Origin: Acidimicrobiales bacterium
Lineage (GTDB): Bacteria; Actinomycetota; Acidimicrobiia; Acidimicrobiales; Bog-793
Length of the DNA stretch: 64,000 bases
Reading direction: 5' to 3'
Assembly: GCA_035294085.1 (NCBI GenBank)
Contig: DATGLP010000018.1
Span: forward strand, 1 to 64,000
Shown here: positions 1 to 64,000 of the stretch, piece after piece
How the letters are laid out: each line of letters begins with the position of its first letter
How positions within the stretch are numbered: position 1 is the first letter of the stretch
Translations under genes and position numbers: made by a program
The notes under the pieces: model-generated
The model's input: the letters and a program-made list of their open reading frames with translations, nothing else
What the model was told of the DNA's origin: nothing
Databases searched by the model: none

Positions 1-1
1 C

Positions 2-295
2 GTGAACGGGACCTTCGCGCTGCGGCGCGAGGGGTGGAAGCTCATCATGGGCACCGGCTCGGGCGGCTTCTCGGTCCCCCGAGGGGAGCCCTGCAGCGCG
101 ACGCAGGCCGCCGGCCAGCTCTACGACCTCGCCGCGGATCCCGCCGAGACCGCCGACGCCTGGGCGGCTCGGCCGGAGGTCGTCGCCGAGCTGTACGGCG
201 AGCTGAAGCGGCTCGCGCGCGGGCCGGGGAGCGGGCTCTGCTTCGACGTGCCGATCGCGGTCGGCAAGACATCGGACGAATTGCCGTGTCGGTAG
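2..295 (+). CDS. C-terminal end of a sulfatase (partial, cut by window start)
   Basis: Only the last ~97 residues are in the window. They show the usual C-terminal end of S1-family arylsulfatases: a TFALRREGWKLI strand (basic residues then 'WKLI'), followed by LYDLAADPAETADAW, the 'LYDL..DP.E' signature found near the end of these enzymes. The catalytic N-terminal domain lies left of the window, so the substrate cannot be judged. The GTG at position 2 is almost certainly internal. Its position before a fucosidase and a second sulfatase suggests that it removes sulfate from a fucose-containing glycan. Family call is good, substrate is inference. Confidence 0.75.
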   Translation: MNGTFALRREGWKLIMGTGSGGFSVPRGEPCSATQAAGQLYDLAADPAETADAWAARPEVVAELYGELKRLARGPGSGLCFDVPIAVGKTSDELPCR

Positions 296-459
296 GGGCG
301 CGAGCGCGGCCCGAGACAACCGGCCACGCCCTGCGCAACGACCCGGGACCTCCTCGCAGACGCGCGTCATGCCGTTGAATGGGCAGAATCGACCGGGAAG
401 AGCCAGCACAGGCTCGCGCCGAGCGCCGGAGACGGCGGGTGCCTCGCGTCGTCATCGCC

Positions 460-488
460 TTGACGTGCGCCCGAACCCGCGGTAGAGT
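460..488 (+). promoter_or_regulatory. Promoter of the fucose operon (-35 TTGACG, -10 TAGAGT)
   Basis: TTGACG at 460-465 and TAGAGT at 483-488 are separated by exactly 17 bases, a near-consensus housekeeping sigma promoter, which is rare in this GC-rich window. The predicted transcript would begin near 495, giving a leader of about 120 bases before the fucosidase start. The rest of the gap between the partial sulfatase and the fucosidase (296-613) holds nothing else I can support. Confidence 0.65.
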
Positions 489-491
489 CAT

Positions 492-506
492 CCGACCTTT
501 GGTCGG
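492..506. promoter_or_regulatory. Operator-like palindrome CCGACC-TTT-GGTCGG
   Basis: A perfect inverted repeat with 6-base arms and a 3-base centre starts 3 bases after the -10 box at 483-488, over the expected transcription start. GGTC/GACC half-sites are typical of operators bound by FadR-subfamily GntR regulators, and one such regulator is encoded at 6680-7438 in the same cluster. Binding there would block initiation. The link between this site and that protein is inference. Confidence 0.5.
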
Positions 507-613
507 CGAGACGGTGGCGCGATCGTGCCGGCGGCGCGTCGCGGGCCACGGGGGTCGGGTACCGACCTGGGCGCCGGAGGGACCGGCGCCCGGAGCGAGC
601 GGAGGTGAGCGGG

Positions 614-1900
614 GTGGCGGCAGCTGGGCACCGGGTCGACTGGCTGCGCGAGGCGCGCTTCGGCCTGTTCATCCACTGGGGCGTGTACGCCGTCCCGGCG
701 CGCCATGAGTGGGTGAAGAGCCGGGAGAAGCTCTCCGACGCCCACTACGACCGCTACCTGCGGGTGTTCGACCCCGATCGCTACGACCCGGTGGCCTGGG
801 CGCGAGCCGCGCGCGAGGCGGGGATGGGCTACGCGGTGATGACGGCGAAGCACCACGACGGCTTCTGCCTGTTCGACTCGAAGCTCACCGACTACAAGGC
901 GACGAACACCCCGGCCGGGCGCGACCTCGTCGCCGAGTACGTGGAGGCCTTCCGCGCCGAGGGCCTGCGCGTCGGCCTGTACTACTCGGTGGTCGACTGG
1001 CACCACCCGGACATGCCGATCGACATGCACCATCCCCAGCGCGAGGACCCCGAGGCGCTCGCGCACGCCGCCGAGCGGGACGTGAGCAGGTACACGCCCT
1101 ACCTCCACGGCCAGGTCCGGGAGCTGCTCACGAACTACGGCAGGATCGACTACCTCTGGTTCGACCCGTCCTACCCGGTGCGCATCTGGGAGGAGGGCGC
1201 CGCGGTCCGAGCCTGGCGGTCCGAGGAGCTCGTCGAGCTCTGCCGCTCGCTGCAGCCCGACATCGTGCTGAACGAGCGGCTCGGCGTCCCCGGCGACGTC
1301 ATCAGCCCCGAGCAGTACCAGCCGTCGCGCCCGCTCGAGACGGGCGAGGGCCAGCTGTGGGAGGCCTGCCAGACGCTCAACGGGAGCTGGGGCTACGACC
1401 GGGACAACCAGAACTGGAAGACCGCGGACCAGCTGCTGCGCATGCTCATCGACGGGGTGTCCAAGGACGGCAACCTCCTCCTCAACGTCGGGCCGACGGC
1501 GCGCGGGGAGTTCGACCCCCGGGCGCGCGCCGTGCTCGCCGAGATCGGGCGCTGGTTCGCGCTCCACGAGCGCTCCATCCGCGGCTGCGGCCCGTCCTCG
1601 TTCGCCCCGCCCCCCGACTGTCGCTTCACGCGCCGCGGCGACCGGCTCTACCTCCACGTGTTCGCCTGGCCCTTCCGCCACCTCCACCTCGCCGACCTGG
1701 CAGGCAAGGTCGAGTTCGCCCGCTTCCTCCACGACGGCTCCGAGGTGCGTATGCAGGAGATCGCGCCCGGCTCGGTCGCGAACTCCGGACCGAACAGCGG
1801 TGAGCGTCCCGGCACGCTGACCCTCAACCTCCCGATCGTCAAGCCCGACGTCGAGGTACCGGTGATCGAGCTGCTGCTCCGGCCGGGCGTCGCCGCCTGA
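614..1900 (+). CDS. Alpha-L-fucosidase, glycoside hydrolase family 29
   Basis: About 428 residues. The N-terminal TIM barrel has the GH29 hallmarks: WLREARFGLFIHWGVYAVP, TAKHHDGFCLFDS and the strand IDYLWFDPSYP, whose Asp is the expected nucleophile. A shorter beta-rich tail follows. No signal peptide is visible, so the enzyme is probably cytoplasmic and acts on imported fucosylated oligosaccharides. A GTG at 605 lies inside the Shine-Dalgarno sequence GGAGGTGA (601-608); the GTG at 614 has proper spacing and is chosen. First gene after the promoter at 460-488, followed by a sulfatase and the fucose oxidation genes. The exact linkage cleaved is unknown. Confidence 0.88.
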   Translation: MAAAGHRVDWLREARFGLFIHWGVYAVPARHEWVKSREKLSDAHYDRYLRVFDPDRYDPVAWARAAREAGMGYAVMTAKHHDGFCLFDSKLTDYKATNTPAGRDLVAEYVEAFRAEGLRVGLYYSVVDWHHPDMPIDMHHPQREDPEALAHAAERDVSRYTPYLHGQVRELLTNYGRIDYLWFDPSYPVRIWEEGAAVRAWRSEELVELCRSLQPDIVLNERLGVPGDVISPEQYQPSRPLETGEGQLWEACQTLNGSWGYDRDNQNWKTADQLLRMLIDGVSKDGNLLLNVGPTARGEFDPRARAVLAEIGRWFALHERSIRGCGPSSFAPPPDCRFTRRGDRLYLHVFAWPFRHLHLADLAGKVEFARFLHDGSEVRMQEIAPGSVANSGPNSGERPGTLTLNLPIVKPDVEVPVIELLLRPGVAA

Positions 1901-1957
1901 GGTGATGGCCACGAGGCGTCGAAGCGCCCGCGACCCCCGCCTTGCGAGGTCCGGCCG

Positions 1958-3361
1958 GTGATCGGGGACCGTGCGCCGCGCTGCATCGTCGTCATCGTCG
2001 CCGACGACCTCGGATTCGGCGACCTCGGCCGCTGGAACTTCGGCGCCAGCTCGACGCCGGCCATCGACCGCCTCGCCGCCGGTGGCTGCTGTCTGAGCCA
2101 GCACTACTCCGGCTCCCCGGTGTGCGCGCCGGCGCGCGCCGCGCTGCTCACCGGCCGCTACCCGCACCGGACGGGCGCGCTCGACACGATCGAGGCCTAC
2201 GGCCACGACCGGCTCTTTCGGTCCGAGCGGACGCTCGGCGACGTGCTCGGCGCGGCCGGCTGGCGCACCGGCTACGTCGGCAAGTGGCACAACGGCGCCT
2301 TCGATCCCCGGTACTGGCCGACCGCCCGCGGTTTCGACGAGTTCTTCGGCTTCTGCGGCGGCTGGCAGGACTACTACGACTACCGGCTCCAGGCCGACGG
2401 GGCGCCGGTCGGCCCGGACGGCTCGTACCTCACGGCGCGCCTCACCGACGAGGCGGTCGCTTTCGTCGAGCGCCACGCGAGCGAGCGCTTCCTCCTCCTG
2501 CTCGCCTACAACGCCCCGCACTTCCCGTTCCAGGCGCCCGAGGCGACCGTCGAGCGCTACCTCGCGCGCGGCTTCCGGCTCGGCGTCGCACGCATCTACG
2601 CCATGGTGGAGGAGCTCGACCGCGGCGTCGGCCGCCTCGTCGAGGCGCTCGAGCGCCACCGGCTGCTCGAGGACGCCCTCGTGCTCTTCACGAGCGACAA
2701 CGGCCCGCAGTTCGGGGGCGAGGGCGAGCAGAGCACGCGGCGGTTCAACTGCGGCTTCGCCGGGCACAAGGGCCTCGTCTTCGAGGGCGGGGTGCGCACG
2801 CCGGCGATCGTGCACTGGCCGGGCCGGCTGCGCGGGGGGACGGTGTCCCACGACCTCGCCCACTTCGTCGACTGGCTGCCGACCTTCGCGGACCTGGCCG
2901 GTGCCCCGCTCGGCGACGGGCCACCGCTCGACGGGGTGAGCCTCGCGCCGACGCTCCTCGGCAGCCCGCGAGCCGAGTACCCGGCGCGCTTCTGGCAGTG
3001 GAACCGGTTCGAGCCCGTGTGGGGCTGCAACGCGGCGATGCGCGACGGCGACTGGAAGCTCGTCGTGCCGGCCGCGCGCGAGCTGCTCCAGATCAGCGCC
3101 GAGGACCGGGCGAACGACGTCGCGGCGAAGCGGCGCGGGCTCATCGGTGAGATCGTGACGCGCACGGGCGACCGTCCCGAGGCACCCGCGCCGCCCGAGC
3201 CGATGCTCTTCGACCTGTCCGCCGACCCGCTCGAGACGACGGACTGTCGCGCACGCGAGCCGGCTCGCGCCGAGCGCATGCTCGGCGAGCTCGAGTCGTG
3301 GTTCCGGCAGGTCGTCGCGGAGTACGAGGCCGGGCGGGGGCGCGAGAGGGCGGTGCCGTGA
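1958..3361 (+). CDS. Sulfatase, S1 (formylglycine) family
   Basis: 467 residues. The N-terminal strand [15 protein letters not shown] carries the paired Asp metal ligands. [18 protein letters not shown] contains the C-x-P-x-R motif, whose Cys (about residue 56) is converted to formylglycine. FTSDNGPQ supplies further metal ligands and [15 protein letters not shown] is the usual C-terminal signature. There is no signal peptide, which is uncommon for carbohydrate sulfatases and matches the unsignalled fucosidase next door, implying intracellular desulfation. It would need a formylglycine-generating enzyme, which is not in this window. GTG start. Substrate probably a sulfated fucoside, from context only. 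Confidence 0.87.
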
Positions 3362-3449
3362 GGGCCCGGCGCGCCCGGGCCGGGCGGGCGCGAGGCGCGG
3401 ACACGGCGTCGAGGGTCGGCGCGCTCGGCGCTTCGAACGGGTAGGCACC

Positions 3450-4814
3450 ATGGCGAGGATCACCGGCTTTCGCACCCACGACGTGCGCTTCCCCACCTCG
3501 GCGAGCGCGATCGGGTCGGACGCGATGAACCCGGATCCCGACTACGCGGCCGCGTACCTCGAGGTGCGAGTCGACGACGGGACGAGCGGCCACGGCTTCG
3601 TCTTCACGATCGGGCGCGGCACCGAGGTGCAGGTCGCGGCGATCGGCGCGCTCGAGCCGCTGCTCGCCGGGGCCGACGTCGACGAGGTGCTCGGCGACCT
3701 CGGCGGCACGTGGCGGCGCCTCGTCGCGGACAGCCAGCTGCGCTGGCTCGGGCCCGAGAAGGGCGTCATGCACATGGCAGTCGGCGCGGTGACGAACGCG
3801 CTGTTCGACCTCGCCGCCAAGCGCGCCGGGCTGCCGCTGTGGCGCTACCTCGCCGCGCTGTCGCCCGAGGAGCTCGTCGACCTCGTCGACTTCCGCTACC
3901 TGCGGGACGCGCTCACGCCCGACGAGGCGCTCGAGATCCTCGAGCGCGCCCTGCCGGGGAGGTCCGAGCGCATCGCCGAGCTCGAGGCGTCCGGCTACCC
4001 GGCGTACACCACCGCGCCGGGCTGGCTCGGCTACGGCGACGAGCGCCTCGTCGAGAGCTGCGAGGAGGCGCGCAAGGAGGGCTTCGGCCAGGTCAAGCTG
4101 AAGGTCGGCGCCCGCCTCGAGGACGATCTGCGGCGCTGCCGTCTGGCGCGCGAGACGCTCGGCGGCGGGGTCCGCCTCGCCGTCGACGCGAACCAGGTGT
4201 GGGACGTGCCGACGGCGATCTCGTGGGTGCGCTCGCTCGCCGAGTTCGAGCTGGCGTGGGTGGAGGAGCCGACGAGCCCCGACGACATCCTCGGGCACGC
4301 CGCGATCCGCGAGGGCGTGCGGCCCGTGCCGGTCGCCACCGGGGAGCACGTCGCCAACCGCGTCGTGTTCAAGCAGCTGCTGCAGGCGCGCGCGATCGAC
4401 ATCATGCAGATCGACGCCTGTCGGGTCGGAGGTGTCAACGAGAACCTCGCCAACCTGCTGCTCGCCGCGAAGTTCGACGTGCCGGTCTGCCCGCACGCCG
4501 GCGGGGTGGGCCTGTGCGAGGTCGTCCAGCACCTCGCGTTCTTCGACTACGTCGCGGTCTCGGGCGCGCGCGACGGCCGGATGATCGAGTGGATCGATCA
4601 CCTCCACGAGAACTTCCTCGAGCCCGCCTCGGTGGTCTCGGGTCGCTACGTCGCCCCGCGCGCGCCGGGGGCGTCGGCGGAGCTGCGCGCCGAGTCGATC
4701 GCCGAGTACACCTACCCGACCGGGCCTGCGTGGGCGGCCGAGCGGCGTCCGGCGCGCGGGTTGCGCACGAGCGGTACCGCGCCGAGCGGACCGCGCCGCC
4801 CGGGAGGGCGGTGA
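3450..4814 (+). CDS. L-fuconate dehydratase (enolase superfamily)
   Basis: 454 residues, close to the ~440 of characterised L-fuconate dehydratases. The N-terminal capping domain begins [21 protein letters not shown]-like, typical of this subgroup. In the barrel, VKLKVGA gives the K-x-K general base pair (about residues 215-217). [15 protein letters not shown] and ATGEH give the Mg ligands, IDACRVGG the Asp, and [11 protein letters not shown] the His. It dehydrates L-fuconate to 2-keto-3-deoxy-L-fuconate, the third step of oxidative fucose breakdown. ATG start; its stop overlaps the next gene by 1 base (TGATG). Confidence 0.87.
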
Positions 4815-5809
4815 TGGCGTCCGGCGGCGACCTCGGCCGGGTTCGGATCGGCTCGACGGGGGTGGAGGTGACCCGGCTCGTCCTCGGCTGCGCGCCGATC
4901 GGCGGCCTCTACGAGGCGGTGTCGGCCGAGGACGCGGCCGCGGCGCTCGAGCAGGCGTGGCGGCTCGGGGTCCGCAGCTTCGACACCGCGCCGCACTACG
5001 GCGCCGGGCTCGCCGAGCGGCGGCTCGGCGCCTTCCTCGCGACCGTGCCGGTCGGGCAGGCCACCGTGTCGACGAAGGTGGGGCGCCTGCTGCGCCCGGC
5101 CGGGCCCGACGGCGCGCCGGCGCCGCCGGAGTTCGCTGGGGAGGACCGCGTGCACCGCGTCCGGGACTACAGCGCTGCGGGCGTCCGCCGCTCGCTCGAG
5201 GAGAGCCTGGAGCGCCTCGGCCTCGACCGAGTCGACGTCGCGCTCGTGCACGACCCGGAGGACCACCTCGACGAGGCGCTCGCCGGCGCCCTGCCGGAGC
5301 TCGCCAGGCTGCGCGCCGCCGGCGTCGTCGGCGCCATCGGCGCCGGGATGAACCTGTGCGCGCCGCTCGAGCGCATCGTGGCGGAGGCGGACGTCGACTG
5401 CGTGCTCGTGGCCGGCCGCTACAGCCTGCTCGACCAGGGGGCGGCGGCGCGGCTCCTGCCGCTGTGCGAGGCCCGCCGGGTCTCGGTCCTCGTCGGCGGC
5501 GTGTTCAACAGCGGCGTGCTCGCCGACGTGCGCCCGGGGGCGCGCTTCGACTACCGCCCGGCGAGCGACGAGGTCCTCGAGCGGGCGCGGGCGATCGCCC
5601 TCGTCTGCGAGCGCCACGGCGTGCCGCTCAAGGCTGCCGCGATCCGCTTCCCGCTGCGCCACCCGGCGGTCTCGGCGGTCGTCGTCGGCGCGCGCTCGGC
5701 CGCCGAGGTCGCCGAGGACGTCGACTGCTTCCAGTCGGAGGTCCCCGAGGCGCTCTACGACGAGCTCGCAGCCCGGCGGCTCGTGCGAAGCGAGGTGGGC
5801 TCGCGGTGA
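4814..5809 (+). CDS. Aldo/keto reductase, probable L-fucose (aldose) dehydrogenase
   Basis: 331 residues. The fold is clear from LVLGCAPIGGLYEAV, the catalytic Asp/Tyr strand SFDTAPHYGAGLAERRLG and the Lys region VSTKVGRLLRP; the C-terminal half keeps the VVVGARSAAEV cofactor strand. Related AKRs oxidise L-fucose or D-threo-aldoses with NAD(P) to the 1,5-lactone, and the lactonase and dehydratase are its direct neighbours, so L-fucose 1-dehydrogenase is the best assignment. The ATG at 4814 overlaps the upstream stop, and its own stop overlaps the next start in GTGA, indicating coupled translation. Confidence 0.8.
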   Translation: MASGGDLGRVRIGSTGVEVTRLVLGCAPIGGLYEAVSAEDAAAALEQAWRLGVRSFDTAPHYGAGLAERRLGAFLATVPVGQATVSTKVGRLLRPAGPDGAPAPPEFAGEDRVHRVRDYSAAGVRRSLEESLERLGLDRVDVALVHDPEDHLDEALAGALPELARLRAAGVVGAIGAGMNLCAPLERIVAEADVDCVLVAGRYSLLDQGAAARLLPLCEARRVSVLVGGVFNSGVLADVRPGARFDYRPASDEVLERARAIALVCERHGVPLKAAAIRFPLRHPAVSAVVVGARSAAEVAEDVDCFQSEVPEALYDELAARRLVRSEVGSR

Positions 5810-6642
5810 GGATCGACGCGCACTTCCACGTCTGGGACCCGGCGACCCGTCGCCACGCCTGGATCGAGCAGACGCCCGCGCTCTACCGGCGCTTCGGGGT
5901 CGAGGAGGTCGAGGCCCTCGCCCACGGCTGCGGCATCGAGCGCGGCGTGCTCGTGCAGGTCCTCGCCGAGACCGACGAGACCGAGGAGTTCCTCGCCCTC
6001 GCGCAGGCGCACGAGTTCGTCGCCGGCGTCGTCGGCTGGGTCGACCTGTCGGCGCCCGACGTCGGCGAGGCGATCGCGCGCCTTCGCGACGGGCCGGGCG
6101 GGGAGCGCCTCGTCGGGGTCCGCCACCTCGTCCAGTCCGAGCCGGACCCCGGCTACCTGGGGCGCGAGGCGGTCGTCGCCGGGCTGCGCCAGGTAGCAGG
6201 GGCCGGCTGCCGCTTCGACCTCCTCGTCACGACGGCGCAGCTGCCGGCCGCGACGCGCCTCGCCGCGGCGCTCGACGACCTCCCGATGGTCCTCGACCAC
6301 GGCGCGAAGCCGCCGATCGCCACCGGCGAGCTCGAGCCGTGGCGGTCGTGGATCGCCCGCCTGGCCGAGCTCGAGCACGTCAGCTGCAAGCTCTCGGGCC
6401 TCGTCACCGAGGCCGGGGATCGCTGCACGGTCGAGGCCATCGCGCCCTACGCTGACCACCTGCTCGAGTGCTTCGGGCCGCGGAGGCTGCTGTTCGGCTC
6501 GGACTGGCCGGTCTGTACCGTCGCCGCCTCCTACGGCGAGGTCGTCACGCTCGCGGGCGCGCTCATCGAGCGCCTGAGCGACGCGGAGCGCGCCGAGGTG
6601 CTCGGCGCGAACGCGGCGCGCTTCTACGGGCTGGCGGCGTGA
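5806..6642 (+). CDS. Amidohydrolase family, probable L-fucono-1,5-lactonase
   Basis: 278 residues of the amidohydrolase-2 type (TIM-barrel hydrolase related to lactonases of sugar oxidation). RIDAHFHVWDP gives the N-terminal H-x-H metal pair, VLDHGAKPPI the barrel His, and LFGSDWPVC the terminal Asp. The expected role is to open fuconolactone to L-fuconate between the aldo/keto reductase and the dehydratase. The GTG start overlaps the previous stop in GTGA. Assignment of the lactone rests on context; the fold and the metal residues are seen directly. Confidence 0.8.
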   Translation: MRIDAHFHVWDPATRRHAWIEQTPALYRRFGVEEVEALAHGCGIERGVLVQVLAETDETEEFLALAQAHEFVAGVVGWVDLSAPDVGEAIARLRDGPGGERLVGVRHLVQSEPDPGYLGREAVVAGLRQVAGAGCRFDLLVTTAQLPAATRLAAALDDLPMVLDHGAKPPIATGELEPWRSWIARLAELEHVSCKLSGLVTEAGDRCTVEAIAPYADHLLECFGPRRLLFGSDWPVCTVAASYGEVVTLAGALIERLSDAERAEVLGANAARFYGLAA

Positions 6643-6679
6643 GGCGGCCTGCGGCGCGAGGCGAGGGGATGGTGGCGCC

Positions 6680-7438
6680 ATGGCGGTGACCGACGAGGCG
6701 ATCGAGAAGATCAAGGAGATGATCGTGGCGGGCCGCCTCCGCCCGGGCGACCGGCTGCCCAAGGAGGACGAGCTCGCGGCGCGCCTCGGCCTGTCGCGTA
6801 GCTCGCTGCGCGAGGCGGTGCGCGCCCTCAGCCTCGTGCGCATCCTCGACGTCCGTCAGGGCGACGGCACCTACGTGACGAGCCTCAGCCCGGCCGTCTT
6901 GCTCGACGCGGTGAGCTTCGTCGTCGACTTCCACCGGGACGACTCGGTCCTCAACTTCCTCGAGGTCCGCCGCGTCCTCGAGCCCTACGCCGTCTCCCTC
7001 GTGGCTCGCAGCGCGACGCCCGAGCAGGTGGCAGAGCTCCGCCGGCTCCTCGACGAGGTGACGCCGAGCTCGCCCCCGGAGCGCTTCGTCGAGAACGACC
7101 GCGAGTTCCACCGCCGCGTCAACTCCTTCTGCGGCAACGCGGTGCTCATCTCGCTCCTCGACTCGCTGTCGGGGCCGATGCACCGGGCGAGGGTCTGGCG
7201 CGGCGTCACCGACCCGAACGCGCTCGAGCGCACGCGGGCCGAGCACCTCGCCATCGTCGACGCGCTCGAGGCGCACCAGCCCGACATCGCGGCCGCCCGG
7301 GCGGTCGTGCACATCGCGGGGGTGGAGGAGTGGCTCCGCCGGGTCCAGGCGAGCGAGGTGGCGGTCGGCGGGCCTCACCGCCGCGCAGACGGGGCCACGC
7401 CCGGCCCGCCGGCGAGCGCTCGCGCTCGCCCGGCGTGA
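6680..7438 (+). CDS. GntR/FadR-family transcriptional regulator of the fucose cluster
   Basis: 252 residues. The N-terminal winged helix is textbook GntR: IVAGRLRPGDRLPKEDELA, then RLGLSRSSLREAVRAL and the wing VRQGDGTYV. The C-terminal all-helical FCD domain has the metal-type residues in ENDREFHRR, RAEHLAIVDAL and VVHIAGVEEWL, consistent with a small acid effector such as fuconate or a keto-deoxy acid. It sits mid-operon and is the natural candidate to bind the palindrome at 492-506. ATG start. The last ~30 residues are low-complexity. Repressor role is inferred from the family. Confidence 0.85.
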   Translation: MAVTDEAIEKIKEMIVAGRLRPGDRLPKEDELAARLGLSRSSLREAVRALSLVRILDVRQGDGTYVTSLSPAVLLDAVSFVVDFHRDDSVLNFLEVRRVLEPYAVSLVARSATPEQVAELRRLLDEVTPSSPPERFVENDREFHRRVNSFCGNAVLISLLDSLSGPMHRARVWRGVTDPNALERTRAEHLAIVDALEAHQPDIAAARAVVHIAGVEEWLRRVQASEVAVGGPHRRADGATPGPPASARARPA

Positions 7439-7547
7439 CCCGGTGGCGCAGGTCGCCGAGGTGGTGAGCGACGTCGCCGCGCCGGCTGCCAGCCGTGCGA
7501 GCGTGGAGGCGGGCACGGGCGCGCACGAGGAGGAGGGACCGATCGAC

Positions 7548-8558
7548 ATGGACGAGGCGGCTTCGGTGCACGCAGGCGAGCGTTTCCTCGTCACCGGCGC
7601 GTCGGGCTGCATCGGCGCGTGGGTGGTGCGCCTGCTCCTCGACGAGGGCACGGCCGTGGTGGCGAGCGACCTGCGCGCCGACCTGCGGCGCTTCGAGCTC
7701 ATCTCCCACCCTCGTCGGGGCGAGGAGGTCGACTTCGTCGCGCTCGACGTCACGAGCACCGAGGCGGTCGCGCAGGTCGTGCGCGACCGAGCCATCACCC
7801 ACATCGTCCACCTGGCCGGCCTGCAGCTGCCGCTGTGCGCGGCGAACCCGCCGCTCGGCGCAGCCGTCAACGTCGTCGGCACGGTGAACGTGTTCGAGGC
7901 CGTCCGCTCGAGCGGCCGGCGCGTCGGCATCGCCTACGCGAGCTCGGCGGCGGTCTTCGGGAGCAGCTCCTTCTACTCGAGCGGCGTCGTCGCGGACCGC
8001 TCGCCGCTTCGGCCGGACTCCCACTACGGCGTGTACAAGGTCGCCAACGAGGGAACGGCGCGCATCTACTCGATGAGCGAGGGGATCGGGTCGGTCGGGC
8101 TCCGCCCCTTCGTCGTCTACGGTCCCGGGCGCGACCAGGGGATGACCTCGGACCTCACGAAGGCGCTGCTCGCCGCCGCGGCTCGGGTGCCCTTCCGGAT
8201 CGCCTTCGGCGGCAACGTCCTCGCAACCTACGCGCCGGACTGCGCGCGCGCCTTCATCGGGGCCGCCCGGGCGGCCGCCGGTTCGGGGGACGCGCTCTGC
8301 CTCAACGTACCCGGCGCCCGCGTCGGCGTCGCCGCCTTCGTCGAGCTCATCGAGCGGATCGCGCCGGAGGCCGCGGGCCTCGTGAGCTTCGAGCGCAAGC
8401 CGCTCCTGCTGCCCGCGCTCCTCGAGGCGCCGGCCCTCGGGTCCCTCCTCGGCGAGGCGCTCGACCGGCCGATCGAGGAGGGCGCGCGCCGCACCGTCGA
8501 GCACTTCGAGGCGGCGCTCGCCGCCGGCCTCCTCGCACCCCCCGAGCCGTCGCGATGA
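7548..8558 (+). CDS. Extended short-chain dehydrogenase / NAD-dependent epimerase family protein
   Basis: About 336 residues. FLVTGASGCIGAWVVRLLL is the Gly-rich NAD-binding motif, followed by an acidic strand end (VVASDLRADL). The catalytic pair is in HYGVYKVANE (Tyr-x3-Lys). The frame is open from a GTG at 7443, but the ATG at 7548 is preceded by GGAGGAGGGA and fits the fold start, so it is chosen. In the known fucose pathway a dehydrogenase oxidises 2-keto-3-deoxy-L-fuconate; no classical SDR for that step is present, so this protein may serve, but an epimerase on another sugar is equally possible. Stop overlaps the next ATG. Confidence 0.7.
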   Translation: MDEAASVHAGERFLVTGASGCIGAWVVRLLLDEGTAVVASDLRADLRRFELISHPRRGEEVDFVALDVTSTEAVAQVVRDRAITHIVHLAGLQLPLCAANPPLGAAVNVVGTVNVFEAVRSSGRRVGIAYASSAAVFGSSSFYSSGVVADRSPLRPDSHYGVYKVANEGTARIYSMSEGIGSVGLRPFVVYGPGRDQGMTSDLTKALLAAAARVPFRIAFGGNVLATYAPDCARAFIGAARAAAGSGDALCLNVPGARVGVAAFVELIERIAPEAAGLVSFERKPLLLPALLEAPALGSLLGEALDRPIEEGARRTVEHFEAALAAGLLAPPEPSR

Positions 8559-9427
8559 GGCTGCTTCGGGTCGGGGATCCCGGCCGGGAGCTCCCCGTGG
8601 TCCTCGACGAGGCGGGGCGGGCCTTCGATCTCGCGCCCGTCCTCGCCGGCGGCGACATCGACGGTGCCTTCCTGGCGGGCGGCGGGACCGAGCGGGTGCG
8701 GACGGCGCTCGCCGAGGGCTGGCTCGAGCCCCGCTCGATCGAGGGGCTGCGCGTCGGCGCCCCGATCGCGCGGCCCGCCGCGGTGGTCTGCATCGGCCAG
8801 AACTACGCCGCGCACGCGGCGGAGTCCGGCGTGCCGCCTCCCACCTCGCCGGTGGTCTTCCTCAAGCACCCGAACACCGTCGTCGGGCCGAACGACGACG
8901 TCGTGATCCCCCGCGGCTCGGCGAGGACCGACTGGGAGGTGGAGCTCGCCGTCGTGATCGGCCGCAGGTGCCGGTACCTCGACTCGCCGGCGGCCGCCGT
9001 CGCCTGCATCGCCGGCTACACGATCGCCAACGACGTCTCGGAGCGGGCGTTCCAGCTCGAGGGCGGCGGGGGGCAGTGGACGAAGGGGAAGTCCTGCGAG
9101 ACCTTCCTGCCGCTCGGGCCGTGGCTCGTGCCCGCCGACGACGTCGCCGATCCCGGCAACCTCCGCCTCCGCTCGTTCGTGAACGGCGAGGCGCGCCAGG
9201 ACTCGACGACCGCGGACATGATCTTCCCCGTCCCCTACCTCGTGTGGCACCTCTCGCAGTACCTCGTGCTCGAGCCCGGGGACCTCGTCTGCACCGGCAC
9301 GCCCGAGGGCGTGGCGCTGTCCGGGCGGTTCCCCTACCTGCGCCCCGGCGACCGCATGGCGCTCGAGATCGAGGGGCTCGGCCGCCAGGAGCAGCTGCTC
9401 GTCGCGGCCGACCACGCCGGGAGATAG
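8555..9427 (+). CDS. Fumarylacetoacetate hydrolase family, probable 2,4-diketo-3-deoxy-L-fuconate hydrolase
   Basis: 290 residues. The FAH catalytic core is plain: VVCIGQNYAAHAAE, FLKHPNTVVGPND, then the metal-binding TDWEVELAVVIGR (E-x-E), YTIANDVSER, KSCETFLPLGPWL and CTGTPEGV. In the non-phosphorylating fucose route a FAH-fold enzyme splits 2,4-diketo-3-deoxy-L-fuconate into pyruvate and lactate, and this gene closes the operon. It starts in an ATGA overlap with the SDR gene. The fold is certain; the substrate comes from pathway context. Confidence 0.8.
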   Translation: MRLLRVGDPGRELPVVLDEAGRAFDLAPVLAGGDIDGAFLAGGGTERVRTALAEGWLEPRSIEGLRVGAPIARPAAVVCIGQNYAAHAAESGVPPPTSPVVFLKHPNTVVGPNDDVVIPRGSARTDWEVELAVVIGRRCRYLDSPAAAVACIAGYTIANDVSERAFQLEGGGGQWTKGKSCETFLPLGPWLVPADDVADPGNLRLRSFVNGEARQDSTTADMIFPVPYLVWHLSQYLVLEPGDLVCTGTPEGVALSGRFPYLRPGDRMALEIEGLGRQEQLLVAADHAGR

Positions 9428-9443
9428 TTCGCAAGGCGAACTA
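9425..9443. promoter_or_regulatory. Palindromic operator TAGTTCGC-AAG-GCGAACTA upstream of the MarR gene
   Basis: Perfect 8-base arms around a 3-base centre. It overlaps the stop of the previous gene and covers the -35 and spacer region of a promoter whose -10 is TACGCT at 9449-9454. MarR repressors bind palindromes of this size close to their own start, so this is a likely autoregulatory site for the regulator and the downstream exporter. Confidence 0.65.
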
Positions 9444-9460
9444 ATTGCTACGCTGTGCGC

Positions 9461-9937
9461 GTGGCGTGCGAGGCGAGGCCCCGAGGTGACCGACCCGACC
9501 GGGCGCGCCTCGTCACGGCGGTCCGGGCGCTCGCGCGGGCGTCACGGACCCTCGAGCTCGCCTCGGACGAGCTGAGCCTCGCCCAGTACCGCGTCCTCGC
9601 CGCGATCGCCTCGGGCGAGGAGCGGGCGAGCTGGGTGGCGAGCCGGCTGGCGATCGGCAAGCCCGCCGTGAGCGCCCTCGTCGAGTCGCTGTCACGCCGT
9701 GGTCTCCTCGACCGGGAGGTGGTCGCCTCGGACCAGCGAGCGGTCGCCCTGCGCGTGACGCGGGAGGGCGCCGCCGTCCTCGCGCGTGCCGAGGGCGCCA
9801 TGGCCGAGCGCCTGCAGGCGGTGCTCGAGCGCTGTGAGGAGCGCGCCGAGATCCTCGCCTCGCTCGGGCGCCTCGGCGAGCTGCTCGAGGCGCGGGCGGC
9901 CGAGCACCGCGCCCGGCACGCCCGGCCGAGGCCATGA
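9461..9937 (+). CDS. MarR-family transcriptional regulator
   Basis: About 158 residues. The winged helix-turn-helix is visible as LSLAQYRVLAAIASGEE, WVASRLAIGKPAVSALVESL and the wing REVVASDQRAVALRVT. Helices at both ends would form the dimer. The frame also opens at GTG 9455, but that codon directly abuts the -10-like TACGCT (9449-9454). The GTG at 9461, 6 bases further, matches the leaderless spacing seen elsewhere in the window and is preferred. Its stop overlaps the start of a large ABC exporter (ATGA), a classic drug-efflux regulator arrangement. Confidence 0.82.
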   Translation: MACEARPRGDRPDRARLVTAVRALARASRTLELASDELSLAQYRVLAAIASGEERASWVASRLAIGKPAVSALVESLSRRGLLDREVVASDQRAVALRVTREGAAVLARAEGAMAERLQAVLERCEERAEILASLGRLGELLEARAAEHRARHARPRP

Positions 9938-12900
9938 GCGGCGGGCCGAGGCGCCGACGGGCGGGCTGGCTGAGGCGGCTGGGGCGCTACCTGCTGGCGC
10001 ACCGGCGCGACGTCGTGGGCTCCCTCGCCGCGGGGGTGCTGGCGAGCGGCTGCCAGGCGGTCGTGCCGCTCCTCGTGCGCCAGATCGTCGACGAGGTGGT
10101 CGTGGCGCGTGCCGCCGCGCGCTGGCCGTGGCTCGCCGCGCTCGTCGGCGTCGGCGCGGCCTCCTTCGGCTTCTCCCACCTGCGCCGCTACCTCGGCGGG
10201 CGGGCCGCGCTCGCGGTCCAGCACGACCTGCGCAACGACATGCACGACCACCTCCAGGCCCTGGACCTCCAGACGCTGGACGCCCTGCCGACCGGACAGC
10301 TCGTCGCGCGCGCCAGCTCCGACGCGAAGCTCGTCCAGGGCTTCCTCGGGTTCTTCCCGATCGTGAGCGGCAACCTCCTCCTGATGCTCGTCGCCCTCGG
10401 CGTCATGGTCTACCTGTCGCCGCTGCTCGCGAGCATCAGCCTCGCCGTCGTGCCCGCGGTGGCGCTCGTCTCCTACCGGATGCGCCAGCAGATCTTCCCG
10501 GCGACCTGGGACGCGCAGCAGCGGGAGGGCGAGCTCGTCCAGGTCGTCGACGAGGCCGTGAACGGCGTGCGCGTCGTGAAGGCCTTCGGGCAGGAGCGGC
10601 GCGAGCTCGACCGGCTCGTCGAGCGAGCGCGCTCGCTCTACGGCTCGCAGATGCGCGTCGTGCGCCTCCAGTCCCGGTTCCAGCCGCTGCTGCAGGCCGT
10701 CCCGGCGCTCGGGCGCGTCGCCCTCCTCGCCCTCGGCGGCTCCCTCGCCCTGCGCCACGCCATCACCCTCGGCACCTTCCTCGCCTTCGCGGCGTACCTC
10801 ACGCAGCTCATGGCCCCGGCTCGCCAGCTCGCGGGCGTCCTCACGGTCGGCCAGCAGGCGCGCGCCGGCCTCGAGCGGATCTTCCAGCTCCTCGACCTCG
10901 CGCCCGCCATCGCCGACGCGCCCGGCGCCCTCGAGCTCGGCGACGTCGACGGCGCCCTCGACTTCTCCGACGTCGCCTTCGCCTACGGCGAGGGCGAGCC
11001 CGTCCTCGACGGCTTCGACCTGTCGGTCGCGCCGGGCGAGCGCGTGGCTATCGTCGGCGCGAGCGGCAGCGGGAAGTCGACGGTCGCGCTGCTCGCGTGC
11101 CGCCTCCTCGACCCCGGGCGCGGCTCGGTCCGCCTCGACGGCCACGACCTGCGCGAGGTCGCGCTCGCGTCGCTGCGGGGGGCGGTCGGCATCGTGTTCG
11201 AGGAGAGCTTCCTCTTCTCCGACACCGTGCGCGCCAACATCGCCTACGGCAGGCCCGAGGCGAGCGACGCCGAGATCGAGGCCGCGGCGCGCGCCGCGCA
11301 GGCGCACGAGTTCATCGAGGCCCTGCCGAACGGCTACGACACCGTCGTCGGCGAGCGCGGCCTCACGCTGTCGGGCGGGCAGCGCCAGCGCGTCGCCCTC
11401 GCCCGCGCCATCCTGCGCCGCCCGCGCGTCCTCGTCCTCGACGACGCCACGAGCGCGGTGGACGCGGGGGTCGAGGAACGGATCCACGAGGCGCTGCGGG
11501 AGGCCTTCGCCGGTCGCACCCTGCTGGTGTGCGCGCACCGTCGCTCGACGCTGCGCCTCGCGGATCGCATCGTCGTCCTCGACGACGGGCGGGTCGTCGC
11601 CGAGGGGACCCACGACGAGCTCGTGGCGACGAGCGCCCTCTACCGCGAGCTCGTCGCCGGCCCCGACGAGGCGCACCCGGGCGCCACCGGCGCCACCTCC
11701 CGGCGCGCCTCGTCGGCGCGGCGGGCGGCGGTGGCGCCTGCGCCCGCGGCACTGCCGGCCGGTCTCGGTCGCGAGCGAGGGGAGGGATGGCGCCGCAGCC
11801 TCGCCCCGACGGACGAGCTGCTCGCCGGCGTCGCCTCCCTGCGGCCGGTGCGCGACGCGGCGGCGGTCGACCTCGAGCGCGAGACCCGCCGCGACCCGGC
11901 CTTCAGCCTCGCCCGCCTGGCCGGCGAGTTCCGTCGCCCGCTGCTCGGCGGGCTCGCGCTCGTCGTGGCGGACGCCCTCCTCTCGCTCGCCGGGCCGGCC
12001 TTCGTGAAGGCGGGCATCGACCGGGGCGTCGAGCGGGGGTCGCTCGCCGCGCTCCTCGTCGCCTCGGGTCTCTACCTCGCCGTGACGCTCGCGGACCTCG
12101 CCGACGCGATCGGAGAGACCTTCGTCACCGGGCGGAGCGCGCAGCGCATCATGCTCTCCCTGCGCATCCGGATCTGGGCGCAGCTGCAGCGGCTCTCCCT
12201 CGACTACTACGAGCGGGAGATGGCGGGCCGGATCATGACCCGCATGACGACCGACGTCGACCAGTTCGAGTCGCTGCTCGAGAACGGCCTGCTGGCGGCG
12301 CTCGTCGCGATCGTGACGTTCGTCGGCGTCGGGATCGCCCTCGTCGTCATGAACGCCGAGCTCGGCCTGTGCACCCTGTCGGTGACCGTGCCGCTCGGTG
12401 TCGCGACGTGGGCCTTCCGCCGGCGCGCCGCCCGCCTCTACGAGCAGGCGCGCGAGCGCCTCGCGCTCTTGAACGCCGACTTCCAGGAGAGCCTCGCCGG
12501 GGCGCGCGAGTCGAAGGCCTTCGCGCACGAGGCCCTGGCGAACGAGCGCTTCCACCGCCTGAACCGCAGCTACCTCGAGACGCGCGTCGGCGCGCAGCGC
12601 CTCGTCGCGACCTACTTCCCCTTCGTCCAGTTCCTGTCCGCCGTCGCCACCGCCATCGTCCTCGGCGTCGGCGCGTCGCTCGTCGCCTCCGGCCGGCTGC
12701 TCACCGGCTCGCTCGTCGCCTTCGTGCTGTACGTGGAGATGTTCTTCTCCCCGATCCAGCAGCTCTCCCAGGTGTTCGACTCCTGGCAGCAGACGCGGGT
12801 CTCGATCCGTCGCATCGCCGAGCTGATGCGCCTCGAGCCGCTGGTGCGCGACCCGCAGGCGCCGCTCCAGCCCCGGCGCCTCGAGGGTGCCCTCGACCTC

Positions 12901-13728
12901 GGCGCGGTGCGCTTCGCCTACCCGAGCGACCTCGGCGCGAGGCGCAACGGCGCCGCGGGGGGCGTGCCCGGGGAGGGAGCCCACCGACCGGGCGCCGCCC
13001 TCGAGGCCCTGCGCGGCCTCACGATCGACGTCTCGCCGGGGGAGACCGTGGCGCTCGTCGGGGCGACCGGGGCCGGTAAGTCGACGGTCGTCAAGCTGCT
13101 CGCCCGCTTCTACGATCCCGACGACGGCCACGTGCGCGTCGACGGGATCGACCTGCGCCGGCTCTCCCTCCACGCCTACCGCCGCCGGCTCGGGTACGTG
13201 CCGCAGGAGGCCTTCCTCTTCTCGGGCACGATCCGGGACAACATCGCCTACGGCCGCCCCTCGGCCTCCGACGCCGAGGTCGAGTCCGCCGCTCGCGCCG
13301 TCGGGGCGCACGAGTTCATCGCGAGCCTCCCCGGCGGCTACTACCACGAGCTCGCCGAGCGAGGGCGCTCGCTGTCGGCCGGCGAGCGTCAGCTCGTCGC
13401 GCTCGCGCGTGCCGAGCTCGTCCAGCCGGCGGTCCTCCTCCTCGACGAGGCCACCTCGAACCTCGACCTCGCGACCGAGTCGCGCGTCGCCGCCGCGATG
13501 CGCGAGGTCGCGCGCGGCCGGACGACCATCGTCATCGCGCACCGCCTGCAGACGGCGCGCAGCGCGGACCGGATCCTCGTCCTGGACCACGGCGAGCTCG
13601 TCGAGGCCGGCACCCACGACGAGCTCCTCGAGCTCGGCGGGCACTACGCGTCCATGTGGCGTGCCTTCGAGCTCACGGGACGCCTCGGTGCCGGCTCGCT
13701 GCGCCGGCGCGAGGCGACGGCCCGGTGA
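9934..13728 (+). CDS. Fused heterodimeric-type ABC exporter (TMD-NBD-TMD-NBD)
   Basis: 1264 residues: two complete ABC exporter half-transporters in one chain. Half 1 has membrane helices in the first ~310 residues, then GASGSGKST (about 375), a Q-loop region reading VFEESFLFSD, LSGGQRQR (about 479) and LVLDDATSAVD. After a basic, Ala-rich linker (about 575-660) half 2 repeats the layout with GATGAGKST (about 1043), VPQEAFLFSG, LSAGERQ (about 1147) and LLLDEATSNLD. NBD1 has Glu for the Q-loop Gln and Asp for the catalytic Glu, and NBD2 has LSAGE for LSGGQ, so one ATP site should be degenerate. Probably exports a drug or lipid; substrate unknown. Confidence 0.88.
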   Translation: MSGGPRRRRAGWLRRLGRYLLAHRRDVVGSLAAGVLASGCQAVVPLLVRQIVDEVVVARAAARWPWLAALVGVGAASFGFSHLRRYLGGRAALAVQHDLRNDMHDHLQALDLQTLDALPTGQLVARASSDAKLVQGFLGFFPIVSGNLLLMLVALGVMVYLSPLLASISLAVVPAVALVSYRMRQQIFPATWDAQQREGELVQVVDEAVNGVRVVKAFGQERRELDRLVERARSLYGSQMRVVRLQSRFQPLLQAVPALGRVALLALGGSLALRHAITLGTFLAFAAYLTQLMAPARQLAGVLTVGQQARAGLERIFQLLDLAPAIADAPGALELGDVDGALDFSDVAFAYGEGEPVLDGFDLSVAPGERVAIVGASGSGKSTVALLACRLLDPGRGSVRLDGHDLREVALASLRGAVGIVFEESFLFSDTVRANIAYGRPEASDAEIEAAARAAQAHEFIEALPNGYDTVVGERGLTLSGGQRQRVALARAILRRPRVLVLDDATSAVDAGVEERIHEALREAFAGRTLLVCAHRRSTLRLADRIVVLDDGRVVAEGTHDELVATSALYRELVAGPDEAHPGATGATSRRASSARRAAVAPAPAALPAGLGRERGEGWRRSLAPTDELLAGVASLRPVRDAAAVDLERETRRDPAFSLARLAGEFRRPLLGGLALVVADALLSLAGPAFVKAGIDRGVERGSLAALLVASGLYLAVTLADLADAIGETFVTGRSAQRIMLSLRIRIWAQLQRLSLDYYEREMAGRIMTRMTTDVDQFESLLENGLLAALVAIVTFVGVGIALVVMNAELGLCTLSVTVPLGVATWAFRRRAARLYEQARERLALLNADFQESLAGARESKAFAHEALANERFHRLNRSYLETRVGAQRLVATYFPFVQFLSAVATAIVLGVGASLVASGRLLTGSLVAFVLYVEMFFSPIQQLSQVFDSWQQTRVSIRRIAELMRLEPLVRDPQAPLQPRRLEGALDLGAVRFAYPSDLGARRNGAAGGVPGEGAHRPGAALEALRGLTIDVSPGETVALVGATGAGKSTVVKLLARFYDPDDGHVRVDGIDLRRLSLHAYRRRLGYVPQEAFLFSGTIRDNIAYGRPSASDAEVESAARAVGAHEFIASLPGGYYHELAERGRSLSAGERQLVALARAELVQPAVLLLDEATSNLDLATESRVAAAMREVARGRTTIVIAHRLQTARSADRILVLDHGELVEAGTHDELLELGGHYASMWRAFELTGRLGAGSLRRREATAR

Positions 13729-13963
13729 CCTCGGCCAGCCGGGCGGCGCACGGTCGGCACGCTGCGAGCGCCGAAGGCCGCGGCGTCCGAGGCCGCCGCC
13801 GGTCGCGTGCCACCCGCGCGGGCGACGCATCGCTCGGCACGCTGGAGCGCACGTCGTGGCACGACGGCCGCGCCCGCGAGGCGACGAGTGGCGGGAGCTC
13901 GCGCGAGGGCGGGCGCGCCTGGGCGGGGACCGCCTTCCGCTCGTGTGCCGACGCGGCCTGCCC

Positions 13964-14761
13964 TCAGCGCGGCGTCGTGGTCGGCGGCCACAGGGAGGCG
14001 AGGCCGTCCGAGCCGAGGCGCGCGAGCACCGCCCGGAGGTGCTCGCGCGCGAGGTTGAAGAGGCCGGAGCCGAGGCTCACCCGCCGGACGCCGAGCTCGG
14101 CGAGCTCCCCGAGGGAGAGGCCGCCCGGGCGCGCCGTCACGTTGACCGGACCGGGCACGGACGAGACGAAGGAGGCGATGGCCGCCCGGTCGGCGAGCGC
14201 GATCGGGTAGACGCAGTCCGCACCGGCGGCGAGGTAGCGCTCGGCGCGGCGGAGCGCCTCGGCGAGCTGGGCCGGCGGGTCGCCGAGGTGGCGGATGAAG
14301 CAGTCGATGCGCGCGTTGATCACGACGTGCACGCCGTGCGCGCCGGCCGCGGCGCGCACCGCCGCGAGGTACTCGGCCTGGCGCGCGGCGTCGACGAGCA
14401 CCTCGTCACCGTGGTGGTCGGTGTCCTCCAGGTTGCAGCCGACGATGCCCGCCGCGAGCATCCGCTCGACGAGCTCGTCGGGCGCGAGACGGTAGCCAGC
14501 CTCGAGGTCCGCCGTGACCGGCCGGTCGACGGACGCCGCGAGGCGGCCGAGGTGCTCGAAGACGAGGTCCGGGTCGCTCGAGTCGTCGTCGGCGACGCCG
14601 AGGACCTCGGCGATGGCGCGGCTCGAGGTGGCGACGACCGGGAACCCGGCCGCCTCCACGACCTTGGCGGACGCGACGTCCCAGACGTTCGGCAGGAGGA
14701 GTGGGGCGTCCGCCCGGTGTGCGGCGAGGAGCGCGTCCGCGCGGGCGGCGAGCGTGCTCAC
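13964..14761 (-). CDS. Isocitrate lyase / PEP mutase family protein
   Basis: 265 residues, the usual size of the short PEP-mutase-like group. Visible motifs are LLPNVWDVASAKVVEAAGFPVVATSS at the N-terminus, DLEAGYRL in place of the D-x-D-x-GYG metal strand, GCNLEDTD, VINARIDCF and GADCVYPI. Enzymes of this family cleave or form C-C or C-P bonds on 2-oxo or 2-hydroxy acids, including oxaloacetate decarboxylation; the reaction here cannot be fixed from sequence. Its GTG start overlaps the stop of the upstream AhpD-like gene, so the two are co-translated. It converges with the exporter across a 235-base gap. Confidence 0.78.
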   Translation of the reverse strand: MSTLAARADALLAAHRADAPLLLPNVWDVASAKVVEAAGFPVVATSSRAIAEVLGVADDDSSDPDLVFEHLGRLAASVDRPVTADLEAGYRLAPDELVERMLAAGIVGCNLEDTDHHGDEVLVDAARQAEYLAAVRAAAGAHGVHVVINARIDCFIRHLGDPPAQLAEALRRAERYLAAGADCVYPIALADRAAIASFVSSVPGPVNVTARPGGLSLGELAELGVRRVSLGSGLFNLAREHLRAVLARLGSDGLASLWPPTTTPR

Positions 14762-15228
14762 GAGGCCGCCGAGCGCGGCGCGCCATGGCGCGAGACGTAG
14801 CCGCCGACCGGGGCGCGAAAGGCGATCGCGAGGCGGTTCCAGCTGTTGATGACGATGACCGCGAGCGTGAGCCTCGTGAGCTCGTCCTCGGAGAGCTGGG
14901 CGCGCACCTGCTCGTAGAGCTCGTCGGGGACCTCGCGCTCGGCGATCAGCGTCAGCTCCTCGCACCAGGCGAGCGCCGCTCGCTCGCGCGCGCTGAAGCA
15001 CGGCGCCTCGCGCCAGGTCGCGACGAGGTGGAGGCGGTCGTCGGACTCGCCGAGCGCTCTCGCGTCCTTCGTGTGCATCTCGAGGCAGTGCGCGCAGCCG
15101 TTCAGCTGCGAGGCCCGGACCTTCACGAGCTCGAGCAGCAACGGCTCGAGCGTGCCGGCGCTCGAGGCGGCCGTGAGCTCCCGAAGCGGGCCGGTGATCT
15201 CGGGGTGGTCGCGGTAGTCGATCCGCAT
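14758..15228 (-). CDS. Carboxymuconolactone decarboxylase / AhpD-like protein
   Basis: 156 residues of the AhpD fold. The diagnostic stretch is [23 protein letters not shown], holding the C-x-x-C-x3-H redox centre of AhpD-type alkylhydroperoxidases; [12 protein letters not shown] and the helix [16 protein letters not shown] complete the family pattern. Likely a small thiol-dependent peroxidase or related reductase, cytoplasmic. The ATG at 15228 has a strong GGAGGTG Shine-Dalgarno. It is the first gene of a two-gene unit with the PEP-mutase-like enzyme. Confidence 0.82.
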
Positions 15229-15277
15229 CGTGCACCTCCTGGCGCCACGCTCGAACGGGGGCCGGTGCGGCTGCCCC

Positions 15278-15302
15278 GTCCCGGTGGGACACCTGAGTAT
15301 GG
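15278..15302 (-). promoter_or_regulatory. Possible promoter and operator for the AhpD-like gene
   Basis: On the minus strand a -10-like CATACT (15302-15297) is followed by the inverted repeat GTCCC-acc-GGGAC (15290-15278) about where transcription would start, ~60 bases before the start codon. No good -35 is visible. The rest of the gap 15229-15582 between the AhpD-like gene and etfA contains only GC-rich sequence with no gene I can support. Confidence 0.3.
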
Positions 15303-15582
15303 CTGCTGCTGGTGCGGGCGGCGCCGGTCATCCGGCGGGTGGCGGTCGGACCGGGGCAGCCGAGCGCGCGGGGCCGGCGCGGGTGGCCCGCTCGGGCCCG
15401 AGGGCGCGCGCTCGGGCGATCCCTCGACGGCGTGCCGGCGGGGGAGGGCCGTCGGTGCCTGCGCCCGGCGGCGGTCGAGGACGAACGGTGACGCACCGGG
15501 GGGCGTGCGGCCGGTGCGGCGCGGGCTGCGCCTGGTCCGAGGCGGCGCCGGCGCGCTCGCGCCGGACGAGGGCGTGCCGGCG

Positions 15583-16557
15583 CTACGCGCGCCGAGGGAG
15601 GGCCTTCAGGGCGTCGATGAGCCTGGGGACGAGCGACGTGGCGTCGGCGACGACGCCGAGGTCGGCGACGGAGAAGATCGGGGCGTCGGGGTCCTTGTTG
15701 ATCGCGAGGATGTGCGACGAGCCCTTCATCCCGACGAGGTGCTGGGTCGCGCCCGAGATGCCGACGGCGACGTACAGCGTCGGCTTCACCGTCTTGCCCG
15801 TCTGGCCGACCTGGTAGGCGTAGGGGACCCAGCCCGCGTCGACGACGGCGCGCGACGCGCCGGGAGCGCCGTTGAGGAGGCGGGCGAGCTCTTCGACGAG
15901 GGCGAAGTTCTCCTTCGTCCCGAGCCCGCGCCCGCCGGAGACGACCACGTCGGCGTCGTCGAGGCGCGGCCCGGACTGCTCCTCGGCGTGGCGGCCGAGC
16001 ACCTCGGCCCGGTCCGTCCCGGCCGTCGGCGCGACCGAGAGCTGGCGCACCTCGGCCGGCGGGCCCCCGGTGGGCTCGACGGGGAAGGACTTCGCGCGCA
16101 CGAGGAAGATGCCCGGTCCCTCCCCCGTGAACCGGGAACGCACGAGCTTCGTGCCGCCGAAGATGGCGTGCTCGGCCACGAGCCTCCCCTCGACGCGCTC
16201 GAGGCCGACGACGTTCGCGAGCACGGGCCGGTCGATGCGAGCCGAGAGCCGGCCGGCGGCGTCCCGGCCGTCGTAGGTGGCCGGGACGAGGATCGCCTCG
16301 ACCTCCCCGTCGGCGCGCAACCGCTCGGCGAGCGCCGCGCTGAGCGTCGGCGCGGCGAGGGAGCTGCCGAGCTCGCCGGCGTGCCACAGCGTCGCGACGC
16401 CGTGCTCGCCGAGGGTGGCCGCGAGCGCCTCCGCACCCGGGCCCGAGCTCAGCGCCTCGACGCGCTCGGCGAGGCGGCGAGCGGCGCCGACGAGCTCGAG
16501 GCTCGTCGTGCTCGGCCGTCCCGCCTCCGCCTCGACGAGGACCAGAATCGCAGCCAC
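15583..16557 (-). CDS. etfA: Electron transfer flavoprotein, alpha subunit
   Basis: 324 residues, normal length. The N-terminal domain begins [12 protein letters not shown]. The conserved C-terminal FAD domain reads [53 protein letters not shown] and [21 protein letters not shown]. With EtfB it passes electrons from acyl-CoA and other flavin dehydrogenases to the quinone pool. It follows etfB by 9 bases on the minus strand, in the usual B-A order. No ETF:quinone oxidoreductase is in the window. Confidence 0.95.
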
Positions 16558-16566
16558 GTGATCTCC

Positions 16567-17352
16567 TCAGACGAGCTTCAGCTGCTGGAGGTAGGCGACG
16601 ATGCGGGCCTCGGCGTCGCCGGTGTCGGTGACGACCTCGCCGGCGGCGCGCGCCGGCGCCTCGACCACCGAGACGACCTCCTGCCTGCTCCCGCGCGCGC
16701 CGACGGTCTCGGGCTCGATCCCGAGGTCGGCGAGGGACACCACGTCGACCGGCTTGGAGCGCGCGCTCATGATGCCCTTGAACGAGGGGTAGCGAGGCTC
16801 GACCACCCCCGCCGTCACGCTCACGACGCAGGGGAGCGCGCAGGCGACCTCGTCGTAGCCGCCCTCGGTCTGGCGGTGCACGAGCAGGCGCTCGCCGTCG
16901 AGCTCGACGTGGCGCGCGAAGGTGACCGCCGGCCAGCCGAGCAGCTCGGCCACCTGGACGGGCACGGTGCCGGTGTAGCCGTCGGTCGACTCGGTGGCGG
17001 CGATCACGAGGTCCGGCTCCACCCGCCGGAGGGCGGCCGCGAGCACCTTCGCCGTCGAGAGGGCGTCCGAGCCGGCGAGCGCCTCGTCGGAGACGAGCAC
17101 GGCGCGCGCCGCGCCCATGGCGAGGCCAGTGCGCAGGCCGTTCGTCTCCTCGTGGGGCGCCATCGAGACGAGCGCGACCTCGCCCTCGCCGCTCGCCTCG
17201 GCGAGGCGCAGCCCCACCTCGACCCCGTAGGAGTCGGAGTCGTCGAGGATGAGCTTGCCGTCGCGCACGATGGTCATCCGTTGCTCGTCGAGGACGGTCT
17301 CCTCGGGGTCGGGGATCTGCTTCGCGAGCACGGCGATGCGCAGGGGTGCCAC
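16567..17352 (-). CDS. etfB: Electron transfer flavoprotein, beta subunit
   Basis: 261 residues. MAPLRIAVLAKQIPDPE is the typical start, and DSYGVEVGLRLAEASG, GAARAVLVSDEALAGSDALSTAKVLA and LVIAATESTDGYTGTVPVQVAELLG are the conserved AMP-binding and recognition-loop regions. Forms the ETF heterodimer with the gene just downstream. GTG start at 17352. It lies 10 bases after the 2-hydroxyacid dehydrogenase gene, so the three probably share one transcript and the dehydrogenase may supply or remove a 2-oxo/2-hydroxy acid linked to this electron pathway. Confidence 0.95.
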   Translation of the reverse strand: MAPLRIAVLAKQIPDPEETVLDEQRMTIVRDGKLILDDSDSYGVEVGLRLAEASGEGEVALVSMAPHEETNGLRTGLAMGAARAVLVSDEALAGSDALSTAKVLAAALRRVEPDLVIAATESTDGYTGTVPVQVAELLGWPAVTFARHVELDGERLLVHRQTEGGYDEVACALPCVVSVTAGVVEPRYPSFKGIMSARSKPVDVVSLADLGIEPETVGARGSRQEVVSVVEAPARAAGEVVTDTGDAEARIVAYLQQLKLV

Positions 17353-17362
17353 CTGGGCGAGG

Positions 17363-18448
17363 TTACTCGACGCCCGGCGAGCGCTCGGACCCCTCGCCTC
17401 CCCGCGGCGTGGCGCGTGCCTCGCGCGCGGCGCGACGCGCCGGCGCGTCGGGTGCGGGCGATCTCGCCGGGGACGGCGCCGAGCGCCTCCGGCCGGCGTA
17501 GACCTCTGGGTTCGCGCAGTGGGGGAGCGGCTCGCCGGCCAGCCCCGCGAGCAGGTTGTCGACCGCCACCGCTGCCATGCGCGCTCGTGTGCTGACGCTG
17601 GCGCTGGCGAGGTGGGGGGTCACGATGCAGCTGGCGAGGCCGAGCAGCTCGTGGTCCGCCGGGAGCGGCTCGGGCTCGGTGACGTCGAGCGCCGCCGCGG
17701 CGATCGTCCCGTCGCGCAGCGCCTCGGCGAGGGCGTGCGAGTCGACGAGGCCCCCGCGGGCGACGTTGACGAGGGTGGCGTGCGGCCGCATCCGAGCGAG
17801 GGCGCGCTCGTCGATGACGTGGTAGGTGGCCGGCGTGAGCGGCGCGCACAGGACGAGGTGGTCGGCGCGCTCGAGCAGCTCGTCGAAGCCGACGTAGCGC
17901 GCCCCGGTCGCCGCCTCGGCCTCCGGCTTGCGCCGGGGCCCGCTGTAGAGGACCGACATGTCGAAGCCAGCGGCTCGGCGCGCGACGGCGGTGCCGATGC
18001 GACCGAGCCCGAGGATGGCGAGCGTCGTGCCGTGCAGGTCGCGCCCGAGGAGGAGGTCGGGCTGCCAGGGCCCCCAGCGGCCGGCGCGCACGTGGTCCAC
18101 CCCCTCCACGACGCGTCGCGCCGCGGCCGCGAGGAGCGCGAAGGCGCTGTCCGCGGTGGTCTCGGTGAGCACGCCGGGGGTGTGGCCGACGGGGATTCCG
18201 GCCTGGGTGCACGCGGCGAGGTCGATGTTGTCGACGCCGACGGCCACCTGGGAGACGACCCGCAGCGCAGGCGCGCGAGCGACGAGCGGGCCGTCGACTC
18301 GATCGGTCAGCATGCACACGAGGCCGGTCGCGTCGCGAAGCTGGCGGGCCAGCTCGTCGGCGGGCATCGGCCCGTCGCCGTCCCAGCAGGAGGTGGCCCC
18401 GGCGCGCCGCAGGCGCCCGAGCGCCTCGTCCGGCAGGCGCCGGGTCAC
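17363..18448 (-). CDS. D-isomer-specific 2-hydroxyacid dehydrogenase (glyoxylate/hydroxypyruvate reductase-like)
   Basis: About 361 residues from GTG 18448. NAD-binding motif LAILGLGRIGTAVARRAAGFDM; catalytic Arg in LVNVARGGLVDS, Glu in LDVTEPEPLP and His in IVTPHLASASV. VAVGVDNIDLAACTQAGIPV is the substrate-domain signature. The family interconverts 2-oxo and D-2-hydroxy acids such as glyoxylate or hydroxypyruvate. The start is uncertain: the conserved first strand (ERIVV before TRRLPDEAL) lies just upstream of this GTG, with no ATG, GTG or TTG in frame beyond it. The ~45 C-terminal residues are a basic, low-complexity extension. Confidence 0.82.
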   Translation of the reverse strand: MTRRLPDEALGRLRRAGATSCWDGDGPMPADELARQLRDATGLVCMLTDRVDGPLVARAPALRVVSQVAVGVDNIDLAACTQAGIPVGHTPGVLTETTADSAFALLAAAARRVVEGVDHVRAGRWGPWQPDLLLGRDLHGTTLAILGLGRIGTAVARRAAGFDMSVLYSGPRRKPEAEAATGARYVGFDELLERADHLVLCAPLTPATYHVIDERALARMRPHATLVNVARGGLVDSHALAEALRDGTIAAAALDVTEPEPLPADHELLGLASCIVTPHLASASVSTRARMAAVAVDNLLAGLAGEPLPHCANPEVYAGRRRSAPSPARSPAPDAPARRAAREARATPRGGEGSERSPGVE

Positions 18449-18928
18449 GACGATGCGCTCGCCGATGCCGCCCTCCCTCGCGCTCGCTGCCGACGAGGCG
18501 GCATCATCGCGCCAGGCCGCGCCCCGTCGCCAGCGCCGCCCGGTGCGCTCGACCGCACGGCCCGGGCCGGTCAGCCGGCGCCCGGGGCCGACGCGGCGAG
18601 GGGTCCCCCATCACCCTCGCCGCGTCGGCGACCCCTGGCGGGCGAGGCGCGCCCCGGCAGGGCGGCGCCCCCCTCGCGCCCTGCCGACTCGCCCGCTCGG
18701 GGCCTCGCCGCCGCCCTGCCGCGCCGGCGCGCGCAGGGCGGGGCCGGTGTGCGTCGGGCCCGGCGGCTGGCTGCGCTGCGACGCGTCGTGCACCGCCCCC
18801 TCCTCGCCCGAGACCCGTGGCTCACCGGGCACCACATTACAGTCTGATTGCTAGCAAGTGTCGGTCAGATGTCATGGGCGTGTGAGCATCCGTCCGGCCC
18901 AGCGACCGGCGGCGGTGCCGGCCGCGCC
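18449..18928. other. Divergent intergenic region with a GC-rich stem-loop
   Basis: About 480 bases between two divergent genes, with no ORF I can support. It contains a perfect 10-base inverted repeat, CGGCAGGGCG at 18655-18664 and CGCCCTGCCG at 18677-18686, with a 12-base loop and no T-run. Near the right edge the less GC-rich stretch around 18832-18872 (ACATTACAGTCTGATTGCTAG) looks like the promoter zone of the MFS gene, but I cannot place -35 and -10 boxes with confidence. Confidence 0.4.
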
Positions 18929-20272
18929 ATGCTGGTGGCGATGGCGACGGGGCGAGGCGGGCCGGCCGGGGCCGCTGCGGGGGAGCGGGGCGCCGGGCTC
19001 GCCGCCCTCTGGCGGCTCCCCCGCCTGGCGCTCGCGGGCCTCTTCGACCAGTCGCGTCCCTTCGGTCGGCTCGCCCTCGTGCACACCCTCCAGGCGGCGG
19101 GGACGTCGCTCATCACCGTCTCGCTCGCGGGCTCGCTCTTCTTCTCGATCTCGCCGAAGGCGGCCGAGTCCAAGGTCGTCCTCTACCTCCTCCTCACGAT
19201 CGCCCCGTTCGCCCTCGTCGGCCCGGCGCTCAGCCCGCTCCTCGACCTCGGCCGGCAGGCCCGGCGCACGAGCGTGGCGGTCGCCAACGCGGCCTCGGCC
19301 GTGCTCTGCCTCGGGATGGCTCGCAACGTCCACGACCTCCTCCTGTTCCCGGAGGCGTTCGGCGTCCTCGTCCTCGGCAAGCTCTACCTCGTCGCGCGGG
19401 CCGCCCTCGTGCCCGACGTCGCGGCCGGCGAGGAGCTGGCGAGCGCGAACGCGCGCCTCGCCGTGCTCGCCTCCCTCGCCAGCGCCGTCGTCGCGCCGGT
19501 GGGCGTCGGGATCCTGCGGCTGGGAGGGCCCTCCTGGGTGCTGCGCGTCGGGGCGATCGTGTTCCTCGGCGGCGCGCTCGCGTCGCTCCGCCTGGCGCGC
19601 CCGGGCGCGCGTCGCGCGCCGGTCGAGCCGCCGGCGCGAGCGTCGACGGAAGCTCCGCCGCCGGCGGGGCTGCCCGGCGGTCGCCTCCGGCTCTCCTTCG
19701 TGCGCGGCGACCTGCTCGCCGCCGTGTCCGCCATGTCGGTGGCGCGGGCCTCGGTCGGCTTCGTCGCCTTCTTCCTCGCGTTCGCGCTGCGGCGCGCGCA
19801 CGCGGCCCCGTGGTGGTACGGGGTGCTGCTCGTGGCGAGCGGCGCCGGGTCGCTCGTCGGCTCGATGGCGGTGCCGCGCCTGCGCCGCTACTGGAGCCCG
19901 CGCCAGATCATCGTCGCCGCCCTCGTCGCCATCGCCCTCGGCGCGCTCGTCGCCGCCGTGCTCGGCGGGCGCTGGGCGCAGGCGTTCCTCACGTTCGTCG
20001 TCGGCCTCGGCCCGATGAGCGCCAAGCCCGCGCTCGACTCGATCGTCCAGACGCGCGTCCCGGGGGCGCTGCTCGGGCGGGTCTTCGGGCGCATCGAGAC
20101 CCGCCTCCAGCTCGTCTGGGTGCTCGCGTCGCTGCTCGGGGTCGTGATCCCCTTCTCCCTCCTCGCGGGCGACGTCGTCGTCGCGGCCGCCGGCGCGCTC
20201 GGCGCGCTCTCCTACGCCTCGGCGCGCCCCGCCCCGAGGTCAGCGACGCCGGCGCCGACGACGGGCGCCTGA
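18929..20272 (+). CDS. Major facilitator superfamily-like membrane protein
   Basis: About 447 residues, strongly hydrophobic, with about ten to twelve predicted helices split by a basic, Pro-rich central loop (ARPGARRAPVEPPARAST). Segments such as LLLTIAPFALVGPALSPLLDLG, LVARAALVPDV and GLGPMSAKPALDSIVQTRVP resemble MFS efflux proteins of the NreB/enterobactin-exporter type. No substrate can be inferred. The frame is open from TTG 18848 and ATG 18869; ATG 18929 is the conservative start because the residues before it have no membrane or family character. It converges with pckG. Confidence 0.65.
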   Translation: MLVAMATGRGGPAGAAAGERGAGLAALWRLPRLALAGLFDQSRPFGRLALVHTLQAAGTSLITVSLAGSLFFSISPKAAESKVVLYLLLTIAPFALVGPALSPLLDLGRQARRTSVAVANAASAVLCLGMARNVHDLLLFPEAFGVLVLGKLYLVARAALVPDVAAGEELASANARLAVLASLASAVVAPVGVGILRLGGPSWVLRVGAIVFLGGALASLRLARPGARRAPVEPPARASTEAPPPAGLPGGRLRLSFVRGDLLAAVSAMSVARASVGFVAFFLAFALRRAHAAPWWYGVLLVASGAGSLVGSMAVPRLRRYWSPRQIIVAALVAIALGALVAAVLGGRWAQAFLTFVVGLGPMSAKPALDSIVQTRVPGALLGRVFGRIETRLQLVWVLASLLGVVIPFSLLAGDVVVAAAGALGALSYASARPAPRSATPAPTTGA

Positions 20273-20318
20273 GGGAGGCCGACGGGCGGGCGACGCACGG
20301 CTGCGCCGGCGCCTCCGG

Positions 20319-22148
20319 CTACGGCAGGCGGGTCGTGCCGAGCCCGGCGGGCTCTGCCGCCTCGAGCCGGACGCGCAGCGCCTCGAGCTCGTGCTCGAGC
20401 GCCGGCGGCAGGCGGTCGCCGAAGGTGGCGAAGTGCTCGGCGATGGCCGGCAGCTCGGCGAGCCACTCGTCGCGATCGACGCGCAGCAGCTCGGCGAGGG
20501 CCGCCTCGCCGAGCGCGAGGCCGCGCGTGTCGAGGGCGCCCGGTGCCGGCACGAGGCCGATCGGCGTCTCCACCGCCTCGGCGCGCCCGGCGCAGCGCTC
20601 GAAGACCCACTCGAGGACGCGCGCGTTGTCCCCGAAGCCAGGCCAGAGGAAGCGCCCGTCGCTGCCGCGGCGGAACCAGTTCACGTAGAAGATCCGCGGC
20701 AGCTTGGCCGGGTCGACGCGCTGCGCGAACGAGAGCCAGTGCGCGAAGTAGTCGGCCATGTTGTAGCCGCAGAACGGGAGCATGGCGAAGGGGTCTCGCC
20801 GCAGCCTCCCGACGGCACCGTCGGCGGCCGCGGTCGTCTCCGAGGCCATGATCGCCCCGAGGAAGACGCCGTGGCGCCAGTCGAAGGCCTCGTGGACGAG
20901 CGGGACGACGCTCGCGCGCCGGCCGCCGAACAGGATCGCCGAGATCGGCACGCCCTCGGGATCCTCCCACTCGGGCGCGATCGCCGGGTCCTGGGCGGCC
21001 GGCGCGGTGAAGCGAGCGTTCGGGTGCGCGGCGGGCTCGCTCGACGCGGGCGTCCACGGCCGGCCGCGCCAGTCGGTGAGGCGCTCGGGTGCCCGCTCGG
21101 ACAGGCCCTCCCACCAGACGTCCCCGTCCTCGGTGTAGGCCGTGTTCGTGAAGATCGTGTTGGCCGACAGCGTCCGGATGGCGTTCGGGTTCGTCGTCGC
21201 GTTCGTGCCCGGCGCGACGCCGAAGAAGCCGTACTCGGGGTTGATGGCGCGCAGGCGCCCGTCCGGGCCGATGCGCATCCAGCAGATGTCGTCGCCGACG
21301 GTCTCGACCTTCCAGCCCGGGGTGGTCGGGACGAGCATCGCGAGGTTCGTCTTGCCGCAGGCAGACGGGAAGGCGCCCGTGACGTAGCGCACCTCGCCGG
21401 CGGGGGAGGTGAGCTTCAAGATGAGCATGTGCTCGGCCAGCCAGCCCTCGTCGCGCGCCATGACCGACGCGATGCGCAGCGCGAGGCACTTCTTCCCGAG
21501 GAGCGCGTTGCCGCCGTAGCCGGAGCCGAACGACCAGATCTCGCGGGTCTCGGGGAAGTGCGAGATGTAGAGGTTCGCCGGGTTGCACGGCCAGGGTGCG
21601 CTCGCCTCGCCGGGCGCGAGCGGTGCGCCGACGGAGTGGTGGCAGCGGACGAAGTCCCCGTCGTCGCCGAGCGCCTCGAGCGCCGCCCGCCCCATGCGCG
21701 TCATGATCCGCATGCTGACGACGACGTAGGGGGAGTCCGTCAGCTCGACGCCGATGCGCGCGAGCGGGGAGCCGATCGGCCCCATCGAGAAGGGCACGAC
21801 GTAGAGGGTGCGACCGCGCATCGAGCCGGCGAAGAGCGACGCGAGCGTGGCGCGCATCTCGTCGGGATCGACCCAGTTGTTCGTCGGGCCGGCGTCCGAG
21901 CGCCGCTTCGAGCAGATGAAGGTGCGCGCCTCGACGCGCGCCACGTCGGCGGGGTCCGAGCGCGCCCAGAAGCTGCGCGGGCGCTTCGCCTCCGACAGGC
22001 GCGTGAAGGTGCCCTGGCGGACGAGGAGCTCGCAGAGGCGGTCGTACTCCTCGTCCGAGCCGTCGCACCACTCGATCGCGTCCGGCTCGGTGAGCGCGGC
22101 GAACTGCTCAACCCAAGACAGCAGCCCTTCGTGGGCAGTCGATCGCAT
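20319..22148 (-). CDS. pckG: Phosphoenolpyruvate carboxykinase (GTP)
   Basis: 609 residues, the size of the GTP-dependent class. The P-loop is in [15 protein letters not shown]; other class features are [48 protein letters not shown] and [14 protein letters not shown]. It converts oxaloacetate to PEP, the gluconeogenic step needed when growing on organic acids such as the pyruvate and lactate produced by the fucose route. ATG start after AAAGGG. Upstream (22149-22330) is shared with the divergent thiL; a TAGCGT hexamer on the minus strand (22264-22259) is a possible -10. Confidence 0.96.
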
Positions 22149-22330
22149 CGCGTCGCCCTTTCTTCCCGGTCCCGAAGAAAGTCACCGGTGTCCCCCCCAC
22201 CTCGACGAGCGGGGCCTCCTCCTTGCGTGCGATCGCCGGGCGTGCCGACGATTCGGTCACGCTAGTGCTGCTCGCGCGGCGCGCACCAACCGGGTGACGG
22301 GGCGAGGGCGGGCGCGTAGGGTCTTGCGAC

Positions 22331-23254
22331 GTGGGAGGGCGGCCCGAGCGCGGCGGCGAGCTCGCCGCGCTCGGCTGGCTCGCGCGCCGGCTCGGGTCCG
22401 GACCTGAGGGCGAGGTCTGGGTCGGCGACGACGCCGCGGTGCTCGCCGCGCCGGCCGGCCCCCTCCTGCTCGCGACGGACCTGCTGGCGGAGGGGGTCCA
22501 CTTCGACCGGCGGCTCGAGTCGCTCGCGGACGTCGGCTGGAAGGCGCTCGTCGCCAACGTGAGCGACGTGGCGGCCATGGGCGGCCGGCCGCTCGCGGCG
22601 GTCGTCGCCCTGGCGGGGGCGAGCCGGGCCGAGCTCGAGGAGCTCTACGAGGGCCTCGTGGCCGCCGCCGAGTGCTACGGCTGCCCGGTCGTGGGCGGCG
22701 ACCTCTCCGACGCCCCGGCCCTCGTCGTCTCGGTGGCGATCCTCGGCACGACCGACGGCCGGCCGGCGGTGCGGCGCTCGGGCGCCCGCCCCGGCGACGC
22801 CCTCTACGTGACCGGACCGCTCGGCGCCGCGTCGGCGGGGCTGCGCCTGCTGCGGCGCGACCCGGCGAGCACCGGCCCGCTCGTCGCGGCGCACCGGCGC
22901 CCCTCGGCGCGCCTCGCAGAGGGGCGCGCCGCCGCACGGGCCGGCGCGAGCGCGATGATCGACGTCTCCGACGGCCTCGGCCTCGACCTCGAGCGGCTGG
23001 CGAGCGCCTCCGCGGTGGGCGTCGCGCTCGACGACGTGCCGGTCGCCCCCGGCGCCACGCTCGAGGACGCGCTCGGCGGTGGCGAGGACTACGAGCTGTG
23101 CCTCGCGGCCGCGCCCGGGGTGCTCGAGGACGCCTTCGCCGCCGCGGGGCTGGCGCTACCCCTGCGCATCGGGCGCGTCGTGGCCGACGCGCGAGAGCGT
23201 TCGCTGCGCGGCGAGGCCCTCCCGGTGCTCGGCTACGAGCACCGCCTCGCCTGA
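22331..23254 (+). CDS. thiL: Thiamine-monophosphate kinase
   Basis: 307 residues of the PurM-like ATP-binding fold. VWVGDDAAVLAAP, LLATDLLAEGVHFD, VGWKALVANVSDVAAMGG, VVGGDLSDAP, MIDVSDGLGLDLERLA and GGGEDYELCLAA are the ThiL motifs in order. It phosphorylates thiamine monophosphate to the active cofactor. The start GTG is 8 bases after TAGGGT (22317-22322), which has GTGACG 17 bases further upstream, so the transcript is probably leaderless. Here it opens the actinobacterial thiL-rpmB-fakA-recG block. Confidence 0.93.
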   Translation: MGGRPERGGELAALGWLARRLGSGPEGEVWVGDDAAVLAAPAGPLLLATDLLAEGVHFDRRLESLADVGWKALVANVSDVAAMGGRPLAAVVALAGASRAELEELYEGLVAAAECYGCPVVGGDLSDAPALVVSVAILGTTDGRPAVRRSGARPGDALYVTGPLGAASAGLRLLRRDPASTGPLVAAHRRPSARLAEGRAAARAGASAMIDVSDGLGLDLERLASASAVGVALDDVPVAPGATLEDALGGGEDYELCLAAAPGVLEDAFAAAGLALPLRIGRVVADARERSLRGEALPVLGYEHRLA

Positions 23255-23272
23255 GCGGCGAGGGCCGCCGCG

Positions 23273-23494
23273 TCAGGCGCCGGCGCGGACCTCGGCGGGC
23301 CGGCGGCGCGGCCGCTCCACCTTGCCCGCCCGGATGCAGGAGGTGCAGGCGTACAGGTGGCGCGGCGTCCCCTCGACGAGGGCGCGGACGCGCTGGACGT
23401 TCGGGTTCCACCGCCGCTTCGTGCGCCGGTGCGAGTGCGACACGCGCATGCCGAACCCGGGCCTCTTCCCGCAGATCTCGCAGACCGCTGCCAT
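23273..23494 (-). CDS. rpmB: 50S ribosomal protein L28
   Basis: 73 residues. [33 protein letters not shown] is the family start, with Cys pairs in CEICGK and CTSC suggesting the zinc-binding form. The ATG at 23494 is chosen over upstream codons because the L28 fold begins there. Transcribed away from the DAK2-domain gene, the usual actinobacterial arrangement. A minus-strand TATCCT (23568-23563) could be its -10. Confidence 0.95.
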
Positions 23495-23631
23495 GACGAC
23501 GCGCAACCCCTCCGTTCGCGCCCCGCGCGCCGCGAGCGAGCGGCGGCCCGGGGACAGGCGGGAGGATACCATCGCCCGGGAACGGCGCGCGCCCCACTGG
23601 ACCGGCGGGCACCGTCGCGTCGAGGCGGAGA

Positions 23632-25317
23632 ATGGAGTGGTCGATGGGCGCGAGGTCGCTCGGTCCCGGTGAGCTGGTCGCCGTCGTGGCGGCGTTTCGC
23701 GCCGGCCTCGAGCGCCACGAGGCCGTCTTGAACCGCCTCAACGTCTACCCGGTGCCCGACGGCGACACGGGGACGAACATGCTCGCCACCGTGCGGGCCG
23801 CGCTGGCCGAGCTCGACGACCCGGCGGGCGGCGGGGCGGACCTGGCGAGCGTGTGCGCCGGGATCGCGCGCGGGTCGCTCATGGGGGCGCGGGGCAACTC
23901 CGGCGTGATCCTCTGCCAGATCCTGCGCGGCCTCGTCCAGGGCTTCCCGGGCGCCGGGGCGATCGGCGCCGACGAGCTCGCCGGCGGGATCGCGGCCGCC
24001 GCGACCGCCGCCTACGGGGCCGTCCAGCGCCCGGTGGAGGGGACGATCCTCACCGTCGCCGCCGGGGCTGCCCGCGCGGCGACCGCGGCGCGCTCGCAGG
24101 GCGAGGGGCTCGCCGGCGTGGTCGAGGCGGCGAGGCAGGGCGCCACGGACGCGCTCGGGCGCACGCCCGAGCTGCTGCCGGTCCTCGCCGAGGCGGGCGT
24201 CGTCGACGCCGGCGGGGCCGGGCTCACCCTCCTGTTCGACGCCCTCTCGCACGTCGTCGCCGACCGGCCGCTCCCCGACCGCCTGCCGCTGCCCGACGAG
24301 GTGCGCGCCCTCGTCGAGGCCGGCGCGTCCCGCGACGCGCCCCTCGCGGGCGGGCCCGGGCACGACGCCCCCGGCGGCCTGCGCTTCGAGGTCATGTACC
24401 TCCTCGAGGCCCGAGACGAGGCGATCCCCGCGCTGCGCGAGGTCTGGGCGGGGATCGGGGACTCGATCGCCGTCGTCGGCGGCGACGGGTTGTGGAACTG
24501 CCACATCCACACGAACGACGTCGGCGCCGCCATCGAGGCCGGGCTCGACGCCGGGCGCCCCCGGGACATTCGCGTCACCGACCTCGCCGAGCAGGTCGAG
24601 GAGGAGCAGTGGGTGCGTGCCGCGGCCGCCGCCGGGCTCCCGGTGCGCGAGGGGCCGGCGCCGAAGACGTCGGTCGTCGCGGTGGCGACCGGGGAGGGCA
24701 TCCGGCGGATCTTCCGCTCCCTCGGGGTCGACCACGTCGTCGCCGGCGGCCAGTCGATGAACCCCTCGACGGCGGAGGTCCTCGCCGTCGTCGAGTCGGT
24801 GCCGGGCTCGGAGGTGGTGCTGCTGCCGAACAACGCCAACATCCTGCCCGTGGCCCGCCAGGTGGCGAACCTCGCGTCGCGGCCGGTGCGCGTCGTCGAG
24901 ACGCGCGCCATCCAGGAGGGCTTCGCCGCTCTCCTGGCCTACGACCCCCAGGACGACGCGGACGCGAACGCGGCCGCGATGGCGGCGTCGGCTGCGGGGA
25001 TCGTCGCCGGCGAGGTGACGCGCGCCGCGCGCGCCGCGCGGGTCGAGGCGGGACGGGTGGAGGCGGGCGACTACATCGGCCTCGCACGGGAGGGGGTCGT
25101 CTCGGTGGGCAAGAGCCCCGCCGAGGCGGCGATCGGCCTCGTGGCGCGCCTCCTCGAGGATCGCCACGAGATCGTCACCCTCATCGAGGGAGCCGGCTCG
25201 ACCCCGGGGGAGACGCGCCGGGTCACCGAGTGGCTGCGCGCCGAGCACCCCGGGCTGGCGATCGAGGTCCTCGAGGGTGGCCAGCCCCACTACCCCTACC
25301 TCGTGTCGCTCGATTGA
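23632..25317 (+). CDS. DAK2/DhaL-domain protein, FakA-like fatty acid kinase
   Basis: 561 residues. The N-terminal DhaL domain has [16 protein letters not shown], the Asp cluster that binds Mg-ATP, and [17 protein letters not shown]. The middle and C-terminal domains contain [15 protein letters not shown] and [27 protein letters not shown], as in FakA. FakA phosphorylates fatty acids held by a DegV/FakB protein so they enter phospholipid synthesis; one DegV protein is encoded at 59670-60500 and plsX at 30674. Start ATG 23632 follows GGCGGAG; ATG 23644 is an alternative. Divergent from rpmB. TTGA overlap with recG. Confidence 0.87.
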
Positions 25318-27623
25318 CCGGCCCGGTTCCTGGCGCCACCGACGCCGCGCACCGGCTCGCCCTCCTCGAGCGGACGAGCCCGCGCGAGCTGCCTCGCCTC
25401 GGGCGACGGGGCGCCGACGCCCTCGCCGCCCTGGGCATCACGTCGGTGCTCGACCTCGTCCTGCACTACCCGCGCCGCTACGCGGACCGCAGCGCCACGG
25501 CTCGCATCGCCGAGCTCGCCGAGGGCGTGCAGGCCTCCGTCGTGGCGCGCGTCGTGGCGGCCAGCCTGCGCCGGGCGCGCAGCGGGCGGCCGTTCGTCGA
25601 GGTCGAGCTCGTCGACGACGACGGAGGCCGGCTCGGGTGCACCTTCTTCAACCAGACCTGGCGCCTCCGCCAGCTCGAGCCGGGTGCCGAGGTCGTCGTC
25701 TTCGGCAGGGTCGAGCGCTTCGGCCGGCGCCTCAAGATGACGAACCCGCGCCTCGACCTCGTCGGCGCGCCGCACGAGACGCGCCAGACCGGGCGGGTCG
25801 TCCCCATCTACCCCCAGTCCGAGCGGGCGGGCGTCACCTCCTACCAGATCGCCCGCTACGTCGCCGAGGCCCTCGCCTTCGCCGAGGCGGCGGGCGCCTT
25901 CGCCGACCCGCTCTCCGAGCGACGGCGCGCCGAGCTCGGCCTCGTGTCGCGCGCCGAGGCCTTCCGGTCGATCCACTTCCCCGAGACGCTCGACGCGAGC
26001 CGCTCGGCGCGCCGTCGGCTCGCCTTCGACGAGCTGTGGCGCCTCCAGGTCGCCCTCGTGCTGCGCCGGCGCGCCCTCGACGCCGCGTCGCGGGGAATCC
26101 GCCACGCCGTCGGCGCCGACGCGCCCCGCGGCGCCCTCGTCGAGCGCTTCGTCGCGTCGCTGCCGTTCCCGCTCACCGGCGCGCAGACCCGGGTGATCGC
26201 CGAGGTCGCCGCCGACCTCGCGCGCCCGGTCCCGATGCACCGCCTCCTGCAGGGCGACGTCGGTGCCGGCAAGACGGTCGTGGCCCTCGCCGCGCTCCTG
26301 TACGCCGTGCAGGGCGGCCACCAGGGCGCGCTCATGGTTCCGACGGAGGTCCTCGCCGAGCAGCACTTCCTCGCAGCCCGCGCCCTGCTCGCGGGGCTCG
26401 ACGTGCCCGACGCGCGCCACCTGGGCGGTCGCCGCCCCGTGCGCCCCGCCCTGCTCACCTCGCGCACCCCGGCGGCCGAGCGCGCCCGCCTCGTCGCCGA
26501 GGCGCGCACGGGCGAGGTGGACCTGCTCGTCGGGACGCACGCGCTCACCACCGACGACGTCGCCTTCGCCTCCCTCGGCGTCGTCGTCATCGACGAGCAG
26601 CACCGCTTCGGGGTCGACCAGCGCGCCGCGCTGCGCGAGAAGGGCGGCGGCACCGCCGGCGGGCACGACCCCGACCTCCTCGTCATGACGGCGACGCCCA
26701 TCCCGCGCACCGCGGCGATGACCGTCTACGGCGACCTCGACCTGAGCGTGCTCGACGAGCTGCCGGCCGGCCGGGCGCCCGTCCTCACCTGCTGGCTCGA
26801 CGACCCGGCCCGCCACGGGGAGGCGTGGGCGCGCGTGCGCGCCGAGCTCGAGGCGGGCCACCAGGCCTACGTCGTCTGCCCGCTCGTGCGCGCCGGCGGC
26901 CCGCTCGAGGAGGGCGCCGAGGACGCCGAGGCCGAGGGCGGCGACGCCGAGGACGCCGGCGCCGAGCCGGCCGGGGCAGCCGCCGGCGGGCCCGACGCGG
27001 CGCCCCGCCGGGCGCGGCCGCTTCGCGCCGCGCTCGAAGAGCGCGCCCGCCTGGCCACGAGCGACCTCTCGGGCTGGCGCCTCGGCCTGCTCCACGGCCA
27101 GCTCCCCTCCGCCGAGAAGGAGGCGACGATGGCGGCGTTTCGCGCCGGCGAGCTCGACGTGCTCGTCGCCACGACGGTCGTCGAGGTCGGCGTCGACGTG
27201 CCGAACGCGACGGTGATGGTCGTCGAGGACGCCGACCGCTTCGGCATCGCGCAGCTCCACCAGCTGCGCGGCCGGGTGGGGCGGGGCGGCCTGGCGTCGT
27301 GGTGCTTCCTCCTCAGCGACCGGGCGAGCGCCGCCGCCTCGCGCCGCCTCGCCGCGCTCGTGGCGACGAGCGACGGCTTCGAGCTCGCCGACGTCGACCT
27401 CGAGCTGCGCGGCGAGGGGACGGTGCTCGGGACGCGCCAGAAGGGCCGCAACGACCTCCGGCTCGCCTCGCTGCGGCGCGACCGGGACCTCGTCGTCCTC
27501 GCCCGCCGCCTCGCCGAGGAGATCGTCGACGCCGACCCCGAGCTCGTCGCGCACCCCCGCTTTCGCGAGGAGCTGCGCCTGTTCGTCGGCGAGGAAGAGT
27601 CGGCGTACCTGCTGCGCAGCTGA
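25314..27623 (+). CDS. recG: ATP-dependent DNA helicase RecG
   Basis: 769 residues from a TTG that overlaps the previous stop (TTGA). The N-terminal wedge/OB domain (LDLVLHYPRRYADRS, TFFNQTWRLRQLEPG) is followed by the helicase core: LLQGDVGAGKTVVALAAL, the DEQH box in VVVIDEQHRFGVDQR, MTATPIPRTAAMTVYGDL, TTVVEVGVDVPNATVMVVEDADRFG and LHQLRGRVGRG. RecG reverses stalled replication forks and branch-migrates junctions. An extra acidic low-complexity stretch (EEGAEDAEAEGGDAEDAGAE, about residues 530-560) sits between the helicase lobes' motifs. No ATG or GTG fits the N-terminus better. Confidence 0.94.
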   Translation: MTGPVPGATDAAHRLALLERTSPRELPRLGRRGADALAALGITSVLDLVLHYPRRYADRSATARIAELAEGVQASVVARVVAASLRRARSGRPFVEVELVDDDGGRLGCTFFNQTWRLRQLEPGAEVVVFGRVERFGRRLKMTNPRLDLVGAPHETRQTGRVVPIYPQSERAGVTSYQIARYVAEALAFAEAAGAFADPLSERRRAELGLVSRAEAFRSIHFPETLDASRSARRRLAFDELWRLQVALVLRRRALDAASRGIRHAVGADAPRGALVERFVASLPFPLTGAQTRVIAEVAADLARPVPMHRLLQGDVGAGKTVVALAALLYAVQGGHQGALMVPTEVLAEQHFLAARALLAGLDVPDARHLGGRRPVRPALLTSRTPAAERARLVAEARTGEVDLLVGTHALTTDDVAFASLGVVVIDEQHRFGVDQRAALREKGGGTAGGHDPDLLVMTATPIPRTAAMTVYGDLDLSVLDELPAGRAPVLTCWLDDPARHGEAWARVRAELEAGHQAYVVCPLVRAGGPLEEGAEDAEAEGGDAEDAGAEPAGAAAGGPDAAPRRARPLRAALEERARLATSDLSGWRLGLLHGQLPSAEKEATMAAFRAGELDVLVATTVVEVGVDVPNATVMVVEDADRFGIAQLHQLRGRVGRGGLASWCFLLSDRASAAASRRLAALVATSDGFELADVDLELRGEGTVLGTRQKGRNDLRLASLRRDRDLVVLARRLAEEIVDADPELVAHPRFREELRLFVGEEESAYLLRS

Positions 27624-27624
27624 G

Positions 27625-27647
27625 CCCGCGGCGCCGCCCGCCGCGGG
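27625..27647. terminator. Stem-loop just after recG
   Basis: CCCGCGGCG (27625-27633) and CGCCGCGGG (27639-27647) form a perfect 9-base stem with a 5-base loop, starting 2 bases after the recG stop. There is no T-run, as is common for hairpins in very GC-rich actinobacteria, so termination strength cannot be judged. Confidence 0.45.
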
Positions 27648-27703
27648 GATTGCGCGACGGGCCTGGGCGGGGGAGGATGGACGGGGACGAACGAGGTGGT
27701 GGG

Positions 27704-28306
27704 GTGCGCTCGGTCATCGCCGTGGCGAACCTGAAGGGCGGGGTCGGCAAGACGACGAGCGCCGTCTACCTGGCCGCCGCGGCGGTGCGCGCGGGGTACG
27801 CGCCGGTGACCCTCGTCGACTGCGACCCGCAGGCGAGCGCGAGCGAGTGGCTCGAGGCGGCCCCCGTCCCGGGGGTGGAGCTCGTCAGGGCGCCGACCGC
27901 CCACCTCGCGGGCCGCGTCATCGACCGCCTCGACGCCGGCGTCGTCGTCGTCGACACGCCGCCGGGCGCGGGCGACGAGAAGATCGTGCGGACCGTGGTC
28001 GAGCAGGCGCGCTCGGTGGCGATCGCGACGCGCGTCGGCGGCACCGACCTCGGCCGGGTCGCCGTCACCGTCGACCTCGTCCCGGCGAGGACGCGCCGCG
28101 GCCTCGTCGTGTGCGCGGCGCGCCGCGGCACCCACCAGCTCGTCGCGGCGCTCGAGGCGTGGGCGCGTGCCGGCGAGCAGGTGTGGGGCGTCGTGCCCGA
28201 GCGCGTCGCGATCGGCGAGGGCCCCGCCGGGCCGCTCGCGGTCATCGGCCTCGTCTGCTACGACGGCGTGCTCCACCACGCCCTCGGGCGCGACCAGCGC
28301 GGCTGA
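27704..28306 (+). CDS. ParA/MinD-like ATPase
   Basis: About 200 residues. SVIAVANLKGGVGKTTSAVYLA is the deviant Walker A (K-G-G-x-G-K-T-T), and TLVDCDPQASASEWLEAA and VVVVDTPPGAGDEKIV are the A' and Walker B regions of ParA-family ATPases. These switch proteins position DNA, protein clusters or chemoreceptors. No ParB partner is adjacent, so it is an orphan of the small ParA type. The frame also opens at ATG 27677, but that is immediately after a G-run; GTG 27704 with GAGGTGGT upstream is preferred. It sits between recG and rsmD, normally neighbours. Confidence 0.8.
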   Translation: MRSVIAVANLKGGVGKTTSAVYLAAAAVRAGYAPVTLVDCDPQASASEWLEAAPVPGVELVRAPTAHLAGRVIDRLDAGVVVVDTPPGAGDEKIVRTVVEQARSVAIATRVGGTDLGRVAVTVDLVPARTRRGLVVCAARRGTHQLVAALEAWARAGEQVWGVVPERVAIGEGPAGPLAVIGLVCYDGVLHHALGRDQRG

Positions 28307-28337
28307 GGCGGCTGCCCCGGTCGCTAGCCTGCCGGCG

Positions 28338-28889
28338 GTGCGGGTGATCGCCGGGAGCGCGCGGGGCCGGTCGCTGCGCGCCCCCCGCTCGAGCGGGGTC
28401 CGCCCGACCGCCGACCGCGTCAAGGAGGCGATGTTCGACGTCCTCGCCGCGCTCGGCGTGCTCGGGGGGGCCGACGTGCTCGACCTGTTCGCCGGCTCGG
28501 GGGCGCTCGGTATCGAGGCGCTGTCGAGGGGGGCCGCCTCGGTCACCTTCGTCGAGTCCGGGCGCCGGGCGCTCGAGGCGATCTCGGCGAACCTCGAGCG
28601 CTGCGGGTTCGCCGGGCAGGCCGGGGTACGCGTCGTGCGCTGCGAGGCGCTCGCCTTCCTCGCCCGCTCGCAGCGGCGCTACGACGTCGCGCTCGTCGAC
28701 CCCCCCTACGGCTTTGCCGCCTGGCCGGCGCTGCTCGACCGCCTCGACGCGCGCCTCGCCGTGCTCGAGTCCTCGCGCCCGCTCGACGTCCCGGGGCGCT
28801 TCGAGGTGCACCGCACCTACCGCTATGGAACTACGCTCCTCACCGTGGTGACTGCCCCCGAGGCGGCCGGCGCCGAGGTCGGGCCGTGA
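28338..28889 (+). CDS. rsmD: 16S rRNA (guanine(966)-N(2))-methyltransferase
   Basis: 183 residues. RVIAGSARGRSLRAP and RPTADRVKEAMFDVLAAL are the RsmD N-terminal signatures; VLDLFAGSGALGIEALSRGA binds S-adenosylmethionine, and ALVDPPYGF is the D-P-P-Y catalytic motif for exocyclic amine methylation. The GTG start lies 7 bases after TAGCCT (28325-28330), so a leaderless mRNA is likely. Overlaps coaD by 4 bases (GTGA), the standard rsmD-coaD pair. Confidence 0.93.
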   Translation: MRVIAGSARGRSLRAPRSSGVRPTADRVKEAMFDVLAALGVLGGADVLDLFAGSGALGIEALSRGAASVTFVESGRRALEAISANLERCGFAGQAGVRVVRCEALAFLARSQRRYDVALVDPPYGFAAWPALLDRLDARLAVLESSRPLDVPGRFEVHRTYRYGTTLLTVVTAPEAAGAEVGP

Positions 28890-29365
28890 CGACCGCTCTG
28901 TTCCCCGGCTCCTTCGACCCGTTCCACAACGGCCACCTCGAGGTGGTCGAGCGGGCGGCTCGTCTGTTCGACCGCGTCGTCGTCGCCGTCCTGCGCAACC
29001 CGCAGAAGGCGGAGCCGCTCTTCTCGGCCGCCGAGCGCGAGGCGCTCATCGCGGAGTGCCTCGGGCACCAGCCGAACGTGTCGATCGTCTCGATGTCCAC
29101 CCTCGTCGTCGATGTCGCGCGCGACGTCTCGGCCGACGTGATCGTGAAGGGGCTGCGCGCGGTGTCGGACTTCGAGAACGAGCTGCAGATGGCGCAGATG
29201 AACCAGCAGCTCTCGGGGATCGAGACGCTCCTGCTGCCGACCGGGGCGACGACGTCGTTCATCGCGTCGCGCCTGCTGCGGGAGATCGCCCGCTTCGGCG
29301 GCGACGTGAGCGCCTTCGTCCCGGACCCCGTCGCGCGCCGGATGAAGGAGCGCTTCGGTGGCTGA
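28886..29365 (+). CDS. coaD: Phosphopantetheine adenylyltransferase
   Basis: 159 residues, full length. TTALFPGSFDPFHNGHLEVVERAA contains the nucleotidyltransferase H-x-x-H-type motif (HNGH), and VIVKGLRAVSDFENELQMAQMNQ is the CoaD-specific helix region. It adenylates 4'-phosphopantetheine in coenzyme A synthesis, feeding the acyl carrier protein and fatty acid genes downstream. Starts in a GTGA overlap with rsmD; its end overlaps the next gene by 8 bases. Confidence 0.96.
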   Translation: MTTALFPGSFDPFHNGHLEVVERAARLFDRVVVAVLRNPQKAEPLFSAAEREALIAECLGHQPNVSIVSMSTLVVDVARDVSADVIVKGLRAVSDFENELQMAQMNQQLSGIETLLLPTGATTSFIASRLLREIARFGGDVSAFVPDPVARRMKERFGG

Positions 29366-29918
29366 CCACCTCGCCTCGCCGCTCGCCGGGGAGGCGGCGG
29401 GGGCGTGCGCGGCGCTCCTCGACGAGCTGGCCGGGCTGATCGAGCGCGCGAAGTCGATGCCGCTGTCGACCTCGGCGATCATCGCCCGCGACGAGGTGCT
29501 CGAGCTCATCGGCCGGGCGCGCGAGGCCCTGCCGGCCGAGCTCGAGCGGGCGCGCCGCGTCCTCGCCGAGCGCGACGAGGTTCGGGCCCGCGCCAGCCTC
29601 GAGGCGGAGGAGATCCTCTCCGCGGCGCGCGCCCAGGCCGCGCACCTCGTGCAGCGCACGGAGGTCGTGCGCCAGGCCGAGCTGCACGCCGAGCGCCTGC
29701 TCCAGGACGCCGAGGCCGAGGCGCGCCGCATCCGGCGCGAGGCCGACGACTACGTCGACCGCAAGCTGGCGGCGTTCGAGATCGTGCTCGACCGCACGAT
29801 GCGGGCCGTGCGTGCCGGGCGCGAGCGGCTCGCGCCCTCGGGGGTGGACGAGGCGGCCGAGCCGGCCGGGACCACGCCCGCCGGCGAGGAGCACTTCTTC
29901 GACCAGGACCGCACGTGA
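29358..29918 (+). CDS. DivIVA-like coiled-coil protein (SepIVA-type, by position)
   Basis: 186 residues, mostly charged helix: STSAIIARDEVLELIGRA, then long Ala/Glu/Arg heptads (ARASLEAEEILSAARAQAA, AEAEARRIRREADDYVDRKL) and a Pro/Glu-rich tail. DivIVA-type proteins with this RDEVLEL...A-x-x-E pattern help septation or polar growth. In mycobacteria the gene in the same place, before DUF177 and near rnc and mutM, is sepIVA, so I infer an equivalent. No membrane segment. GTG start overlaps coaD; stop overlaps the DUF177 gene (GTGA). Confidence 0.7.
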   Translation: MADHLASPLAGEAAGACAALLDELAGLIERAKSMPLSTSAIIARDEVLELIGRAREALPAELERARRVLAERDEVRARASLEAEEILSAARAQAAHLVQRTEVVRQAELHAERLLQDAEAEARRIRREADDYVDRKLAAFEIVLDRTMRAVRAGRERLAPSGVDEAAEPAGTTPAGEEHFFDQDRT

Positions 29919-30493
29919 GATCGCCCAGCGTCCCGCTCGCGAGGCTGCGCGCCGGCCGGAGCTTCGTCGTCGAGGTCGCCGCCGTCCGGCGCGAGCCCGG
30001 CGCGCGCCGGCGCCTCGCGCTCGAGGGCGTCGTCGAGGGCCTCGAGGTGAGCGGCTCGCACGTGCCGGCAGGGCGCTCGGTGCGCTTCGACGGCCTCCTC
30101 GAGGCGCTGCACGGCGGCGTCCTCGTCACCGGCACGGTCCGCGCACCGTGGGAGGGCCCGTGCCGCCGCTGTCTCGAGCCGGCCGGCGGCGAGCTCGTCG
30201 TGGCGGTGCGCGAGTGGTGCGTCGAGGCCGGCGACCCCGACACGACCTACCCGCTCGGCCCCGACGAGCTCGACCTCGAGCCCGTCGTCCACGACGCGTG
30301 TATCCTCAACCTCCCGTTGGCGCCCCTCTGCCGGGAGGGGTGCCGCGGCCTGTGCCCGGCGTGCGGCGCGAACCGCAACCTCGAGCGCTGTGGGTGCGCC
30401 CCGGGGCGAGACCAGCGGTGGGCGGTGCTCGCCTCGCTCGCCGGCGGCCGCTCGACGGGCGCTCCCGGCGACGCGACGCGAGAGGACGACTAG
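29915..30493 (+). CDS. DUF177 (YceD) family protein
   Basis: 192 residues. The family core is GPCRRCLEPAGGELVVAVREW followed by LDLEPVVHDACILNLPLAPLC and the Cys-rich REGCRGLCPACGANRN. Members sit almost always directly before rpmF, as here, and are implicated in 23S rRNA/large-subunit biogenesis, though the biochemical role is not settled. The Cys set (C-x-x-C, then C-x3-C-x2-C) suggests zinc binding. Starts in a GTGA overlap with the SepIVA-like gene. Confidence 0.85.
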   Translation: MRSPSVPLARLRAGRSFVVEVAAVRREPGARRRLALEGVVEGLEVSGSHVPAGRSVRFDGLLEALHGGVLVTGTVRAPWEGPCRRCLEPAGGELVVAVREWCVEAGDPDTTYPLGPDELDLEPVVHDACILNLPLAPLCREGCRGLCPACGANRNLERCGCAPGRDQRWAVLASLAGGRSTGAPGDATREDD

Positions 30494-30497
30494 CGCG

Positions 30498-30677
30498 ATG
30501 GCAGTCCCGAAGAAGAAGACCTCGAAGTCCAAGAGCCGGAGCCGGCGCGCCTCGGCCTGGACGCTCGGGCGCCCGGCGCTCAGCCGCTGCCCCCAGTGCC
30601 GCCAGGCGAAGCGCCCGCACGTCGTGTGCCCGAGCTGCGGCTGGTACAAGGGCCGCCAGGCGATCGAGGTCGTCTGA
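30498..30677 (+). CDS. rpmF: 50S ribosomal protein L32
   Basis: 59 residues. AVPKKKTSKSKSRSRRASAW is the conserved basic start; CPQCRQAKRPHVVCPSCGWYKGRQAI carries the four-Cys zinc ribbon. ATG at 30498, 4 bases after the DUF177 stop. The stop TGA (30675-30677) overlaps the proposed CTG start of plsX. Confidence 0.95.
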   Translation: MAVPKKKTSKSKSRSRRASAWTLGRPALSRCPQCRQAKRPHVVCPSCGWYKGRQAIEVV

Positions 30678-31660
30678 TCCTCCCCGTCGCGATCGACGCG
30701 CTCGGCGGCGACAAGGCGCCGAGCGAGATCGTCGCCGGGGCGCGGCGCGCCCACGAGGAGCACGGCATCCCCGTCGTCCTCGTCGGCCCGACGGACGGGA
30801 CGCTCGGCGACGTGGGCGGCCTCGAGGTCATCCCGGCGAGCGAGGCGATCGCGATGGACGAGGACCCGGCGCGCGCCGTGCGTACGAAGCGGGACGCCAC
30901 CCTCGTGCGCGCCGCGGAGGCGGTGCGCGACGGGCGGGCGTGCGCCATGGTGAGCGCCGGCAACACCGGGGCGGCGATGGCGGCCGCCCTGCTGCGCCTG
31001 GGCCGCCTGCCGAGGGTGGCGCGCCCCGCCATCGCCACGCCGCTGCCGGTCATCGGCGGCACGCCCACCGTGCTCATCGACGCCGGCGCCAACGCCGAGT
31101 GCGCCCCCGAGTGGCTCGTCCAGTTCGCCCAGATGGCGACCGCCTTCGCCCGCATCCGCTACGGCATCGAGGAGCCGTCGGTCGGCCTGCTGTCGATCGG
31201 CGAGGAGCCGACGAAGGGGAGTCCGCTCGTGAAGGAGGCGCACGCCCTCCTCGCCGCGGCGCCCCGGATCCGCTTCGTCGGCAACGTCGAGGGCCGGGAC
31301 CTCCTCGCGGGGCGGGTCGACGTCGTCGTCACCGACGGCTTCACCGGCAACGTCGCCCTGAAGGCGCTCGAGGGCGCGCTCGAGGCCTTCATGGGCCTGC
31401 TCCAGGCGGTGATCGCCTCCAGCCCCGAGGCGAGGGCCGCGGGCGAGGTCCTCGTGCCGGCGCTCCTGCCGTACGCGAGCCACGTCGACCCGGAGGAGAC
31501 CGGCGGGGCCATCCTGCTCGGCGTCGACGGCCTGTGCGTCATCAGCCACGGCAGCTCCTCGGCACGGGCGATCGTGAACGCGGCGCGCGTCGCCGCCGAG
31601 ATGGCGAGCGTCGACCTCGTCGGCAAGGTGCGCGCCGCGGTGGCGCCCGAGCGCGGCTGA
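30674..31660 (+). CDS. plsX: Phosphate acyltransferase PlsX
   Basis: 328 residues. PVAIDALGGDKAPSEIVAGA is the N-terminal signature; MVSAGNTGAAMAAALLRLGR, IDAGANAEC, VGLLSIGEEPTKGSPLVKEAH and VVVTDGFTGNVALKALEG follow in the usual order. It makes acyl-phosphate from acyl-ACP for phospholipid synthesis, in line with acpP next door and the PlsY-like protein at 58969. The fold starts at LILPVAID, and the only codon that fits is CTG 30674, in a CTGA overlap with rpmF; no ATG, GTG or TTG is available before the conserved motif. Confidence 0.92.
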   Translation: MILPVAIDALGGDKAPSEIVAGARRAHEEHGIPVVLVGPTDGTLGDVGGLEVIPASEAIAMDEDPARAVRTKRDATLVRAAEAVRDGRACAMVSAGNTGAAMAAALLRLGRLPRVARPAIATPLPVIGGTPTVLIDAGANAECAPEWLVQFAQMATAFARIRYGIEEPSVGLLSIGEEPTKGSPLVKEAHALLAAAPRIRFVGNVEGRDLLAGRVDVVVTDGFTGNVALKALEGALEAFMGLLQAVIASSPEARAAGEVLVPALLPYASHVDPEETGGAILLGVDGLCVISHGSSSARAIVNAARVAAEMASVDLVGKVRAAVAPERG

Positions 31661-31700
31661 TCGGCGCTCGGGGCCGGCGACCTCGGCGCCGCCCAGCCGG

Positions 31701-31706
31701 TAACAT
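31701..31706 (+). promoter_or_regulatory. Possible -10 element (TAACAT) for acpP
   Basis: TAACAT lies in the plsX-acpP gap about 55 bases before the acpP start. No matching -35 is visible. A GC-rich stem (CGCCCGC / GCGGGCG) follows before the Shine-Dalgarno, so acpP may have its own leader-bearing transcript, unlike the leaderless genes nearby. Confidence 0.35.
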
Positions 31707-31761
31707 CGCCGCGGCCTGCGCCCGCCTGGGGCGCGGGCGTGACGAGCGAAGGAGGCGTCTC

Positions 31762-32052
31762 GTGCCCGAACCGGCCACCGCGACCCCGATGTCCCGGGGC
31801 GAGGTCCTCGAGCTCGTGCGGTCCCAGCTCGCCGACATCCTCGAGATCGACCCGTCGGCGATCAGCGAGTCCTCCTCCTTCGCCGACGACCTGAACGCCG
31901 ACTCGCTCGCGCTCATCGAGCTCGTGGAGGCGCTCGAGGAGGAGCTGCGGGACAAGGTCGCCGGCTTCCGCATCGACGACGAGGACCTCGAGGACCTCCG
32001 GACCGTGCGCGACGCCGTCGACTACGTGAGCGCGAAGCTCGGTGCGGCCTGA
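31762..32052 (+). CDS. acpP: Acyl carrier protein
   Basis: 96 residues, slightly longer than usual because of a ~15-residue N-terminal lead. The phosphopantetheine site is the Ser in DDLNADSLALIELVEALEEE; ILEIDPSAISESSSFADD and RTVRDAVDYV are typical flanks. GTG start with GGAGG 9 bases upstream, chosen over the internal ATG. Carries acyl chains for fatty acid synthesis and, through PlsX, for phospholipids. Confidence 0.92.
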   Translation: MPEPATATPMSRGEVLELVRSQLADILEIDPSAISESSSFADDLNADSLALIELVEALEEELRDKVAGFRIDDEDLEDLRTVRDAVDYVSAKLGAA

Positions 32053-32066
32053 GGCTCCGCCGGGCG

Positions 32067-32798
32067 GTGCCCGCGCCGGCGCCTGAGCCGGGGGCGGGGC
32101 GTGCCGGCGGGCCCGAGGCGCTCGCCCGGCGCCTCGCCGGCTACCTCGACGACCCGCACCTGCTCCACCGGGCGCTCGCCCACCGCTCCTACTGCGCCGA
32201 GGCGCCCGGGGAGGAGTCGAACGAGCGTCTCGAGTTCCTCGGCGACGCCGTGCTCGGCCTCGTCGCGACCGAGGAGCTCTACCGCGCCCACCCGGACCTG
32301 CCCGAGGGCGACCTCGCGCGCATGCGCGCCGCGATCGTGAGCACCGGGACGCTCGCCCAGGCCGCCGCCGAGCTCGGGGTCGGCGACGCCGTCCTGCTCG
32401 GGCGGGGCGAGGAGGCCTCCGGCGGGCGCTCGAAGGCATCGATCCTCGCCGACGCCCTCGAGGCGCTCATCGGCGCGACCTACCTCGCCGGCGGTCTCGC
32501 GCCGGCACGCGCCCTCGTGCTCGACCTGCTCGGCGAGCGCCTCGCGGCGGCCCCCCGCGACGCCGCGGCGCTCGGCGACGCGAAGAACCGCCTCCAGGAG
32601 CTCGCGGCGCGCCTCGGCCTCGAGCCCCCGAGCTACTGCGTCGAGGACGAGGGCCCGGACCACGCGAAGCGCTTCCGCGCGAGCGTCGCCGTGGGCGGGC
32701 GCGTCGTCGGCCACGGCGAGGGCCGCTCGAAGAAGGCGGCCGAGCGCGCCGCCGCGGACGAGGGCCTCGCCGTGCTCGCGGCCGGCGAGCGTGCCTGA
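32067..32798 (+). CDS. rnc: Ribonuclease III
   Basis: 243 residues. The nuclease domain has HRSYCAEAPGEESNERLEFLGDAVLGL (signature NERLEFLGDAV) and the second acidic cluster ILADALEALIGATYLAGG; the C-terminal dsRNA-binding domain runs from DAKNRLQELAARLG to RSKKAAERAAADEGL. Processes rRNA and structured RNAs. GTG start; the end overlaps mutM by 8 bases. Confidence 0.95.
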   Translation: MPAPAPEPGAGRAGGPEALARRLAGYLDDPHLLHRALAHRSYCAEAPGEESNERLEFLGDAVLGLVATEELYRAHPDLPEGDLARMRAAIVSTGTLAQAAAELGVGDAVLLGRGEEASGGRSKASILADALEALIGATYLAGGLAPARALVLDLLGERLAAAPRDAAALGDAKNRLQELAARLGLEPPSYCVEDEGPDHAKRFRASVAVGGRVVGHGEGRSKKAAERAAADEGLAVLAAGERA

Positions 32799-33636
32799 GC
32801 TGCCGGAGGTCGAGACCGTCCGGCGCGGCCTCGAGCGGGCCGTGCTCGGTCGGCGCGTCGTCGCGGTCGAGGTGCTCGGCGCCCGCTCGGTCCGGCGCCA
32901 GGACGCGCCGGCGTTTCGCGCCGCGCTCGTCGGACGTCGCCTCGTCGCGGCCCGGCGGCGCGGCAAGTTCCTCCTCGTCGACCTCGCGCCCGGCCGCGGG
33001 CCGGCCGAGGCGCTCGTGTGCCACCTGCGCATGAGCGGCCAGCTGCTCCTCGTGCCCCCGGGCGCGCCGCGCGTCGCGCACACCCACGTCGTGCTCGGCC
33101 TCGACGACGCGAGCGAGCTGCGCTTCGTCGATCCGCGCACCTTCGGCGAGCTCTTCGTGGCGCCGCTCGACCCGGCGAGCGGCCTGCCCGCCGAGCTTCG
33201 CACGCTCGGTCCGGACCCGCTCGCCGACGGCCTGCCGACGGCGCTGCTGCGGCGCCTCCTCGCCCGGCGGCGCACGAGCCTCAAGGCCTTCCTCCTCGAC
33301 CAGCGCGCCGTCGCCGGCATCGGCAACCTCTACGCCGACGAGATCTGCTTCGCCGCTCGCCTCGCCCCGGGGCGCCGCACCGACTCGCTCTCGGCGCGCG
33401 AGGCGGCGCGCCTCGCCGCGGCGATCGCCGAGGTGCTCTCGGCGGCCGTCGCGGCGCGCGGCTCGTCGCTGCGCGACGGCCGCTACCGGGACCTCGGCGG
33501 CGAGCCCGGCGCCTACCAGGATCGCCACGCCGTCTACGGCCGAGCGGGCGCTCCGTGCCCGCGCTGTGCCCGCCCGGTCGTGCGCGCGAGGATCGCCGGA
33601 CGCTCCGCCCACTTCTGCCCGGCGTGCCAGCGCTGA
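32791..33636 (+). CDS. mutM: Formamidopyrimidine-DNA glycosylase
   Basis: 281 residues. The N-terminus PELPEVETVRRGLE supplies the catalytic Pro and Glu once the initiator is removed; HLRMSGQLLL, DPRTFGELF, LLDQRAVAGIGNLYADEICF and the zinc finger CPRCARPVVRARIAGRSAHFCPACQ complete the Fpg fold. It excises oxidised purines. GTG start overlaps rnc. In many actinobacteria smc follows; here a copper cluster separates the two. Confidence 0.95.
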   Translation: MPELPEVETVRRGLERAVLGRRVVAVEVLGARSVRRQDAPAFRAALVGRRLVAARRRGKFLLVDLAPGRGPAEALVCHLRMSGQLLLVPPGAPRVAHTHVVLGLDDASELRFVDPRTFGELFVAPLDPASGLPAELRTLGPDPLADGLPTALLRRLLARRRTSLKAFLLDQRAVAGIGNLYADEICFAARLAPGRRTDSLSAREAARLAAAIAEVLSAAVAARGSSLRDGRYRDLGGEPGAYQDRHAVYGRAGAPCPRCARPVVRARIAGRSAHFCPACQR

Positions 33637-33661
33637 GGGTCGCCGTCCCGAGCGCCTCGGC

Positions 33662-33667
33662 TAGCCT
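33662..33667 (+). promoter_or_regulatory. -10 element TAGCCT for the sulfocyanin-like gene
   Basis: TAGCCT ends 7 bases before GTG 33675, the same hexamer and spacing as rsmD (28325-28330 to 28338). This argues for a leaderless transcript and supports that GTG as the true start. No -35 match is evident. Confidence 0.5.
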
Positions 33668-33674
33668 CGCGTCG

Positions 33675-34199
33675 GTGCGCAGGCGGCGCTGGACCCCCTG
33701 GCGCGCCGGCGCCTTCCTCGCCGGCGCTGCGGCCCTCCTCGCCGGCTGCTCGTCGGGCGGCACCGTGGCGGGGACGGGCGCGTCGCCACCGCTGTCGGTC
33801 GACCGCTCGGCGCGCACCGTCCACCTCCTCCTCGTCGCCGCGGCCAACGGGGTGAACGGCGGCTTCAACTTCGACGGCGCCGCGAAGGGGGCGATGACCG
33901 TCACCGTCCCGGCCGGCTGGCGGGTGGAGGTGACCTGCGAGAACGCCTCCACGACGCTCACGCACTCCTGCGCCGTCGTCACCGCGAGCGGGCGCCTCGC
34001 CTTCCCCGGCGCGTCGGTCGCCAACGCGACGGAGGGGCTCGCGCCGGGCGGGGAGGGGTCGTTCTCCTTCGTCGCCGCGCGCCCCGGCGCCTACCGCGTC
34101 GCCTGCCTCGTGCCGGGCCACGAGATCGCCGGGATGTGGGACCGCCTCGTGGTCACGGCGGGCGGGAAGCCGGCCATCGAGGGCGCGCGCGCGACGTGA
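33675..34199 (+). CDS. Sulfocyanin-like blue copper lipoprotein
   Basis: 174 residues. The N-terminus has a basic start, a hydrophobic stretch and the lipobox LLAGCSSG, so it is anchored outside the membrane by lipid. The mature part is a cupredoxin: NGGFNFDGAAKGAMTVTVPAGW, LTHSCAVV with the first His ligand, then FVAARPGAYRVACLVPGHEIAGMWD with the Cys-x4-His-x4-Met copper ligands. The FNFDG...AMTVTVPAGW and PGHEIAGMWDRLVV pattern is that of sulfocyanins, electron carriers known mainly from acidophilic archaea. It likely shuttles electrons to a terminal oxidase; the copper genes nearby fit. Confidence 0.78.
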   Translation: MRRRRWTPWRAGAFLAGAAALLAGCSSGGTVAGTGASPPLSVDRSARTVHLLLVAAANGVNGGFNFDGAAKGAMTVTVPAGWRVEVTCENASTTLTHSCAVVTASGRLAFPGASVANATEGLAPGGEGSFSFVAARPGAYRVACLVPGHEIAGMWDRLVVTAGGKPAIEGARAT

Positions 34200-34201
34200 G
34201 C

Positions 34202-34222
34202 CCGCGCCCGGTCAGGGCGCGG
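34202..34222. terminator. Stem-loop between convergent genes
   Basis: CCGCGCCC (34202-34209) and GGGCGCGG (34215-34222) form a perfect 8-base stem with a 5-base loop. It lies between the sulfocyanin-like gene (+) and the SRPBCC gene (-), whose stop codon falls in the loop, so it could end both transcripts. No T-run. Confidence 0.4.
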
Positions 34223-34787
34223 AGGAGCCGGCGCCGGCGGACGGGCCGTTGTCGGCGGACCGCTCGACGTGGCGGGCCAGCTGCTCGACGAAGTGGCGCG
34301 CGATGGCGGTGGCGACGTAGCGGCCCACCAGCCGGTCGATGACGAGGCCGAGCAGCCCGAGCGGCGGCCGGTAGCGGCCGTCGAGGACGAGCCTCGTGCG
34401 CCCCTCGCCCTCCGGGCGCACCTGGAGGTCGGCCTCCATCTCGGGGAACGAGCTCGCGAGGCGCGCCGCCCGCCACCGCAGCGAGATGGCGTCGCCCGCC
34501 GGCTGCGGGCTCGGCGTCCAGCACTCGATGCGGACCGGCACGGCGAGCCAGGGCACCCGGTCCGACAGCGGGAGGCGCACGACCGCCTCGTCGCCGCTCG
34601 TCTCGCCGTAGGCGAGGCGGATGAGCTCGGCCGGCCGGATGCGGATGATGCCCCCGAGCTCGCCGAGCGGGCGGTCCACGACGCGCGAGATGCGCAGCTC
34701 CTCGGCCTGGACGGGGCGCCACTCGACCGTCGTCGCCTCCGTCGGGCCCGATCGCCGCTCCCCGTCGCCGCCCGCACCCGCCGCCAC
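34212..34787 (-). CDS. SRPBCC-fold (START-like) protein of unknown function
   Basis: 191 residues. LRISRVVDRPLGELGGIIRI, a long central beta region, DLQVRPEGEGRTRLVLDGRYRPPLGLLGLVIDRLVGRYVATAIARHFVEQLARHV is the usual SRPBCC C-terminal strand plus long helix that closes a hydrophobic pocket. Such proteins bind lipids or other small hydrophobic ligands. GTG 34787 follows a minus-strand TAGCGT (34799-34794) by 6 bases, so probably leaderless and its own unit rather than part of the copper operon. Confidence 0.65.
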   Translation of the reverse strand: MAAGAGGDGERRSGPTEATTVEWRPVQAEELRISRVVDRPLGELGGIIRIRPAELIRLAYGETSGDEAVVRLPLSDRVPWLAVPVRIECWTPSPQPAGDAISLRWRAARLASSFPEMEADLQVRPEGEGRTRLVLDGRYRPPLGLLGLVIDRLVGRYVATAIARHFVEQLARHVERSADNGPSAGAGSSAP

Positions 34788-34832
34788 GCCCTCACGCTAG
34801 AGCAACGCGCGCCGTGCCATCGCCTGCAGGCC

Positions 34833-35171
34833 TCACCGGGCGCGCGTGAAGCGGTGGACGGCTTCGAGGAGCTCGCGCGTCCTGGCCGCCGCGGCCGCCT
34901 CGTCGCCCGAGGCGAGGGCGCGCTCGACGCAGTGGTTCACGTGGTCGTCGAGGACCCTGACGGCGACCGCCTCGAGGGCGGTGGCCGCTGCGGCCACCTG
35001 GGTGAGGATGTCGATGCAGTAGCGGTCCTCGGCGACCATGCGCGCGATGCCGCGCACCTGGCCCTCGATGCGGCGCAGCCGCCGGAGGAGGGCGTCCTTG
35101 TCCGCGCCGTAGCCGTACGGCGGCGGGGGCGGCGGAGCCGTGGGGCGCCCGCCGGCGGCCGACGCGCTCAC
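34833..35171 (-). CDS. csoR: CsoR-type copper-sensing repressor
   Basis: 112 residues. ALLRRLRRIEGQVRGIARMVAEDRYCIDILTQ and LDDHVNHCVERAL show the CsoR/FrmR all-helical fold with the Cys...His-x2-x-Cys copper(I) ligands (DRYC, HVNHC). Apo-CsoR represses copper efflux genes and lets go when copper binds. The N-terminal ~20 residues are Ala/Pro-rich. GTG start overlaps the copA stop (GTGA), making it the last gene of copZ-copA-csoR; the operator at 37588-37604 would give autoregulation. Confidence 0.87.
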   Translation of the reverse strand: MSASAAGGRPTAPPPPPPYGYGADKDALLRRLRRIEGQVRGIARMVAEDRYCIDILTQVAAAATALEAVAVRVLDDHVNHCVERALASGDEAAAAARTRELLEAVHRFTRAR

Positions 35172-37363
35172 GAGCGCGCCGCCCCGGCACGAAAGCGCCG
35201 CAGGCGCAGCGAGTTCGCGACGACGAGGACGCTCGAGGCGGCCATCGCCGCCGCTGCGGCGATCGGGCTCACGACCCGGGCGAGCGCGAGGGGGATCGCC
35301 GCCACGTTGTAGGCGAAGGCCCAGAACAGGTTCGCCCGGATCGTGGCGAGGGTCCGCCTCGAGAGTCGGATGGCGTCGGCGACGGCGCGCACGTCCTTGC
35401 CGACGAGGGTGACGTCGGCGGCCTCGATGGCGACGTCGCTGCCGGTCGAGAGGGCGATGCCGAGGTCGGCCTGGGCGAGCGCCGGGGCGTCGTTCACGCC
35501 GTCGCCGACCATCGCGACGACCTCGCCCGCGTCCTGGAGGCGCGCGATCGCCGCGGCCTTGCCCTCGGGCCCCACCTCGGCGAGCACCCGCTCGACGCCC
35601 AGCTGCGCGGCGACGGCGTGCGCCGCCGGGGCGCTATCGCCGGTGAGCAGCACCGGCGTGAGCCCGAGCCGGCGGAGCTCGTCGAGCGCGTGCCGGCTCG
35701 TCGGCCGCACGCGGTCGGCCAGCGCGAGCAGGCCGGCCGGCACGCCGTCGACGGCGACGGCGACGACCGTGGCACCCTCGGCCTCGAGGCGGGACGCCGC
35801 CTCGGCGAGCGCCTCGGGGCGGCCCTCTCCCTCCCGCTCGAGCAGGCTCGGCCGGCCGACGACGACCGTCCGGCCGTCCACGAGGGCCTCGACGCCGAGC
35901 CCCGCGGTCGCCGCGAACGAGTCGGCGGGCGGGACGTCGCCGAGGCGCTCGCGCCCGTGGGCGGCGATGGCTCGGGCGATGGGGTGCTCGCTCGGGGCCT
36001 CGGCGGCGGCCGCCAGGCGCACGAGCGCCTCCTCGTCGAAGGAGGGCGCCGGCACGACCGCCGAGACGGCCATCGCCCCCTCGGTGAGCGTGCCGGTCTT
36101 GTCGAGGACCACCGTCGTCACCCTGCGGGCCTGCTCGAGGACCTCGGGTCCCTTGAGGAGGATGCCGAGCTCGCTGCCGCGGCCGGTGCCGACGCTGAGC
36201 GCGGTCGGCGTGGCGAGGCCGAGCGCGCACGGGCACGCGACGACGAGGACCGCGACCGCCACGGCGAGGGCCGCCGAGGCCGAGACGCCCCCGAGCAGGA
36301 GCCAGCCGAGGGCACCGAGCGCCGCGAGCGCGACGACGGCCGGCACGAACACCGCCGAGACGCGATCCGCGAGGCGCTGCACGGGGGCCTTCCCCGCCTG
36401 GGCCTGCGCGACGAGGCGGGCGATCTCCGCGAGGGTCGTCGCCGAGCCGACCCGGGTGGCCTCGACGACGAGGCGGCCCGACGTGTTCAGCGTGGCGCCG
36501 GCGACCTCGTCCCCGGGGCCGACCTCGACGGGGACGGCCTCGCCGGTGAGGATCGAGCGGTCGATCGCCGAGGTGCCCGAGACGACGACCCCGTCGGTCG
36601 CAACCTTCTCGCCGGGGCGCACGACGAAGCGGTCGCCGACGGCGAGCTCGGCGATCGGTACGAGGACCTCGCGCCCGGCGCGCAGCACCCTGGCCTGCTT
36701 CGCGCCGAGCTCGAGGAGGCGCCGCACCGCCTCGCTCGCCCGGCGTCTGGCCTTGGCCTCGAGGAGGCGGCCGACCAGGATGAGGGAGGTGATCGCCCCG
36801 GCCGTGTCGAAGTAGACGCTCGCCGGGATGCCCGCCGCGACCACGACGACCGACCAGCTCCACGCCGCCAGCGTGCCGAGCGAGACGAGCGTGTCCATCG
36901 TCGCGACGCCGTGGCGGGCGTTGGCGAGCGCGGCGGCGTGGAAGGGCCAGCCGGCGTAGAAGACGACGAGGGTCGCGAGCGCGAGCGAGACCCACTGCCA
37001 TCCCGGCGGGCGCGCGCCGGGGACCCAGGCGAGCACGGCGAGGGGGACGGTGCCGGCCACGGCCGTCGCGAGGCGCGCGAGGTAGGGGCGGGCGGGGTCC
37101 CCGGTCGTCGCGACCTCGACCGGCGTCGCGCCGTAGCCGGCGGCCTCGACCGCGGCGATGAGGTCGCCGAGCGCGGCGCGCGTCGGGTCGAAGGTGACCG
37201 CGGCGTGCTCGGTCGCGAGGTTGACGCTCGCGCGCACGCCCTCGAGCTTGTTGAGCCGACGCTCGATGCGGGCCGCGCACGACGCGCAGGTCATCCCCGA
37301 GATGGCGAGCTCGACCCGCTGGTCGGCGGTGCGGCTCGGGACGGGGGCGAGCGTGTCGGTCAC
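35168..37363 (-). CDS. copA: Copper-exporting P1B-type ATPase
   Basis: 731 residues. One N-terminal metal-binding domain with GMTCASCAARIERRLNKLEG, then eight predicted helices including the CPC motif in VVACPCALGLATPTALS. The soluble domains contain ILTGEAVPVE (actuator TGE), DKTGTLTEGA (phosphorylated Asp), EHPIARAIAAHGR (SEHP motif) and MVGDGVNDAPALA. It pumps Cu(I) out of the cytoplasm using ATP. GTG start in a GTGA overlap with the copper chaperone gene, and the same overlap with csoR, so all three are translated together. Confidence 0.92.
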   Translation of the reverse strand: MTDTLAPVPSRTADQRVELAISGMTCASCAARIERRLNKLEGVRASVNLATEHAAVTFDPTRAALGDLIAAVEAAGYGATPVEVATTGDPARPYLARLATAVAGTVPLAVLAWVPGARPPGWQWVSLALATLVVFYAGWPFHAAALANARHGVATMDTLVSLGTLAAWSWSVVVVAAGIPASVYFDTAGAITSLILVGRLLEAKARRRASEAVRRLLELGAKQARVLRAGREVLVPIAELAVGDRFVVRPGEKVATDGVVVSGTSAIDRSILTGEAVPVEVGPGDEVAGATLNTSGRLVVEATRVGSATTLAEIARLVAQAQAGKAPVQRLADRVSAVFVPAVVALAALGALGWLLLGGVSASAALAVAVAVLVVACPCALGLATPTALSVGTGRGSELGILLKGPEVLEQARRVTTVVLDKTGTLTEGAMAVSAVVPAPSFDEEALVRLAAAAEAPSEHPIARAIAAHGRERLGDVPPADSFAATAGLGVEALVDGRTVVVGRPSLLEREGEGRPEALAEAASRLEAEGATVVAVAVDGVPAGLLALADRVRPTSRHALDELRRLGLTPVLLTGDSAPAAHAVAAQLGVERVLAEVGPEGKAAAIARLQDAGEVVAMVGDGVNDAPALAQADLGIALSTGSDVAIEAADVTLVGKDVRAVADAIRLSRRTLATIRANLFWAFAYNVAAIPLALARVVSPIAAAAAMAASSVLVVANSLRLRRFRAGAARS

Positions 37364-37563
37364 TCGGCCTTGTAGCCGGCCGCCACGATGGCGGCGCGCA
37401 GCGCCGTGTCGTCGAGGCGGGCGCCGCTCACCGTCACGAGCTTCGCCTCGAGGTCGACCTCCACGCCGTCGACGCCGGCCTCGGCGCGAAGCGCCGACGA
37501 CAGCGCCGCCCGGCAGTGCTCGCAGCTCATCCCGGGGACCCGGTAGGTGATCGTCTCGGCCAT
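37360..37563 (-). CDS. copZ: Copper chaperone CopZ-like heavy-metal-associated domain protein
   Basis: 67 residues, a single HMA ferredoxin-like domain. GMSCEHCRAALSSAL has the M-x-C-x-x-C metal site and VEVDLEAKLVTVSG and AAIVAAGYKAE are the remaining strands. It carries Cu(I) to CopA. ATG at 37563 has a strong GGAGGGAGG; longer in-frame starts run into the operator and are rejected. First gene of the copper operon. Confidence 0.9.
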   Translation of the reverse strand: MAETITYRVPGMSCEHCRAALSSALRAEAGVDGVEVDLEAKLVTVSGARLDDTALRAAIVAAGYKAE

Positions 37564-37584
37564 GGCACCTCCCTCCGCCGCCCA

Positions 37585-37604
37585 AGCATACCCCACCCCC
37601 GTAT
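37585..37604 (-). promoter_or_regulatory. CsoR operator overlapping the copZ promoter
   Basis: The plus strand reads ATACCCCACCCCCGTAT at 37588-37604: ATAC/GTAT ends around a C-tract. This is the pseudo-palindromic form of CsoR sites known upstream of copper operons. The minus-strand -10 candidate TATGCT (37590-37585) overlaps its edge, so bound CsoR would block copZ transcription. Sits 25 bases before the copZ start. Confidence 0.72.
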
Positions 37605-37670
37605 ATGTCGGGCGGGTGCCGCCCGCGGGCGCGCGGGCGGGCATGGCAGCGTGGGCGCGCGTGCAGCCGG

Positions 37671-37676
37671 TAGCGT
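37671..37676 (+). promoter_or_regulatory. -10 element TAGCGT for smc
   Basis: TAGCGT ends 9 bases before the smc GTG at 37686, in line with the leaderless pattern in this window. No -35 match. Confidence 0.45.
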
Positions 37677-37685
37677 GGCGGCGCC

Positions 37686-40600
37686 GTGTACCTCAAGTCG
37701 CTCACCTTGAAGGGCTTCAAGTCCTTCGCCGACCCGACGACGATCGAGCTCGAGCCCGGCATCACGGTCGTCGTCGGCCCGAACGGCTCGGGCAAGTCGA
37801 ACGTCGTCGACGCGGTCGCCTGGGTGCTCGGCGCGCAGGGTCCGCGCGTCGTGCGCTCGGCGCGCATGGACGACGTCATCTTCGCCGGCAGCGCGAAGCG
37901 GCCCGCGCTCGGGCGGGCCGAGGTCTCGCTCACGATCGACAACGCCTCGCGCCGCCTGCCGATCGACTTCACCGAGGTCACCGTGACCCGCACGCTGTTT
38001 CGCAGCGGCGAGAGCGAGTACGCGATCAACGGCGTGCCGTGCCGCCTCCTCGACGTCCAGGAGCTCTTCTCGGACACCGGCGTGGGCCGCCAGCAGCACG
38101 TGATCGTCGGCCAGGGCCAGCTCGACGCCGTGCTGCAGGCTCGGCCGGAGGAGCGCAGGATGGTGATCGAGGAGGCGGCCGGCGTCCTCAAGTACCGCCG
38201 CCGGCGCGAGCGCGCCGAGCGGCGCCTCGAGGCGAGCGAGGCCTCCCTCGCGAGGGTGCAGGACCTCCTCCGCGAGGTCCGGCGCCAGCTGAAGCCGCTC
38301 GAGCGCCAGGCCGAGGCGGCCCGCCGTCACGACGAGCTCGCCGCCGAGCTGCGAGCGCTGCGGGTCCACCTCGCGGGCCGGGAGCTCCTCGAGCTCGCCG
38401 GGCGCCTCGAGGCGGCGCGCGCCGAGGCCGACGAGACGGCGGCCGAGCTCGAGCGCACCGAGGGCGAGCTCGAGGCGCTCGAGGCGCGGCTCGCGACGCT
38501 CGAGGACGCCCTCGCCGAGGGCGACGTCGACGAGACGTCCGCCCTCCTCGCGCGCCTCGACCGCCTCGGCGAGCGCGCCCGGGGGCTCGCGGCGCTCGCG
38601 ACGGAGCGACGACGCGCCCTCGCCGCGCTCTCGCGGGCCTACGAGGACGCCGGTGGGCTGCGCGACCTCGAGGCCGAGCTCGCGGCGGTGCGCGCCGAGC
38701 TCGTGCAGGTGGAGGCGGACGCCGCCTCGCTCGAGCCGGAGTGGCAGGACCTCGGCCGCCAGGAGGCCGCGCTCGCCGAGGCGCTCGAGGCGCACCGCCT
38801 CGCCGAGGCCGAGGCGGGGGACCTCTCGACCGGGGAGACGGCCGCCCGGCGCGCCGCGGCGTCGGAGCTGCGCGCCGAGCTGGCGGGCCTGCGGGAGGCC
38901 CAGGCGCGTACGGCCGAACGCGCCGGCGCGCTCGCGGCCCGGGCCGACGAGCTCGCCGGGCTCGCCGAGGCGGCTCGCGCCGCGCTCGAGGCGCTTGCTC
39001 CCGAGCTCGACCGGGCGGTGGCCGCCGAGCGCGAGGCGTCGGCGCAGGAGGCGAGCGCCGCGGCCGGCGAGCTCGAGGCGGCGGCGGCGCTGCGCGGCGC
39101 CGACGAGGAGCGCCTCGCGACCCGGGGCCGCGTCGAGGCGCTCGAGCAGGCGCTCGCCGAGGCGCACGCCCGCGCCGGCCTCGCGCGCCTGGCCGACGCG
39201 CCGGGCGTCCTCGGCACGCTCGTCGACCTCGTCGAGGTCGACGAGCGGGCGCTGCACGCCTTCGAGGCGGCCGCCGAGGGGGTGCTCGACGCCGTCGTGG
39301 TGCGCGACGCGTCGGCGGCTCGAGCCGCCCTTGAGCGCCTCCGATCGACCGGCGCGAGCGGCGCCGTCGTGCCCCTCGGCGGCCTGGCGGCGCGCCGGGC
39401 CCCGGCCGGGCCGCCCCCGCCGGGCACCGTCGCGCTGCGCGGGCTCGTGCGTGGCGGCGACCCGGCGCTCGAGGCGCTCCTCGACGAGCTCCTCGCCGGC
39501 GTGTGCCTGTGCGACGCGGGCTTCGCGGCCGCGCTCGAGGTGGCGGGGCGCGCGCCGACGTGGACGGTGGTGACCTCGGAGGGGGACCGGTTCTCGCCGC
39601 TCGGCTGGCGGGTCGGGGCGGGTAGCGCCGGCGCGACGCGCGCCGCGCTCGAGGCGGCGCGACGGCGTCTCGAGGCCGCGACCGGGCGGGCGCGCGAGGC
39701 CGCGGCGGCGCACGAGCGGGCGAGGGAGCGGCTCGAGCGGGCACGCCGGGCGGCGAGCGAGGCGACCCGCCACCTCGACCGGCTCGCCGCGGAGCAGCGC
39801 CGCCACCTCGAGGCGCTCGAGCGCTCGGGAGAGCTCCTCGCCGCGGTGCGCGCCGAGGAGGAGGCCGCCCGGGCGGCGCAACGCTCCGGCGAGGAGGCCG
39901 TCGCGGCGCTCTCGGGGCGCCTCGCCGAGGCCGAGCGCGGCCTCGCCGAGCTCGAGGGGCTCGAGGAGGCCCGGCTCGCCAGGGCGCGCCAGGCCGCCGA
40001 GGCACGGCGCGCGCTCGACGCCCGGGTGCGTGCCCTCGGCGCCCTCCGACGGGACCTCGAGGTGCGCGCCGCGGCGCTCGAGGAGCGCCGCTCGCTGCTT
40101 CGAGCGCGCGAGGCGGCCTGCGTGGGTCAGCTCGCCGAGCGCTCGGCCGAGCGCGAGCGGGCCGCGGCTCGCCGCGACGAGCACCGGCGCGACGATGCAC
40201 GCCTCGCCGCCCTGCTCTCGTCGCTCGACGCCCTCGAGGCGCGCGCCGGGGCGGCGCGCGCCGTCCTGGCGGAGCGCCACGAGGCCGCCGTCGCCGCCCT
40301 CGCGGCCCGCCGCCAGCGTCTCGCCGACCTGCGCGCCGAGCGGGCGCGCCTCGAGGCGGCGCTCGCGACGGCGCGCGCGCGTCGTCAGCGCCTCGAGGTC
40401 GAGCAGACCGAGGCCCGGGTGCGGCGGGAGGCGGCCGTCGAGACGCTGCGGCGCGAGCTCGGCGTCGAGCCGGACGACGCGCTCGCGGCGCCCTGCCCCG
40501 AGCTCCCCGAGGGCACGGACGCCCCGGGTCGCTGCCGGGCGCTCGAGGCCGCGCTCGCCGCCCTCGGGCCGGTGAACCCGCTCGCCGCCGAGGAGCTCGC

Positions 40601-41201
40601 CGCGCTGGGCGAGCGCCACGCCTTCCTCGAGTCCCAGCTCGAGGACGTCCGGCGGGCGCGACGCGAGCTGAACGAGGTCATCGCGGCGATCGACGCCGAG
40701 ATCGTCGAGGCCTTCGCCGCCGCCTACCGTGACGTCGAGGCGAACTTCGCCGCGCTCGTCTCGACGCTCTTCCCGGGCGGGACCGGCCGGGTGCACCTCA
40801 CGAGCCCCGAGGACCTCCTGTCGACCGGCGTCGAGCTCGAGGTCCGCCCGGCTGGGCGGACGGTGCGCCGGCTGTCGCTGCTGTCGGGCGGGGAGCGCTC
40901 GCTCGCCGCGCTCGCCTTCCTCTTCGCCGTCTTCCGGAGCCGGCCCTCCCCCTTCTACCTCCTGGACGAGGTCGAGGCCGCGCTCGACGACGTCAACCTG
41001 GCGCGCTTCCTCGCGCTGCTCGAGGAGTTCCGCGCCGAGGCGCAGCTCGTCATCGTGAGCCACCAGAAGAAGACCATGGAGATCGCCGACGCCCTCTTCG
41101 GCGTCTCGATGCAGCCGGGCGGGTCGACGAAGGTGGTGAGCGAGCGGCTGCGGCGCCCGAGGGGCGCGCCCGAGGTCCTCGAGCAGGCGGAGGTCTCGTG
41201 A
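37686..41201 (+). CDS. smc: Chromosome segregation protein SMC
   Basis: 1171 residues. MYLKSLTLKGFKSFADPT and VVGPNGSGKSNVVDAVAWVLG form the N-terminal ATPase half; long Ala/Glu/Arg coiled coils follow to about residue 480 and from about 660. The hinge lies between, around LADAPGVLGTLVDLVEVDERAL to VTSEGDRFSPLGW. The C-terminal half has LLSGGERSLAALAFLFAVF and YLLDEVEAALDDVNL. SMC with ScpAB compacts and separates chromosomes. The linear GTG start is supported by the upstream TAGCGT. Followed by ftsY with a GTGA overlap. Confidence 0.96.
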   Translation: MYLKSLTLKGFKSFADPTTIELEPGITVVVGPNGSGKSNVVDAVAWVLGAQGPRVVRSARMDDVIFAGSAKRPALGRAEVSLTIDNASRRLPIDFTEVTVTRTLFRSGESEYAINGVPCRLLDVQELFSDTGVGRQQHVIVGQGQLDAVLQARPEERRMVIEEAAGVLKYRRRRERAERRLEASEASLARVQDLLREVRRQLKPLERQAEAARRHDELAAELRALRVHLAGRELLELAGRLEAARAEADETAAELERTEGELEALEARLATLEDALAEGDVDETSALLARLDRLGERARGLAALATERRRALAALSRAYEDAGGLRDLEAELAAVRAELVQVEADAASLEPEWQDLGRQEAALAEALEAHRLAEAEAGDLSTGETAARRAAASELRAELAGLREAQARTAERAGALAARADELAGLAEAARAALEALAPELDRAVAAEREASAQEASAAAGELEAAAALRGADEERLATRGRVEALEQALAEAHARAGLARLADAPGVLGTLVDLVEVDERALHAFEAAAEGVLDAVVVRDASAARAALERLRSTGASGAVVPLGGLAARRAPAGPPPPGTVALRGLVRGGDPALEALLDELLAGVCLCDAGFAAALEVAGRAPTWTVVTSEGDRFSPLGWRVGAGSAGATRAALEAARRRLEAATGRAREAAAAHERARERLERARRAASEATRHLDRLAAEQRRHLEALERSGELLAAVRAEEEAARAAQRSGEEAVAALSGRLAEAERGLAELEGLEEARLARARQAAEARRALDARVRALGALRRDLEVRAAALEERRSLLRAREAACVGQLAERSAERERAAARRDEHRRDDARLAALLSSLDALEARAGAARAVLAERHEAAVAALAARRQRLADLRAERARLEAALATARARRQRLEVEQTEARVRREAAVETLRRELGVEPDDALAAPCPELPEGTDAPGRCRALEAALAALGPVNPLAAEELAALGERHAFLESQLEDVRRARRELNEVIAAIDAEIVEAFAAAYRDVEANFAALVSTLFPGGTGRVHLTSPEDLLSTGVELEVRPAGRTVRRLSLLSGGERSLAALAFLFAVFRSRPSPFYLLDEVEAALDDVNLARFLALLEEFRAEAQLVIVSHQKKTMEIADALFGVSMQPGGSTKVVSERLRRPRGAPEVLEQAEVS

Positions 41202-42244
41202 CGATCCTCGTCATCGCGATCGTCCTCGCCGTCCTCGTCGTCCTCGCCGCGACCGGCGGGGTCGTCGCGCTGCGCCGGCGCCGGCCCCGGGCAGCGCCAG
41301 CGCCGCCTGGCCCGCCGGCGCCGCCAGCCGAGGTGGCCGCTGGCGAGCCGCCGCGGCTCGCCGAGCGGGTCGGCGCGGCTCGCCAGGCGCTCGGCGCCTC
41401 GCTCGCCGCGCTCCGCCGGCGCGAGCGCGTCGACGAGGCGGCCTTCGCGGAGCTCGAGGAGGCGCTCATCCTGGCGGACGTCGGCCTCCCGACGACGAGG
41501 CGCCTGCTCGACCGCCTGCGCGAAGCGGTGCGCGCCGGCCGGGTCGGCGCGGAGCCGAAGGCCCTCCTCGACGCGCTGCGCGAGGAGGTGGTGGCCCTCT
41601 TCGCGGGCGAGGACCGCTCGCTGTCGCTCGAGGGCGCGCCCGCGGTGTGGCTGTTCGTCGGCGTGAACGGCGCGGGGAAGACGACGTCGATCGGCAAGGT
41701 CGCGGCGCGCCTCGCACGTTCCGGGCGCTCGGTCGTGCTCGCGGCCGGCGACACGTTCCGCGCCGCGGCGGGGGATCAGCTGACCCTGTGGTCGGAGCGG
41801 ACCTCGAGCGAGATCGTGCGGGGGGCCGACGGGGCGGATCCCTCCTCGGTGATCTTCGACGCGATCCAGCACGCGGCGGCCCGCGGCGCCGACGTCGTCC
41901 TCGCAGACACGGCCGGCCGCCTCCACACGAAGGTCAACCTCATGGAGGAGCTGCGCAAGGTGCGCCGGGTAGCCGACCGCCCGCCCGGCAAGGTGTCCGA
42001 GGTCCTCCTCGTCATCGACGCCACGACCGGCCAGAACGGCCTGGCCCAGGCGCGCGAGTTCAGCGAGGCGGTCGGGGTGACCGGCGTCGTCCTCACGAAG
42101 CTCGACGGCTCGGCGAAGGGCGGGATCGTGCTCGCGATCCGCGCCGAGCTCGGCATCCCGATCAAGCTCGTCGGCCTCGGCGAGCGAGCCGAGGACCTCG
42201 TCGACTTCGACCCCGGCGAGTTCGCCGCCGCGCTCCTCGGCTGA
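41198..42244 (+). CDS. ftsY: Signal recognition particle receptor FtsY
   Basis: 348 residues. A single N-terminal membrane helix (ILVIAIVLAVLVVLAATGG) with a basic anchor replaces the long acidic A domain, as in many actinobacteria. Then the NG domain: LILADVGLPTTRRLL, LFVGVNGAGKTTSIGKVAARL, LAAGDTFRAAAGDQL, VVLADTAGRLHTKVNLMEEL, LTKLDGSAKGG and VGLGERAEDLVDFDP. It docks SRP-ribosome complexes at the membrane together with Ffh, encoded next. Confidence 0.95.
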   Translation: MTILVIAIVLAVLVVLAATGGVVALRRRRPRAAPAPPGPPAPPAEVAAGEPPRLAERVGAARQALGASLAALRRRERVDEAAFAELEEALILADVGLPTTRRLLDRLREAVRAGRVGAEPKALLDALREEVVALFAGEDRSLSLEGAPAVWLFVGVNGAGKTTSIGKVAARLARSGRSVVLAAGDTFRAAAGDQLTLWSERTSSEIVRGADGADPSSVIFDAIQHAAARGADVVLADTAGRLHTKVNLMEELRKVRRVADRPPGKVSEVLLVIDATTGQNGLAQAREFSEAVGVTGVVLTKLDGSAKGGIVLAIRAELGIPIKLVGLGERAEDLVDFDPGEFAAALLG

Positions 42245-42273
42245 GGCACAGCGGCCCCTGGTCGAGCGCCGGG

Positions 42274-42279
42274 TAACCT
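42274..42279 (+). promoter_or_regulatory. -10 element TAACCT for ffh
   Basis: TAACCT ends 9 bases before the ffh ATG at 42289, suggesting a leaderless transcript starting within the ftsY-ffh gap. No -35 is visible. Confidence 0.45.
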
Positions 42280-42288
42280 GTCCCTCGC

Positions 42289-43653
42289 ATGTTCGAGACC
42301 CTCGCCGATCGCTTCGACCAGATCTTCACGCGCCTTCGGGGCCGCGGCCGGCTCGCCGCGGCCGACGTGGACGAGGCGCTGCGCGAGATTCGGGTCGCCC
42401 TCCTCGAGGCGGACGTCCACCTCGACGTCGTGCGCGACCTCGTCGCCGCGATCCGCGAGCGCTGCACGGGGGCGGAGCTCTCGAAGAGCCTGAGCCCGGC
42501 CCAGCAGGTGGTGAAGGTCGTCAACGAGGAGCTCACCGCCGTCCTCGGCGGCGAGGCCTTCCGCCTCACCTTCGCCTCGCGTCCGCCGACGGTGATCCTG
42601 CTCGCCGGCCTCCAGGGGTCGGGCAAGACGACGGCCGCCGCCAAGCTCGCTCGTTACCTGCGCCAGCAGGGCCGGCACCCGCTGCTCGTCGGCGCCGACC
42701 TCCAGCGGCCGGCCGCCGTCGAGCAGCTGCGCGTCCTCGGTCGCGACGCGGGCGCGGCGGTGTTCAGCGAGCCGAGCGACCCCGTCACGGTCGCGCGCCG
42801 GGGGGTCGCGGAGGCAGAGCGCGTCGGCCGCGACGTCGTGGTCATCGACACCGCGGGCCGGCTCGCCGTCGACGAGGCGCTCATGGACGAGGTGCGGCGC
42901 GTCGCCGAGGCGGTTCGCCCCCACTACCGCTTCCTCGTGCTCGACGCCATGGCCGGCCAGGACGCCCTGCGCACCGCCATCGCCTTCCACGAGTCCCTCG
43001 ACCTCGACGGGGTCATCCTCACGAAGCTCGACGGCGACGCGCGCGGCGGCGCCGCCCTCTCGGTGAAGAAGGTGCTCGGCCGTCCGATCGCCTTCGTCTC
43101 GACCGGCGAGAAGGTCGCGGACTTCGAGCAGTTCCACCCCGACCGCATGGCGAGCCGCATCCTCGGGATGGGGGACGTGCTGACCCTCATCGAGCGCGCC
43201 GAGCGTGCCTACGACGCGCAGGTCACGGCCCGCGCCATGGAGCGCCTGCAGGCCGGGCGCTTCACCCTCGACGACTTCCACGAGCAGCTCCAGCAGATGA
43301 AGCGGCTCGGTCCCCTGAAGAGCGTGATCGGGATGCTCCCCGGGCTGCCGAAGGAGCTGAAGGACGCGCCGATCGACGATCGCGACGTGACGCGCGTCGA
43401 GGCGATCATCCGCTCGATGACGCCCGAGGAGCGCGACGACCCGACGATCATCAACGGCTCGCGCCGGGCGCGCATCGCGGCAGGCAGCGGGACGACGGCG
43501 ACCGACGTGAACAACCTCCTGCGCCAGTTCAAGGAGATGCAGCGGCTCATGCGCTCCTCGGGCCTCGCCGGGCTGGCGCGAGGCGGGAGGCGCGGCGCCA
43601 AGCGCAAGAAGGGCGGGCGGACGAGCGCCTCGCTGAAGGGCGCCGGGCGCTGA
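42289..43653 (+). CDS. ffh: Signal recognition particle protein Ffh
   Basis: 454 residues. MFETLADRFDQIFTRLRGRGRL starts the N domain; LLAGLQGSGKTTAAAKLARYL, VGADLQRPAAVEQL, VVIDTAGRLAVDEALMDEV and LTKLDGDARGGAALS are the GTPase motifs. The Met-rich M domain (FHEQLQQMKRLGPLKSVIGMLPG, MQRLMRSSG) binds signal peptides and 4.5S RNA. Works with FtsY for co-translational membrane targeting. Confidence 0.97.
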   Translation: MFETLADRFDQIFTRLRGRGRLAAADVDEALREIRVALLEADVHLDVVRDLVAAIRERCTGAELSKSLSPAQQVVKVVNEELTAVLGGEAFRLTFASRPPTVILLAGLQGSGKTTAAAKLARYLRQQGRHPLLVGADLQRPAAVEQLRVLGRDAGAAVFSEPSDPVTVARRGVAEAERVGRDVVVIDTAGRLAVDEALMDEVRRVAEAVRPHYRFLVLDAMAGQDALRTAIAFHESLDLDGVILTKLDGDARGGAALSVKKVLGRPIAFVSTGEKVADFEQFHPDRMASRILGMGDVLTLIERAERAYDAQVTARAMERLQAGRFTLDDFHEQLQQMKRLGPLKSVIGMLPGLPKELKDAPIDDRDVTRVEAIIRSMTPEERDDPTIINGSRRARIAAGSGTTATDVNNLLRQFKEMQRLMRSSGLAGLARGGRRGAKRKKGGRTSASLKGAGR

Positions 43654-43695
43654 GGCCGGGCGCGGACGAAGACCGGGAGACAGAAAGGACGCCAG

Positions 43696-44010
43696 GTGGC
43701 CGTGAAGCTCCGCCTCATGCGGATGGGCAAGACCAAGCAGCCGACCTATCGCATCGTCGCAGCCGACAGCCGCTCCCCGAGAGACGGTCGCTTCATCGAG
43801 ATCGTGGGCACCTACGCGCCGCGCGCGGAACCGTCGGCGATCGACGTCGACTCGACGAAGGCGCTCGCCTGGCTCGCCAAGGGCGCGCAGCCGACGGACA
43901 CGGTGCGCAGGCTGCTCGAGATCGCAGGCGTGTGGGGAGAGTTCACGGCGCGCCGCCGCCCGGGGACGGCGTCGACCGAGGTCTCGCACGCTCCGGACGT
44001 TGGGCGGTGA
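43696..44010 (+). CDS. rpsP: 30S ribosomal protein S16
   Basis: 104 residues. AVKLRLMRMGKTKQPTYRIVAADSRSPRDGRFIEIVGTY is unmistakable S16; the tail RRRPGTASTEVSHAPDVGR is a loose extension. GTG start with AAAGGA upstream. Normally begins the rpsP-khpA-rimM-trmD-rplS operon; here the operon continues only to khpA before the island. Confidence 0.95.
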   Translation: MAVKLRLMRMGKTKQPTYRIVAADSRSPRDGRFIEIVGTYAPRAEPSAIDVDSTKALAWLAKGAQPTDTVRRLLEIAGVWGEFTARRRPGTASTEVSHAPDVGR

Positions 44011-44020
44011 GGGACGGCCG

Positions 44021-44377
44021 ATGAGCGACGACGCAACCCTCGGCGAGGGTCGGGCCAACGCGACCTTCGAGGAGCCGGACTTCTCCGGGCTCGCGGCGCA
44101 CGACGAGCTGGACGAGGACGCGGGGAACCGCCTCGCCGGTGGGACCGCACGCTCGGTGCTCGAGCACGTGGCCCGGTCGATCGTCGACGAGCCCGACGCG
44201 GTCGTCGTCGAGGTCGAGGAGGCGCGCGGGGGCCTCAGGCTCTCGCTCCACGTCGCCCCCTCCGACATGGGGCGGATCATCGGCAAGCGCGGCCGGGTCG
44301 CGCAGGCGATGCGCGCCCTCGTGCGCGCGGCGGCGTCGCGCGAGGGGACGGACGCGACCGTCGACATCGTCGACTAG
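44021..44377 (+). CDS. khpA: KH-domain RNA-binding protein KhpA
   Basis: 118 residues. The KH domain occupies the C-terminal part: RSVLEHVARSIVDEPDAVVVEV, then LHVAPSDMGRIIGKRGRVAQAMRALVRAAAS with the GRIIGKRG RNA-binding loop. Typical KhpA is about 76-80 residues; here an acidic ~40-residue N-terminal extension (TFEEPDFSGLAAHDELDEDA) precedes it. It binds RNA, usually with KhpB, affecting cell division and translation. 10 bases after rpsP. Confidence 0.85.
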   Translation: MSDDATLGEGRANATFEEPDFSGLAAHDELDEDAGNRLAGGTARSVLEHVARSIVDEPDAVVVEVEEARGGLRLSLHVAPSDMGRIIGKRGRVAQAMRALVRAAASREGTDATVDIVD

Positions 44378-44540
44378 GACGAGGCGACCTGCTGCCGACG
44401 GCCGGACCCGGCCTCCTCGCGCCCGGGACGCCGTCCCCGGCGACCGATCGGCGCACGAGCGCCAGGCTCGGCCTCGCGAGCGCTCGGTCGCGCTCGACGA
44501 CCCGGTCAGACCCCCCGCCGTGCGCCGGCCCGCCTCGGCC

Positions 44541-44564
44541 GGCCGGGGCCAGGCGGCCCCGGCC
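44541..44564. terminator. Strong stem-loop between khpA and the VOC gene
   Basis: GGCCGGGGCC (44541-44550) and GGCCCCGGCC (44555-44564) form a perfect 10-base stem with a 4-base loop, 2 bases after the stop of the minus-strand VOC gene and in the convergent gap with khpA. It is the strongest hairpin I noticed in the window and would insulate the ribosomal operon from the island. Confidence 0.55.
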
Positions 44565-44566
44565 GT

Positions 44567-44923
44567 TCAGCCGTCCTGCAGCAGCCCGATGGGGTTGCCG
44601 TCAGGATCGGCGAGCGTCGCGACGCGCCGTCCCCCGCCGACCTCGCGCGGCGCTTCCTGGACGCTCGCGCCAGCGGCGCGGAGCTCGGCGAGCTTCGAGT
44701 CGATGTCCGCCACGTGCCAGTACGCGACGGGCGTGGCCGGCGCCTGCGGCGTGCCGCGGGGGACGAGCCCGACGTGCTGGCCTGCCGCGTCGAAGCCGAC
44801 GTAGTAGGGCGAGTCGACCTGGGGAGGCGCGCCGAGCAGGGCGGTGAAGACGGCCTTCGCCGCAGCGAGGTCGGCGACGGGGTAGAGGACGGTCTTGATG
44901 CCTTCGATGGGTGCTCCGCTCAC
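44567..44923 (-). CDS. Glyoxalase/bleomycin-resistance (VOC) fold protein
   Basis: 118 residues with two beta-alpha-beta-beta-beta units: GIKTVLYPVADLAAAKAVFTALLG and AYWHVADIDSKLAELRAAGASVQEAPREVGGGRRVATLADPDGNPIGLLQ, a typical VOC pattern ending in the metal-strand Glu/Gln region. Could be an isomerase, dioxygenase or binding protein; nothing decides the substrate. GTG start with GGAGGGAC in front. It is the left-most gene of the island, separated from the ceramidase-like gene by ~300 bases, so probably its own unit. Confidence 0.72.
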   Translation of the reverse strand: MSGAPIEGIKTVLYPVADLAAAKAVFTALLGAPPQVDSPYYVGFDAAGQHVGLVPRGTPQAPATPVAYWHVADIDSKLAELRAAGASVQEAPREVGGGRRVATLADPDGNPIGLLQDG

Positions 44924-45020
44924 GGTCCCTCCTCCGGTCGGGCGTGCTGCCGGACCGCTCGGTTCATCGGCGCGTCCGGTGCCCGTGGTGCGATTCGTGG
45001 CAGGTCGGCCGCCCGGTGCC

Positions 45021-45028
45021 ACCCTATA
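45021..45028 (-). promoter_or_regulatory. Possible promoter (-10) of the VOC gene
   Basis: On the minus strand the gap 44924-45220 holds TATAGGGT (45028-45021), an AT-containing hexamer in otherwise GC-rich sequence, about 100 bases before the VOC start. No -35 is clear. I see no gene in this gap. Confidence 0.3.
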
Positions 45029-45220
45029 CCCGCGCCCGCCGTGCCCTCCGAGGCGGCGTCCGCCGCTGCGGTGGGATCGAGCACGACCTCGCGACGACCC
45101 CGCGGCAGCCGACGCGCGCCGCCGGACCGGACGACGGGCGCCCGTCGGTGGGCACCCGAGCCGAGCGGCCGTCACCGCGGGCCCGGGCCCCTGCCGGGGC
45201 GCACCGCCCGACGTTCGCGA

Positions 45221-46804
45221 TCAGGCCCGGCCGTGCGCAGGATGGTGGTGAGCGGCCGCGCCGATCCCTGCTCCCTCGGGCTCCCCCGTGGCGCGCGACG
45301 GGTGGAGGAGGGGCGGTGGCGCCGGGAGCTCCGGGAGCTTCCCGGTCGCGTGCCATCCCTTCGTGGCGTCCCAGGCGATCGCGTCGGGGAAGAGCTCCTC
45401 GCCCGCCCGGACGGCTGTCTCGACGAGGATCTGCTCGCACTCGGGGGCGACCTGCGCGGGCAGGCCGTAGCTGCGGCAGGCGTAGTCGGCCTCGTAGCCG
45501 CCGTAGGGGTACTCGGCAGCGGTCGGGAAGTACGAGACGATGCCGTTCGTGTAGCCGAGGTAGAGCGTCGGAACGCCCGGCGCCCGCTCCTTCACCGCCA
45601 TCCCGATCTCGGTGAAGATCTCGCCCGGCCCGGTCGCGATGAGCCCGTCGCCGATCCTGACCGCGTTGACCCAGCCCTCGGTTGCTCTCGGAGCGGTCCC
45701 GTCCCGGAGTGCACGCTCCACCTTGCGGGCCCACCCCGCGTGGTACCACGCGACCTTGATCCTTCCGGCGTCGCCGCTCGCCCGAGCCGCCTCGAGCTCG
45801 GCGTCGGCGGCCTGCCGCTGCGCGGCGACCTCGTCGAGCGAGGGGAGCGGGAGCAGCGGGAACGTGACGCGCCGGCGTGTCGCGGCGAGGAGGGGCGCCT
45901 CGGCAGCCTCCTCCTGCCTGCGGTACGCGGAGATCGGCGTCACCGAGCCGTCGTCCTGCCGGACGATCCGGACCGGTGCCGACGGCCGGTCCGCGACGGC
46001 GTGGAGCGCTTCGAGGGCCAGCCGCCGGCCCATGCGCTCGGCCTCCCGTTCGTCGTCGGTGAACGCCACGCGGGGCAGCACGTTGCCGCCGGCCGCCTGC
46101 AGGAAGACGCACTCCCCCCCGGTGATGCGCCGTACCAGCTCCCGAAGCGGCCCCGGGTAGTCCGCCGAGTAGACGGACATGTCGAAGCCGGTCGTGACGG
46201 GGTGGCACCCGTAGGCGACGACGGTCGCGATTGCCGAGTCGTCGGGCCGGCGCGCCTGGAGGACGCCGACGTGGTTGTCGACGAGGTTGTCGGGGTTCCA
46301 CCCGAGGATCGTCCGGCCGCCGACGCGCTCGCGGCGGTTCACGGCGAGGTCGGCCTCGCCGAGCCCCCACACGACGCGCGCCGGCTCGAGCCGCTCGAAC
46401 GCCAGCCGGCAGACGGAGACGACCTTGTCCTGGAGGACGTCGGCGAACGAGCGGACGCGCGCCTCGCGGCGCGCGTCCGGCTCGCCGAGGAGCTCGCCGG
46501 CCCAGCCGCTGCCCGGGGGGGCGAGGTGCGTGTGGCTCCAGTTGAGGACGACGCCGGCCGGGTCGGCGCCGGTCGCGTCGACCACGCGATCGATCAGGTC
46601 GCTGACCTCCGGCTCGCCGACCCCGATCACGTCGACGCCGCAGAGAATCACGCGCCTGCCGTCGGCGTCGAGAGCGATCGCGCTCGTCTCGAGCGGCCAC
46701 GCGCCGTAGCCGGTGGCGGGCAGGCGCTGGCGGACGAAGCCGATCATCGGCAGGCCGAGGGGCGGCTCGAGCGCGAGGCGCGCCGCGCCGGCGTAGAGCG
46801 TCAT
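45221..46804 (-). CDS. Neutral/alkaline ceramidase-like hydrolase
   Basis: 527 residues. The N-terminal domain of neutral ceramidases is recognisable: YAGAARLALEPPLGLPMIGF, VILCGVDVIGV, NWSHTHLAPPGSGWAGELL (zinc His pair), VVAYGCHPVTTG (zinc His) and SADYPGPLRELV. ATGPGEIFTEIGMAVKE and YLGYTNGIVSYFPTAAEYPYGGYE are later conserved segments. No signal peptide, and shorter than secreted ceramidases (~650-750), lacking the C-terminal Ig-like domain. The family hydrolyses N-acyl amide bonds; many bacterial relatives have no known substrate. ATG 46804 with AAGGAGGTG; last gene of the leftward island operon. Confidence 0.78.
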   Translation of the reverse strand: MTLYAGAARLALEPPLGLPMIGFVRQRLPATGYGAWPLETSAIALDADGRRVILCGVDVIGVGEPEVSDLIDRVVDATGADPAGVVLNWSHTHLAPPGSGWAGELLGEPDARREARVRSFADVLQDKVVSVCRLAFERLEPARVVWGLGEADLAVNRRERVGGRTILGWNPDNLVDNHVGVLQARRPDDSAIATVVAYGCHPVTTGFDMSVYSADYPGPLRELVRRITGGECVFLQAAGGNVLPRVAFTDDEREAERMGRRLALEALHAVADRPSAPVRIVRQDDGSVTPISAYRRQEEAAEAPLLAATRRRVTFPLLPLPSLDEVAAQRQAADAELEAARASGDAGRIKVAWYHAGWARKVERALRDGTAPRATEGWVNAVRIGDGLIATGPGEIFTEIGMAVKERAPGVPTLYLGYTNGIVSYFPTAAEYPYGGYEADYACRSYGLPAQVAPECEQILVETAVRAGEELFPDAIAWDATKGWHATGKLPELPAPPPLLHPSRATGEPEGAGIGAAAHHHPAHGRA

Positions 46805-46898
46805 GAGGGCACCTCCTTGCGGATCGGGCGGGAATCGTCGAGTTCCGGTGCGCGAGAGGATCTGCCGTGGCCGATCGCGCAGCCTGCGCCGGCAGCCA

Positions 46899-49520
46899 TC
46901 ATCGCCCGGGATGCCCGTGCGACCCGAGCGCGCCATCGCGCGACGGCTCGTCGAACGGGGTGGGATCGAGGAAGCGGCCGAGCACGTTGGCCGTGACCCG
47001 CCGGACGTCGTTGCGGTAGCCGTTCACGGGCAGCGAGCCTGCCCAGGCGATCGACCCGACGGAGAAGACCGCACCGCCCGAGGGGAGGGAGAAGAAGACG
47101 ATGTCCGCCCGCACCGGCTCGGGTTCGTCGTCGCTGGCCGGCGGGACCTTGTCGGACCATGACTCGAGCATGTTGTCGAAGTTGTTCGAGTGCGCGAACG
47201 ACGTCGCGAGCCGGACGGCGTGGCGAGGCGTGCCGAGGCTCGGGGCGGCCCGGTCGATCTCGTAGCCGGCCGCCCCGCCCGCGAGCAGCCCGGTCTGACC
47301 GAAGACCTCTCCGCGCACGCCCTCGAAGGCGAAGCCGCACGCCTCTGGTACCGGGAGGCGGCGGTAGGGGCGAGACTCGTCGAAGCCCATCGTGACGTAG
47401 GTCGAGCCCGACAGGCGCGCCGGCGGGCGGCCGACCTTCTGCAGCTCCCCGCCAGGTGCCGGGTTGACGTTGTACACGGACTCGCTGTAGTCCACGGTCC
47501 ACAGCGTCTTCGCACCGGGCCGCCGGACCTCGACCGTGCCCGTGCGTTCGGGGTGGAACTCGGCGTTCCAGTAGAAGGCGTTGCCGCCGAGCACCATCAG
47601 CCGTCCGCCGCTGCGGACGTAGTCCTCGAGGGCGTCGAGCATCCTCCAGCTGTAGTACTCGGGGTGGGTCGCGACGATCGTGACGGCGTAGCCGTCGAGC
47701 GCGGCGGGTCCCTCGCGGTGCAGGTCCTCGTCGGTGAGGACGTCGAAGGGGACGCCCTCGTGCTCGAGCCAGTCGACGAGCAGGAGGTCGAGGCAGAACT
47801 TGTAGATGCGGCCTCTCGGCCGGAAGTTCGTGACGGGCCGGCGGAGCGAGGAGTACAGCACCGCGCTGCCGTCGCGGTGGACGTCGTAGGTCGACCTCCC
47901 GAGCTCGGGCAGCTCGAGCAGGAGCAGGTCCGTGTCGTCGAGGACGATGAGGCGCCCCTGGTTCATCTCGTTGAAGGGGGCCCGGACCCGCAGGTGCATG
48001 TTGGCGTAGGCGGCGTACGTCGCGGTCGGCACGAGGTAGGCGACGCGGTTGCGCCGCGCGCGTGGTCGGACGAAGAAGGGCACCCGCCACTCGTGGCGAC
48101 CGGCGACGAGGCGGAGCGCGTAGCAGCCGCTCGGCCAGTCGGGCGGCACCGTGAGCACGTGGGTCGCGTCCCAGCCGGCGTCGGCGAGGTCGTCCTCGTG
48201 GAAGTGCACCGCCGCGTACTGCTCGGGCGCGGCGCGCCAGTCGATCTGGGAGCCGTCCCAGTTCGAGCTCTTCACGGCCCGCGCCGGCAGCTGGTGCGCC
48301 GAGGCCCCGTGGCCGTTGCCGCTCGCGTCCGCGACGTGCTCGGTGTCGGCGATGCCGTGGGCGAAGTCCCAGTCGAGGAGCGCGGCGCCCACCTCTTCGT
48401 TCGGACCGCCGCGCGCGACGCGCTCGGTCGCGGTGGCGTCGAGGCGCTGCGTGAAGAGCGTGAGGCGCTCCACCTTGCCGTTGAAGTGGTTGCACGCCGG
48501 GGCCACGCCCGGAACCCCGGGCGCGTTCGCCTGCGCCCCCAGGACCACCCGGAAGTCTGCTAGCGCCTCGTCGCCTTGCGTCGAGCCGGCCAGCGTGCCG
48601 ACGGTCGCGTCCGCCGACCAGTCGAGCTCGAGGCCGCGGTCGCCCCGGGCCCGAGCGTGCAGGGCGGCGCCGCCCGAGGCCAGGTCGACCTCGCAGACGA
48701 CGCCCGCCCAGGCACCAGCGACGAGCGGCGCGTCGAGCCTGGCCGTCACGCCGTGCGCGACGAGCTCGAGGGCGAGCGTCCCGTCCTCGACGTAGAGCAG
48801 GACGCGCTGGGTCTCGGCCTCGAGGTCGAGCACGGTCTGGCGATGGGGGGCGTCCGGGAGGGTCGGGAGGATCCCGAGCCGGAACGAGAAGGTGGCCGGC
48901 AGGGGCACGCGGGCGTCGCTGCAGAGGTAGGAGCCGGGGTGGATCGGCTGGCGGCGACCGTCGTACCCGCCGCTGAGCGCGCAGTCGACGACCTCCTCGC
49001 GAAACGGCGGACCGTCCGGCCCGACGTCCGGACAGTGGAGGCGCACGACGTCGGCCCGGTAGCGAGGGGCGTCGCAGCTGACGCAGAACGAGATCTGATC
49101 GCCGGCGACGACGCTCTGGGCGCTGGCGTAGGCGAGGAGCGGCAGGCGACCGCTCGTGGTCGTCGCCACGCCCGCCACGGGCTCGACCTGATCCTCGAGG
49201 GGCCAGCTGCCGAAGAGCTCCCGCCAGCGGACCTCGAACACGTAGCGCTCGGCTGCCAGGAGGTCCCTGAAGGTGCGGCCGCTCAGCTCGATCGGCAGGA
49301 GCGAGGGCTCCGGGCCGAGGCGCGCGAGCTCCCAGACGCGGTGCGGCTCGCGCACGTAGAGGAAGTGCTTGCCCGCGTCGGGCGCCGAGCGCATGACGTT
49401 CAGGAGGTACTGCAGGTCGGGCGTGTGGCTCCCGAATGGGCGGGCGAGGAACTCCTCGGCGAGGTCCCGCCGGCTGCCGTGGATGCCGCGGCGCTCGAGG
49501 GCTTCCCTGCGCTGGCGCAC
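46899..49520 (-). CDS. N,N-dimethylformamidase-like protein, small and large subunits fused
   Basis: 873 residues. From about residue 480 the C-terminal half matches the DMFase large-subunit domain: RNRVAYLVPTATYAAYANMH, GRIYKFCLDLLLVDWLEHEG, VTIVATHPEYYSWRMLDALEDY, GGRLMVLGGNAFYWNAEFHP. Before it lies a concanavalin/LamG-like region (about 200-400). The first ~115 residues (EEFLARPFGSHTPDLQYLLN, SAPDAGKHFLYVREPHRVWE) resemble the separate DMFase small subunit as I recall it. DMFase uses a Tyr/Tyr/Glu-bound iron to hydrolyse formamides and is normally two proteins. GTG start after GAGGAG. Substrate here unknown; an amide is the best guess. Confidence 0.75.
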   Translation of the reverse strand: MRQRREALERRGIHGSRRDLAEEFLARPFGSHTPDLQYLLNVMRSAPDAGKHFLYVREPHRVWELARLGPEPSLLPIELSGRTFRDLLAAERYVFEVRWRELFGSWPLEDQVEPVAGVATTTSGRLPLLAYASAQSVVAGDQISFCVSCDAPRYRADVVRLHCPDVGPDGPPFREEVVDCALSGGYDGRRQPIHPGSYLCSDARVPLPATFSFRLGILPTLPDAPHRQTVLDLEAETQRVLLYVEDGTLALELVAHGVTARLDAPLVAGAWAGVVCEVDLASGGAALHARARGDRGLELDWSADATVGTLAGSTQGDEALADFRVVLGAQANAPGVPGVAPACNHFNGKVERLTLFTQRLDATATERVARGGPNEEVGAALLDWDFAHGIADTEHVADASGNGHGASAHQLPARAVKSSNWDGSQIDWRAAPEQYAAVHFHEDDLADAGWDATHVLTVPPDWPSGCYALRLVAGRHEWRVPFFVRPRARRNRVAYLVPTATYAAYANMHLRVRAPFNEMNQGRLIVLDDTDLLLLELPELGRSTYDVHRDGSAVLYSSLRRPVTNFRPRGRIYKFCLDLLLVDWLEHEGVPFDVLTDEDLHREGPAALDGYAVTIVATHPEYYSWRMLDALEDYVRSGGRLMVLGGNAFYWNAEFHPERTGTVEVRRPGAKTLWTVDYSESVYNVNPAPGGELQKVGRPPARLSGSTYVTMGFDESRPYRRLPVPEACGFAFEGVRGEVFGQTGLLAGGAAGYEIDRAAPSLGTPRHAVRLATSFAHSNNFDNMLESWSDKVPPASDDEPEPVRADIVFFSLPSGGAVFSVGSIAWAGSLPVNGYRNDVRRVTANVLGRFLDPTPFDEPSRDGALGSHGHPGR

Positions 49521-49645
49521 CTATCAGCTCCTCGTGGCGACGAGCCGCAGGGCGGCGTCGTGGTTGGCGCGCGAGCGCTGCGGCGGGAGGCCGAGGGTGG
49601 CGCCACGTCGTCGCCCGGCGGCGATCGCGCTGCGAGCTGCCACGG

Positions 49646-50788
49646 CTACCCGCTTCGCGCCGGGAGGCTCAGGTAGGTGGGGACGCCGCGGTCCAAGGTC
49701 ATCCGGACCTCGAGGCGCGCCGCCCCGTGCAGCACGTGGCCCCAGGCGTCCTCCCACGAGCAGGGCTCCCGGACCACCTCGAGCACGACCATCGTCGCGG
49801 GGGAGCCGGGCCTGAGCGACGCGAGGCTGTCCCGACCGATGGCGCGCGCCGGCGCGATCGTCGCGAGGCGGACGAGGTCGCGCACGTCGCAGCCGAGCGC
49901 CAGGAACCGTGAGAGCACCTGCGGGAGGCCCGTGACGCGGTCCGCGCTGTACGCATGGAGGTCCGAGCTGATCGTGTCCGGCCCGAAGCCGTGCGAGAGC
50001 ATCGCCGCCGCGACCGACGCGTCGAAGGATCGCGCGCCGTGGCCGACGTCGAAGAGCACGCCGCGCTCTCGGGCCGCAACGGCCTCCGGGATCGGCCGGC
50101 CCGCGTCGTCGACGAGGCGGTTGCCGAACCCCGTGAAGCAGTGCGTGAGGATGTCGCCGGCCCGCAGCTGGCCGAGGACCTCGGCGATACCCGGAGGCTG
50201 CTCGGCGACGTGCACCATGAGCGGCACACCGAGGCGATCCGCGGCCTCCCGAGCGATGCGCAGCGGTGCCAGCCCGTTGGTTCCGACCGCGTCCGCCGAC
50301 GCCCTGACCTTGATGCCGACGAGCACGTCGGCGTGGCGCTCGAAGCAGCGGAGGCACTCGTCGAGCGAGCAGTAGCGCAGGTCGTTGCACTCCCCGGCCA
50401 GACGGATGCTCGTCGTCCCGATCGTCGAGACGTTGAGGAAGGCGAGAACCTGACCGCGTGCCGGCTCGATGCAGGCGCGACGGAAGGCGTCGAAGAGGTG
50501 CGCTCCTGCGCTCCCAGCGTCGACGAAGGTGGTCGTGCCCGCGGGCGGACCGTAGCGGCCGGCGTCGACGCCCAGGTCCTGGCCCGCGAAGACGTGGGCA
50601 TGGAGATCGACCAGGCCCGGCGCGACGATGCACCCCGTCGCGGCGACGGTGCGCGCCGCCAGAGCAGGGTCGATGGAGGGCGCGACGTCGAGGATTCTGC
50701 CGCCGGCGATCGCGACGTCGCACGGCGCGTCGACGCCGCGTGCGGGATCGATGACCCGGCCACCGCGGACGAGGAGGTCAGCGAGCAC
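49646..50788 (-). CDS. Amidohydrolase/deacetylase-family metallohydrolase
   Basis: 380 residues from GTG 50788. A small beta domain (LLVRGGRVIDPARGV) precedes the barrel: IVAPGLVDLHAHVF (H-x-H), LVGIKVRAS (Lys expected to be carbamylated), LMVHVAEQPP and LTHCFTGFG (His ligands), and ISSDLHAYS (Asp). This is the dihydroorotase-like deacetylase group that removes acyl groups from N-acyl amino compounds or opens cyclic amides. The frame is open to 50821 but GTG 50788 fits the fold start. 125 bases before the DMFase-like gene and ~115 after the transporter ATPase, same strand. Confidence 0.8.
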   Translation of the reverse strand: MLADLLVRGGRVIDPARGVDAPCDVAIAGGRILDVAPSIDPALAARTVAATGCIVAPGLVDLHAHVFAGQDLGVDAGRYGPPAGTTTFVDAGSAGAHLFDAFRRACIEPARGQVLAFLNVSTIGTTSIRLAGECNDLRYCSLDECLRCFERHADVLVGIKVRASADAVGTNGLAPLRIAREAADRLGVPLMVHVAEQPPGIAEVLGQLRAGDILTHCFTGFGNRLVDDAGRPIPEAVAARERGVLFDVGHGARSFDASVAAAMLSHGFGPDTISSDLHAYSADRVTGLPQVLSRFLALGCDVRDLVRLATIAPARAIGRDSLASLRPGSPATMVVLEVVREPCSWEDAWGHVLHGAARLEVRMTLDRGVPTYLSLPARSG

Positions 50789-50902
50789 TGCGGGCCGCGC
50801 CGTTCGCGGCGCGCGGCGCACCGGGCCGGCCGCCTCGCCCGAGGCTCGGGCGTGCCCGGCACCGGTCCCCCTCGTACCTCGCCTCGGTGCCCTCGCGCGA
50901 CG

Positions 50903-51709
50903 TCACGCGCCGACGATGGAGCGGACGAGCCGTTCCGTGTCGAACTCTCCCCGCCGCAGGTCGTCGACCTTGACCCCGTGGCGCATCACGACGACGTGAT
51001 CGGCGAGGTCGACGACGTGGCTCATGACGTGGCTGATCATGACGACCGCGATGCCGCGGGCGACCGCCTCTCTCACCAGGCCGAGCACCGCGCCCGCCTC
51101 CTTCACGCCGAGCGCGGCGGTCGGCTCGTCCATCACGAGCACCTGGCTCGCCCAGAAGATGGCGCGGGCGATGGCGATCGTCTGGCGCTGTCCGCCGGAC
51201 ATGCGCCCGACGGGAACCCCGCGCAGGCGCGGGATGCGGATCTGCAGGTCGCGCAGCTGCCGCCGGGCGAGCTCGGTCATCTCCCGGTCGGCGAGGCGCC
51301 GCAGGAAGGGCAGGTGGAAGGCCGGGCGCACCATCTCGCGGCCGAGGAAGAGGTTCTCGACGACGTCGAGGTTCGGGGCGAGGGCGAGCTCCTGGTAGAC
51401 GGCCTCGACGCCGGCCAGCCGCGCCTCGAGGGGATCGGTGAAGGACACCGGCTTGCCGAAGAGGAACAGCTCCCCGCTGTCGGGCTTGAGGGCGCCGGTG
51501 AGGATCTTGGCGACCGTGGACTTCCCGGCCCCGTTGTCGCCGACGATGGCGAGGAGCTCGCCGCGAGCGACCTGCAGGGAGACGTCGCGGCACGCCTCGA
51601 CGGGTCCGTAGCGCTTGGACAGGCCTCGAGCCTCGAACACGACCTGGCCGTCGGCATCCCCGAGGGCACCGACGGCGCCGGCGGGCGCGGTGTGGTCGCT
51701 CGCCGTCAT
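50903..51709 (-). CDS. Sugar-type ABC transporter, single ATP-binding protein
   Basis: 268 residues. VVFEARGLSKRYGPVEACRDVSL, LLAIVGDNGAGKSTVAKILTG (Walker A), YQELALAPNLDVVENLFLGRE (Q-loop and family helix), GRMSGGQRQTIAIARAI (signature), QVLVMDEPTAALGVKEA (Walker B) and VVMISHVMSHVV (switch His). RbsA-like proteins usually carry two ATPase domains; this is the one-domain FrcA-like form. It powers uptake through the permease whose stop overlaps its ATG. Confidence 0.9.
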   Translation of the reverse strand: MTASDHTAPAGAVGALGDADGQVVFEARGLSKRYGPVEACRDVSLQVARGELLAIVGDNGAGKSTVAKILTGALKPDSGELFLFGKPVSFTDPLEARLAGVEAVYQELALAPNLDVVENLFLGREMVRPAFHLPFLRRLADREMTELARRQLRDLQIRIPRLRGVPVGRMSGGQRQTIAIARAIFWASQVLVMDEPTAALGVKEAGAVLGLVREAVARGIAVVMISHVMSHVVDLADHVVVMRHGVKVDDLRRGEFDTERLVRSIVGA

Positions 51710-52758
51710 ACGAAGGTCGACTGCTGGCTACGACGACGGTACTCGTCGACGACCACCGCCACGAGGAGCGCCCCCCCCTGCGTCACGTACTGCCAGGAGA
51801 TCGGCACGTTCTCGAGCAGGAGGCCGTCCAGGACGACGCCGAGCAGGACCACGCCGAGGAAGGAGCCGAAGACCGAGCCGGACCCACCGCCGAGCGCGGT
51901 GCCGCCGATGATGACCGCGGCGATGACCGTGAGCTCGACGCCGAAGGCTTCCTGCGAGTTGCCCGAGCCGGTGTAGCCAGCGAGGACGATGCCGCTGATC
52001 GCGGAGAACAGCCCGCTCAGCACGTACACGATGAGCCGCTGGCGGGCCACGTTGACGCCAGCGAGGCGCGCCGCGGACCCGTTCGGCGTGCCGCCGATCG
52101 CCCTCACCTGCAGGCCGAAGCGAGTACGAGAGAGGATCCAGCCGGTGACGAGGAACGAGACGATGACGAGGATCCCCGGGACGGGCACGTGCAGGACCAT
52201 GCCGCGACCGAACTCGACGAAGGTTCGGTTCGTGATCAGGATGTCGCCTGCCGCGCCGCCGCCGGCGAGGTAGGACGCCCCGTAGAGCAGGAACTGGGTC
52301 GCGATCGTGGCGATGAGCGCGTTGATGCCGATACGCACGATGACCAACCCGTTGACCAAGCCGATGCCGAGCCCGACCGCCAGGGTGATGGCGATCGCGG
52401 CCCACCAGGCGAGGTGGTACTGGGACATCAGCTGCGCCGCGATGACCGTGCTCAGCGACATGTTGGCGCCGATCGACAGATCGATACCGCCCGCGATCAG
52501 CACGATCGTGGTGATCGAGGCGCAGATGCCGATGTAGGCCTGGGCACGCACGATGTTCGCGACGTTGCCTGCGGTGGCGAAGTAGGGGCTGAGCAGGGAG
52601 AAGGCAACGCAGACGGCGACGATCGCGACGAGGAGCCCCGCCCAGTTGGCGTGGTAGAGGAGGCCGACGGTTCGCCGCAGCAGCGGCTGAGGAGCTTCGG
52701 CGTCCTCAGCCGCTGCTGCGCTCGGCTCCGGCAGACCGACGGGAGCTTGGACCGTCAT
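51706..52758 (-). CDS. Sugar-type ABC transporter permease (RbsC/FrcC family)
   Basis: 350 residues with about ten hydrophobic segments. The family signature is TIVLIAGGIDLSIGANMSLSTVIAAQL, with VNGLVIVRIGINALIATIATQFLLYG and VRAIGGTPNGSAARLAGVNV later. A polar ~30-residue N-terminus precedes the first helix. ATG start. Forms the channel with the ATPase gene (ATGA overlap) and receives substrate from the binding protein encoded just upstream. Confidence 0.92.
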   Translation of the reverse strand: MTVQAPVGLPEPSAAAAEDAEAPQPLLRRTVGLLYHANWAGLLVAIVAVCVAFSLLSPYFATAGNVANIVRAQAYIGICASITTIVLIAGGIDLSIGANMSLSTVIAAQLMSQYHLAWWAAIAITLAVGLGIGLVNGLVIVRIGINALIATIATQFLLYGASYLAGGGAAGDILITNRTFVEFGRGMVLHVPVPGILVIVSFLVTGWILSRTRFGLQVRAIGGTPNGSAARLAGVNVARQRLIVYVLSGLFSAISGIVLAGYTGSGNSQEAFGVELTVIAAVIIGGTALGGGSGSVFGSFLGVVLLGVVLDGLLLENVPISWQYVTQGGALLVAVVVDEYRRRSQQSTFV

Positions 52759-52833
52759 CTCGTTCGCACCGCAGGCAACCGCACCTCTGGGTCCCTGTCC
52801 CTGGCCGACGCGTGGAGCCGCGATCCGGCCTGC

Positions 52834-53949
52834 TCAGCTGCCGCGGCTGTAGACCCGCGTGAGCGAGAACACCTCGGTCGGGACGGGGCGACCCGCGAGG
52901 ATGTCCTCGGCCATCGGGACGAGGATCCTACCGGCGGTGGCGTAGCCGATGTTGACCGAGGCCTTGAAGGCGCTCCCCGGACCCATCGCCGCGAGACCGA
53001 TGGACTCGACGCCGACGCCGACGATCGCCGACCCAGTGGCGCGCCCGGCGGTCTCGAGCGCCTCGTTGTAGCCGACGCCGTTGATATCGGAGATCGAGCA
53101 GCCGAGGACGTGCTGGACCGAGGGGTGGGCAGTCAGCCACGACGCCGCGGCCGACTCGGTGAGCGGGGTCGTGCTCGACGTGATCGCCTCGGCGGAGGTC
53201 TGCAGTCCTGGCATCAGCTTCCTCAGCGTGGCGAAGCAGTCGGTGACGCGCTCGTTGATCGCCGCGAGGGCGGGGATGACGACGCCGAACGCCTCGGTGC
53301 CCGAGGCCTTCCAGCCGTGCTTCTTCGCGTACTGCGCCAGCCACACCCCCTCGGCGTGGCCGATGGCAGCGTTGTCGGCGCCGAACTCGACCGTGTTCAC
53401 AGACGTCGACGGCGTCGAGATCTTGATGACCGGTGTGCACCTGAAGGTCGAGTTCAGCTGACCATCGATCGTCGTGTCCACGTTGTAGCTGATGACGACC
53501 GCCGGGTGCTCGAGCGCGAGGGACTCCGCGGCCGCGATCGCGTCCGGCTCGCTCGGGTACTGGTAGTTCACCATGTGGAAGGCGAAGCCGGCGCGCTCGG
53601 CGGTGTTCTGGATGTTCAGGTTCATGATGTTGAGGAACTGGCTGTTCTCGTTCTGCGTGCCGTAGCCGAGGAGGAGCCGCTTGGGCTGCTTGCGCAGGAC
53701 GGCGAGGTAGCGACGCGGGTGCTTCCTCGTCGGCACGAACCGACAGCGCGAGCGGTTCCAGACGACCCAGGTCGAGGCGTTGCCGCTCGTCTGGAAGGTG
53801 CCGAGCGTCGCCGGCTGGGAGGAGCCGGCGTGGCGCGAGCGGACGGTGGCGCCCGCCGCGGCCGAGCCCGCCGCAAGGCCGGCGGCCACGAGACCGGCGG
53901 CCACGAGCGCGACCGGTGTCCGGAAACGGTGGACCGAATGCAGCTTCAT
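52834..53949 (-). CDS. Periplasmic-type substrate-binding protein of the ABC importer
   Basis: 371 residues. KLHSVHRFRTPVALVAAGLVAAGLAAGSAAA is a Sec signal peptide with an A-x-A end and no lipobox Cys. The mature protein has the two-lobed sugar-binding fold: LLLGYGTQNENSQFLNIMNLNIQNTAERAGF, VVISYNVDTTIDGQL, FGADNAAIGHAEGVWLAQYA, HPSVQHVLGCSISDINGVGYNEAL. It is only distantly like ribose or fructose binders, so the ligand may not be a simple sugar. ATG 53949 follows AAGGGGGG. First gene of the leftward island operon. Confidence 0.85.
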   Translation of the reverse strand: MKLHSVHRFRTPVALVAAGLVAAGLAAGSAAAGATVRSRHAGSSQPATLGTFQTSGNASTWVVWNRSRCRFVPTRKHPRRYLAVLRKQPKRLLLGYGTQNENSQFLNIMNLNIQNTAERAGFAFHMVNYQYPSEPDAIAAAESLALEHPAVVISYNVDTTIDGQLNSTFRCTPVIKISTPSTSVNTVEFGADNAAIGHAEGVWLAQYAKKHGWKASGTEAFGVVIPALAAINERVTDCFATLRKLMPGLQTSAEAITSSTTPLTESAAASWLTAHPSVQHVLGCSISDINGVGYNEALETAGRATGSAIVGVGVESIGLAAMGPGSAFKASVNIGYATAGRILVPMAEDILAGRPVPTEVFSLTRVYSRGS

Positions 53950-54800
53950 GTGTTCCCCCCTTGCTACCGGGTGATGAGCAGGTGACCTGCGACGTGCTCT
54001 GCCGAGGGGAGCGACCGGGAAGGGGCCGCACGTGAGGGTGAGCGGCCGATCGAGCCGGACGAGCGCGTCCCGGCTGCTCGGGCCGTCCCCCCGCCCTCGC
54101 GTCGCCCTCCCCCCGGGGAACCCCCGCTCGTTCCGAGTGTGGAATCGATGCCGCAAACGTATCCCAGCCTGTCGCACGCGCGCAACGCCTCGCGGCCTTG
54201 CCGCCGGCAGGAGGTTCCGGGCCCGCAGGTGGCTCAGGCCCGTGCGTGGGCGAGGGGGCCGCTGCGCGAGCGCGTCGGCGTGCAGGCGAGGTCGCAGGTG
54301 CGTTGCGGCTTCCCCAGTCGCATGGCAGCGTGGGGCGATCGGCGCGAGGCGGTCGACCGGCGTCGTGCAGCGCCTGGACGGGAGCGCCGGGCCACCGGCG
54401 ACGGGGGGCCGCGAGGGCACGGAGGTGGGCGAAGGTGCAGGCAGCGTGAGGGCGATCGGCGGCGGGAGCGCGACGCTCGCCCTGCGGCGCGCCCCCGCGC
54501 TCGGGCCGCTCCGCCCGGCGCTTCCGCGCCTCGGGCTTCCCGCCTCGCCGGCGCGCCCGGCGAGCCCGCCTCGGCCTCGCGGCGGCGGGGCGCCCTCGGA
54601 CGGGTGCCGGCACGACCGGCCCGGCGGCTCGCGCGCCGTGCTCTGCGCACGCTCGCTCGCTGCCGCGCCCTCGAGTGACGGTCGCCGGACCCGGGCGAGT
54701 CGCGCGACGCCGCGACGGACTCGTCCGGGCGCACCCGGGAGCGGGTCCCCCCGGGGTCGCTCCGGTCGAGGCGGCGCGCGCCCGGCAGTTCGCTAGCGCG
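53950..54800. other. Long intergenic region between the importer operon and rimM
   Basis: About 850 bases with no gene I can support; frames open through it on both strands have no family features. Toward the importer it holds TTCC-N6-GGAA (54131-54144) and GCAAACGT (54153-54160), half-sites of the kind seen in sugar-operon operators, in a locally less GC-rich stretch that may be the operon promoter. Directly before rimM are GC-rich repeats and TAGCGC (54794-54799). This is the right edge of the island. Confidence 0.4.
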
Positions 54801-55283
54801 GTGGGCCGCCGCCTCGAGCTCGGCCGGATCGGCAGGCCGCACGGCCTGTCGGGCGAGGTCGTCGTCCACCTCGTCTCGAACCGCCCCGAACGGCTCGAGC
54901 CGGGGGCGCGCCTCGGCGTGCGGGAGGAGCCGGGCCGTGACCTCCCGACAGAGCTCGTCGTCGTCTCGGCGCGCTCGCACCGGCACGGGCACCTGCTCCG
55001 CTTCGCCGGGGTGGACGACCGCGAGGCGGCGGGCGCGCTGACCGGCGCGGTCCTCGAGGGCGACCCGATCGATGACCCCGAGGCCCTCTTCGTCCACGAG
55101 CTCGTCGGCGCAGAGGTCGTCGACCTCGCCGGCGAGGTGCGCGGTCGGGTGACCGCGCTCGAGGCGAACCCGGCGAGCGACCTGCTCGTCGTCGACGACC
55201 GCTACCTCGTCCCGCTCCGCTTCGTCGTCGCTCGAACGGGTGGGCGCGTCGTCGTCGAGGTGCCCGAGGGGCTCTTCGAGTGA
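54801..55283 (+). CDS. rimM: Ribosome maturation factor RimM
   Basis: 160 residues. RLELGRIGRPHGLSGEVVVHL is the family start; LLRFAGVDDREAAGALTGAVL and the PRC-barrel domain ALFVHELVGAEVVDLAGEVRGRVTALE to DDRYLVPLRFVV follow. It helps assemble the 30S head around S19. GTG 54801 is chosen because upstream residues have no RimM character. Overlaps trmD by 4 bases. Confidence 0.9.
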   Translation: MGRRLELGRIGRPHGLSGEVVVHLVSNRPERLEPGARLGVREEPGRDLPTELVVVSARSHRHGHLLRFAGVDDREAAGALTGAVLEGDPIDDPEALFVHELVGAEVVDLAGEVRGRVTALEANPASDLLVVDDRYLVPLRFVVARTGGRVVVEVPEGLFE

Positions 55284-56089
55284 GCGCGCCGCTCGTCGTC
55301 GCGATCTTCACGATCTTCCCCGACGTCATCGAGGCGTACGCGAACGCCAGCATCCTCGGCCGGGCCCGGCGCTCGGGGCTGCTCGAGCTCGCCGTGCACG
55401 ACCTGCGGGCGGGGGCCGCCGACGCCCGGCGATCCGTCGACGACGCACCCTTCGGCGGCGGCCCCGGCATGGTGCTCGCCCCCGGCCCGGTCTTCGCGGC
55501 CGTGGAGGCGGCCGCTCCGCCCCGTCCGCTCTACCTGCTCTCGCCGAGCGGCGAGCGACTCGACCAGCGCCGCTGCGCCCGCCTCGCCGAGCTCGGGGCG
55601 TTCTCCCTGCTGTGCGGCCGCTACGAGGGGGTCGACCAGCGCATCGCCGACGCGCTCGTGGACGGCGAGCTCTCCATCGGTGACTACGTGCTCGCCGGTG
55701 GCGAGCTCGCGGCCCTCGTCGTCCTCGAGGCGGTGGCCCGGCTCGTTCCCGGGGTGCTCGGCAACGAGGCGTCGCCGGGCGAGGAGAGCTTCGCCACCGG
55801 CTTGCTCGAGTACCCCCAGTACACGAGGCCGGCGAGCTTCCGAGGCCTCGAGGTTCCCGAGGTGCTGCGCAGCGGCGACCACGGCCGGGTCGCGGCCTGG
55901 CGGCGCGCCATGGCCCTGGCGCGCACCCTCGAGCGCCGTCCCGACCTCATCGAGGCGCGCGGCGGCCTCAGCGAGGACGAGGTGCGCCTCCTCGCGGAGC
56001 ACGGCTATTGTCTTCCTGCCGCCGAGCCGCCGACGGCGGGCGCCTCCCCGCGGCGGGCGCGACCTCGCAAGGAGCGTGAGCTGCCATGA
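55280..56089 (+). CDS. trmD: tRNA (guanine(37)-N(1))-methyltransferase
   Basis: 269 residues. [81 protein letters not shown] and the knot region [27 protein letters not shown] are diagnostic. It makes m1G37, needed for reading-frame maintenance. GTGA overlap with rimM, ATGA overlap with rplS. The ~25 C-terminal residues are a basic extension. Confidence 0.96.
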
Positions 56090-56436
56090 ACCCGACCGAC
56101 CTCGTCGACCGCGCCAACGCGCGCGACGACGTGCCCGAGTTCCGCCCCGGCGACACCGTGAAGGTGCACGTCCGGGTCGTCGAGGGCAACCGGGAGCGGA
56201 TCCAGGTGTTCCAGGGCGTGGTGATCCGACGCCAGGGGTCCGGGTCGCGGGAGACCTTCAGCGTGCGCAAGGTCAGCTTCGGTGTCGGCGTCGAGCGGAC
56301 CTTCCCCGTGCACTCGCCGATCATCCAGCAGATCGAGGTCGTGAGCGAGGGCGCCGTGCGGCGGGCGAAGCTCTACTACCTGCGCGACCGGGTCGGCCGG
56401 GCCGCGAAGGTGCGGGAGCGCCGCCAGGCCCGCTAG
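56086..56436 (+). CDS. rplS: 50S ribosomal protein L19
   Basis: 116 residues. [38 protein letters not shown] and [23 protein letters not shown] are the L19 core. ATG overlaps the trmD stop with AAGGAG just upstream. Last ribosomal gene of the operon. Confidence 0.97.
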
Positions 56437-56490
56437 CGGCGCGGCGCGCCGGTGGGACCGTGGGGAGCCCGTGGTGATGGAGTGGCGACG

Positions 56491-56787
56491 ATGAGCGCAG
56501 AGGAGGACCTCGACCAGTTCGAAGCGGAGATCGAGCTCGCCCTCTACCAGGAGTACCGGGCGGTGCTGCCGATGTTCCGCTACGTCGTCGAGACCGAGCG
56601 GCGCTTCTACCTCGCGAACGACGTCAAGGTGACCCCCCACGAGGGGGACGGCGCGACCTACTTCGAGATCGAGCTCGGCGACGCGTGGGTCTGGGACATG
56701 TACCGTCCGGCCCGCTTCGTCTCGTCGGTGCGCGTCGTCACCTTCAAGGACGTGAACGTCGAAGCCCTGCCCGACAAGGAGCTGTGA
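56491..56787 (+). CDS. DUF2469 family protein
   Basis: 98 residues, acidic. MSAEEDLDQFEAEIELALYQEYRAVLPMFRYVVETERRFYLANDV and DAWVWDMYRPARFVSSVRVVTFKDVNVEAL cover the whole family length. It is a highly conserved actinobacterial protein of unknown function that commonly lies downstream of rplS, as here. ATG 56491 with GGAGTGG. Confidence 0.88.
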   Translation: MSAEEDLDQFEAEIELALYQEYRAVLPMFRYVVETERRFYLANDVKVTPHEGDGATYFEIELGDAWVWDMYRPARFVSSVRVVTFKDVNVEALPDKEL

Positions 56788-57253
56788 TCCGGCCGGTCGC
56801 CGGAGGCCGCCCCCGGCGCCGCGCCACGCACCGCGAGCTGGCAGCGGCGACGCCGGCGGGGTAGGCGGCCAGCACCTACCGGCCCACGCCGAGCGCGGCG
56901 CCGGTCTCCGGCCAGCACGCGCCGGACGCGGGCGGTCGCCGTCGGTCGCGCGCCGACCGGCCTCGCCGTGGTCCAGTCGACGGCGTCCGTCGCCGAGGCC
57001 GGCGCGCGACGACGTCGACCTCGCGCGCGCCGAGCGCGGTGCCGTCGCCGACCTGGCTCGTCGCCCCCCGCGCCGCGCGCGGCGCGCGCGGGCTTCTCGA
57101 GCTGCGGGAGCGCGCCGGAGCGCACGGCGTGGAGGCGGCGGCGCACGACGCCCTCGCGCGCTGCGCCTCGCGGACGGGGCCGGGGCCGTCGTGACTCCCG
57201 CCGCGCCGGTCCCTCACCCGGGCGCCGGGCCGCGCGGCGCGCCGGTGCCGGCG
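56788..57253. other. Extremely GC-rich gap with no recognisable gene
   Basis: About 466 bases between DUF2469 and a minus-strand membrane protein. Several frames are open because of base composition, but none gives a recognisable protein. In many actinobacteria a YraN-type nuclease-like gene follows near this place; I cannot find its motifs. The stretch could be a decayed gene. Confidence 0.35.
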
Positions 57254-57742
57254 CTACAGGGGATCGGTGGCGACCGCCCCCCGGTCGGCGACCTGGTCCG
57301 ACCAGACGCGCCCGTCGAAGTAGCGCAGCTCGTGGCGGCCCGATGGGTCGGGGTACCACCCGAAGAGGGCGGTGCGCCCTGCCTCGTCGACGGGCACCGC
57401 CCAGGTGGCTGCCGGCATGGGGCTCGGCGCGAGCTTCCGGGCCGGCACGACCTCGAGGGGGTCGAACCGCTCGCCGGACAGCGTCACGCCTGCGGCGCGG
57501 GTCGTGAACTCGGCGAAGAGCTCGACGATGATGCCGAAGGGCTGGAGCACGAGGCAGATGAGCGCCCACACGAGCGAGGGCAGGTGCCAGGGGGTGACGC
57601 CGCGAGCGGCACGGTAGCGGGTCGAGATGCGGTAGCCGAAGACGGCGAAGACGAGCGCGAAGAGGGCCTCGAGCGCGAGCTCCTCCGCGCTCGTGCGCGC
57701 CGCCGTCCCCACTGCCGCGAGTCCCAGTGACCCCATCGTCAT
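57254..57742 (-). CDS. Membrane protein with C-terminal DUF2510 domain
   Basis: 162 residues. Two hydrophobic segments (LALEALFALVFAVFGYRIS and LPSLVWALICLVLQPFGIIVEL) are followed by a short linker and AGWYPDP-type DUF2510: LFGWYPDPSGRHELRYFDGRVWSDQVAD. DUF2510 is a small W/Y-rich domain frequent in actinobacterial membrane proteins, of unknown role. ATG 57742; a minus-strand TAGCAT (57759-57754) lies 11 bases upstream and may be its -10. Confidence 0.75.
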   Translation of the reverse strand: MTMGSLGLAAVGTAARTSAEELALEALFALVFAVFGYRISTRYRAARGVTPWHLPSLVWALICLVLQPFGIIVELFAEFTTRAAGVTLSGERFDPLEVVPARKLAPSPMPAATWAVPVDEAGRTALFGWYPDPSGRHELRYFDGRVWSDQVADRGAVATDPL

Positions 57743-57794
57743 CCCTCGCCACCATGCTACCGGGCCGGCGCCGCCGGCCGGCCCGACCGCCTGC

Positions 57795-58049
57795 TCAGCG
57801 CCCCGGAGGTCGTCGGGCGCGCTGCTCCCAGCAGGCGCCGTGCCAGTGCCGGCGCTCGTCGGGTGCCTGGAGGGGGACGACGACGACGTGCCCCGTCCCG
57901 ACCGGCACCTCCTGGCTGCAGCCGGGGCAGCGGTAGGGCTTCGTGGCGGCGTACGGCTGGACGCGGCGCACCTCGGCGGTGGTGCCGGTGAGGGGGTCGA
58001 TCGCGAGGCGCGAGACACCCCGCCCGCCCGGCGCGCCCCGCCTCGCCAC
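57795..58049 (-). CDS. Small Cys/His protein, probable zinc-binding, unknown function
   Basis: About 84 residues. AATKPYRCPGCSQEVPVGTGHVVVVPLQAPDERRHWHGACWEQ has a C-x-x-C pair and a later H-x-H...C set that could hold one zinc. Similar short proteins with PYRCPGC...RRHWH..CW occur widely in actinobacteria without a known function. GTG 58049 is the nearest start; there is no ATG. Divergent from the LLM-family gene. Confidence 0.6.
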   Translation of the reverse strand: MARRGAPGGRGVSRLAIDPLTGTTAEVRRVQPYAATKPYRCPGCSQEVPVGTGHVVVVPLQAPDERRHWHGACWEQRARRPPGR

Positions 58050-58082
58050 CGCCCGATGATCGCGCCGAGTGGCGCCGCGGGC

Positions 58083-58088
58083 TACAAC
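58083..58088 (+). promoter_or_regulatory. -10-like TACAAC for the LLM-family gene
   Basis: TACAAC ends 6 bases before GTG 58095, matching the leaderless arrangement elsewhere in the window. No -35 match. Confidence 0.35.
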
Positions 58089-58094
58089 CGGGGC

Positions 58095-58961
58095 GTGCGC
58101 ATCGATCTCGGCGTCCGGCTCGACCCCGCGGCACTCGTCGCGGGGCCCGACGGCACGGGGGTCCGCCGCCTCGTGCCCCTCGCTCGCCTCGCCGAGGCCG
58201 AGGGGGCCGACGCCGTCCTCCTCGCGGGCGACGACCGGCGCCTTCGGGCCGGCACCGTGCTGCCCGCCGACCCCTACGTGCTGCTCGGCGCGCTCGCCGA
58301 GGCGACCGAACGCGTCGCGCTCGGGTGCCTCGCCGCCGGCACGGCCGGCCGCCCCCCCTCGCTGCTCGCCAAGCTCGCCGCCTCGCTCGACGTCTGCTCC
58401 GACGGGCGCGCCCTCGCGGCGCTCGCCGGGCCCGGCGAGCCACCGCTCGAGCCCGCCTCCCTCGGGGAGGCGCTCGAGGTGGTGCGCGCCATGCTCCGGG
58501 TGCCCGGCCCCAGCCTCTCGGGCGCTCGCTTCGCGATCCGTCGGGCCCACAACGAGCCCCGGGCGGCGGGGGACGAGCCGGTGCCGCTCGCGCTCTACGT
58601 CGCGCAGGGCGATGCCGAGGCGGACGGGGCGCTCCTCGAGCTCGGCGCCCGCTACGCCGAGCTCACCTTCGTCGCGCTGCGCCCCGGCGGCGAGGCCGCG
58701 CTCGCCGGCCTGGCGGAGCGCTTCTCGTCCTCGGCGCGCGCCGCAGGGCGCGTCCCGGCGACGGCCGTGCTCGAGGCCGTGCTGGAGGCCGCCCCCGAGG
58801 AGGCGCCGGGCGCGCTCGCCGGGCGCGTCGCGACGGCGCGTGCCTCGGGCGCGGCGGGCGTCGTCGTCGACCTGTGCCCCCCCTACGACGACGCCCTCGA
58901 GCGGCGGCTGGCCGCAGCGATCGCCGCGGCGCGCGCGGGCGGCGCGGGGGGCGGGACTTGA
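58095..58961 (+). CDS. Luciferase-like (LLM class) oxidoreductase, possibly F420-dependent
   Basis: 288 residues with an (alpha/beta)8 LLM pattern: RIDLGVRLDPAAL, LARLAEAEGADAVLLAGDD, TERVALGCLAAGTAGRPPSLLAKLAASLDVCSDGRALAALAGPGE and EALEVVRAMLR. Actinobacterial members often use coenzyme F420 or FMN to oxidise or reduce small substrates. It is shorter and more divergent than typical (~320-350), so catalytic ability is uncertain. Followed closely by the PlsY-like gene. Confidence 0.68.
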   Translation: MRIDLGVRLDPAALVAGPDGTGVRRLVPLARLAEAEGADAVLLAGDDRRLRAGTVLPADPYVLLGALAEATERVALGCLAAGTAGRPPSLLAKLAASLDVCSDGRALAALAGPGEPPLEPASLGEALEVVRAMLRVPGPSLSGARFAIRRAHNEPRAAGDEPVPLALYVAQGDAEADGALLELGARYAELTFVALRPGGEAALAGLAERFSSSARAAGRVPATAVLEAVLEAAPEEAPGALAGRVATARASGAAGVVVDLCPPYDDALERRLAAAIAAARAGGAGGGT

Positions 58962-58968
58962 CGGGGGC

Positions 58969-59673
58969 GTGCCGCTCGGCAACGGTGCACGAGTGCTGCG
59001 ACGCGTGGGTGGACGGCGCGGCGCGCCCCCGGTCCGGGCGGGGCGCGGGGGAGCGAGGAGGCGGCCGTCACCGCTCGTCGTGCTCGGCGCCGCCTACCTC
59101 GCCGGGTCGGTGCCGGTGGCGAACCTCGTGGCGCGCCGGCGCGCCGGAACGGACCTGCGGGAGGTGGGCAGCGGGACGGTGTCCGGCAGCGCCCTGTACG
59201 CCGTGACCGGCTTCGGGCCGCTCGCGCTCGCCGGCTGTGTCGAGCTCGCCAAGGGGGCCACCGGCCCGCTCCTCGCCGGGCGGGAGCGCCCCCTCCTCGG
59301 CGCCACCTCCGCAGCCGCCGCCGTCGTCGGCCACAACTGGTCGCCCTGGCTCGGCGGCAGGGGGGGGCGGGGCGTGTCGCTCCTCCTCGGGGCGGGCCTC
59401 GTGCTCGCCCCCGAGGGGACGGCGCTGCTCGGCCTCGGCCTCGGCCTCGGCCGGATCGCCCGACGCACCGGTGCAGGCACCTTCGTCGCCCTCGTGCTCC
59501 TCCCGCTCCTCCTGTGGCGCTCGAGAGGGCGCCACGGCGCGCTCGCCGGGGCGATCCTCGTGGCGCCGGTCCTCGTGAAGCGGCTCGTCGGCGACGACGG
59601 CCGCCTCCCCGCGACGCCCCGCCGCCTCCTGCGGCGCCTCGTCGCCGACGCCGACGAGGCGCCAGCGAGGTGA
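58969..59673 (+). CDS. Divergent PlsY-like glycerol-3-phosphate acyltransferase
   Basis: About 234 residues. Hydrophobic from LVVLGAAYLAGSVPVANLVARRRAGTDLREVGSGTVSG, where typical PlsY has GSGN-x-GATN; the second motif is VVGHNWSPWLGGRGGRGVSLLLGAGL, like GH...GGKG. So membrane topology and motif positions are kept but key residues of motif 1 differ. True PlsY transfers acyl-phosphate, made by PlsX (30674-31660), to glycerol-3-phosphate. Start uncertain: GTG 58969 or 58993. GTGA overlap with the DegV gene links it to lipid metabolism. Confidence 0.65.
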   Translation: MPLGNGARVLRRVGGRRGAPPVRAGRGGARRRPSPLVVLGAAYLAGSVPVANLVARRRAGTDLREVGSGTVSGSALYAVTGFGPLALAGCVELAKGATGPLLAGRERPLLGATSAAAAVVGHNWSPWLGGRGGRGVSLLLGAGLVLAPEGTALLGLGLGLGRIARRTGAGTFVALVLLPLLLWRSRGRHGALAGAILVAPVLVKRLVGDDGRLPATPRRLLRRLVADADEAPAR

Positions 59674-60500
59674 CCGTCGGCGTCGTCGTCGACGGCGGCG
59701 CGTCGCTCCCCGACGGGGCCGAGCGGTCGCGCCTCGTCGTCGTGCCGATGTCGATCCGCACGCCCGAGGGCGAGGTCGACGCGTCGGTCGGCCGCGACGA
59801 GCTGGTACGGCGCGTGCACGCCGGCGTGACGACCGCCGCACCCTCGCCCGGCGAGTTCCTGGAGGCGATCGAGAAGGCCGAGGGCGGCGACGGCGTCGTC
59901 GTCGTGACGGTCGCCGCGCACCTGTCCGCCAGCGCGTCGGCGGCCCGGCTCGCCGGCCAGCTGGCGCAGGCCGAGCACGAGGTGCGCGTCGTCGACAGCG
60001 AGAGCGCGACGGCGGGCGAGGGTCTCGTCGCCCTCGCTGCCGCGCGCGCCGCGGCGCAGGAGGCGCCGCTCGAGGCCGTGGTCGCCGCGGCGCGCGCGGC
60101 AGCGGCCCGGGTGCGCGTCGTCGCCCAGATCGCCGGCCTGTCCTACCTGGCGCGCACCGGCCGGGTCCCCGCCGCCGCGGTGCTGGCCGCCCGCCTCACC
60201 GGGTTGCGCCCGGTGTTCAGCCTCGTGCGTGGCGAGGTGCGCCCGATGCGGCCGGCGTTCTCGAGCGCGGCAGGGGAGGCCCGCGTCCTCGAGCACTTCC
60301 GGCGGACGCTGCGCGCCGACGCCCGCCTGCACGTCGCGGCGCTGCACGCCTTCGAGCCGGAGGCGGCCGACCGGCTGCTCGCTGCGGTCCGCAGCCTCGT
60401 CGAGCCCGCAACCAGCTTCGTCGCCAGCCTCTCGCCGGTGATGCTCGCGCACACGGGCCCGGGCGTGAGCGGCCTCAGCTGGTGGTGGGAGGAGGCGTGA
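59670..60500 (+). CDS. DegV family fatty-acid-binding protein
   Basis: 276 residues. TVGVVVDGGASLPDG, VVVPMSIRTPEGEV, TTAAPSPGEFLEAIEKAE, VRVVDSESATAGEGL and GLSYLARTGRVPAAAVLAARLTGLRPVF are the DegV motifs; the first has Gly-Gly-Ala-Ser where most have D-S-T. DegV/FakB proteins hold a fatty acid while FakA (encoded at 23632-25317) phosphorylates it. GTG start overlaps the PlsY-like stop, consistent with a shared lipid role. Confidence 0.85.
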   Translation: MTVGVVVDGGASLPDGAERSRLVVVPMSIRTPEGEVDASVGRDELVRRVHAGVTTAAPSPGEFLEAIEKAEGGDGVVVVTVAAHLSASASAARLAGQLAQAEHEVRVVDSESATAGEGLVALAAARAAAQEAPLEAVVAAARAAAARVRVVAQIAGLSYLARTGRVPAAAVLAARLTGLRPVFSLVRGEVRPMRPAFSSAAGEARVLEHFRRTLRADARLHVAALHAFEPEAADRLLAAVRSLVEPATSFVASLSPVMLAHTGPGVSGLSWWWEEA

Positions 60501-60527
60501 CGGGGAGCGCGGCGCGAGCACCGCTGC

Positions 60528-61682
60528 CTACGGCGCACCCCCCGGCGTGTCGGCGGGCTGCTCGCCGGCGGACCGTTCGCCGTCCACGGGCGCGGCGAGG
60601 GGGTGGCGGGCGAAGCTGACGAGCTCGATCCCGCCGATGAGCGCGACGCCCCAGTAGTTGATGACGCGGTAGACGACGGCCGCGGCGAGGGCGGTGCCGA
60701 CCGGGACGCCCGTGATGTCGAAGGCCCCGACGATGCCGCCCTCGACGGCGCCGAGGCCGCCGGGGAGGGGGAAGATGCTCCCGGCGAGCTGGGCGGCGGC
60801 ATAGGCGAAGAGCAGCGGGCGCCAGGGGATCGGCAGTCCCAAGAGCGCGAACGCGCTCACGAGGCAGACGGCATCGGCGAGCCAGTTGCCGGCCGCGTCA
60901 CCGAAGGTGACCGCGCCCCGGCGCCATCCCGGCCGGCACATCGCGACGCCCTCGGCGGCGGCGAGCAGGCGTCGTGCCAGCGTGGCGAGACCGCCTCGGC
61001 GGCCGTCGACGCGACGCTCGAGCGCCTCGAGACGGTGCACGAGCGCGACGAAGGCCGCCGACCCGGCGACGAGGACGAAGCCGCTCGTCGCGAGGAGCGC
61101 CGGCGAGCCGACGCCGGCGATCGCGGCGGCCACGAGGAGCAGCGCGAGGAGCGTCACCGTCGAGACGAAGCCCGAGGCGAGCACGGCGAAGAGCGAGAGC
61201 GGCGGCGGCAGGTTGATCCGGCGGTACTGCTCGTAGCGCCAGCCCGAGGAGGGAAGCACACCCGCCGGCAGGAGCGCGGCGAGGCCGGTGGAGGCGATCG
61301 CGAGCCGGAACAGGTCGACGAGGCGAACCCGTGCACCCCCCGCGAGCAGCAGGTTCGACTGGATGCGGGCGTAGAAGAGGAAGGAGACGAACTCGCCGCC
61401 CACCGCCGCCGCGAGCCACGGGAGGCGGCTCGGCCGCACGTGGGCGAAGGCCGTCGTGAAGTCCTTGAGCGCGCTCGGCGCGCGAAGCGCCCCGGCGACG
61501 ATGGCGGCGACGAGCACGAGCGCGAGGAGGAGGCGCCGCGCCGCTCGCGCGCGCGACCGATGGTGCGGGACGGCCGGCTCCCTCCCGGCTTCCGGCGCCG
61601 GCGAACCCTCGGGGACCGGACGGCGGTGCCCGCCCGTCTCGCCCTGGCCGGCCGCCGTGCCCGGCAGCGGGGTCGCGCTCAC
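60528..61682 (-). CDS. Flippase-like / lysylphosphatidylglycerol synthase TM-domain protein
   Basis: 384 residues. A ~45-residue basic, Pro/Gly-rich N-terminus, then about eight hydrophobic helices: LLALVLVAAIVAGALRAP, LPWLAAAVGGEFVSFLFYAR, LFRLAIASTGLAALLPAG, and the conserved end FAYAAAQLAGSIFPLPGGLGAVEGGIVGAF with VVYRVINYW. The GGLGA-x-EG motif is typical of the UPF0104/LPG-synthase TM family. No lysyl-transferase domain is attached. Likely moves or modifies a lipid. GTGA overlap with the hydrolase gene upstream. Confidence 0.75.
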   Translation of the reverse strand: MSATPLPGTAAGQGETGGHRRPVPEGSPAPEAGREPAVPHHRSRARAARRLLLALVLVAAIVAGALRAPSALKDFTTAFAHVRPSRLPWLAAAVGGEFVSFLFYARIQSNLLLAGGARVRLVDLFRLAIASTGLAALLPAGVLPSSGWRYEQYRRINLPPPLSLFAVLASGFVSTVTLLALLLVAAAIAGVGSPALLATSGFVLVAGSAAFVALVHRLEALERRVDGRRGGLATLARRLLAAAEGVAMCRPGWRRGAVTFGDAAGNWLADAVCLVSAFALLGLPIPWRPLLFAYAAAQLAGSIFPLPGGLGAVEGGIVGAFDITGVPVGTALAAAVVYRVINYWGVALIGGIELVSFARHPLAAPVDGERSAGEQPADTPGGAP

Positions 61683-63289
61683 GAGAGCCCGGGTGCGAGC
61701 GCAGGGACGCGCCACGCGGCGGCGAGGCTTCCGATCACCCGGGCGAGGGTCGACTCGGCGGGGTCGGCGACGACGCGCCGGCCCTCGAGCGCCTCGGCGA
61801 CCACGGCGCGCACGGCCGGATCGGCGAGGTCGCCGCTGTGGAAGGCCGGGACGACGACGCTCTCGACGCCGCGCCAGCGTGGCAGCGCGCCCGTCACCGC
61901 GTCGGCGAGGGGGATGACCGCGAGCTCGCGGATCGTCTGGCAGCGGGGCGCGCACGGCGGCGGGGCGGCAGGGCGGAGGTGGTCCGCGAGGAGGGAGCGC
62001 AGGAAGGGCTGGTTGGGGGAGAGGTCGACGGTGGAGATCGGCGCGAGCCACGAGCTCAGGACGGCGAGGCCCCGCCCGGCGACCATGCCCCAGCCGTCGC
62101 GCCCCGCGGGTGGGTAGCCGACGGCTCCCGGATCGAGGAGCGGGCTCACGAGCACGACCGTCCCCACCGGGGGCCGGGGGGTCGCCGCGAGGTAGGCCTC
62201 GACGATCGCGCTGCCCTCGCTCACCGCCACGATGTCGACGGGCCGGCCGCTCGCGCGGGCGAGCTCGTCCACCTGACGCGCCATCAGCCGCTCGAGGTGG
62301 GCGAGCGAGGCGCGCGTCGCGCTCGCGGGGTAGGGGAGGGGCGCGCCGGAGCCGGTCGAGCCCCGGTAGGAGAAGCGGACGACGCGCGCCCGGCGCGGCG
62401 CGGCGGCGAGGGTGGCCGGCGCGCCCTCGTAGTGGCTCGCGAAGCCGGTGGCGAGGAGGACCACCTGCCGGCCGCGCAGGGCCTCCGGCGCGGCCTCGCC
62501 GGCCGGCGCCGACGGCGGGACGCGCGCCGCCGAGAAGCCGGCCGCCGCGCCGAGGAGCGCGCCGGCGACGAAGCTCAGGGCGAAGAGGGGCGCGAGCGGG
62601 GCGAAGCGCCGCACCGGGCGCGAGGCGACGGCGGTGACGATCCGGCGCCAGGCGAGCGCCTCGAAGAGGCCGGCGAGCGCGGCGACGGGGAGCGCGAGCG
62701 CGACCGGGTCGAGCGAGACGAGCCCGGCGGCCGCGGTGAGCACGAGGGCGGTGAGGGCGGTCCAGGCCGCCGGGCGCAGCCCGGGAGCGTGGCGCCACCA
62801 GGCGCTCGACAGGCTCGCCTCGTGGAGGAGGAGAGCGAGGACGACGACGGAGGGGACGGCCGCGAAGTACAGCCAGGACACGGGGAAGGCGCCGAAGCCG
62901 TACAGCAGGAGGGCGAAGGGGGCGAGGAGCGCGCCGAGCGCCACGTTCGCCAGCGCGGCGCGCGCCGCGAGCCGCCCGAAGGGCGGCTTGGGGCCCGGCC
63001 AGGCGAGGCGCGCCTGGAGCGCGGTGACGCTGGAGCGCAGCGCGAGGAGCGCGCCGGCGCCGAGAGCGAAGGTGGTCCACGAGCGCTCGTAGACGAGGAG
63101 CCACCGCAGGTCACCGAAGAGCGCGAGCGGGGGCGGGGCCGCCGCCTGCGGGGCGATCGCCGCGCCGCCGGCGATGCCGAGCCCGACGGCCACCCCCGCC
63201 TCGGCGAGGTTCGTCACCAGGCAGACGAGGACGAGCGCCGCGGGCGGGCGACTCAGCGAGGCGCGCCGCTCACCCGCTTCGCGCGTCAC
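61679..63289 (-). CDS. Membrane-anchored alpha/beta hydrolase
   Basis: 536 residues. The first ~270 have about seven hydrophobic helices (LVLVCLVTNLAEAGVAVGLGIAGG, LLAPFALLLYGFGAFPVSWLYFAAVPSVV, FALSFVAGALLGAAAGF). Then a hydrolase domain: VVLLATGFASHY, VVRFSYRGSTGSG, VDIVAVSEGSAIVEAYLA (G-x-S-x-G-like, with Val for the first Gly), VLVSPLL and VVVPAFHSGDLADP (His). Possibly a lipase or esterase acting at the membrane. GTG start overlaps the KARI-like stop by 20 bases and its own stop overlaps the flippase-like start, so three unrelated products are coupled. Confidence 0.65.
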   Translation of the reverse strand: MTREAGERRASLSRPPAALVLVCLVTNLAEAGVAVGLGIAGGAAIAPQAAAPPPLALFGDLRWLLVYERSWTTFALGAGALLALRSSVTALQARLAWPGPKPPFGRLAARAALANVALGALLAPFALLLYGFGAFPVSWLYFAAVPSVVVLALLLHEASLSSAWWRHAPGLRPAAWTALTALVLTAAAGLVSLDPVALALPVAALAGLFEALAWRRIVTAVASRPVRRFAPLAPLFALSFVAGALLGAAAGFSAARVPPSAPAGEAAPEALRGRQVVLLATGFASHYEGAPATLAAAPRRARVVRFSYRGSTGSGAPLPYPASATRASLAHLERLMARQVDELARASGRPVDIVAVSEGSAIVEAYLAATPRPPVGTVVLVSPLLDPGAVGYPPAGRDGWGMVAGRGLAVLSSWLAPISTVDLSPNQPFLRSLLADHLRPAAPPPCAPRCQTIRELAVIPLADAVTGALPRWRGVESVVVPAFHSGDLADPAVRAVVAEALEGRRVVADPAESTLARVIGSLAAAWRVPALAPGLS

Positions 63290-64000
63290 GCAGCGCCGCC
63301 TCTGCTCTCGACAGCGGGTCGTCGCCGGAGACCATCGCCTCGATGAGCTCGCGCGTCGGTGAGCCCGCGGCGAGCTCCTCCTGGAAGCGGTGCGCGAACC
63401 CGCCGCTCGTGATGTCGTCGAGGATGTCGCCGAAGGAGCGCTTCATCGCCTCGACGTCGATGTTGCTCAGCCGGATGAAGCCCCCGAAGCTCGCCGAGTG
63501 GCCGTGCAGGCGCACCCCCTCGAAGAAGCCGTGCTCGGCGAAGGCTTCCCACGTGCTCGCCATCTCGCCCGACAGGTACAGCTCGAGCGCGAGCGCGTCG
63601 GGGGGCAGGCCACGGCCGACGCCGACCTCGAAGGCGGCGAGCACGGCGGCGCCGAGGTAGGGGCCGAGGGTCTGCTCGACGAAGAGGTCGAGCGCCGCCT
63701 CGTCGCGCGCGCACACCTCGAGCGCGGCGCGCCGCAGCGTGCCGAACCCCTTCGCGAGGGCGAGCAGGCGAGCCCGGGCGGTCCCCGTGGCGTCCTGCTC
63801 GACCGAGACGAAGCTGTAGAAGCCCTGCCCCGCGACGTACAGCTCGCGGATGCGGGCGCCGATCATGCGCGGCGCGAGCAGGACGGCGTCGACGTCGCTC
63901 GGCAGCTTCACGAGGTCGTAGGCGAGGGTGTACCCAGACGAGAAGCACACCAGCGCGCCCGGCGCCGGTCTCGTCGCGGCCGTGGGCGCCAGCACCTCGG
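63270..64000 (-). CDS. Ketol-acid reductoisomerase-like protein (partial, cut by window end)
   Basis: At least 242 residues; the 5' end lies beyond the window. ALVCFSSGYTLAYDLVKLPSDVDAVLLAPRMIGARIRELYVAGQG and VEQDATGTARARLLALAKGFG follow the KARI pattern, then DEAALDLFVEQ keeps the D...E metal pair of the ETETDLFGEQ site, and NIDVEAMKRSFGDILDDITSGGFAHRF matches the C-terminal helix. Sequence is well diverged from biosynthetic IlvC, so it may act on another 2-hydroxy-3-keto acid. Overlaps the next gene by 20 bases. Confidence 0.6.
   Translation of the reverse strand, partial: EVLAPTAATRPAPGALVCFSSGYTLAYDLVKLPSDVDAVLLAPRMIGARIRELYVAGQGFYSFVSVEQDATGTARARLLALAKGFGTLRRAALEVCARDEAALDLFVEQTLGPYLGAAVLAAFEVGVGRGLPPDALALELYLSGEMASTWEAFAEHGFFEGVRLHGHSASFGGFIRLSNIDVEAMKRSFGDILDDITSGGFAHRFQEELAAGSPTRELIEAMVSGDDPLSRAEAALRDARSG

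Follow-up and report, generated by a model that had tools for sequence, protein, structure and literature searches.

The characterised N,N-dimethylformamidases (DMFases) are products of two genes and consist of two kinds of polypeptide (alpha2beta2). The locus described here raises the question whether both subunits of such an enzyme are encoded as a single chain. The window, a stretch of 64,000 nucleotides from an Acidimicrobiales bacterium (contig DATGLP010000018.1), carries on its minus strand an open frame (46899..49520) that starts with a GTG at 49520, specifies 873 amino acids and reads to a stop at 46899 with zero internal stops. A consensus Shine-Dalgarno sequence, GAGGAG, is located upstream of the GTG with a spacing of 7 nt. 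As the GC content of the window is 76%, long open frames come cheap in it; here, the protein itself has matches. A preliminary description had placed a single 873-residue protein with fused small and large DMFase subunits at these coordinates, with the strand unstated. The coordinates and the fusion are both borne out. The two modules are present in a single frame, and the motifs cited at the time (PFG, LQ, HPEYYSW and GGNAFYWNAEF) were all found in the protein. The two-polypeptide arrangement of the characterised enzymes was not found, as the junction is stop-free and the frame continuous. It is highly probable (about 0.9) that the gene specifies an Fe-amidase with a small domain (residues 1-107), a flexible linker (108-124) and a complete large subunit (125-873) on one polypeptide. 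The architecture is a recurrent variant, in an enzyme family whose existence and chemistry are already known. The fused form was not described in the papers naming dimethylformamidase that were searched, for the most part by title and abstract.

The small (alpha) subunit domain occupies 49200..49520 on the minus strand. No family was matched in the Pfam search of this N-terminal part. When residues 1-115 were compared alone with the PDB, the top match was the small subunit of Paracoccus DMFase (6lvb_B) at E=0.012. A single-sequence match of this weakness could also arise if the N-terminus were some other, unrelated helical domain of merely similar composition, but a profile built from window residues 1-110 and seven stand-alone small subunits matched 6lvb_B with E=8.4e-7, and the next match, at 0.58, was nearly six orders of magnitude away. 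The domain also shares 44-46% identity with ORFs found in the dmfA1 position beside the large gene, and the characterised dmfA1 of Paracoccus aminophilus aligns with it throughout. Stand-alone small-subunit ORFs of the closest relatives (113-136 aa), which lie directly upstream of the large gene, gave E values of 1e-23 to 1e-26. An unrelated domain is thus hardly conceivable and is refuted at the level of sequence; at that level the N-terminus is settled as a homologue of the DMFase small subunit, in agreement with the preliminary description. In the account of the Paracoccus enzyme (parDMFase) used here (PMC7686228), the small subunit has an undescribed fold of unknown origin. It packs mainly on domain III of the large subunit and helps to form the substrate entrance. 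The same account reports no activity for the large subunit on its own, and proposes that the small subunit serves stabilisation and substrate entry. Almost all of the plasmid records matched (H1, H3, H20-H31) label the DMFase small subunit a "hypothetical protein"; small-subunit profiles would name such proteins where they adjoin DMFase-like large-subunit genes in public plasmids.

The large (beta) subunit (residues 125-873) is encoded by 46902..49148 on the minus strand, and a complete DMFase-type large subunit spans residues 125-861. Residues 129-870 matched the parDMFase large subunit (6lvb_A) with E=5.2e-109, and the Pfam family DMFA2_C (PF20254) was matched with 1.4e-81 and 275 bits against a cut-off of 27, so that the large-subunit assignment of the C-terminal part made in the preliminary description stands. 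Domain borders were transferred by alignment from parDMFase, using the definitions given in PMC7686228. They place domain I at approximately 129-193 and 446-489, the pentraxin/LamG-like domain II at approximately 194-445 and the catalytic domain III at approximately 490-861. The LamG-like middle region noticed earlier had no Pfam match in the window protein itself. It is supported through homologues that match Laminin_G_3, with 28.6 bits in G1030 and, just under the cut-off of 27.6, 25.3 bits in G868; domain II of parDMFase is described as a pentraxin fold (PMC7686228). AlphaFold models of the full protein and of the small domain, built from two-row alignments (window and L034), had mean pLDDT values of 45 and 32, too low for a search by fold.

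The iron site was mapped by alignment with parDMFase. The two tyrosines and one glutamate that bind iron there have been kept in the window protein: Y399 corresponds to Y505 (48006..48008), Y440 to Y545 (47886..47888) and E521 to E621 (47658..47660), all on the minus strand. The essential H519 corresponds to H619 (47664..47666) and the active-site N547 to N647 (47580..47582), on the same strand, and with these every mapped iron and catalytic residue is retained. Y440A and E521A are each reported to inactivate parDMFase (PMC7686228). Since Y399, Y440, E521, H519 and N547 all have counterparts, the Fe(III) chemistry is expected to be the same as in parDMFase. Y505, Y545 and E621 would hold the Fe(III), which would serve as Lewis acid towards both water and the amide carbonyl, assisted by H619 and N647. 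By analogy with parDMFase, the fused small domain would pack in cis on catalytic domain III, stabilising it and forming part of the substrate entrance, and the fusion may turn the assembly into a homodimer or homotetramer built from a single kind of chain, the stoichiometry being fixed at 1:1.

The in-frame linker (residues 108-124; 49149..49199, minus strand) replaces the stop/start overlap of split relatives. The small and large genes overlap through GTGA in six of seven split relatives, and a short gap separates them in G272. The window junction contains zero stops in all three frames, and is 31 nt longer between the flanking conserved codons than that of the six relatives with the overlap. 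The GTGA overlap explains how a fusion could arise. Alternatively, the locus might be an ordinary two-gene pair whose stop codon was lost through faulty sequencing or assembly. The genome is fragmented (31 contigs), the exact gene has been seen in one genome only, and one substitution, at W106 or Q111 for instance, could be enough to mask a stop. A lost or gained base cannot account for the junction, since there is no stop in any frame, 31 nt of in-frame linker are additional and coding-frame GC3 is continuous (0.97 in the small part, 0.88 in the linker and 0.95 in the large part); only a miscalled stop could.

The occurrence of similar fusions elsewhere bears on the same point. A search of the order with the small-subunit profile returned seven genomes of family f150 and G1030, and a family search with the whole protein added G416 and G421, so that small-large fusions are found in ten further genomes of the order. 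In family f150 the gene is present in 7/9 genomes and fused in 7/7, one of which (G868) is an assembly of three contigs. Three of the ten other fusions are incomplete: those of G421 and G899 are cut off by the contig end, and that of G912 (L069, G912:C595) appears to be interrupted or rearranged within its large part, close to the end of a contig. The f150 linker varies in length by whole codons only. In five f150 genomes, the small domain has a dN/dS of about 0.06-0.18, the large part one of 0.11-0.15 and the linker one of about 0.2-1.0. As judged from these ratios, purifying selection acts on the two modules and the linker is drifting, which is the pattern of selection on one translated chain. 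With the open junction, the extra linker, the continuous GC3, the recurrence and the whole-codon indels all against it, an error origin is very improbable and was rejected. The sequences themselves establish that both modules are present, that the frame is continuous, that the iron and catalytic residues are retained and that the fusion recurs within the order.

One relative was found in the search of genome contigs, and none in the search of viral contigs. Some further candidates for fusions were set aside. The seeming fusions on Halalkalicoccus and Aminobacter plasmids are separate genes with an in-frame stop between them. A copy on contig C31 of the window's own genome appeared to have its small domain fused in a long frame; the preceding frame reads as non-coding, and the copy was counted as split.

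A free large subunit may also be made from the fused gene, either by an internal start at the in-frame GTG codons of the linker (V115, V118) or by cleavage of the linker, in which case the enzyme would be partly two-chain. In six split relatives the large subunit begins with a GTG at the equivalent position. No good Shine-Dalgarno sequence precedes the V115 and V118 codons, whereas the fused start has one, and the linkers differ in the other fusions. A partly two-chain enzyme is considered unlikely, and the single chain is the preferred product.

In the tree of large subunits, a fully supported clade unites the window protein with the f150 fusions, the split G272 pair and five split f39/f50 pairs. 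A second clade with full support, apart from the first, is made up of G1030, G416 and G421. Approximately unbiased (AU) tests rejected the grouping of all fused proteins as one clade (p=5.5e-6) and of the window with f150 (p=4.9e-5), these p-values being somewhat optimistic as the groups were picked after the first tree had been viewed. The first of these tests rejects the idea that all fusions go back to one event with no later loss. On this tree at least three switches between the split and fused states are needed, and fusion was gained repeatedly, or gained and lost. The proposal that the fused proteins define a new branch was not upheld, as they do not form one clade and split pairs lie inside that of the window.

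The closest relatives are the split pairs of sister orders (G253, G268, G272, G274, G129, G176 and G237), whose large part shares 47-48% identity with that of the window; they differ in having two genes. The fusions of f150 (seven genomes), G1030, G416 and G421 have the same small-linker-large order in one frame, with linkers of other sequence and of 16-55 residues, compared with about 20 to the equivalent point in the window, and do not form one clade with it. parDMFase (PDB 6lvb; P. aminophilus dmfA1/dmfA2) shares the small and large modules, DMFA2_C, the two-Tyr-one-Glu ligands and the His519/Asn547 equivalents, but is made of two chains, and the identity in the catalytic region is about 37.5%. 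N-acetyl-(R)-beta-phenylalanine acylase (PDB 8huy, 8i5a) consists of one DMFase-like large-subunit chain in which the ligand residues are the same; its catalytic region is about 38% identical to that of the window protein. Its deposited chain (772-776 aa) is without a small-subunit domain, unlike the window protein, which carries one in fused form.

The genes surrounding the fused gene are all on the minus strand. An amidohydrolase/deacetylase-type metallohydrolase lies upstream (49646..50821; PF01979, 4e-12; NF006689, 2e-110, with 368.8 bits against a cut-off of 371), and its spacing and strand indicate that it probably belongs to the same operon. Farther upstream lie the components of an ABC importer: an ATPase of the CUT2 sugar type with one nucleotide-binding domain (50903..51709), a BPD_transp_2 permease (51706..52758) and a periplasmic binding protein, Peripla_BP_4 (52834..53949, with the start chosen at MKLHSVHRF). 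Downstream, a hydrolase-like ORF (45221..46804) has its own strong Shine-Dalgarno sequence, AAGGAGG, and an SHTH motif. This ORF had no Pfam or PDB match and, by eye only, resembles neutral ceramidase. The only fusion besides that of the window with neighbours examined, in G868, is accompanied by an Opp-type importer, PTE, SDR and an amidohydrolase. Two other DMFase-like loci were seen in the window's genome. The split pair on contig C31 (L082:2984-6803) adjoins an amidohydrolase homologous (6e-67) to the neighbour of the fused gene, a repeated gene partnership. A third, short DMFA2_C protein is encoded on contig C15 (L083:7568-11128), a locus in which no small-subunit match was found. By eye it seems to carry a Tat/lipoprotein-type signal, and it is possibly an exported relative.

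These surroundings bear on the substrate. The pocket residue F693 of parDMFase, which projects into the pocket from the adjacent large subunit, is aligned with D790 in the window protein (47151..47153, minus strand), a position that is approximate as it falls in a gappy loop. In the window's clade, all members that cover this poorly aligned position have an Asp there, and the split pairs of sister orders share it. The operon and the tree subgroup also differ from those of parDMFase. An amide specificity different from that of parDMFase is plausible in view of the clade-wide Asp opposite F693 and of the place in the tree outside the parDMFase subgroup, as the preliminary description had proposed. 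Because of these two features and the importer and amidohydrolase neighbours, the substrate is probably an imported amide, such as an N-acyl amine or amino acid handled by a catabolic operon, rather than DMF. The retention of all mapped catalytic residues would also suit a true N,N-dimethylformamidase, which splits DMF into formate and dimethylamine, but the Asp, the tree position and the neighbours all speak against it, no dimethylamine or formate genes being found among the neighbouring genes examined. Such an activity is quite improbable, and the imported amide is preferred.

The small subunit is also found joined to a different partner. In Rhizobium sp. NIBRBAC000502774 plasmid pMK-2 (L046:8603-10258) and in G301 (L074:9588-11234), a BPD_transp_2 ABC permease carries a C-terminal DMFase small-subunit domain, and the large gene adjoins it. 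As in the window, the small domain is fused; unlike in the window, its partner is an importer. This arrangement suggests an amidase tethered to its own importer, and it may be more surprising than the small-large fusion. G301 also carries a tandem second large-subunit paralogue (L074:4731-6998), in which the five mapped iron and catalytic positions all carry other residues (E, L, A, Y, G); as judged from these replacements, it is likely to be a catalytically dead partner.

It can tentatively be suggested, as a possibility rather than an expectation, that the small subunit is a mobile docking or gating module that has been repeatedly rewired, occurring on its own, within the catalytic chain in at least two separate lineages and at the C-terminus of an importer permease, and that some DMFase-type amidases would accordingly be importer-coupled complexes which take their substrate on cell entry. 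Natural fusions reveal which partner the small subunit serves. They are also ready-made single-gene constructs for a class of enzymes that hydrolyses very stable amides, and the fused form opens the little-understood small subunit to direct study, as the linker can be moved, cut or deleted.
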